Source: a virus. From it: a stretch of DNA of 25,054 nucleotides. The stretch covers positions 1 to 25,054 of IMG/VR virus record IMGVR_UViG_3300020203_000094; one strand, 5' to 3'. Of the stretch, positions 1 through 25,054 are shown piece by piece; position 1 is the stretch's first letter; each line of letters begins with the position of its first letter. Position numbers and translations under genes: made by a program. The notes beneath the pieces were generated by a model. The model was not told the origin of the DNA, ran no database searches, and saw nothing but the letters and a program-made list of their open reading frames with translations.

Positions 1-131
1 CACTTCGCTGTTTCAGGAGTCGCACAAGGGTCAAGCGTAAAGTTAAACTCTTTGTGAAGGGTATCAAAGAAGTCCTGAGGAGTTTCCCAAGTCATATCTT
101 CGCTACTTAACATTGCTTTTATGTTTTTCAT
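1..131 (-). CDS. Phage Dam-type DNA N6-adenine methyltransferase, N-terminal fragment
   Basis: The 43 visible residues begin MKNIKAMLSSED and continue TWETPQDFFDTL, then KEFNFTLDPCAT. This W-x-TPxxFFdxL...EFnFtlDpcA pattern is the start of the phage Dam family (PF05869), which methylates adenine N6 in DNA and usually protects phage DNA from host restriction. The catalytic NPPY-type motif would lie off the left edge and is not seen. It starts 6 nt after the stop of the upstream small gene, so it is the last visible gene of the leftward accessory operon. An alternative start is Met7 (position 113). No Shine-Dalgarno is visible. Family identity is fairly sure; activity cannot be judged from the fragment. 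Confidence 0.85.
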   Translation of the reverse strand, partial: MKNIKAMLSSEDMTWETPQDFFDTLHKEFNFTLDPCATPETAK

Positions 132-137
132 ATATCT

Positions 138-398
138 TTATTCTTTATCTGTTATTGATAAAATATCTGTCCAAAATACAAAGCCATTATCTGCCATATC
201 TATTTGTAGTTTTTCTGTAAGTTCTTTCTTAATCCTCTCTCTTTCTTCTGCTAGGGCTTGTGTGATTGAGGTGGTGAAGAAAGATTGGACATATTTTTCG
301 TAAAGTTTCATTGCATCTTTCTCCTCTTGCATAGATAGTCCTGCAAAGAAACTATCAAAACTTTCAAACTCCGCTAAGATTTTTTCTGTGTTGTTCAT
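138..398 (-). CDS. Small hypothetical protein, paralogue of the 524-1087 product
   Basis: This is an 86-aa acidic, probably helical protein of unknown function. It opens MNNTEKILAEF and later has FFTTSITQALAEERERI. The same blocks (MNDTEKILAEF, FLTTSIAQA, TQALAEERKRV) occur in order in the larger protein encoded at 524-1087, and the DNA is also nearly identical there, for example the 32-34 nt at 366-397 and 894-927. It therefore looks like a recent duplicate that lost the middle segment. The central E/K/R-rich stretch could form a coiled coil. It lies in the tightly packed leftward accessory block before the Dam methyltransferase. The start is set by the homologous start inside the paralogue. 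Confidence 0.75.
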   Translation of the reverse strand: MNNTEKILAEFESFDSFFAGLSMQEEKDAMKLYEKYVQSFFTTSITQALAEERERIKKELTEKLQIDMADNGFVFWTDILSITDKE

Positions 399-407
399 AT
401 ATCTTTA

Positions 408-527
408 TTATTTTAATAATCCTCCAATAATTAGTCCTAAAACTGTACCTATAAAGAATATACCTAACAACATCGCCACATCTATTTGAAATTCTTTATG
501 TAATATGTTTTTGAGTTGTTCTTTCAT
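408..527 (-). CDS. 39-aa single-pass membrane peptide
   Basis: A short charged N-terminus (MKEQLKNILHKEF) is followed by about 20 hydrophobic residues (VAMLLGIFFIGTVLGLIIGG) and LLK at the end, the profile of a single transmembrane helix with an inward N-terminus. Its ATG overlaps the TGA of the upstream gene (ATGA at 524-527), so translational coupling is likely. Function is unknown; small phage membrane peptides can be lysis, superinfection-exclusion or anti-host factors, but nothing here singles out one. The overlap and hydrophobic design support it as real. Confidence 0.65.
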   Translation of the reverse strand: MKEQLKNILHKEFQIDVAMLLGIFFIGTVLGLIIGGLLK

Positions 528-1087
528 ATCTCTTTTATTTTGTCTAGGGAGGAGGTAATTTCATTCGCTTTGTAATACCCTGTATTTTCTTCAATTTCAG
601 TAACTCCCTTGTTGTTTCTGTAGATAGTCAATTCCCCCACACGTTCCCTCACCCTCTTTCTTTCTTCTGCTAGGGCTTGTGTGCATTTTCCAAGAGGACA
701 ATCTTTGAAATGGACACTGGCTGGTGCGAGGTTTTTACATATACAGCCAAGTTCTTCTCTCATTTGGTCTTTACCTGACTTCTCTGCTTGTGCGATTGAG
801 GTGGTGAGGAAGGCTCTGAGTTCAGTAACTACCCAAGGACCTACTCCATAATGAAAATCGACGTCTTCAGTTCTTTTTATTTTAATCCATTCATCAAACT
901 CCGCTAAGATTTTTTCTGTGTCGTTCATGTTATTAGGATTAAAAACCATACCATTGTTCATGGATTTTAAGTTTTCGTCTATACCAGCTTTTCCTTGGTC
1001 TATGTGGGATTGCTCACGAGCTACAGCTTCGTCAAATGCTTTTCTTAGTCCACTGTTTTCTCCTTCAAATATTTCTGATGGTTTCAT
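524..1087 (-). CDS. Hypothetical 187-aa protein with Cys-rich segment
   Basis: No family is recognised. The N-terminal part (residues about 1-53) is polar. Residue 54 starts MNDTEKILAEF, the same sequence that starts the paralogue at 138-398, so residues 1-53 look like an added N-terminal extension or the paralogue a shortened copy. Around residues 115-135 a CICK...CPLGKC cluster offers four cysteines and a histidine that could bind a metal. An E/R-rich helical segment (TQALAEERKRVRERV) follows. Its start codon shares one base with the TAA of the 21-aa gene (TAATG), and its TGA overlaps the start of the membrane peptide, so it sits in a coupled chain of small genes. Confidence 0.75.
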   Translation of the reverse strand: MKPSEIFEGENSGLRKAFDEAVAREQSHIDQGKAGIDENLKSMNNGMVFNPNNMNDTEKILAEFDEWIKIKRTEDVDFHYGVGPWVVTELRAFLTTSIAQAEKSGKDQMREELGCICKNLAPASVHFKDCPLGKCTQALAEERKRVRERVGELTIYRNNKGVTEIEENTGYYKANEITSSLDKIKEI

Positions 1088-1152
1088 TACTTTAGTAGGT
1101 TAGTGATAATGGGTTTTAGGTCGTCTAGGGCTTTGTTTTCTTCGTGGGTCAT
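1087..1152 (-). CDS. 21-aa micro-protein with MTHEE start
   Basis: The peptide reads MTHEENKALDDLKPIITNLLK. Two points support translation. Its ATG overlaps the upstream TGA (ATGA at 1149-1152), and its TAA overlaps the next ATG (TAATG at 1085-1089). The opening MTHEE and the DNA around it match the starts of the genes at 2241, 2585 and 3406, so it may be a truncated member of that set, now little more than the shared leader plus a short helix. It may act as a coupling peptide rather than a stable protein. Confidence 0.5.
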   Translation of the reverse strand: MTHEENKALDDLKPIITNLLK

Positions 1153-1388
1153 AATTGTTTCTTAGGTTTACAATACCAATTACTGCCACCAACTTCGTAT
1201 GCATCTAAATTATTATCAGTGCATAATTTTATAGATTCAACATTTCTAATTTGACGAGCTCTGACTTCTTCACTAGTTGGTAATATTCTTGAAATTCCGT
1301 AAATAATTAAATAAATTATTGATAAAGTCAAAAGTATCCCACATAGTATCGGCAAGGCATCTATCCATTTTTCTTTTAGTGTTTTCAT
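1149..1388 (-). CDS. Small membrane protein with extracytoplasmic Cys pair
   Basis: This 79-aa protein has a basic N-terminus (MKTLKEKWIDAL), one hydrophobic segment at about residues 12-35 (PILCGILLTLSIIYLIIYGI) and a polar C-terminal tail. The tail holds two cysteines, in LCTDNNLDAYEVGG and NWYCKPKKQL, which could form a disulfide if the tail is outside the membrane. Unknown function. Its TGA overlaps the ATG of the 21-aa micro-gene, placing it in the same coupled chain. Confidence 0.75.
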   Translation of the reverse strand: MKTLKEKWIDALPILCGILLTLSIIYLIIYGISRILPTSEEVRARQIRNVESIKLCTDNNLDAYEVGGSNWYCKPKKQL

Positions 1389-1395
1389 ATTTTTA

Positions 1396-1875
1396 TTACT
1401 TTATCTTTAAATTACCCACCTCAACCCCAAACTTCTCAGCAACTTGTTCGAGTGTTAGTTCGAGTTTATCTACTGGAGCTTGTTTGATGGTGTAGCCATC
1501 ATTTTGTAGTTCTTCTTTGTGATAAAAAGCACCAGAAACATTAAAATCAGTATCTGATAAAAACACTAAATCATTTCTAACATCTAATACCATTTGTTCA
1601 TTACCATTTTTATTAACCACCACATCTTTCCATTTCAGAGTGTCCCAAGTGATTGTGGGGTTGTGTAGTTCTACCCAGTTTTTGTCCCAAGTCCAACTTG
1701 TATCGTCATTTGAATCGTCTTCTTTTGTAATGACATTTCTATTATTATGTAGATATTTGACTTCCAATATTCTCCCTGCTAGTTTTTTCATATTACCATT
1801 AGAATAAACATCACCATTTATCTCCCAAAAGTTCTCTTTCACTTTTACTTTGTCTCCTACTTTAAATTTTGACAT
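1396..1875 (-). CDS. SH3-like barrel phage protein of unknown function
   Basis: The protein (159 aa) begins SKFKVGDKVKVKENFW, a KOW/SH3-barrel type opening with alternating hydrophobic and charged residues and a Gly-Asp turn, as in small phage beta-barrel proteins. The middle is Trp- and Asn-rich (TSWTWDKNWVELHNP, WKDVVVNKNGNEQMVLDV), consistent with a second beta unit. The C-terminus LTLEQVAEKFGVEVGNLKIK is a short helix-turn-helix-like tail seen at the end of various phage proteins. Function is unknown. It is encoded 6 nt after the stop of the next upstream gene, in the leftward accessory block. An A-rich leader with no Shine-Dalgarno precedes the start. Confidence 0.7.
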   Translation of the reverse strand: MSKFKVGDKVKVKENFWEINGDVYSNGNMKKLAGRILEVKYLHNNRNVITKEDDSNDDTSWTWDKNWVELHNPTITWDTLKWKDVVVNKNGNEQMVLDVRNDLVFLSDTDFNVSGAFYHKEELQNDGYTIKQAPVDKLELTLEQVAEKFGVEVGNLKIK

Positions 1876-1881
1876 ATGTTT

Positions 1882-2241
1882 TTAATTATTTAATAATCCC
1901 CCTATAAATGTCTTGGTCTCCTCTGACTGGTCGTTGAAGTTGTCTTTGGAGAGGTTCCAGTAAGGGTGTCCTCCTACATACACTCCCTCTGGAGTTGTCG
2001 TTCCAAACTGTCCAGATTTAGCTTCTATCACTAGAGATTCGTCATCGATTGCCAACATTACCACTGATATTGTGATAGGTTTGTATCGTTTTTCAGTACA
2101 GTCAATTCCGTCATACTCTTGCTGTGAAGTTGCTCCACAATGGGAACATCTAAGATTGTTACCCTTAAAAAGATGAGAGGCAGTTTGTACTGTACTTGGC
2201 ACTAACTTTTGAATTCGTTTTATTGTTTCTTCGTGGGTCAT
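1882..2241 (-). CDS. Hypothetical protein with one CxxC, MTHEETIK start
   Basis: This 119-aa protein starts MTHEETIKRIQKLVPS, then has LRCSHCGATSQQEYDGIDC, a CxxC knuckle with a further cysteine that could bind zinc, followed by a beta-rich stretch (TISVVMLAIDDESLVIEA) and an acidic C-terminus. No known family is recognised. It belongs to the four neighbouring genes sharing the M-[T/P]-HEE start. It is separated from the upstream gene (stop at 2250) by 8 nt and from the downstream one by 6 nt, so it is surely co-transcribed. Confidence 0.75.
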   Translation of the reverse strand: MTHEETIKRIQKLVPSTVQTASHLFKGNNLRCSHCGATSQQEYDGIDCTEKRYKPITISVVMLAIDDESLVIEAKSGQFGTTTPEGVYVGGHPYWNLSKDNFNDQSEETKTFIGGLLNN

Positions 2242-2249
2242 AGTTTTAA

Positions 2250-2585
2250 TTATAGATTAGAAATTCTTTTTAATACGTCTGCCGAAGTGTGTCCATCGAA
2301 TTCTGGTGCTTTCTCTAAAGTTTCAGCGAAAAAAGTTTCATCCCACTTATCGCTTGGTAGATGATATGTTATTTGTTTATCTTTTCGTTTATCTATCCCA
2401 AGAATAAACCAGCCTTCAAAACTAGACCCGTCTGAATGTAATTTAGAACGCCAAACAGATATATCCCTCTCCCAATTTTTACACAATGCTATGTAAAGCG
2501 TAATCCTGTGCTCATACAGTTCTTTGAATGTGTGGTATCCGTCTGATGTATCTTCTGTTATTTTTATTGTTTCTTCGTGGGGCAT
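2250..2585 (-). CDS. Conserved phage protein of unknown function (HTF-ELYEHRI type)
   Basis: After the shared MPHEETIK start, the 111-aa sequence runs DGYHTFKELYEHRITLYIALCK, then WRSKLHSDGSSFEGWFILGI, KQITYHLPSDKWDE and EFDGHTSADVLKRISNL. I recognise this order as a small conserved protein seen in many unrelated phages, where it has no established function. The shared MxHEET residues appear to be an addition before the conserved core, which normally begins near DGYHTF. It is encoded 4 nt before the RNA ligase gene's stop in the leftward operon. No catalytic motif can be assigned. Confidence 0.8.
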   Translation of the reverse strand: MPHEETIKITEDTSDGYHTFKELYEHRITLYIALCKNWERDISVWRSKLHSDGSSFEGWFILGIDKRKDKQITYHLPSDKWDETFFAETLEKAPEFDGHTSADVLKRISNL

Positions 2586-2589
2586 ATAG

Positions 2590-3216
2590 TTAGGAAAAAT
2601 CCTTTACTTTAATTTTTGTAATAAGTCGTTCTCCAAAACCATTATTAAGTACAAAGGCAGGGCGAGCGACAATCCCCTCCATCTCAAAATCTCCAAATGT
2701 ACTTTTAGGTTTACTTTCCACAAAAGCAATAAGTTCTGCTAATGTAACCTCAATAACTGTTTTTACAATATCAATTCCAAATGATTCTGCTATTCCTAAA
2801 ACACTTCCGTGTCCAAGCCATTGACCGTCTATCATTACATCAAATAAGATAAATCCTTTATCTGGTCGGTAACCTCCACCTTTTTGTATTCCTGCTCCAT
2901 ATCCCTCTCCATAAAAACAAACTTTCCTATCTTTGAACTTTTCTGCAAACTTTTGTCGTTGAGGTAGTGTTGAGAACTGGTTTTGAAGTGCTGTAATTAA
3001 ATCCATAGGTAACTGGGCATTGTCTGTTTTACCATTTATCATTACATTCTCTCCATCCCACATAATACGGATATTTGTACCATCAATCTTCTCTGTTCCG
3101 TACCAAGTGAGGTCTTTCAAATACTCAAACTCTGGTCTTGACCAATCTCCTTTTACAAGTTTGTTTGTAATTTCATTTCTCTTAAATGGACTATATATTT
3201 TGTTATATTCTTTCAT
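2590..3216 (-). CDS. RNA ligase, nucleotidyltransferase domain
   Basis: This 208-aa protein carries the motifs of the covalent nucleotidyltransferase superfamily in order: motif I EKIDGTNIR with the predicted AMP-accepting Lys43, motif III FYGEGYG (101-107), motif IV EGIVAR (180-185) and motif V ITKIKVKDF (199-207). The spacing fits the compact Rnl2-like/phage RNA ligases, which join 3'-OH and 5'-phosphate RNA ends with ATP. There is little beyond the catalytic domain, so any C-terminal accessory domain is absent. Phage RNA ligases often repair tRNAs cut by host anticodon nucleases. The structured tRNA-like region 0.5-1 kb upstream in the same operon makes such a role attractive, though that is inference. 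Confidence 0.9.
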   Translation of the reverse strand: MKEYNKIYSPFKRNEITNKLVKGDWSRPEFEYLKDLTWYGTEKIDGTNIRIMWDGENVMINGKTDNAQLPMDLITALQNQFSTLPQRQKFAEKFKDRKVCFYGEGYGAGIQKGGGYRPDKGFILFDVMIDGQWLGHGSVLGIAESFGIDIVKTVIEVTLAELIAFVESKPKSTFGDFEMEGIVARPAFVLNNGFGERLITKIKVKDFS

Positions 3217-3232
3217 TTTATTTTGTTTTTAG

Positions 3233-3406
3233 TTATTTAAAATGTTTTAACACAACTAATTCTTTTATTACGGCACGATAAAGAAAACTTGGCATCCATT
3301 TTGGTTTTTTCTTTACAATTATCCAAAAATTATCTTCTATTTTCTTAGCGTGATTTTCCAGCATTTGACTTGTATACTTTTCTACTATTGTTTCTTCGTG
3401 GGGCAT
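3233..3406 (-). CDS. 57-aa conserved small phage protein, MPHEET start
   Basis: The translation starts MPHEETIVEKYTSQML and continues DNFWIIVKKKPKWMPSFLYRAVIKELVVL. The NFWxIVKxKPKWMPxFxY part is a pattern I associate with small conserved phage proteins of unknown function. The first six codons and the surrounding DNA (positions about 3390-3407) match the starts of the genes at 2241 and 2585 almost exactly. It sits between the RNA ligase gene and the 79-aa gene, 16 nt before the ligase start. The protein is very basic after residue 20. Confidence 0.65.
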   Translation of the reverse strand: MPHEETIVEKYTSQMLENHAKKIEDNFWIIVKKKPKWMPSFLYRAVIKELVVLKHFK

Positions 3407-3440
3407 AGTTTTTAGTTAGATAATAATCTGCATTTTGTGG

Positions 3441-3680
3441 CTATTCGTTGGTTATCTTTTTTAGTAAACTTTCAGCATCAGAAAACCAAGAATCACCCAA
3501 ATTATCAATTTCAAGAATCTCTTTTAATTCATAGATTTTGTCGGTGGTAATTTTTCTGACCATCAATGCTGTTTCATCTTTGTCGTAACCAATACCCCAA
3601 AATGCAATTCTAATTTCATTTATTCCTGCTATCTTGCCCAATAGATGTGCTTTTGCTTCCTCTTTTGTTTGTATTTTCAT
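3441..3680 (-). CDS. Hypothetical 79-aa protein
   Basis: It starts MKIQTKEEAKAHLLGKIAGINEIRIAFWGIGYDKDE and ends ESLLKKITNE. The pattern suggests helix-strand-helix, with no recognised family. It is the first protein gene after the structured tRNA-like region, and about 40 nt separate its start from the tRNA-like 3' end, so it is probably translated from an RNA processed or read through from there. The leader is AT-rich with no Shine-Dalgarno. Confidence 0.65.
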   Translation of the reverse strand: MKIQTKEEAKAHLLGKIAGINEIRIAFWGIGYDKDETALMVRKITTDKIYELKEILEIDNLGDSWFSDAESLLKKITNE

Positions 3681-3720
3681 ATGTTTTTAGTTAGATAATA
3701 ATTTCTGGTAAATGGACAGT

Positions 3721-3792
3721 TGGGGAACAACAGGATTCGAACCTGTTCCGTCTCCTTTCGAGAGACCTTCTACCCTTAAAATATTATTCCCC
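3721..3792 (-). tRNA. tRNA-like element on an extended stem; anticodon uncertain
   Basis: On the minus strand there is a canonical T-arm (ACAGG-TTCGAAT-CCTGT), an acceptor stem GGGAATA/TGTTCCC, and an anticodon-like hairpin GTCTC-TCGAAAG-GAGAC. Read strictly, the 7-nt loop gives GAA (Phe), but position 33 is C, not the near-invariant U. A CGA (Ser) register would restore U33 but breaks the stem. The D-arm (around AAGGGTAG) is weak, the total length of about 71-72 nt is short, and no CCA is encoded. The acceptor stem also continues outward as a helix of about 15 more pairs (3707-3721 with 3793-3808), unlike a normal tRNA. It may be a degenerate or specialised tRNA-like RNA. Confidence 0.5.
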
Positions 3793-3922
3793 CAACTATC
3801 CACTTACCTATTGAAGAAATGACTGGGATAGTGGTTATTCGGTGTAAACACTTTTATTCACCACCACCCAAGACAGGTCTCCAATACTCTGTTAAAGAAC
3901 TACTTAGCTCTGGTAAATGCTC

Positions 3923-4122
3923 TGAATCGAGGAGGTAAAGATTTGAGGACAAGGACAAACTTTTCAGTTTGGTTAGAAGCCGATTATATACCACGGCAAA
4001 CCCCTGCTACCCTATAGTCACTTTACATAGAGAAACTTTATTTTGTTTTTCACCTTACGCTGGTATTTCTCTCTGGTTGTCGCCAGTTCGTGCGTCTACC
4101 TATTCCGCCACTCCTCGATTCA
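3923..4122. repeat. 12-bp perfect inverted repeat bounding a tRNA-Leu-like 5' part
   Basis: TGAATCGAGGAG at 3923-3934 is the exact reverse complement of 4111-4122. On the minus strand the outer arm runs straight into a tRNA-Leu/Ser-like D-arm sequence (4092-4110), so the repeat could be an acceptor-like stem of a 200-nt RNA unit. Confidence 0.6.
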
Positions 4123-4179
4123 AAGTACTTACCTCCACTACTACCCTATGAGCTTACAGCACGCTGTCGGTTCCCAGAC

Positions 4180-4267
4180 ACAGTGTAAGGGTCTTAGTAC
4201 GTTGGGTGGAAACTAACCCCCCTGTTGTGCTCACTTTGCGTAGGCTTTACAGCCACCCCTACACTGT
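4180..4267. repeat. Inverted repeat overlapping the RHH stop codon
   Basis: ACAGTGTA at 4180-4187 pairs perfectly with 4260-4267, extended by GGG/CCC (4189-4191 with 4256-4258) across one mismatch. One arm contains the TAG of the RHH gene (4259-4261). A competing hairpin can form from CTTACA/TGTAAG and CTGT/ACAG between about 4153 and 4190 on the minus strand, so two exclusive folds are possible. Confidence 0.5.
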
Positions 4268-4384
4268 ACCGAGGAGTAATGTATTGATAAGTTGATCTAT
4301 TGTTACACCTCTTTTAACTGCTTCGCGCTTTACTTTCTTATGTGTTGACGCCTGCACTAACAATGCTTTGTATGTTTTTGTCAT
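4259..4384 (-). CDS. Ribbon-helix-helix-like DNA-binding peptide
   Basis: This 41-aa peptide reads MTKTYKALLVQASTHKKVKREAVKRGVTIDQLINTLLLGTV. A short strand (KALLVQAS) is followed by a basic helix (HKKVKREAVKRG), a turn and a second helix (TIDQLINTLLLG). This is the compact Arc/MetJ ribbon-helix-helix layout, with HKKxKxxAxKRGxTxDxLINxLL spacing. Such proteins bind DNA as dimers through the paired strands and often repress phage operons. It has its own promoter-like sequence (4393-4419) and is the first gene before the structured RNA stretch, so it may regulate that unit. Fold assignment is by pattern only. Confidence 0.65.
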   Translation of the reverse strand: MTKTYKALLVQASTHKKVKREAVKRGVTIDQLINTLLLGTV

Positions 4385-4392
4385 GTCTATAT

Positions 4393-4437
4393 GTTATATA
4401 ATATATATTAGATAGTCAACCTATCAACTGTGGATAA
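4393..4437 (-). promoter_or_regulatory. Candidate early promoter with DnaA-box-like element
   Basis: On the minus strand a perfect TTATCCACA (4437-4429) lies 9 bp upstream of TTGACT (-35, 4419-4414). A suboptimal 15-bp spacer and TATAAC (4398-4393) follow. The spacing is short, so this is the weakest of the four modules, but the 9-mer and its distance match those at 7001-7009 and 10218-10226. Confidence 0.4.
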
Positions 4438-4825
4438 CTACAACTGAAATATCCTTTGCTCTTGCGGAAGTGAGTGAGCGACGTTTGGATAGTTGTGACT
4501 CTAAATGAAATCGCTCAACGGAGATGATGCAGAAAAACCACGGGAACTTTATGACAATCCACGAGGGTTGTCTGACCATGCCGATATAGTCTGGATTGCC
4601 ATCGAGACCAACGACACGAATGAGCGCACCCTTGTCACCCCTGATACGCATACCATAGGCTATCTGCTGTGGCTTCACATCAGAGAAACTTAGATAGTCT
4701 TTACTTAAAGTATCCTTCAGTTCAAATGAACCCTCCATCGGATGTGCCTCCCACCACTTGCGAAAGGCAATACCAAACTTCGCTTCTTGTTGATTATTGA
4801 TTTGAGGTAAGTTGGGAAGGGTCAT
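4424..4825 (-). CDS. Putative PD-(D/E)XK-type phage nuclease
   Basis: The 133-aa protein has AKFGIAFRKWWEAHP near the N-terminus, then FELKDT (Glu35-x-Lys37), KPQQIAYGMRI (Gln53/54), PDYIGM (Asp79) and PSWIVIKF. The helix, E-x-K strand, Q-helix and following strands resemble small PD-(D/E)XK nucleases/Holliday resolvase-like proteins encoded beside phage helicases. Catalytic residues are inferred from spacing and not proven. Its first 32 nt overlap the end of the helicase gene in another frame, which suggests coupled translation and a shared role in recombination or replication-fork processing. The C-terminal codons carry a DnaA-box-like 9-mer that belongs to the next promoter. Confidence 0.5.
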   Translation of the reverse strand: MTLPNLPQINNQQEAKFGIAFRKWWEAHPMEGSFELKDTLSKDYLSFSDVKPQQIAYGMRIRGDKGALIRVVGLDGNPDYIGMVRQPSWIVIKFPWFFCIISVERFHLESQLSKRRSLTSARAKDISVVVIHS

Positions 4826-5954
4826 TTAAATATTTATGTGGATTCATATCCTTACCTAACTGTATACTATCGTATATACGCTGGTCCCAAATTCCAGCAA
4901 TCAAGTAATAATACTGCAGTGGTCGCAGATGCAATGGGTGTCGTAACCTTCCGAACATTTGAGTGTGGTCGACATTGCGATGTGACATACTCGCAAACAC
5001 CATCGCGCTAAACATCCACCCATCAAAGCCTACACCCATCTGGGCCTGTACGATAAAGTAACACTGATCACTCTCTTGTGCTTGTCTTATAGTCCCTGCT
5101 GGGTCTTTTGTTCTCCCATCGAGAACAAACACCTCACGCTCAGTTGCAAGTTCTTTTGCGAGCGCGTCAATCTGAGCTGTGTAGTGAGCCACAATGATTA
5201 TTTTCCGATACCCTAAAGCCTTAATTACAGGAAGTTTCGCGGACTGCTCCCACTGATGTTCATCAGTCCAACGGGTGAGCTCATCCACCGGCACGACACG
5301 CTTTGGTGTTTTCACTTTAATTATCTCAGTTGTAGCTGGTGGTAGGTAGTCCACACAATCCTTCAAAGAGACTATGTTCACATACTTTTCAATGTACGGC
5401 CTGATAAGGATTCTCCAATTGTCTTTCAGGAAGTACGCAGGGAAACGCAGGAACGGCATGTACTTGAGATCGTAAAACTTCGCTCGCCAATCTTTCCACG
5501 GTATTACCACTCCGATATAACAGAGCAAGGTATGGAAGGAACTCGGATCATTTCGCACAGGAGTGGCGGTGAGAAGCATCACGTCCATCTCTGGGTTTGC
5601 TTTGATGAAGTTGTACATAGCTGTTGCAAGTTGGGAGCGACTCTTTGTGAATAATGCGCTACCGAAAGTATGGGCTTCCTCAATGATGAGGGCTGTTGGT
5701 TCTTCTATTTTTTCCCATGATTTCTTAAAATTTTCCTTACTATAGACTTTTCCATGAGGGCATAGTGTCACCCAATCTTTTACAAGTTGTTTTGGACACA
5801 CAATAATAACGTTCCTGTTTCTACAGGAATGTTTAGACCAAATAGAAGCAGGTAAAGATTTTCCAACCCTCATCTCGAAACCTAAAATAGATTTTTTAAG
5901 ATTTTCGTCTACAACTCTCTGCTGATGAGGCCATAATTTCATAACAAAACCCAC
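4794..5954 (-). CDS. SNF2-like superfamily 2 DNA helicase/translocase
   Basis: This is a 386-aa SF2 helicase. WPHQQRVVDENL (Q-motif-like entry), EMRVGKS (Walker A, 27-33; a relaxed form of the SNF2 DEMGLGKT), VIIVCPKQLVKDW (motif Ia), IIEEAHTF (DEAH-like box, 92-95) and LLTATP (motif III, 127-132) make the first RecA domain. QAQMGVGFDG (303-312, motif V) and HTQMFGRLRH (330-339, motif VI with arginine finger) complete the second. ATP-driven DNA translocation in replication or recombination is the expected role. It lies between an unrecognised protein and a nuclease-like gene. Met5 (position 5942) is an alternative start that gives MKLWPHQQ, the more usual opening. Confidence 0.88.
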   Translation of the reverse strand: MGFVMKLWPHQQRVVDENLKKSILGFEMRVGKSLPASIWSKHSCRNRNVIIVCPKQLVKDWVTLCPHGKVYSKENFKKSWEKIEEPTALIIEEAHTFGSALFTKSRSQLATAMYNFIKANPEMDVMLLTATPVRNDPSSFHTLLCYIGVVIPWKDWRAKFYDLKYMPFLRFPAYFLKDNWRILIRPYIEKYVNIVSLKDCVDYLPPATTEIIKVKTPKRVVPVDELTRWTDEHQWEQSAKLPVIKALGYRKIIIVAHYTAQIDALAKELATEREVFVLDGRTKDPAGTIRQAQESDQCYFIVQAQMGVGFDGWMFSAMVFASMSHRNVDHTQMFGRLRHPLHLRPLQYYYLIAGIWDQRIYDSIQLGKDMNPHKYLNDPSQLTSNQ

Positions 5955-5981
5955 AACGTTTCCGTTATGAGTTCTATATGA

Positions 5982-6797
5982 CTAGAAGTCTTTTATATCT
6001 TCTTCACTCATGTTTGAAATGACTGCTTCATTTCCTGATGCGAGCATAAACTTAGCATCGCTCTCTACAGTTGATTTAACAGTGGCTTGGTTTTCTGCAA
6101 TTAAATCAAATTCTCCTGAAGAGATAGGACGACCAATGTTGAATTGCATTTTACGGTAGGTATTTGTCCCGAAAGTTTCTTCTGTACTACTTAGAATTGT
6201 AAGCACTGTCGAAGGATTACACTTTCGCTTGTACGAAGAAAATTCATAACCTGCTGAAACTGATAGGTCTAGCTGGTGAAGCTCACCTTCATACATGACA
6301 TAGAGAACTGTTTTCTTGTCGAGTGATGATGATGGCTTTCCTTTTGCTGTGAGCTTTGGGTAAAGAGATTGCAAGTCTTTCTCTGTACCACGCTTGATAA
6401 CTTGTTTATCTAAGTAGAGCGGTAGCACCTGCTCTGCATTATCGTAAACAGGTGTTGAATAAAACTTATTAAGACCTGAATCAAACTTTGTGAGCTTGTA
6501 TCGGTGATAGACGATTATACCGTCTACTACCTCACCAGGGAGGTATGTGCGTGTCCATACTTTCTTACCCTCTTCATTTGTTTCACCCATGTCTTTCTCA
6601 GTGTAGAAAGTTCCTGCTGACTCGATTACTTTGATCTGCTTGTTCTTACCAGTGCCAGTCTCTTCTATAATATCCTTACTCAATAGACCAAACTTTGGTA
6701 AAATCATTCGTCCACTATCTTCGTTTACTGGATAGTTCCCGTTTAATATCGCTAACTGTTCTTCGCTCAATGGAGCGAGTTCTTGTGTTTTTTTCAT
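5982..6797 (-). CDS. Conserved phage protein of unknown function, possible ssDNA-binding role
   Basis: I start this at 6797 (MKKTQELAPLSEEQLAIL, 271 aa); an upstream in-frame extension to 6893 would run through a 16-bp hairpin and is unlikely to be translated. The protein is polar and beta-rich in the middle (VVDGIIVYHRYKLTKF, KTVLYVMYEGELHQLDLSV, RKMQFNIGRPISSGEFDLI) and ends in an acidic tail (SNMSEEDIKDF). An acidic C-terminus and its place between two nucleases and a helicase suggest an SSB-like or recombination-mediator role, but I recognise no family motif. It has its own promoter candidate and a long structured leader (6798-6956). Confidence 0.7.
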   Translation of the reverse strand: MKKTQELAPLSEEQLAILNGNYPVNEDSGRMILPKFGLLSKDIIEETGTGKNKQIKVIESAGTFYTEKDMGETNEEGKKVWTRTYLPGEVVDGIIVYHRYKLTKFDSGLNKFYSTPVYDNAEQVLPLYLDKQVIKRGTEKDLQSLYPKLTAKGKPSSSLDKKTVLYVMYEGELHQLDLSVSAGYEFSSYKRKCNPSTVLTILSSTEETFGTNTYRKMQFNIGRPISSGEFDLIAENQATVKSTVESDAKFMLASGNEAVISNMSEEDIKDF

Positions 6798-6850
6798 ATT
6801 TATTTTTAAAGTTACTTTTAAATGTGCTTTGAATGTTTCGACTCGAACGC

Positions 6851-6885
6851 TCAGTGTAGAATTCACGATGTGAACTCTACACTGA
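6851..6885 (-). promoter_or_regulatory. 16-bp leader hairpin
   Basis: CAGTGTAGAATTCAC (6852-6866) pairs with 6870-6884 over 15 positions, with one G-T wobble and a 3-nt loop; flanking T/A adds one pair. No U-run follows on either strand, so it is not a standard terminator. It lies about 55 nt upstream of the start at 6797, inside the leader of that gene. Confidence 0.6.
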
Positions 6886-6913
6886 AAGTTCAAATCTTCT
6901 CACGTGTAGCCCA

Positions 6914-6928
6914 GTGGGTGTTACCCAC
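6914..6928 (-). promoter_or_regulatory. Second leader hairpin
   Basis: GTGGGT (6914-6919) pairs with ACCCAC (6923-6928) around a 3-nt loop, about 30 nt downstream of the predicted transcription start for the 5982-6797 gene. Together with the larger hairpin it makes a structured leader of about 160 nt. Confidence 0.45.
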
Positions 6929-6962
6929 CAGACTATCGTTGAATATTTGCCTTTCGCTGTTT

Positions 6963-7009
6963 ATTATAGCAAGTGGGTAGGTATGTGCAAGGGTTTAGAT
7001 TGGGGATAA
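6963..7009 (-). promoter_or_regulatory. Early promoter with DnaA-box-like element
   Basis: On the minus strand TTATCCCCA (7009-7001, one change from a DnaA box) lies 10 bp before TTGCAC (-35, 6990-6985). A 16-bp spacer and a perfect TATAAT (-10, 6968-6963) follow. The -35 starts directly after the stop codon of the RecB-like gene, and the 9-mer overlaps its last codons. It would drive the 5982-6797 gene and the helicase block. Confidence 0.65.
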
Positions 7010-7621
7010 CTTTTTCATTTCTACAAATACAAGCATCTCCTTATGCGTCTTCTTTATCAACGCGCCGAATGTGGCTATGTCGAGCATATTGCGCTTGGTG
7101 GTGAACATCTTTGGCTCGCCTGTGGTGTAGGAGAAGTCACCTGACTCAAGGATAGGTATAGCCCATAGTCGGAGGCGTAGTTTCTCGGGAGGTATCTTGA
7201 AATTGATGTAGTACAGTAAGGAGTAAAAGGTGAGCTGTCCCCAGTCATCCACCTTACGCTGTGTCCATCTGTCTTTGTTGACGCTTGTCTTGAACTCATC
7301 AATCCCCGGCAAGTCACGGAAGGAGTTGTCGAGGTGTCCTGTGATTTTAATCGTGCCGAGCATACCCGCAAGTGTGTCCTCAAATATACCTGAACGGTCA
7401 TTGAGTGTCGGGAGGAATAATGGATCGGCGGGAATGCGCTCACCTACTTCAATACCTATCTTCATTAAATAATTTGGAGGTTTGCGAATACCAAGGACGT
7501 AACCGTCATACCACTCGTCTTTATCGTACTCCAGAAAAGCGTTCATGCTCGACCATGAAATAGTCGGGAATAGCAGTTGAGTGGTAAGGTCTCTTTCTTT
7601 AAATGGGTTTGTTTTTTTCAT
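6995..7621 (-). CDS. RecB/Cas4-like PD-(D/E)XK exonuclease
   Basis: The 208-aa protein shows the three expected motifs in order. ITGHLDNSF gives the metal-binding Asp98, IDEFKTS is the E-x-K motif (Glu109, Lys111), and WGQLTFYSLLYY is the Q-x-x-x-Y motif (Gln129, Tyr133) typical of RecB-family nucleases. The N-terminal WSSMNAFLEYDKDEWYDGYVLG matches the usual "S-xx-xF-xC-P-xxWkxxyv" start, but no iron-sulfur cysteines are present. A 5'-to-3' or ssDNA exonuclease role in phage recombination or replication is likely. Its start overlaps the zinc-ribbon gene by 23 nt. Confidence 0.8.
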   Translation of the reverse strand: MKKTNPFKERDLTTQLLFPTISWSSMNAFLEYDKDEWYDGYVLGIRKPPNYLMKIGIEVGERIPADPLFLPTLNDRSGIFEDTLAGMLGTIKITGHLDNSFRDLPGIDEFKTSVNKDRWTQRKVDDWGQLTFYSLLYYINFKIPPEKLRLRLWAIPILESGDFSYTTGEPKMFTTKRNMLDIATFGALIKKTHKEMLVFVEMKKLSPI

Positions 7622-7961
7622 GGCGGTTTTTAAAAGCTAAAGCTCGTGATCTACCTTTTACATTTCGACATTGAATGCAAATGAACGGGTGATGGTGGCT
7701 ACTAATGACTCGTACTTTCTCCAGTGGGCCCTTGCATGTACCGCACACAGGAGGAGGGGGCGGTATGTATGCTTCACGACATGGGTCCTCTTGGTCTACA
7801 CTATCTCTCCTATGCCAGACGATGGTGGAGCCGTCAGACAGTGTGGTGTAGGTTACATTATCAGTGAGTGTGATTATACGTTTACAGTTGATACAGGCGT
7901 GCTCCTGTATATCACTGAAGGTCTTATGTTTGTCTGTGGTGTGTGCTTTGGTGAGGGGCAT
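7599..7961 (-). CDS. Zinc-ribbon protein of unknown function
   Basis: This 120-aa protein has three CxxC knuckles: ACINCKR (about residues 23-26), VCGTCKG (about 73-76) and FICIQCRN (about 95-98). They could make one classic zinc ribbon plus an extra half site. A proline run IPPPPPVCG separates the two parts. The second and third knuckles with HHH between them look like a small DNA- or RNA-binding ribbon. It sits between the primase-helicase gene (stop 1 nt before its start) and the RecB-like nuclease (23-nt overlap), so it may be an accessory factor of the replication module. Confidence 0.7.
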   Translation of the reverse strand: MPLTKAHTTDKHKTFSDIQEHACINCKRIITLTDNVTYTTLSDGSTIVWHRRDSVDQEDPCREAYIPPPPPVCGTCKGPLEKVRVISSHHHPFICIQCRNVKGRSRALAFKNRHEKNKPI

Positions 7962-7962
7962 T

Positions 7963-10077
7963 TTAGAAATTGGTAAATGCTTCCTCGGCTTTTATATCCT
8001 CTGCCTTTTTTATCTCCTTACTCCCTTTGATGATAGCGTTACGCCAAACTCTCACTTTCTTTTTACCTGTGAAATCTGTACTCTGGCCATCGGCTATAAA
8101 GGAACAGTAGTCCTGCATACGCTTACCGAGCATCTCTTTGGTTTGCGCTGAAAGATTGTTAGCCTCGCAATATAAAATGTATTGCTGGTACATCTCTTCT
8201 TTGTCCATCTCCGCGCCATACTCTTTCTCTAAGGCGGAACCTACAAACATAGCAATTGACGAACCTGAGCGCATCATCTCCACTTTTGTCTGCTCTGCGG
8301 TATTGGTGTATGAGAATTTACTTTGCCCAAGGAGTCTCGCGAGACCTCTCATCGCTAGGTTGAATAGTCCAGAGCGCTCCTCTTCGGTCGTCAGTGTTGC
8401 GATAAAATTTGGGATAACCGTTTCAATGCGATTTTCAAAGCGGATAACCATCCAGCGATTGAAGTACGCTTCATCATTCATCTCCTGTACGTCGGGGATG
8501 CGGTTACAAGCGAAGGTGAACTTTGAGAAATTGTGAAATGAGAACTGATTGCCGAACTTATACTCACCTGTCACGGAACCACCACCTGTCGCCATCTTGA
8601 AGGCACCTGTATCTGTCACATCCCTCGCACTCAATTCATCGACAAGGTTGCCGTGCTTCTCGTATAAATGTGCGGCACTGAATTTATCGCCAGTCATTTT
8701 CTGTAATGAGATTGATGAGATGTTCGGACGGCCAAGAAGGTGAGTTACCACTTCGAGGAGTGTCGTCTTGCCGGTGTCTCCTGCTCCAACGAATATAATC
8801 GCCTTCTTAAACATATAATTTCGCCAGAAGTAAAAACCCATCCACTCTTCCACGATAAGGCGTTGCTTTGGAGTTAACACTTGATCCAAGAAGGCCTCGG
8901 TCTTCGGGCAGGTAGCCTCGGGGCTGTAGATGACAGGGAACTGATATGTGAAATGATACTCTGGAGAGTGAGGTAGTAACTCCTTTGTCTCGAAGTCGTA
9001 CACGCCATTTTTGAGAGGTATAAATCGCGCTGGAGTGTCTTGAAAGATAGAACGGGGGTGAGCAGTAGCGTCGCATATTTTATGATACGTTTCAGACTTA
9101 GCCGACTTAGTTACAGAACTGCTTAGGATTGTTTGTATCTCTGGATAGATGACGAGATTGTCGGCTCCGGGGCGATACATACCATCTTGGTAAATAAACA
9201 TTTCGCGCTCGCGCTCACCTATAGTGATGATGGTGTATTTGGTAACGATGTATTTAGCCAAGAGGAATGTCGCCTCTGTTTTATTCTTTTTAAACAGCTC
9301 AATTATTGCTTGAATACCATCGTCTTTTGATTCTGTACCCTCCGACTGGGGTATACCATTATTTTTTAAATGAGTTCTTTTAATACTCTCCCATACATTG
9401 CGGAGTTCCTCTGGTTCTAAAAGTGGTTTGTTGTAATTTTTATTCCACTCTTGAAATGTTGGGTAGCCAAGAGGTTCCCACAGTGCATAAGACATCTCAT
9501 ACATAATCTTGCCAGCCAACTGTGTGGCCGACATGTTACGAATACCTTGATCGTTTTTGTCAGTGAAGAATTTATTCCAATCGGTTGGACTGTCCTCTGT
9601 AACCTCAAGCCATGAGGGGGCATCTTCTATCTCCATGTCTTCATCTACCCACTCATAAGCCTTACCGTTCGGGTGAATGGATGGGGGTATCACCGCGTAG
9701 CTATTGTCCGAGCGTATATCAACGCCTTTACGAATACCCGCTTGCATATGGGCAAGCCCCTTACGCCATTTGTATACAAGATGTGAACCTCCTGAGCCTG
9801 TTGTCTGTGCTAGCGTCGGTGGTAGCTGTAATCCTTTTGTATCTACCTCCCCATGTCCTGAGTCTATGTCCACAATAATAATACCCGATACTTGTCCGCA
9901 CACAACAGCGATGTTCGCATCTTTCCACATACCCCACCACGCTCTAACCTCATCCTCGGAAGGTAATTGCGTCTGGTACTTTGTCCACGATTGTATTGCA
10001 GGTTTTTTAGAACCTTTTTGAATAGGGATGATTGACCATTTGTATGTTTTTAAATAATGTAAAGCTTGTTCTAACAT
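7963..10077 (-). CDS. Bifunctional primase-polymerase/SF3 helicase
   Basis: This 704-aa protein has the AEP Prim-Pol domain first: WSIIPIQKGSKKPAIQSW, the metal-binding VDID (Asp70, Asp72), SGGSHLVY (His99) and GVDIRSDNSYAVIPPS. The C-terminal half is a D5/P4-like SF3 helicase: FVGAGDTGKTTLL (Walker A, Lys437), GNLVDELS (Walker B, Asp480-Glu481), TFACNRIP (motif C, Asn525) and FNRWMVIRF (arginine finger about 541). It would prime and unwind DNA at the phage origin and is the core replication protein here. The length fits the family and no motif is missing. It is preceded by a structured leader with an attenuator-like hairpin. Confidence 0.96.
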   Translation of the reverse strand: MLEQALHYLKTYKWSIIPIQKGSKKPAIQSWTKYQTQLPSEDEVRAWWGMWKDANIAVVCGQVSGIIIVDIDSGHGEVDTKGLQLPPTLAQTTGSGGSHLVYKWRKGLAHMQAGIRKGVDIRSDNSYAVIPPSIHPNGKAYEWVDEDMEIEDAPSWLEVTEDSPTDWNKFFTDKNDQGIRNMSATQLAGKIMYEMSYALWEPLGYPTFQEWNKNYNKPLLEPEELRNVWESIKRTHLKNNGIPQSEGTESKDDGIQAIIELFKKNKTEATFLLAKYIVTKYTIITIGEREREMFIYQDGMYRPGADNLVIYPEIQTILSSSVTKSAKSETYHKICDATAHPRSIFQDTPARFIPLKNGVYDFETKELLPHSPEYHFTYQFPVIYSPEATCPKTEAFLDQVLTPKQRLIVEEWMGFYFWRNYMFKKAIIFVGAGDTGKTTLLEVVTHLLGRPNISSISLQKMTGDKFSAAHLYEKHGNLVDELSARDVTDTGAFKMATGGGSVTGEYKFGNQFSFHNFSKFTFACNRIPDVQEMNDEAYFNRWMVIRFENRIETVIPNFIATLTTEEERSGLFNLAMRGLARLLGQSKFSYTNTAEQTKVEMMRSGSSIAMFVGSALEKEYGAEMDKEEMYQQYILYCEANNLSAQTKEMLGKRMQDYCSFIADGQSTDFTGKKKVRVWRNAIIKGSKEIKKAEDIKAEEAFTNF

Positions 10078-10095
10078 GTTGTTTTTTTACACACA

Positions 10096-10146
10096 AAAAG
10101 CCGAACAGATGATGGATGCATTGTTTAAAATGCCATCTGTTCGGTT
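10096..10146 (-). terminator. Attenuator-like hairpin in the primase leader
   Basis: CCGAACAGATG (10101-10111) pairs perfectly with 10134-10144, and the loop holds a smaller GCATT/AATGC hairpin. On the minus strand the stem is followed by CTTTTTG, the form of an intrinsic terminator, only about 25 nt before the primase ATG. As it lies downstream of the promoter at 10180-10208, it could attenuate primase expression or end upstream read-through. A competing helix is possible between ATGGATGCA (10112-10120) and TGCATCCAT (10165-10173). Confidence 0.6.
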
Positions 10147-10179
10147 CTTTGAGAATATAAAATTTGCATCCATTCGCAT

Positions 10180-10226
10180 ATAATACGCTTCGCTCAATAC
10201 TCATGCAAACTTTATGCTGTGGATAA
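10180..10226 (-). promoter_or_regulatory. Primase promoter with DnaA-box-like element
   Basis: On the minus strand a perfect TTATCCACA (10226-10218) is followed after 9 bp by TTGCAT (-35, 10208-10203), then a 17-bp spacer and TATTAT (-10, 10185-10180). The predicted start, near 10173, gives a leader of about 95 nt. The layout matches the modules at 6963-7009 and 12990-13044. Confidence 0.65.
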
Positions 10227-10388
10227 CTTTTTCTTTGCTGTGAGCATGAGAAGTGCTCGGTCTTTTTTCTGCTGTGTGGTCTTTTTCTTCCACATTTTCT
10301 TTACACGAATAGATATTAAGAGTGAGCGTTGTTCGGGGGTGTATTGTGCCCAGAAGGCTTTTTTTGCGAGGTTGTGTTTGATACCCAT
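10212..10388 (-). CDS. Small basic protein, possibly nucleic-acid binding
   Basis: I use the ATG at 10388 (MGIKHNLAKKAFWAQYTPEQRSLL, 58 aa); a GTG six codons upstream would start right after the previous stop. The sequence is rich in Lys and ends RALLMLTAKKKLSTA. The WAQYTPEQRSxxxxxRxKKMW part resembles short helical repeats in phage DNA-binding proteins and homing-endonuclease tails, but no catalytic motif is present. The last codons carry the DnaA-box-like 9-mer of the primase promoter, so its 3' end doubles as regulatory DNA. Confidence 0.6.
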   Translation of the reverse strand: MGIKHNLAKKAFWAQYTPEQRSLLISIRVKKMWKKKTTQQKKDRALLMLTAKKKLSTA

Positions 10389-10406
10389 ATAGTTATATAT
10401 TAGCAC

Positions 10407-10529
10407 TTACTTGTAATTTTGCAACCGCTTTCCCCATCCTTCTAATATTTCTCCAGCTAGATGTGGACTCAACCTCATAAGTGCCCAAATAGCTAAGATG
10501 TACCATAAATCTTTTATTGCTCTTTTCAT
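10407..10529 (-). CDS. 40-aa amphipathic small protein
   Basis: The peptide MKRAIKDLWYILAIWALMRLSPHLAGEILEGWGKRLQNYK has a hydrophobic N-terminal half that may lie in or on the membrane. Its ATG overlaps the TGA of the HTH gene (ATGA at 10526-10529), pointing to coupled translation. Function is unknown. Confidence 0.6.
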   Translation of the reverse strand: MKRAIKDLWYILAIWALMRLSPHLAGEILEGWGKRLQNYK

Positions 10530-10846
10530 ATTTTATTTTCTAAATGTAATTTGTGTTTATAAGCTCTGTGTTCGCGCATTATTGCATTCCATTTTTCTTT
10601 TGAGGGTCTGTACCTTCCATCTTTACTCCTCTCAATAAAATCCTTGCGAGCTTGTGCCAGTCTTTCAGGAAATATAACAAGCTGTATCGTTCTCCTACTG
10701 CATACACCTTCAAACTGCCTAGCAATTTCACGAATAGGTATATTACTTTTATGTAAATAACGCATCCGTTCTTTGTCTTCGTCGGTTATTTTTACCCTAC
10801 GGTCAAGATTGCGAGGTAGTGGTATTGTATTTGATACGTAAGGCAT
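10526..10846 (-). CDS. Helix-turn-helix phage protein
   Basis: The 106-aa protein is basic, with KITDEDKERMRYLHKSNIPIREIARQFEGVCSRRTIQLVIFPER at about residues 19-62. This is a homeodomain-like HTH as in invertase/transposase DNA-binding domains, with IREIARQF as helix 2 and SRRTIQLVI as recognition helix. The C-terminal RRYRPSKEKWNAIMREHRxYKHKL-like tail is strongly basic. A regulatory or replication-associated DNA-binding role is likely. It shares one base with the stop of the upstream gene (TAATG at 10846) and overlaps the next ATG by four bases. Confidence 0.7.
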   Translation of the reverse strand: MPYVSNTIPLPRNLDRRVKITDEDKERMRYLHKSNIPIREIARQFEGVCSRRTIQLVIFPERLAQARKDFIERSKDGRYRPSKEKWNAIMREHRAYKHKLHLENKI

Positions 10847-11424
10847 TATCGTAGGTTATAGGGTATAAGGACAATCTCAATTTCAGCACCGGGTGTGGGT
10901 GTGCCTGCTTTGAGGGCTTCGAGGAGTCTTTGTTCGTTGAGGTCAAAGTATTCGTGAGGGATTTTAGTGATGTCTGTAATTTTGAGTGCTTTCTTTTCTC
11001 GAAATTGCACTGACCCGTCGTCTGTTGATGTTGTTTTCTCGACTACTTCGAGGGATTCTATCTTCTCTACGGCTTTATTAAGGGAGAGATTGCCTCTGCC
11101 TGGGGCTATACGAGCTGTGATAGCGAGTTCTTCGGCTTTGCGTGTGTTGACGAGGGCAGTCTTGTATATGGTCATCTGGGAGCGGATATGGGCGATTGCT
11201 TGCTCGTTTTGAAGCTCAGAAGGCTTCCATCTGGCACGTTCCGCCTTTGTGGCTTCGAGAAGTGGCTTGAGCACTTCGTCTTTAAGCTCAGTGATACGAT
11301 CATTGAACTTATTCAACTGGGAGAGCAGTGATGTGGCCTGTGTCATATCCTCTTGGTTGTTAATGGTGAGGGTGAGCGCTTGGCTTGCTACAGGGCTAAG
11401 CTGTTTGATGAGTTGTGTGGTCAT
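10846..11424 (-). CDS. Coiled-coil phage protein, Gp157/DUF1351-like
   Basis: This 192-aa protein has a long helical region (residues about 25-110, QEDMTQATSLLSQLNKFNDRITELKDEVLKPLLEATKAER and onward) and a compact C-terminus with ITKIPHEYFDLNEQRLLEALKAGTPTPGAEIEI. The IPxEYxxxxxxxLxxALKAGxxxPGAEI signature is typical of phage coiled-coil proteins of the Gp157/DUF1351/Gam-like sort, found near recombination genes and thought to aid replication or protect DNA ends. Family name is by pattern only. It heads a coupled block with the HTH and the 40-aa genes. Confidence 0.6.
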   Translation of the reverse strand: MTTQLIKQLSPVASQALTLTINNQEDMTQATSLLSQLNKFNDRITELKDEVLKPLLEATKAERARWKPSELQNEQAIAHIRSQMTIYKTALVNTRKAEELAITARIAPGRGNLSLNKAVEKIESLEVVEKTTSTDDGSVQFREKKALKITDITKIPHEYFDLNEQRLLEALKAGTPTPGAEIEIVLIPYNLR

Positions 11425-11431
11425 GTGGCAT

Positions 11432-11989
11432 TTAGTTGGTTAACCAAACATTATTTGCTTCTGTTAAAGATTCTGAAACCCTGATTAGTTTATTCGATTC
11501 AATAGATAATATATTTTCTTTTTCTAAATACAGCACGCGTATATTCATATTAAATGATTTATTAATAAGAAAAATAAGACCATGGACTGTTTCGGAAAGT
11601 GTTTTTTTTATTGGAAAGCTATTAAATGCGCCAGCTTTCTCTTTTGCTGTAAAAACAACATCATTGATGGTTATATTATCCATATCTTTAGGAATTTTTG
11701 ACAAATACAGTGACTCTTTAAAAAGCAAATCACCTGCCCCGTCCAGTGTTGGCATTGTGTTAAAAAGCAAATCGCCTGCCCCGTGACTTGTTGTTTCGTT
11801 TGGGTTCGGGCGGTCCAGTGCTTGCTTTTGGAATAGCTCGATGATTGCATCCTCATCCGCTTTTGTGAGTGTGTAGATTATTCTGTCTCGTGACTTGTTG
11901 AAAAAGATAATCGCTATCGGCTCGCCCTTTGCGTCCATGAGGACGGGCAAGGCTTGCCGTTCTATTGTTGATGTCGTTGATGTTTGCAT
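11432..11989 (-). CDS. Hypothetical protein with internal GAGDLLF repeat
   Basis: I start at 11989 (MQTSTTSTIERQALPVLMDAKGEPIAII, 185 aa) because the upstream in-frame Met (12058) lies inside the terminator hairpin. Residues about 15-52 look like a small beta-alpha domain. Then GAGDLLFNTMPTLD is followed directly by GAGDLLFKESLY, a 14-residue tandem duplication also visible in the DNA (24 nt nearly identical at 11718-11741 and 11759-11782). The C-terminal half (DNITINDVVFTAKEKAGAFNS onward) may be a separate domain. Unknown function. Confidence 0.65.
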   Translation of the reverse strand: MQTSTTSTIERQALPVLMDAKGEPIAIIFFNKSRDRIIYTLTKADEDAIIELFQKQALDRPNPNETTSHGAGDLLFNTMPTLDGAGDLLFKESLYLSKIPKDMDNITINDVVFTAKEKAGAFNSFPIKKTLSETVHGLIFLINKSFNMNIRVLYLEKENILSIESNKLIRVSESLTEANNVWLTN

Positions 11990-12045
11990 GGTGTTTTGTA
12001 CTGGTAAAAGTCTACAAACTAAGCGTTGCGGACTTTTTAGGATAC

Positions 12046-12076
12046 AAAAAAACATCACGGCTAGTCGTGATGTTTT
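12046..12076 (-). terminator. Intrinsic terminator
   Basis: AAAACATCACG (12049-12059) and CGTGATGTTTT (12066-12076) form a perfect 11-bp stem with a 6-nt loop. On the minus strand it is followed by seven T. It lies just after the stop at 12087 and should end the transcript of the 12087-12630 genes. The opposite strand has a T4 run and may also terminate. Confidence 0.8.
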
Positions 12077-12086
12077 CGTTTTCCGC

Positions 12087-12329
12087 TTATTGTAGGCGGT
12101 GTACGTTTACATTTATATCTGATTGCTCATGCAATAGCGTTCTACCTCCCTTAACGTCAGATACCGGGTAATAGTAAACGGTATACTTTCTATTGTTTAC
12201 CTCCTCATATCTTAAGGCAAGGCGTCCAATGGTGATGCGGTTTATGTTTACGTCTATTATTATTTGACTGTTACCCGTCTTTATTTGTGCTTTACCACGT
12301 TCTGATGTGGTTGTTGTGGAGAGTTTCAT
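12087..12329 (-). CDS. Hypothetical 80-aa protein
   Basis: The sequence is beta-rich and polar: MKLSTTTTSERGKAQIKTGNSQIIIDVNINRITIGRLALRYEEVNNRKYTVYYYPVSD, then a short C-terminal part. No family recognised. It is separated by only one base from the upstream gene's stop and is followed by an intrinsic terminator, so it closes a two-gene unit. Confidence 0.65.
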   Translation of the reverse strand: MKLSTTTTSERGKAQIKTGNSQIIIDVNINRITIGRLALRYEEVNNRKYTVYYYPVSDVKGGRTLLHEQSDINVNVHRLQ

Positions 12330-12330
12330 G

Positions 12331-12630
12331 TTAGTAGTTTTGGATTATAAAGGCTTCTGAGTCTTCAATGCCGATCACTTGAGTATGATTTTCTAAGTCT
12401 TCGATGGTCTCTATATCGCTATAATTGCCCTGTAGCTCTTTAAAGTTCTTATACTCTGTATAATCACAACACAATCCCACTGTGTCCAGGTCTATGTCTT
12501 CACCCATATCTTCGCTTAACAGCTCTAGGTAATCGAATAAAGCACGCTTGCCTTTATAGGTGAAGTTGTTTTTATAGGTATCAGAAAAAGAATCCAAGAA
12601 CATACTAAAATTTACATTTTGTTTTATCAT
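12331..12630 (-). CDS. Conserved phage protein of unknown function (LCCDYTEY type)
   Basis: This acidic 99-aa protein has the order FTYKGKRALFDYLELLSEDMGEDIDLD, then VGLCCDYTEYKNFKELQGNYSD, IETIEDLENHTQVIGI and EAFIIQNY. This LDxVgLCCxYTEYxxxxExxxxY...DLExxTxVI...xFIIQ pattern is a widespread small protein of phages and mobile elements with no agreed function. A TTGACA occurs upstream, but its spacing from an AT-rich -10 is poor, so the promoter is unclear. Confidence 0.8.
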   Translation of the reverse strand: MIKQNVNFSMFLDSFSDTYKNNFTYKGKRALFDYLELLSEDMGEDIDLDTVGLCCDYTEYKNFKELQGNYSDIETIEDLENHTQVIGIEDSEAFIIQNY

Positions 12631-12706
12631 GTTTTTATATATTACTTATTAAGTTGTCAAAGTACTGTGTCCATTGCCCTAGCGTTGCAATGTAAACAGT
12701 ATGGAA

Positions 12707-12729
12707 AGCACTATAAGGGGTATAGTGCT
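12707..12729 (-). terminator. Weak terminator-like hairpin
   Basis: AGCACTATA (12707-12715) pairs with 12721-12729 around a 5-nt loop. On the minus strand it is followed by TTTCC only. It lies 10 nt after the stop at 12740, so it may be a partial terminator or RNA-stability element. Confidence 0.45.
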
Positions 12730-12739
12730 CTCTAACTGG

Positions 12740-12859
12740 TTACTTGATGTTAAGGGCCATTAGTAAATTATGCAGGGCTTCGAGGCGTGTGGGGCCGAGA
12801 AGGTACTGACCTTTGTAAATTGCTACGTATTGAGCTTCGTTATATTTGTATAGTTTCAT
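12740..12859 (-). CDS. 39-aa micro-protein
   Basis: The peptide is MKLYKYNEAQYVAIYKGQYLLGPTRLEALHNLLMALNIK. It looks like a small folded unit: a strand pair (YVAIYKGQYLLG) and a helix (TRLEALHNLLMAL), as in short phage 'sulfur-carrier-like' or ArsR-tail peptides, but I recognise no family. Its start lies 2 nt after the stop of the preceding membrane peptide gene, under the promoter at 12990-13018. Confidence 0.6.
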   Translation of the reverse strand: MKLYKYNEAQYVAIYKGQYLLGPTRLEALHNLLMALNIK

Positions 12860-12861
12860 AT

Positions 12862-12960
12862 TTATATAGGGATATTGTAACCGTTGATAAAATTGTGGAA
12901 GGCGCCTACGAACAGGCCAAGGATGATGAGGGCAAGCAATGTTTTTGTGAATGAATCCAT
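12862..12960 (-). CDS. 32-aa membrane peptide
   Basis: MDSFTKTLLALIILGLFVGAFHNFINGYNIPI is mostly a single hydrophobic helix of about 16-18 residues. It is the first gene downstream of a near-consensus promoter, about 25 nt from the predicted transcription start, and is followed 2 nt later by the 39-aa gene. Position and make-up support a real, highly expressed early membrane peptide, function unknown. Confidence 0.6.
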   Translation of the reverse strand: MDSFTKTLLALIILGLFVGAFHNFINGYNIPI

Positions 12961-12989
12961 AAAAAATTATTGATTAACTAATATATGTA

Positions 12990-13044
12990 TATTATATACT
13001 TGCATGTAATTATATGCAAGGAGAAAGGGTATAACTGTGGACAA
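12990..13044 (-). promoter_or_regulatory. Strong early promoter with inverted repeat and DnaA-box-like site
   Basis: On the minus strand TTGCAT (13018-13013), a 17-bp spacer and a perfect TATAAT (12995-12990) make the best promoter in the window. CTTGCAT/ATGCAAG (12998-13004 with 13013-13019) is an inverted repeat across the -35 and spacer, a possible operator. TTGTCCACA (13044-13036), two changes at most from a DnaA box, lies 17 bp upstream. Confidence 0.75.
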
Positions 13045-13045
13045 G

Positions 13046-13069
13046 AAAACGGCTATGCTAAGCCGTTTT
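13046..13069 (-). terminator. Intrinsic terminator
   Basis: AAAACGGCT (13046-13054) and AGCCGTTTT (13061-13069) form a 9-bp stem with a 6-nt loop, followed by a T-run on either strand. It lies 29 nt after the stop at 13098 and separates the leader gene from the next promoter. Confidence 0.75.
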
Positions 13070-13097
13070 AAGTTATAATATATTATGTTGGTTGTGT

Positions 13098-13346
13098 CTA
13101 TAGTGGTAATATGTCAATGCGTGGATCGTATTCTATATTGTCCATAATAATATCAAAGTATCTTTTTTTCTGTTCTATGGTCATTTTTTCCAGTGATTCA
13201 GGTGTCATTGAATTAATATAATCCCCGCGGGTGATCTTTTGTTTTTTGTAGTACCTTGCTGAAGCTTCTTTTGCTTTTTGTTTGCGCAATTCTTCGCGAT
13301 CTTGAAATTCTTTATGTGTAAATAGTTTTATAGTTTTTATTCTCAT
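13098..13346 (-). CDS. Basic 82-aa early protein, possible regulator
   Basis: This is the first leftward gene beside the divergent control region. It is highly basic at the N-terminus (MRIKTIKLFTHKEFQDREELRKQKAKEASARYYKKQKITRGDYI), then has TPESLEKMTIEQKKRYFDIIMDNI and an acidic end. Two helical segments are plausible but no known DNA-binding fold is recognised. It has its own promoter flanked by TTCTATATCA operator-like sites and its own terminator, the layout of an autoregulated immediate-early gene. Whether it is the protein that binds those sites is a guess. Confidence 0.65.
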   Translation of the reverse strand: MRIKTIKLFTHKEFQDREELRKQKAKEASARYYKKQKITRGDYINSMTPESLEKMTIEQKKRYFDIIMDNIEYDPRIDILPL

Positions 13347-13353
13347 GTTTTAA

Positions 13354-13452
13354 TTCTATATGATAATTGATAAAATGGCTTTTTTGATATAGAAATTCTA
13401 TATCATTTCCAGTATAGTCAATATGATAAAAAAAAGCAAGTTTTCTATATCA
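13354..13452. promoter_or_regulatory. Operator-like sites (TTCTATATCA) around the 13346 promoter
   Basis: A perfect palindrome of two 10-bp arms around one base occupies 13385-13405 (TGATATAGAA/TTCTATATCA), exactly at the predicted transcription start. A third exact half-site lies at 13443-13452, just upstream of the -35, and a variant TTCTATATGA at 13354-13363, just before the start codon. Regular placement around one promoter suggests a dimeric repressor. Confidence 0.6.
13411..13439 (-). promoter_or_regulatory. Promoter of the 13098-13346 gene
   Basis: On the minus strand TTGCTT (13439-13434), a 17-bp spacer and TATACT (13416-13411) fit a sigma70-type promoter. The predicted start, near 13404, falls in the TGATATAGAA palindrome. 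The -35 shares TTGC with the other leftward promoters, but no DnaA-box-like site is found upstream. Confidence 0.6.
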
Positions 13453-13526
13453 TAAAAAAATGTTAGCCATTTAATAGAAAAAAGATACAGAAGATACATT
13501 ATATTTTAATTTATTAGAGTATTTTA

Positions 13527-13646
13527 TATAATATAGAGATATATTACTAATTCTTAGTAATTCTCATATTTATGGTACTTGTAGTAGTAATCCCGTTTTT
13601 GATGCCTCTTCTGTATCCGTTTTGTAATTTTAAACAAAACGGTTTT
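13527..13646 (+). other. Possible short rightward transcription unit
   Basis: TATAAT (13527-13532) is followed by a TTACTAA/TTAGTAA inverted repeat (13544-13560) and, at 13617-13642, a perfect CCGTTTTG/CAAAACGG hairpin followed by TTTT, a rightward terminator. No protein gene is convincing between them. It could encode a small RNA of about 105 nt, but the -35 is poor. Confidence 0.3.
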
Positions 13647-14058
13647 AAACCATGCCTCTATACGCTCTTTTTATATGTAAGTAGCACCCATAGTACCTCT
13701 TTAATAGCCTTGGAGATCGTACGCAATACCCCTTTCAATACCCTTTAATAGCCCCTTGCATATAACTTATACACCTATCAATACACCTTTAATGGGTATT
13801 ATATGGCTATATATATACGTTTATCATGTACCCTGTGCACAACATATATTGTGCGACATAGTCCATGGGTATTGTGTGCGCATGCGTGGTGTGTGTGCGC
13901 ATGTGTGGTCACGTGGTGATGTATGGTCAATTCTATTAGGCAAAAACCCACACGGGGCGAATGGGTATAATCTATATACCCAAAATTTCGCCAAGCACTC
14001 CCAACCCCCTCCTTGACATTATCAATAAACCATGACATTGCTCTTACATATACCCTTG
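13647..14058. other. Non-coding divergent control region, right part
   Basis: No supported gene. It holds the iteron-like repeats, a GCACAA/TTGTGC inverted repeat (13837-13842 with 13849-13854), two 17-bp near-identical repeats GTGTGCGCATG[C/T]GTGGT (13874-13890 and 13893-13909) with alternating purine-pyrimidine character, and a GGGTATA/TATACCC hairpin (13963-13969 with 13975-13981). It separates the early and late operons. Confidence 0.6.
13692..13796. repeat. Iteron-like direct repeats in the divergent intergenic region
   Basis: CAATACCCCTTT (13724-13735), CAATACCCTTTAATAG (13736-13751) and CAATACACCTTTAATGG (13779-13795) are close direct repeats, with a more diverged AGTACCTCTTTAATAG at about 13692-13707. 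Such repeats may be binding sites for a regulator or replication initiator. No function can be assigned from sequence. Confidence 0.5.
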
Positions 14059-14067
14059 TGGTATAAT
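14059..14067 (+). promoter_or_regulatory. Late promoter, extended -10, before the terminase
   Basis: TGGTATAAT ends 10 nt before the TerS ATG. TTGCTC lies 18 bp upstream (about 14038-14043) as a possible -35. The same extended -10 recurs at 15794 and 18528. The predicted transcript would start about 3-5 nt before the ATG. Confidence 0.65.
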
Positions 14068-14077
14068 AATAACAATT

Positions 14078-14557
14078 ATGAAAGAAATACCCGCGAAAGG
14101 CTTCCAAATTGAAGTCACTAAGCTAGTCCCTATAAAGATAAAGGTTCAAATCTCCAACGAGATGGAGCAGTTCTGTCAGTTGTACACCACAGACCGCCAA
14201 TATATGGGTGATCCAACTAAGGCGTATATGAAAGTCTATGGTGAAGAGAATAAACTCATAGCTACCCAACTAGCTAAGGAGCTTCTTTCTAAGGACCAAA
14301 TCAATCAACGTATTAACCAGTTGATTGAGGACACAGGTTTCAACGATATGAACGTCGACATGCAACATAACTACCTCATAAATCAACACAGAGACCTTCC
14401 TACGAAGATGAAGAGCATTGAGCACTACAATAAGCTTAAACAACGCACCAGCGAGCGTGTAGAGCTTATCTTGCCACGTCCTATCATGGACTTAGATGAT
14501 GATGACTCGGAAGTAATCAAAACACCCAATGCTCTTCTCGAAAACAACAGCAACTAA
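14078..14557 (+). CDS. terS: Terminase small subunit
   Basis: The 159-aa protein has FCQLYTTDRQYMGDPTKAYMKVYG, the N-terminal DNA-binding helix pattern of terminase small subunits (fCxxYxxdxn-gtkAyxxaYg), then ATQLAKELLSKDQINQRINQLIEDTGFND, and a helical middle. TerS binds the packaging site and delivers DNA to TerL. It lies directly before, and overlaps by 29 nt, the TerL gene, the classic pairing. The packaging (cos/pac) site is likely in or near this gene or the intergenic region upstream. Confidence 0.85.
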   Translation: MKEIPAKGFQIEVTKLVPIKIKVQISNEMEQFCQLYTTDRQYMGDPTKAYMKVYGEENKLIATQLAKELLSKDQINQRINQLIEDTGFNDMNVDMQHNYLINQHRDLPTKMKSIEHYNKLKQRTSERVELILPRPIMDLDDDDSEVIKTPNALLENNSN

Positions 14558-15785
14558 AAAGATAATTAAATTATCTAAGTCTACTCCTGAGAAAAAAGCT
14601 CCGAAGATTCGTATTATTCAAGGTGGAACCTCTTCTTCTAAGACTATTTCCATTCTGCTCTACCTCATAGCCCTCGCCCAAAACGATGCCCCGATGGATA
14701 AAACCCTCACCAGCGTCGTTTCGGAGTCAATTCCGCACTTAAAACGAGGGGCCATTCGCGATTTCAAAAATATAATGCAGGCGCAAGGCTACTGGAAGGA
14801 TGCGAGCTGGAATGGTACTGACTCTATCTACACGTTTGAGAATAAAAGCCAGTTGGAGTTCTTCTCAGCTGACAACGGTGACAAGCTCCGTGGAGGTCGT
14901 CGTGACAGGCTGTTTATCAACGAGGCCAACAACACTACCCTCGACGCTTTTGACCAGTTAGAGGTGCGTACCAAGGAGTTTGTTTTTCTGGACTACAACC
15001 CAAGTAGTGAGTTTTATGCCTTTGAGTTTCTCAACCCCACTTCCCCTATTTATCGTTCTGACGCTGAGCGTATTATCCTCACCTACAAGGATAACGAAGC
15101 TCTCGCACAAAGCATTGTCGACTCCATCGAACAACGTAAAAACCGTAAGGGGTGGTGGTTGGTATATGGCCTTGGTCAGTTGGGTGAGGTGGATGGTAAG
15201 ATATACAAAGATTGGGCAATCATTCCAGAACTCCCACAGGAAGCTAAGTTGGAGCGTATCGGCGTGGACTTCGGCTATTCAAACGACCCAACAGCTATCG
15301 TGGCAGTCTACCGGTACAACGGCGGGTTTATTTTAGATGAGATTGCTTTTCAGAAGGAGCTATCGAACAAACAGATAGCGGACACAATCTTAAACTACGA
15401 CAGCACCATACTCGTCATCGCGGACTCCGCTGAGCCTAAGTCTATTGCTGAGCTCTCTATTCATGGGGTGACGGTGCTCGGGGCGGAGAAAGGTAAGGAC
15501 TCAGTAGCGAACAGCATTCAGGTGGTGCAGGACCAGCGTGTAAGCGTCACCCAGAACTCGGTGAACATAATCAAGGAGTACCGCAACTTCCTTTGGCGGA
15601 CGGATAAAGATGGAAAAATCCTCAACGTCCCTGAACATGGGTTTAAAAACTCAATGGATGCGATTGCCTACGCGATTGTCTCCATCATCCGTATTGGTGA
15701 ACCTTCAGAGCAACAGGAGCGGTATATCGCTTCGTCACGGCAAGATAGACACTTGACACAAACAGATAGCGGTTTATCTTTTTAA
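14529..15785 (+). CDS. terL: Terminase large subunit
   Basis: This 418-aa protein has an N-terminal ATPase with IIQGGTSSSKT (Walker A, 30-39) and RLFINEANN (Walker B/catalytic Glu132), and a C-terminal RNase H-like nuclease with IGVDFGYSNDPTA (Asp247), LVIADSAEPKSI (Asp299) and FKNSMDAIAYA (Asp377). It powers DNA packaging through the portal and cuts concatemers. Phage-type terminase_3/6-like architecture is clear and complete. It overlaps TerS in the -1/+2 frame by 29 nt, so translation is probably coupled. Confidence 0.95.
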   Translation: MLFSKTTATKKIIKLSKSTPEKKAPKIRIIQGGTSSSKTISILLYLIALAQNDAPMDKTLTSVVSESIPHLKRGAIRDFKNIMQAQGYWKDASWNGTDSIYTFENKSQLEFFSADNGDKLRGGRRDRLFINEANNTTLDAFDQLEVRTKEFVFLDYNPSSEFYAFEFLNPTSPIYRSDAERIILTYKDNEALAQSIVDSIEQRKNRKGWWLVYGLGQLGEVDGKIYKDWAIIPELPQEAKLERIGVDFGYSNDPTAIVAVYRYNGGFILDEIAFQKELSNKQIADTILNYDSTILVIADSAEPKSIAELSIHGVTVLGAEKGKDSVANSIQVVQDQRVSVTQNSVNIIKEYRNFLWRTDKDGKILNVPEHGFKNSMDAIAYAIVSIIRIGEPSEQQERYIASSRQDRHLTQTDSGLSF

Positions 15786-15793
15786 TGGTTATA

Positions 15794-15802
15794 TGGTATA
15801 AT
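15794..15802 (+). promoter_or_regulatory. Late promoter, extended -10, before the portal gene
   Basis: TGGTATAAT ends only 6 nt before the chosen portal ATG (15809). No -35 is recognised. If active it would start transcription at or next to the ATG, giving a leaderless portal mRNA. Confidence 0.5.
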
Positions 15803-15808
15803 TATAAA

Positions 15809-17617
15809 ATGAGTATCAACCAACAAATGGCATCGGGATTAATCGGTCAGATGGAAGAGGAGATTTCGCAATACCTGACACAGACCGTTGCTATCTCTGA
15901 AGATGAAAACTATTCACAGGCTAAACTAACTCGACGTATTTCTCTATTCGAGAATAGAATATATCCGACAGGTAAATTTGATAAGCAGGGTAACTACAAA
16001 TATTGGTTTGATATTATTACACCACCGATAAACTCTGAGGTTAAAAACATTGACTTTGATACAAAGGACCCTAAGGCGTATTCTAATCGCGACTCTGACC
16101 AACTGGCGTGCATCATCACTAACCTGACGTTAGAGAACTACCTACGTACGACAGGACAGGCGGAAGAGATAAACTCTGCAGTGGAGCAAGGAGCAGGGTG
16201 GGGGAATATTCTGTGGAAGCGTGTGAAGAAAAGTTACGAGCGACTCGACCCCCGCAACTACTACATCATTAACCAGACAGCTGAGTGCGTGGATGAGACT
16301 CCGATTATCGAGCGTCACGCGATGACCTCCAGTGACCTACGGAAGAAAATAAACGTCTGGTGCAACGTACAGGATGTCCTTGATAACAATAAGACAAATA
16401 GCTATAAGGCAACGATAGCCACTCAAGGACAAGATACAACTGTCCCTTACTATGACATGTACGAAAGAAACGGTGAGGTGTCCGTGAAGGACTTAAAGGA
16501 CGCGCGGGGAGAAACACCGGCCGAGGGGGATGAGAATAAATACACACTGGCGAGAGTTATTGGTGCAGGTGTGAAAGGTGGAACCTCTGGTGTGCAGATC
16601 ACGTATATCGTCTACGCTGAGGAATTGAAGGGTAAGAAGATGTCTGACATTTATGAGGAGTATCACCGGTCACGCTATAAGGGTAAGTGGTGGAGAGAGG
16701 GTCTCTATGAGCTACTCTTTGACCTTCAGGTAAGAGGAAACCAGATTGGAAATCAGTTGGCTCAAGGACTTGAATTTGCGTCTAAGACACTGTTCACGAC
16801 TCCCGACAAACTCATCATGCAGAACATTATAACGGACATGAAAAATGGGGATATTATTCGTGCCTCATCTTTCCAGCACGTACCTGTCCGTATGGAGGGC
16901 TTCGAGCAGTTGGTCAACCAGTGGAACATGATCATCTCTCTCCGAAATGAAATATCAAACTCTATGGAAATCGTTACTGGTGAGAACTCTCCCAACCAAC
17001 CATTTCGACTTGGTTCGCTCCTTAACCAGAATGCAAATAAACTCTATGGCTTTATTCGTCAGAAGCTCGGCATACCCTATGGGAATATGTTTGAGAAGTG
17101 GATTATCCCTGAGCATATTAAGGACTTAAAATTAAAGGACATTCTCTCTCTTACAGGTGATTCTAAAATGCTAGACCGTCTGTGCATGATGGTAGTGGAC
17201 TCATGGTATCTACAGAACCTCGTTACCTTCCCACCACACACTAACGAGGATGCGGTTACTATAAAAATGCAACAACTAGAATCGCTCAAAGCCCGACCTC
17301 AACTTTTGGTTACAGGTATCAAAGCAGTCTTAGAGGACTTCATACCTCATGTAGTAGTAAACATCATTGGTGAGAATATGTCTGTTGACTCAGACCTCCA
17401 GACTATCGGTACATTCGTTGGTCTTGAAATGGATCCTGTGCGAAGAACGGCGCTGATTGAAATGGCGATGAAGAAGAAAGGTATTGATGTGGGGAATTTA
17501 CCAAAGGCTCCACCACAGCCTATGCCACAGCCTGACCCTACTGCTCCGTCTGACGAACAGCTTAATAAGAAAGCACCGACAACGGCTTTCGGTAATCGCC
17601 CTGCGGCTGCTTATTAA
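15809..17617 (+). CDS. Portal protein
   Basis: I choose the ATG at 15809 (MSINQQMASGLIGQMEEE, 602 aa) because an earlier in-frame start (15785) lies across the TATAAT element. The protein is large, with the usual portal layout: an N-terminal wing region, a long helical middle (LFDLQVRGNQIGNQLAQGLEFASKTLF, NQWNMIISLRNEISNSMEIVTGEN, FRLGSLLNQNANKLYGFIRQKLG) typical of the DNA-channel stem, and a Pro/Gln-rich tail (PPQPMPQPDPTAPS). Its place after TerL and length fit portals of podo-/siphoviruses. It forms the dodecameric DNA gate at the capsid vertex. Confidence 0.8.
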   Translation: MSINQQMASGLIGQMEEEISQYLTQTVAISEDENYSQAKLTRRISLFENRIYPTGKFDKQGNYKYWFDIITPPINSEVKNIDFDTKDPKAYSNRDSDQLACIITNLTLENYLRTTGQAEEINSAVEQGAGWGNILWKRVKKSYERLDPRNYYIINQTAECVDETPIIERHAMTSSDLRKKINVWCNVQDVLDNNKTNSYKATIATQGQDTTVPYYDMYERNGEVSVKDLKDARGETPAEGDENKYTLARVIGAGVKGGTSGVQITYIVYAEELKGKKMSDIYEEYHRSRYKGKWWREGLYELLFDLQVRGNQIGNQLAQGLEFASKTLFTTPDKLIMQNIITDMKNGDIIRASSFQHVPVRMEGFEQLVNQWNMIISLRNEISNSMEIVTGENSPNQPFRLGSLLNQNANKLYGFIRQKLGIPYGNMFEKWIIPEHIKDLKLKDILSLTGDSKMLDRLCMMVVDSWYLQNLVTFPPHTNEDAVTIKMQQLESLKARPQLLVTGIKAVLEDFIPHVVVNIIGENMSVDSDLQTIGTFVGLEMDPVRRTALIEMAMKKKGIDVGNLPKAPPQPMPQPDPTAPSDEQLNKKAPTTAFGNRPAAAY

Positions 17618-17754
17618 TGAAAAAGAAAACCAGAATAAAAGATTTTGAGAAGATGTATAAATCTCTCACAGACCCAGACGAGGTACAGAAAGTAATTCGT
17701 AAGGAGAGTCTTAAAAAGATGAAGGAGGATAAGATGAAAGACACAGGTCTTTAG
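17617..17754 (+). CDS. 45-aa basic micro-protein
   Basis: MKKKTRIKDFEKMYKSLTDPDEVQKVIRKESLKKMKEDKMKDTGL is a Lys-rich helical peptide. Its ATG shares the last base of the portal TAA (TAATG), so it is probably translated by coupling. Function unknown; small basic proteins between portal and scaffold genes may be head-assembly factors. Confidence 0.55.
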   Translation: MKKKTRIKDFEKMYKSLTDPDEVQKVIRKESLKKMKEDKMKDTGL

Positions 17755-17757
17755 AAA

Positions 17758-17991
17758 ATGACAAAAAAAGAACTTCAAAAAGTAATAGCAGAAAAAGATA
17801 GTCGTATTTTTGACTTAGACCGTGATGTCTTTGAGGCACAGCAGTTCGGAAAAATTGCTGAGGACAAGCTCACTGTTTGGGTCAAACGTCATGATGTCTT
17901 GCTTCTGGCGTATAAGGAATTATTAAAAAATAACGAGCAAAGCTCAAAAAAACATGGCAAAAAAAGCAAAGGAAAAAGTAGTAAAAAGTAA
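17758..17991 (+). CDS. 77-aa coiled-coil protein
   Basis: MTKKELQKVIAEKDSRIFDLDRDVFEAQQFGKIAEDKLTVW opens a heptad-like helix; the C-terminus is almost all Lys, Ser and Gly (SSKKHGKKSKGKSSKK). Starts 3 nt after the preceding stop. Its last 38 nt encode the Lys-rich start of the next protein in a second frame. Unknown function, probably minor head protein. Confidence 0.6.
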   Translation: MTKKELQKVIAEKDSRIFDLDRDVFEAQQFGKIAEDKLTVWVKRHDVLLLAYKELLKNNEQSSKKHGKKSKGKSSKK

Positions 17992-18271
17992 CTTCACCCC
18001 AGAGGAAACACTGGAGTTGCAGGAGATGATTCGGTTAATAAACTCAAGACACTTTGAGGTAGCCCAGATAAAAAATAACACTGGTCTTATCGAAGATGGA
18101 CAGAAGTTCCTAAAGCAGATGGAGTCTCTCTCACAGATACTGGAGGGCGTTAAGTCTCTCTGGGTTAATCAGAAACTGGCACAGCATGGATATGAGAATG
18201 GAGTTAAGTGTCAGATTAATTTATCAACAGGACATATAATCGAATCAGAAGATGAACCCACAAACAGCTAA
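17954..18271 (+). CDS. Hypothetical 105-aa head-region protein
   Basis: The protein starts MAKKAKEKVVKSNFTPEETLELQEMIRLINSRHFEVAQIKN, with a helical middle (DGQKFLKQMESLSQILEGVKSLWVNQKLAQ) and ends GHIIESEDEPTNS. The pattern suggests a helical bundle. Unknown. Overlaps the upstream gene by 38 nt and the downstream one by 20 nt, so it is part of a coupled block between portal and scaffold. Confidence 0.65.
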   Translation: MAKKAKEKVVKSNFTPEETLELQEMIRLINSRHFEVAQIKNNTGLIEDGQKFLKQMESLSQILEGVKSLWVNQKLAQHGYENGVKCQINLSTGHIIESEDEPTNS

Positions 18272-18506
18272 GCGACTCATGGAGGAAGTTCCAGAAATGA
18301 AAGATTTTGTAGACTATGTTAAGCGTGAGTGTTTCAGATTGAACGAGTTAGCTAGTATTGATATATTGTCCCCGGTTGATTTGGCAGTGGAGGTCAAAGC
18401 TCGGCAGAGAGCGATAGAGAAACTTGTCGAGATACTCTCACCACTTCTCTCTCTACAGGATTTCGAGGTGCAAGATAAAAATGAATTTGCGATTGACGTG
18501 GAATAG
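18252..18506 (+). CDS. Hypothetical 84-aa head-region protein
   Basis: MNPQTAKRLMEEVPEMKDFVDYVKRECFRLNELASIDI is followed by VDLAVEVKARQRAIEKLVEILSPLLSL. Helical and acidic at the end; ARQRAIEKLxEIL is common in small phage head proteins, but no specific family is recognised. Its start overlaps the upstream gene by 20 nt. Confidence 0.65.
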   Translation: MNPQTAKRLMEEVPEMKDFVDYVKRECFRLNELASIDILSPVDLAVEVKARQRAIEKLVEILSPLLSLQDFEVQDKNEFAIDVE

Positions 18507-18527
18507 TTATGTTTGCAAAGTGAAATG

Positions 18528-18536
18528 TGGTATAAT
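18528..18536 (+). promoter_or_regulatory. Late promoter, extended -10
   Basis: TGTGGTATAATTATA matches the TerS element over 11 of the first 11 core positions and the portal element closely. The ATG of the 62-aa gene follows 9 nt later. No clear -35. Confidence 0.55.
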
Positions 18537-18545
18537 TATATTATT

Positions 18546-18734
18546 ATGAAAAACAAAAAAAATATGACACCAGAAGAAGAAATTGTAGCTGTAGCTGAAG
18601 AAAAAGTATCTTCAGTATCTGTATACAATGCTAAAGGTGGTTTTATCCGTACATACAGCAAGGAGGCTCATGGAAAAGATTTTATGAAACTTGCAGAAGG
18701 TTATGCGGTTAAGATTGGTGGTACAGTAAAATAG
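18546..18734 (+). CDS. 62-aa conserved small protein
   Basis: I start at 18546 (MKNKKNMTPEEEIVAVAEEKVSSVSVYNAKGGFIRTYSKEAHG); an upstream in-frame start (18513) overlaps the TATAAT element. The C-terminal SVYNAKGGFIRTYSKEAHGKDFMKLAEGYAVKIGGTVK looks like a small beta-beta-alpha-beta fold. Unknown function. It is followed by the structured RNA and terminator at 18751-18858, so it probably forms a one-gene unit. Confidence 0.65.
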   Translation: MKNKKNMTPEEEIVAVAEEKVSSVSVYNAKGGFIRTYSKEAHGKDFMKLAEGYAVKIGGTVK

Positions 18735-18750
18735 GTCTTTGATAATTTAT

Positions 18751-18830
18751 AAACTTCAACAACTTGGGGGAATTGATTAATGTCCCGCAGTGAAGTTTAT
18801 GTTGAAGTTTGCTTCACTCGGAACATTAAC
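18751..18830 (+). ncRNA. Long hairpin with pseudoknot-capable loop
   Basis: TTAATGTCCCG (18777-18787) pairs with 18819-18829 (one mismatch) and, after a one-base bulge, AGTGAAG (18789-18795) pairs with 18812-18818: 17 pairs in all. The 16-nt loop contains GTTGAAGTTT (18801-18810), the exact reverse complement of AAACTTCAAC at 18751-18760, so an H-type pseudoknot can form. The 3' arm overlaps by two bases the terminator that follows. No known RNA family recognised. Confidence 0.6.
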
Positions 18831-18858
18831 CAATCCTCTCAAGGGTTGGTTTTCGTTT
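18828..18858 (+). terminator. Intrinsic terminator before the scaffold gene
   Basis: AACCAATCC (18828-18836) pairs with GGGTTGGTT (18843-18851) with one G-T pair and a 6-nt loop, followed by TTCGTTTT. It ends the small-gene unit before the scaffold/capsid genes. Confidence 0.75.
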
Positions 18859-18868
18859 TAATAAATAA

Positions 18869-18883
18869 AGAGCCAATGGCTCT
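18869..18883 (+). promoter_or_regulatory. Small hairpin in the scaffold gene leader
   Basis: AGAGCC (18869-18874) and GGCTCT (18878-18883) form a 6-bp stem with a 3-nt loop, 17 nt before the ATG at 18901. It may affect translation start or RNA stability. Confidence 0.4.
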
Positions 18884-18900
18884 ACACACAAATATATCCA

Positions 18901-19512
18901 ATGGATAATGAAAAAATAGTGAGTGCTGAAGAATTAGCAGCCGAACAGGTTGCCCTTCAGGAAAGTAAGGAGGATGAAGTTCGCGACAGAGTTATCTCAG
19001 AGTATGGCTTCGATGAGGTGGACGATGCCGATAGAATTTCTAAAGCTGTTGCCAAGGAACTTGAACATTCTAAAAAAATGTCTCAAGCGATAGGGCAAAA
19101 GATTAAATGGCGAACTGAGGCTACTAAGCCAAAGGAGGCCGCTCCTGCCGAGGTGAAGAAGGACTATGTCCCTCAGACCCTTGATATAGGTAAGGCTGTG
19201 AAGCAGTCACTTGAAGAAGAATTTCTCGCTGACCTTGAGTACTCTCCTGAAATTAAAAAGGAGATAAAGAGAGTGGCTGATATTACTGGAGTGACGGTCA
19301 AAGCAGCGCTTCGTGACCCCTACATAGTTGCTAAGATAGCGGACTACACAAAGGCTCAAGAAGTAGAAGAAGCTTCAATTAGTAAAACTAACCGACCAGG
19401 TGGTACCAAATCGTATTCTTTTGAGAGTCCACCTAATTCAAACATGAACACACCGGAAGGTCGTGCAGAGTGGGAAAAATATAAGGCGGAGATGATAAAG
19501 AAGGGATATTAA
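18901..19512 (+). CDS. Scaffolding-like protein
   Basis: A 203-aa, Glu/Lys-rich, largely helical protein directly before the capsid gene (31 nt). It starts MDNEKIVSAEELAAEQVALQESKEDEVRDRV, has a charged central part and a positively charged C-terminus (GRAEWEKYKAEMIKKGY). Order, size and charge pattern match scaffolding proteins that guide coat assembly and leave the procapsid; the basic C-terminal helix would bind coat protein. There is no protease motif. Assignment rests on position and composition. Confidence 0.65.
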   Translation: MDNEKIVSAEELAAEQVALQESKEDEVRDRVISEYGFDEVDDADRISKAVAKELEHSKKMSQAIGQKIKWRTEATKPKEAAPAEVKKDYVPQTLDIGKAVKQSLEEEFLADLEYSPEIKKEIKRVADITGVTVKAALRDPYIVAKIADYTKAQEVEEASISKTNRPGGTKSYSFESPPNSNMNTPEGRAEWEKYKAEMIKKGY

Positions 19513-19523
19513 GGACACTGCCT

Positions 19524-19532
19524 GGTTATAAT
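19524..19532 (+). promoter_or_regulatory. Possible promoter before the capsid gene
   Basis: TGGTTATAAT at 19523-19532 is one base longer than the TGGTATAAT elements, with TATAAT at 19527-19532, 11 nt before the capsid ATG. No -35 found. GGTTA/TAACC (19524-19528 with 19535-19540) could also form a small hairpin. Confidence 0.4.
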
Positions 19533-19543
19533 AATTAACCAAA

Positions 19544-20791
19544 ATGTCATTAACAGGAATAGCGGATTTGGCACCGGATTTTTGGGCACGAGAAGCGCAG
19601 CGTTCTCTCTTTGTGGATAACAAAGCGATGGCGATTGCGAATACCACACTCAGAAATTTGGTAGCCGGTGAAGGAGATACAGTGAACCGCGTAACGATTT
19701 CTTACCCTAATAACGTAACGTACGTACCGGGAGTAGATATTACAGAGCAGGCAATCACTGGAGCAAAAGAATCTTTGTCAATCGGATCATACATAGCATC
19801 AAGAGTTACTATCGACGATACAGAGAGAGTACAAAGCATTATCGAACTTGGAACTAATATTTCCAACAAGATGATGAAGACGTTTAACAACGCGGTAGAG
19901 CAGGCAGTTATGGCAGAAGTTACAAATGCTATCTGGACACTCGACGACGGAAATGTTGGTGGAACCTCTGGCTCAAACGCAGTAGTAAACACAAACACAG
20001 TTCCTCAGTTTTTCATTGCAGCAGACACTAAGCTAGATGCTATCGATGCTCCAAAAGCAGGACGAACAGCAGTAGTTGGTAGTCACTTCCTTGGAATGTT
20101 GAAACTTCAGCAAGCAGGACGACAGACTGTATTTGGAGATGGTGTTAACTCACGAGGAGTAGTTGCTAACCTTTTTGGTTGGGACATTCTTTACAGTAAC
20201 TCACTTCCGTATACAGCAGTTTTGAGTATGGTAACTCAGCCTACAGATGGTGACACAATCACTATCGCGGGTGTTGTTATCACTCTTCACGCTACTCTAA
20301 TTGCAGCAGGAACTACTTCAGGTGGTTGGGCTGACATTAGAACTAACGTAGACACAACTCGAACGTTCATTCGAGATCTTATTAACTACAACAACGGAAC
20401 AAATGGAACAGTAGCAGGTGTAGCAGGCACTGACTTTACAGATGTTTCAGCAGAAAACCGATTCTTGTGGCAGAAAAGAGGACTGAAAGCAGTTGATTCA
20501 GCAGCAGCTGACACTCTAACCATCACTGGTTTCGGTGACATTTCAGTGTCAGAAACACTGACTCCAGCAGCAGACGGCTTCACATCAAGACGACAGGACT
20601 CACTCTTCTGTGTGAGAGGTTGTATTGATTTGATTGTGCAGATTCCTCCAAAGATTGAGGTTATTCGAGACCCAGACCAGTTTGGAGACATCGTGAAAGG
20701 TCTACTCGGCTACGGCAAGAAGACTTTCGCAGATGGAGCACGCGAAATGGTTCGTGTAAAAGTGGATGCTTCAACATCAGACTGGGCTTAA
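19544..20791 (+). CDS. Major capsid protein with inserted surface domain
   Basis: This 415-aa coat protein starts MSLTGIADLAPDFWAREAQRSLF and has the features of P22/N4-type HK97-fold coat proteins: an N-arm, VTISYPNNVTYVPG (E-loop-like), a long spine helix (TERVQSIIELGTNISNKMMKTFNNAVEQAVMAEVTNAIW), and a C-terminal P-/A-domain (CVRGCIDLIVQIPPKIEVIRDPDQFGDIVKGLLGYGKKTF). Residues about 231-346 (QPTDGDTITIAGVVITL...LTPAADGF) are beta-rich, Gly/Thr/Ala-rich and interrupt the fold between SNSLPYTA and SRRQDSLF. This looks like an inserted surface domain. It follows the scaffold gene; this is the most abundant virion protein. Confidence 0.88.
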   Translation: MSLTGIADLAPDFWAREAQRSLFVDNKAMAIANTTLRNLVAGEGDTVNRVTISYPNNVTYVPGVDITEQAITGAKESLSIGSYIASRVTIDDTERVQSIIELGTNISNKMMKTFNNAVEQAVMAEVTNAIWTLDDGNVGGTSGSNAVVNTNTVPQFFIAADTKLDAIDAPKAGRTAVVGSHFLGMLKLQQAGRQTVFGDGVNSRGVVANLFGWDILYSNSLPYTAVLSMVTQPTDGDTITIAGVVITLHATLIAAGTTSGGWADIRTNVDTTRTFIRDLINYNNGTNGTVAGVAGTDFTDVSAENRFLWQKRGLKAVDSAAADTLTITGFGDISVSETLTPAADGFTSRRQDSLFCVRGCIDLIVQIPPKIEVIRDPDQFGDIVKGLLGYGKKTFADGAREMVRVKVDASTSDWA

Positions 20792-20814
20792 TAACTCTAA
20801 CTAACTAACACTAT

Positions 20815-21285
20815 ATGACTAAAAATATCGTACTAGGAGTGTTAGGGTTACTAGCACTCGTCTTCGGTGGATTGCTCTTTACAAAGAGTGGTCAGGCACC
20901 AGTTTCTTTCGGTGGTATGCCTTTGCTCGAAATGCAAACATTTCAGCAGGGTATCCAAATTGGGACAAGAGGTTCTAAATATACCTTTAAGGAGAAAGGA
21001 ACCTGTACTCTTCTAGCGAACTTTTCAATTACAGCTTCAACTACACGTTCAGTGAGTTGTGCTGTAGAAAGTGCTCGTTCAGGGGATGTTGTAATGGTGA
21101 ACCTGTTAGGTTCTACAACATTGGCTTCACAATACATAGTGAAATCATCACAGGCTTCTACAACTTCAGGATTTATTGAAGTTCAGTTGTATAACGCTAC
21201 AGGAGGTTCAGTAGTACCAGCAGCTACAGATGGCTTTGGTTCTACAACGACTTACCTGTTGGAGAGATACGGGACAGGATTTTAA
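20815..21285 (+). CDS. Signal-anchored virion-type protein
   Basis: The 156-aa protein has one hydrophobic N-terminal segment (MTKNIVLGVLGLLALVFGGLLF), then a Ser/Thr/Gly-rich beta-type body with two cysteines (GTCTLLAN, SVSCAVESA) and ends TTTYLLERYGTGF. The N-terminus can be a signal peptide or membrane anchor, unusual for a gene between capsid and neck genes. It could be a capsid decoration protein displayed through the membrane, or a host-surface factor. Its neighbour at 21361 has the same layout. No family recognised. Confidence 0.65.
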   Translation: MTKNIVLGVLGLLALVFGGLLFTKSGQAPVSFGGMPLLEMQTFQQGIQIGTRGSKYTFKEKGTCTLLANFSITASTTRSVSCAVESARSGDVVMVNLLGSTTLASQYIVKSSQASTTSGFIEVQLYNATGGSVVPAATDGFGSTTTYLLERYGTGF

Positions 21286-21291
21286 TTCAAC

Positions 21292-21331
21292 CCTAACTTT
21301 GGCTCTTCCTTGTGAGGAGCTGAAGATTAGG
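21292..21331 (+). promoter_or_regulatory. Intergenic hairpin between the two anchored-protein genes
   Basis: GCTCTTC (21302-21308) pairs with GAGGAGC (21314-21320) with one wobble, and CCTAA/TTAGG (21292-21296 with 21327-21331) closes an outer stem. No U-run follows; A-rich sequence then leads to the ATG at 21361. It may separate expression levels of the two genes. Confidence 0.4.
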
Positions 21332-21360
21332 ACTGAATAATTAAAAATTAACTTAAAAAA

Positions 21361-21750
21361 ATGAATAAAGCATTACTCACATTAGCATTTGTTTTGACAA
21401 TCGGTACCTTGGTGTACATGGTTTCTACAGGTGGTAGTCGTAACTTTGGGGGGTTAGCTACTGGGCAAACAGCCAAGTATGCTACAGCGTCTTCATCGAC
21501 TATCTCGTTTACAGCGGCAACTACAGCTCTAGCAACATCGACTTCAAGAACGAGAGATTACTTTAGGATGTCTGCTGTTTCTGGAACAGCATATTGTTTG
21601 ATGATAGATGGACGCGCTGCGACCGCATCAAATTATAGTTTCTATCTTTCGTCTTCATCACCTGTGTTCTCTATGGAGAACGGAGTATATCAAGGGACAG
21701 TGAGTTGTACTGGTACAGCCACAATCACTGTTTCTGAAGCTAACATTTAA
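21361..21750 (+). CDS. Second signal-anchored virion-type protein
   Basis: The 129-aa protein begins MNKALLTLAFVLTIGTLVYMV, a typical signal/anchor segment, then a long Ser/Thr/Ala region (ATGQTAKYATASSSTISFTAATTALATSTSRT) and a compact beta end with two cysteines (AYCLMIDGRAA, TVSCTGTATITVSEANI). Architecture mirrors the 20815-21285 product, suggesting a pair or old duplication with little sequence identity left. Location in the virion-gene block suggests a decoration or host-envelope role. Unknown family. Confidence 0.65.
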   Translation: MNKALLTLAFVLTIGTLVYMVSTGGSRNFGGLATGQTAKYATASSSTISFTAATTALATSTSRTRDYFRMSAVSGTAYCLMIDGRAATASNYSFYLSSSSPVFSMENGVYQGTVSCTGTATITVSEANI

Positions 21751-21759
21751 TAAAAAACT

Positions 21760-22479
21760 ATGGTAATAATTTCAGGTGAAGCAAATGATTTAGATTTATA
21801 TTCAGATTGTCTTTTTCTCTGTGGATTAGATGTTGCCGATACGACAAGTTTTCCTCTGAAAGACTTTATCAGAAGTGCTAACTTTACTATACAGAAAGCA
21901 ACGAGAAAAATAATCAAGGCAAAAAACTGGCAACACAATGATTTTAATAATGCTACTGAACTAATTGATAGGTCTATTGACCTTGTCAGTGGAACTAACA
22001 AATACGCCATCCTTATAACTTGGCTTCGCATAGGCTCTCCTGTGCGGGTGAAGGACTCTGCTGGTAATTGGATAACTATTAAACACAAGGAGAGAAATAA
22101 GATGACGGATAACGAATTACTTGCGACAGGTACACCTACGCATTACGATAAAATCGGTAACTTCATTTACTTGTTTCCTACACCAAACTACACCTCTGCT
22201 GATTCTGTGGAGCTACAATACCAAACAGGTGCTACTGAACTTGCTTTCAACGCCACTACAACTGTCCCAGGTTTTCCTGTGCTGTTCCACAGAATTGTAT
22301 CTATAGGTGCAGCTATTGATTATTGCCGTGTAAATATTGCAAGTAGAGTAGATGGGTTAAAGGAGATGATGAAAGAAGAAGAGACAGATATGATCCTCCA
22401 CTACGAAACACGAGATGACGACGAACAGCCCAACTTAGGAGTGCAAAAAAATGATTATGGAGAAATAGGCTTACTATAA
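21760..22479 (+). CDS. Neck/head-tail adaptor-like protein
   Basis: This 239-aa protein has a helical N-terminus (FPLKDFIRSANFTIQKATRKIIKAKNWQHNDFNN), a DSxxxxYxxP-type beta part (TPTHYDKIGNFIYLFPTPNYTSADSVELQYQTGA) and then a helical end (FHRIVSIGAAIDYCRVNIASRVDGLKEMMKEEETDM). The helix, beta hairpin and helix layout and the place after the coat protein match head-completion/adaptor proteins such as P22 gp4-like tail accessory factors, which close the portal. Assignment is by layout, not by a diagnostic motif. An acidic C-terminus ends the protein. Confidence 0.55.
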   Translation: MVIISGEANDLDLYSDCLFLCGLDVADTTSFPLKDFIRSANFTIQKATRKIIKAKNWQHNDFNNATELIDRSIDLVSGTNKYAILITWLRIGSPVRVKDSAGNWITIKHKERNKMTDNELLATGTPTHYDKIGNFIYLFPTPNYTSADSVELQYQTGATELAFNATTTVPGFPVLFHRIVSIGAAIDYCRVNIASRVDGLKEMMKEEETDMILHYETRDDDEQPNLGVQKNDYGEIGLL

Positions 22480-22484
22480 AAACA

Positions 22485-23933
22485 ATGCAACAAAACTTCC
22501 GTATGGTTCTTAAAGATTTCGAGCAGTCTGCCTCACCAACTGCTCACCTCGATTCTTTAACAGAGAAAGGAGGTTCTGGTGCGTACTCGTCTGCCACTAA
22601 TGTGGATGTCACCACACCTGGTATCTTAACTCAAGGACCAGGGCTTTCTACTCTTACTAACGGCACAGAAGCAGGAGCGATTACAGAATTGGTCAATTAC
22701 ATCATGGATATTCCGACAGCCACAGATGTGGCTTACTGTATCGCTGCAACCAAGTTGCATAAGATAAGTGCTACCACGGTGACAAACTCTGGTGGAGTTT
22801 TTCCACGTACTATCACAGGAGCGACATCAGGTTCTTCCGTTATAGAATTTCAAGGTAGTGTCTATTATTTTTTCAATAAAGCGTCAGGAGCAGACATCGG
22901 TAAGTACGACCAAGTTACGACATTCGATGATGACTGGGGTTCAACTGTTCCAACAGGTATGGCTGCTCTTCAGTCTGCCCCTCACCCTGTCGCTAAAAAA
23001 GAAGACATACTTGTCTTCGGTAACGGCAGGTATCTCGGCACGTATGTTTCTAGTAGTAACACGCTCGCACCAACCAAGCTCGACTTCGGTGTAGCCACAG
23101 AAGTAGCTGACGTTTGCTTCAACGCAAACCAGTGGTGGGTGGCCGTAAACAGTACAAACGCCACGGGAGCTAATAGAACAAAGTCTCAGATATATCTTTG
23201 GGACGGTGCCGCATTAACTTCGCAACTATCGGATGAAGTGGCGGTCGGTGTGCAGAAGATAGGGTTCCTTATGCCTATTAATGGAACTATCTTTGTAGCC
23301 TACCAGGATGTTTCAGGTAGCTGTGCCATCGGTTATATTTCAGGCAGGAGTATAAAGCCGCTTGTCTATTTTTCGAGCTTACCAACTTTTGCACAAAAAA
23401 CTCTTTTCAAAAACTTTATTCTTTTCGTAAACGGAGCGTCACTCTCTGTCGCAGGTAGTGCTACCCCAGACTTTCCATATAGTATTTCGCAGTACGCAGA
23501 TGGTGGCTTCTCTACAGTTGGTGCGGTAGCCGCTCCATTTGGCACACCCATCGTGGCCAGTACACAAAGCACTTCTTTCAAGCTTGCGAGACTCTCAGGC
23601 TTTGACGTTACCTGCGATTGGCGATCACTCGTTATGCCTATCGCGCAAGGGCGAATGGTGGGGCATATTGACTACGTTATCGTGAAGACAAAGAACCTTG
23701 GGGCAAATGCTTCGTGTGCACTTCAATTGGAATACAATCAAGCTCAGGTAACCGGTGGTACAGCACAGACTATAACCACAGCAAATAAAAGACGACACAC
23801 ACTCAAACAATTTGCCAACCCCCCACAAGGGGTAGAGGACATACGTGTCTTTGTCTCATGGGCAGGCGGAAGCACTACAAATGACTGTGCGATTAAGCAG
23901 ATAGAAATCATCGGACACCTAAAGGAAATGTAG
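22485..23933 (+). CDS. Tail hub/stabilisation-like beta-propeller protein
   Basis: The 482-aa sequence is beta-rich with repeated blade-like units (VAYCIAATKLHKISAT, SSVIEFQGSVYYFFNKA, KEDILVFGNGRYLGTYV, VCFNANQWWVAVNST, IYLWDGAALTSQL, FLMPINGTIFVAYQD, IGYISGRSIKPLVYFSS), the pattern of a beta-propeller or beta-helix. The C-terminal half has a jelly-roll-like part (VDYVIVKTKNLGANASCALQLEYNQ). Podovirus tail stabilisation proteins (P22 gp10-like) have this form and position after the adaptor gene. Starts 5 nt after the previous stop. Confidence 0.5.
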   Translation: MQQNFRMVLKDFEQSASPTAHLDSLTEKGGSGAYSSATNVDVTTPGILTQGPGLSTLTNGTEAGAITELVNYIMDIPTATDVAYCIAATKLHKISATTVTNSGGVFPRTITGATSGSSVIEFQGSVYYFFNKASGADIGKYDQVTTFDDDWGSTVPTGMAALQSAPHPVAKKEDILVFGNGRYLGTYVSSSNTLAPTKLDFGVATEVADVCFNANQWWVAVNSTNATGANRTKSQIYLWDGAALTSQLSDEVAVGVQKIGFLMPINGTIFVAYQDVSGSCAIGYISGRSIKPLVYFSSLPTFAQKTLFKNFILFVNGASLSVAGSATPDFPYSISQYADGGFSTVGAVAAPFGTPIVASTQSTSFKLARLSGFDVTCDWRSLVMPIAQGRMVGHIDYVIVKTKNLGANASCALQLEYNQAQVTGGTAQTITTANKRRHTLKQFANPPQGVEDIRVFVSWAGGSTTNDCAIKQIEIIGHLKEM

Positions 23934-23936
23934 ACC

Positions 23937-25054
23937 ATGGATGAACTCAACCTCACGCCACAGTATGAATATGTCCCAGCTAAAACTAAGGTCGTTTCAA
24001 CCGACCCTGAATTTGGTCTAGGTCAAACTATCGGTGGTATGCAGGTAGACGCTCAGCAACTTTCACAAGGGAAGGTGTTTATTCAAGGTGTGGCCCAGCG
24101 TATTCTTATTGGCGATGCAACAGAGCCACTTGTAGGGACAGGTATATTTATCGGTTCCGACAATGCTTCTGTTGTCGGCTATGACTTTCGGGTAGGAAAC
24201 CCGTCGGGGCAGTATCTTCACTGGGATGCTTCAACTGGAATATTGACGGTGGTGGGTAATATAACTGTTAGTTCTATAGATATAGGTGGTGACGATGCTA
24301 CATCTGCACACATTGACTCTTCCGGTAATTTTTGGACTGGAGCAAATATAGCTGGTTACGCATCAGCGCCAGCTCGTATATCTAATGCCGGTGCCGCAGT
24401 TTTTACGAATGTCCAAATCGGAGGAACGACTATTCAGTACCAAATAACCAACTCGGGTATCTTCTCGTTCGGAGATGGTAGTGATGGGATTGCAACACTA
24501 GATGGTGCAGCTACTCCATCAGGAATGACACGGTCAGGAAATGATTACACTATGACTCGTGATGTGTATTTCACTAACATGACAATGTCTACGGGGACAA
24601 CACTTAACCCAGCAGGGTTCCGTATCTTCGGAACAGGCACCATGACTCTAAATGGTACTGCGATAATAAGACGGAATGGGAACGCGGGTGGGAATGGGAG
24701 TAACTCAGCAACTGGAGTGGGTGGTACAGCGGGTGCTGCACTTGCAGACGGTTACTTAAAGGGTTCAGTAGCAGGTCAGGTGGGAGGAAGTGGGCCTGGG
24801 GCGGGGACTGCTGGAACAAACACATCAAACTCAATCGGAGCTAATGGTGCTGCTGGCGGAGGAGCAAGTGGAGGTGGAGGTGGAGTTGCAGGTACAGCTA
24901 CACCATCTAATGTAAAGCTTATCGCTAACTGGCATTTAGCAACAATGCTTGATATTTCATCATCAGGTTCAACTGTAAAGTTTGATAACTCAGCTGGGGC
25001 AGGAAGTGGGGGTTCTAGTATTTTAAACGGGGGTGTGGTTGGAGGCGGAGGTGG
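23937..25054 (+). CDS. Tail fibre/receptor-binding protein, N-terminal part
   Basis: This reading frame is open for 372 codons to the right edge, with the ATG just 3 nt after the upstream stop. It starts MDELNLTPQYEYVPAKTK, has GVAQRILIGDAT..GTGIFIGSDN..YDFRVGNPSGQYLHWDAS, repeat-like units (HIDSSGNFWTGANIAG, QIGGTTIQYQITNSGIFSFGDGSDG) and then a glycine-rich region from about residue 245 to 370 with GGxG, GGG and GAAGGG runs. Gly-rich loops of this sort occur at the tips of phage tail fibres that bind receptors. The C-terminus is missing. Confidence 0.75.
   Translation, partial: MDELNLTPQYEYVPAKTKVVSTDPEFGLGQTIGGMQVDAQQLSQGKVFIQGVAQRILIGDATEPLVGTGIFIGSDNASVVGYDFRVGNPSGQYLHWDASTGILTVVGNITVSSIDIGGDDATSAHIDSSGNFWTGANIAGYASAPARISNAGAAVFTNVQIGGTTIQYQITNSGIFSFGDGSDGIATLDGAATPSGMTRSGNDYTMTRDVYFTNMTMSTGTTLNPAGFRIFGTGTMTLNGTAIIRRNGNAGGNGSNSATGVGGTAGAALADGYLKGSVAGQVGGSGPGAGTAGTNTSNSIGANGAAGGGASGGGGGVAGTATPSNVKLIANWHLATMLDISSSGSTVKFDNSAGAGSGGSSILNGGVVGGGG

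Follow-up and report, generated by a model that had tools for sequence, protein, structure and literature searches.

A tRNA-Leu-derived RNA of a tailed phage belongs to a widespread and apparently uncatalogued family of phage tRNA-like RNAs

RNAs that resemble tRNAs are a known kind. tmRNA has tRNA-like acceptor and T arms with other structure replacing the anticodon arm, YrlA (RF02553) is an RNA mimicking tRNA, and phage T4 produces the species 1 and 2 RNAs, i.e. stable non-tRNA RNAs inside its tRNA cluster. The phage RNA family described here, itself apparently uncatalogued, has in common with bacterial tRNA-Leu a 7-bp acceptor stem, U8-G9, the D-arm GCGGAAUNGGUAGACGC and a T-stem, with the stems in the right order. 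In contrast to tRNA-Leu, it lacks an anticodon arm with U33 in a loop of 7 nt, an insert of 28-152 nt stands at that place, the T-loop is UGCAAAU or interrupted, and the elements are called by neither ARAGORN nor RF00005. It resembles tmRNA in the replaced anticodon arm, but differs in that the G3-U70 alanine identity is missing (G-U occurs at pair 3 in 1 of 50 sequences), the D-arm is of the Leu type and the molecule is far shorter; ARAGORN made no tmRNA call. The likeness to YrlA includes the placing of the tRNA-like part of one member (U2, below) at the end of a long helix, although the YrlA model gave no match over its cut-off and no TROVE protein was found in the element-bearing records (see below). 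The T4 RNAs are comparable in being stable non-tRNA RNAs of a phage tRNA cluster, and they are not known to have a tRNA-Leu D-arm. No Rfam match was obtained for GOLLD, ROOL or other large Rfam RNAs. The group I intron model RF00028 did not match the insert, while the same search detected an intron in L004, a close relative of the phage studied here.

The window, i.e. the whole stretch of DNA that was analysed, is an entire viral record of 25,054 nt from a tailed phage. Genes for an RNA ligase, a SNF2/DEAD-type helicase and a primase are found on the minus strand of its left half, and those for a terminase, a portal-size protein and a capsid protein on the plus strand. On the minus strand at 3707-4277 there are four structured units in series, U1 (4267-4180), U2 (4133-3912), U3 (3886-3810) and U4 (3808-3707). 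The minus (coding) strand contains no ORF of 60 aa or more between 3690 and 4290, and the 601-nt region as a whole folds with z = -5.6 on this strand. A stem scan of the whole window, on both strands and against 12 dinucleotide-preserving shuffles, gave scores of 46.5 for U4, 46.0 for U2 and 39.0 for U1, and no shuffle reached 39; the minus strand is the better folder for these stems. The stems of U2 and U4 are thus far beyond chance. These two units also have their outermost sequence in common (GGTAAGT...CATTTACCAGA), including an 11-nt direct repeat. The initial annotation had seen three inverted-repeat units on the minus strand; all three are found where it placed them, and U3 is a fourth.

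U2 (3912-4133, minus strand) is a tRNA-Leu-like unit on a long stalk, with 22 of 23 positions paired between its arms and a fold z of -3.92. It had been described as a 12-bp perfect stem opening into a tRNA-Leu-like D-arm. The D-arm is indeed there, but the stem is longer, as the pairing of the arms indicates. The 5' strand of the stalk (4118-4133) pairs with 3927-3912 in 15 of 16 positions, and is followed by the acceptor stem, which is made of CGAGGAG at 4111-4117 and CTCCTCG at 3928-3934 and is supported by covariation. Inward from the acceptor there is TG, then a tRNA-Leu D-arm GCGGAATAGGTAGACGC, and next come 65 nt in which there is no canonical anticodon arm. The stretch comprising U8-G9 and the D-arm (TGGCGGAATAGGTAGACGC, 4092-4110) is part of an exact 20-mer, GTGGCGGAATAGGTAGACGC, that is also found in the contigs L030, L050, L052 and others. 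The insert that replaces the anticodon and variable arms (4027-4091) contains a stem, termed Pv, of AGAGAAAT (4072-4065) with GTTTCTCT (4036-4029), followed by AT; a crossing stem of CTGG (4086-4083) with CCAG (4063-4060) is possible. The T-stem pairs GTAAAG (4021-4026) with CTTTAC (3940-3935). Its loop is interrupted by a second insert of 74 nt (3946-4019) that starts with GACTATA, and what remains of the T-loop is U54 at 4020 and CAAAU at 3945-3941, i.e. the loop reads T, the 74-nt insert, CAAAT. Position 73 is A. Neither ARAGORN nor RF00005 called U2 or the corresponding elements of L030, L052 and L054. U2 derives from a tRNA without being one.

The same architecture recurs with other sequences. 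A blastn comparison of the array region with relatives of the window phage found the 20-mer in the relative G005 (L030), where the acceptor is GAAGCGG/CCGCTTC, the T-stem is GCGAGG/CCTCGC, a further stalk of 8 bp is present, and the T-loop reads T[GACTGCA...]CAAAT. A pattern scan of viral contigs revealed the same kind of T-loop interruption in L050 and L052. The T-loop insert starts with GACTATA in these two contigs as in the window, and with GACTGCA in L030. Long stalks were found in four of the four members of this subtype (25 contiguous pairs in L052, 13 plus 6 in L050), so the opened T-loop and the long stalk occur together. In the alignment of the four sequences, 100% of the acceptor, D and T cells are paired and 12 double changes are seen. 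The covariation in homologues that the initial annotation had called for is therefore present for U2, and its suggestion of a viral tRNA-like RNA was right for this unit. L051 and L057, which score 31 bits, are candidate members. Three other candidates were rejected: L035, which has short words in common with the window region by eye, showed no significant similarity to it and no match to the covariance model described below, and L049 and L056 were chance pattern matches.

The family extends well beyond this subtype. Known phages were searched with the elements of L052, L054, L055, SPP1 and phi3T, and many records had a match to the D-arm and T-arm in unannotated gaps; many cyanophage matches and some others were annotated tRNA-Leu genes and were set aside. 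The members that were fetched come from the Listeria phages B025 and B054, the Bacillus phages SPP1, phi3T, Grass and 010DV005, the Enterococcus phages EFDG1 and VEsP-1, Lactiplantibacillus H1-Guo, Brochothrix BtpYZU01, Weissella WC29P3, Lactobacillus Lenus, Leuconostoc phiLM33_01, Latilactobacillus TMW 1.1386 P1, Hujiaoplasma zrk29-2 and Paenibacillus Pd_22F. Herelleviridae of Bacillus, Listeria and Enterococcus are included. The elements are located in the tRNA clusters of Herelleviridae, in the gap between a late regulator and the terminase in several siphophages, including Brochothrix and Lactobacillus phages, and between genes 9 and 11 in SPP1 (X89721, 3413-3538). None of the cultured-phage records that were opened has an RNA annotation of the element, no Rfam family (YrlA included) matches it, and no description of this RNA family was found in open-licence papers. 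U2 thus belongs to a widespread phage RNA family that is apparently uncatalogued. In SPP1, a short tRNA-like piece (ACGGACGGCTGG...GCGGGTTCAATTCCCGGAGTCCGT; L061, about 3112-3160) with an acceptor, a T-arm and little else lies directly after the Leu-like element.

Scanning viral contigs for the pattern GTGGYGGAATNGGTARACGCN{45,75}GTGCAAATC gave at least 120 that contain the wider form, in which the T-loop is uninterrupted (UGCAAAU in the members whose sequence was read). The letters of the D-arm and T-loop are largely fixed by this pattern and their invariance alone proves little, while those of the acceptor and T-stem are free except for the innermost base on one side. The free positions A17, C11 and G22 are nearly invariant. 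Among 89 nonredundant elements there are 66 different acceptor 7-mers. In an alignment of 50 sequences, pairing is kept in 99.0% of the cells belonging to the three stems (acceptor, D and T), and double changes number 207; the covariation score is 0.673 as compared to 0.167 in shuffled alignments and at most 0.127 with slid partners, and RNAalifold unaided predicted the same 16 pairs. Beyond the 7 bp of the acceptor, the pairing of ordinary members is at the level of chance (on average 5.2 of 13 positions vs 4.9 expected). A73 is found in 46 of 81 members and missing in 35 (A at position -1: 31 of 81), and CCA is encoded in almost none.

A covariance model, R1, was built from the 50 sequences. 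Of 22 records searched with it, 19 have at least one copy, and every one of the 16 known phages that were searched whole is among them. The E-values were 2.3e-12 for L030, 3.4e-11 for L050 and 1.1e-9 for L052, and a divergent copy was found in Listeria phage P100. In the window, R1 matches at 4117 with 31 bits, mostly via the D-arm; it aligns only the 5' part of U2 and misplaces its 3' end because of the T-loop insert, so the assignment of U2 is based on its homologues and not on R1 alone. Three contigs, L117, L173 and L185, have three to five R1 matches each, and one family member in L173 has an ordinary T-loop, TTCGAGT.

The insert in place of the codon-reading half is 28-152 nt long in the family and mostly 44-73 nt, the latter range being a consequence of the search pattern. 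Its 3' end is AT in 79 of 89 members. A Pv stem whose 3' strand ends directly before this AT has on average 5.6 pairs vs 3.76 in shuffles, and U2 conforms to the arrangement, its Pv stem being followed by AT and the T-stem. Many members have, close to the D-arm, a stretch able to base-pair with the loop of Pv (e.g. CCUC/GAGG in SPP1, UAUUG/CAAUA in L052). With Pv fixed, this crossing stem is modestly above shuffled linkers (Wilcoxon p 0.002; 9 of 78 members individually at p 0.05). A pseudoknot is therefore likely in some members and possible across the family. Inspection of the inserts revealed no anticodon arm with a stem of 5 bp, a loop of 7 nt and U33; in L070, the shortest member with an insert of 28 nt, the loop has 6 nt and lacks U33.

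These observations suggest that many phages make a tRNA mimic with the top half of a leucine tRNA and a variable fold in place of the codon-reading half. U2 keeps the acceptor stem, D-arm and T-stem of tRNA-Leu, a variable and structured insert takes the place of its anticodon and variable arms, and its family is held together by covariation across many unrelated phages. That U2 is a phage-encoded tRNA mimic is very probable. The full reading we prefer, i.e. that U2 imitates tRNA-Leu and acts in trans, that LeuRS is the leading candidate target and that U4 is probably a weak or decaying tRNA-Phe, is put forward with somewhat less than even confidence. According to this reading, the RNA would be freed from the transcript as a small RNA, in ordinary members by RNase P and RNase Z and in the window phage perhaps through cleavage of the long stalk by an enzyme of the RNase III type; the stalk would either block ordinary RNase P/Z maturation or invite such a cut. 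Acting in trans, it would then occupy a host factor that recognises the elbow and acceptor of tRNAs and leaves the anticodon unread. Without an anticodon, the RNA can only be recognised by factors relying on the elbow and acceptor, and the varied locations of the elements fit action in trans better than a cis element.

Among the synthetases, LeuRS, SerRS and AlaRS are those that do not need the anticodon, and bacterial LeuRS requires A73. LeuRS is the leading candidate because it dispenses with the anticodon and because the Leu-type D-arm is kept. Nevertheless, the presence of A73 in only 46 of 81 members speaks against it, the interrupted T-loop of U2 should weaken the elbow, and we regard LeuRS as a doubtful target. 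A tentative generalisation is that the elements form a new and widespread class of phage noncoding RNA, with the upper half of tRNA-Leu and a pseudoknot for the codon-reading half, that inhibits or otherwise affects a host tRNA-binding factor in trans, and that the long stalks and opened T-loop seen here mark a subtype. If this is true, phages from many families retain an RNA that resembles a tRNA but cannot decode, and they must profit from it in another way. The family would be an addition at the level of RNA catalogues, as it is missing from Rfam, and it may account for stretches that lack annotation in the tRNA clusters and late operons of phages. The conserved member in SPP1, a model phage of B. 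subtilis, allows immediate tests of how the RNA is expressed and processed, what it binds and what its deletion does.

Among the alternatives, a cis-acting processing element is the one that survives best, even if we consider it unlikely. Here the tRNA-like fold would be cut by RNase P/Z and split a polycistronic phage mRNA, like the tRNA punctuation of mitochondria, and the long stalk would be a substrate for an RNase III-type enzyme. The elements do lie in intergenic gaps inside transcription units (between SPP1 genes 9 and 11; upstream of the terminase), phages related to the window phage have many long intergenic stems, and the hairpin at 18763-18843 of the window has counterparts of different sequence in L002 and L027. 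However, RNase P/Z need neither an invariant Leu-type D-arm nor a structured insert, and the positions vary widely between phages, tRNA clusters included.

It is improbable that the elements are phage Y RNAs, i.e. tRNA mimics to which a Ro60 (Rsr/TROVE) protein binds that in turn guides a nuclease to structured RNA. Work cited in PMC12282133 reports that bacterial Y RNAs mimic tRNAs. The same paper deals with CKA15, a Listeria phage resembling P100, in which putative noncoding loci upstream of an Rsr-like gene yield transcripts in very high abundance and two more unannotated regions near tRNA genes are highly transcribed, and it suggests Y RNAs for the highly transcribed noncoding RNAs near the tRNA genes, with the Rsr-like protein nearby. 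P100, which is related to CKA15, has its divergent family member in a tRNA cluster (126402-126543). On the other hand, the YrlA model of Rfam had no match over its cut-off in 5 records, and a TROVE domain was found in 0 of 49 element-bearing phage records. The presumed P100 counterpart of CKA15_055, the gene called Rsr-like in PMC12282133, matches DUF7788/DUF2828 and not TROVE. This gene, gp165 (506 aa; L199, 3571-5091), is probably the counterpart by size and position.

U4 (3707-3808, minus strand) is a tRNA-Phe-like unit whose helix prolongs the acceptor stem to 21 contiguous pairs in all, and its fold (z = -6.06) was equalled by none of 200 shuffles. The tRNA-like element on a long helix described in the initial annotation is thus real, as are its normal T-arm, its C33 instead of U33 and its poor D-arm, which is a weak A-U stem. 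The annotation had also held that this was no normal tRNA gene and that a call of a standard tRNA with a normal leader, and no support for the long stems, would tell against its view; ARAGORN does call a tRNA-Phe(GAA) at 3721-3792, as a cloverleaf with a GAA anticodon, and RF00005 matches with 34 bits (gathering score 29). Most probably, U4 represents a tRNA-Phe gene of this array that is weak or in decay and has a paired leader and trailer.

The low score, C33 and weak D-arm of U4, together with the failure of tRNA tools to find U2, are what one would expect if the elements were relics, i.e. degraded tRNA genes with random inserts. Compensatory changes that keep the acceptor and T stems in many phages, and a common architecture of the insert, are unexpected for relics, and we consider this reading very improbable. 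The degraded tRNA array envisaged earlier is therefore contradicted for U2 and possible for U4. Functional tRNA-Leu genes whose anticodon region is split by an intron would account for the Leu-type acceptor, D-arm and T-stem, but no Rfam intron matched, the inserts of the family differ in sequence and length and no recurring splice-site-like sequence was seen in them, even the insert of L070 leaves a 6-nt loop without U33, and U2 has a second insert inside the T-loop, so that an intron is hardly credible. The decoy for host anticodon nucleases proposed in the initial annotation, for which the known use of phage tRNAs against such nucleases and the nearby RNA ligase gene may be cited, is most improbable and unsupported, as the variable insert replaces the anticodon arm across the family, the loop that such nucleases target is absent or unrecognisable, and the ligase was not found in the relatives searched.

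The remaining two units are U1 and U3. U1 (4180-4267, minus strand) is a stem-loop with 12 of 13 pairs whose 5' arm runs across the stop codon (TAG, 4259-4261) of a 41-aa ORF, as had been proposed, and it folds weakly on its own (z = -1.84). The ORF (MTKTYKALLVQ..., 4259-4384, minus strand) has a weak HicB-like match below the cut-off. Promoter-like sites at 4391-4427 (minus strand) face the ORF and the array, and their number is not above chance. U3 (3810-3886, minus strand) is a long imperfect hairpin, or rod (z = -2.66).

The window is probably only part of a genome, as the records of its relatives, which were recovered via the capsid protein, are up to 44 kb long. No close relative (L002-L013) covers 2190-5790 of the window, and no relatives were found for its helicase and ligase genes, for which reason the array region is not comparable in close relatives. 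As a whole, the array region of about 600 nt had no homologue in known phages by blastn. The host search for the window phage gave a single genomic match, a 3-kb MAG contig. The RNA ligase gene (PF09414; 2590-3216, minus strand) lies downstream of the array and is linked to it by position only.

Further structures and repeats were noted in the window and its relatives. A common sequence, which codes for a similar N-terminus (M-P/T-HEET), occurs at four gene starts of the window (1132-1158, 2221-2247, 2565-2591 and 3386-3412), and the copy at 3386-3412 is probably truncated. Locally, the window folds most strongly at 6841-6950 (minus strand; 201-nt z -7.1), where two hairpins lie directly upstream of the gene 5982-6893, the true start of which is probably near 6798. 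The hairpin at 18763-18843, upstream of the capsid region, is long (stem score 42.5), and the hairpins of different sequence in L002 and L027 are at apparently the same place. Many rods of at least 20 pairs with branched heads occur in L030, L031, L035, L037, L040 and L027 (relatives G005, G007, G009 and G003). Several of them are intergenic, with energies down to -118 kcal/mol (L030, 7613-7810), and R1 matches none except the L030 element at 4844-4948. The capsid gene of the very close relatives L004, L005 and L006 is interrupted, at the point matching 19950/19952 of the window, by an insertion of about 820 nt that the window gene does not have. It is a group I intron (RF00028, 26.7 bits, below the gathering score; E 1.7e-4), and the ORF within it resembles an HNH endonuclease.
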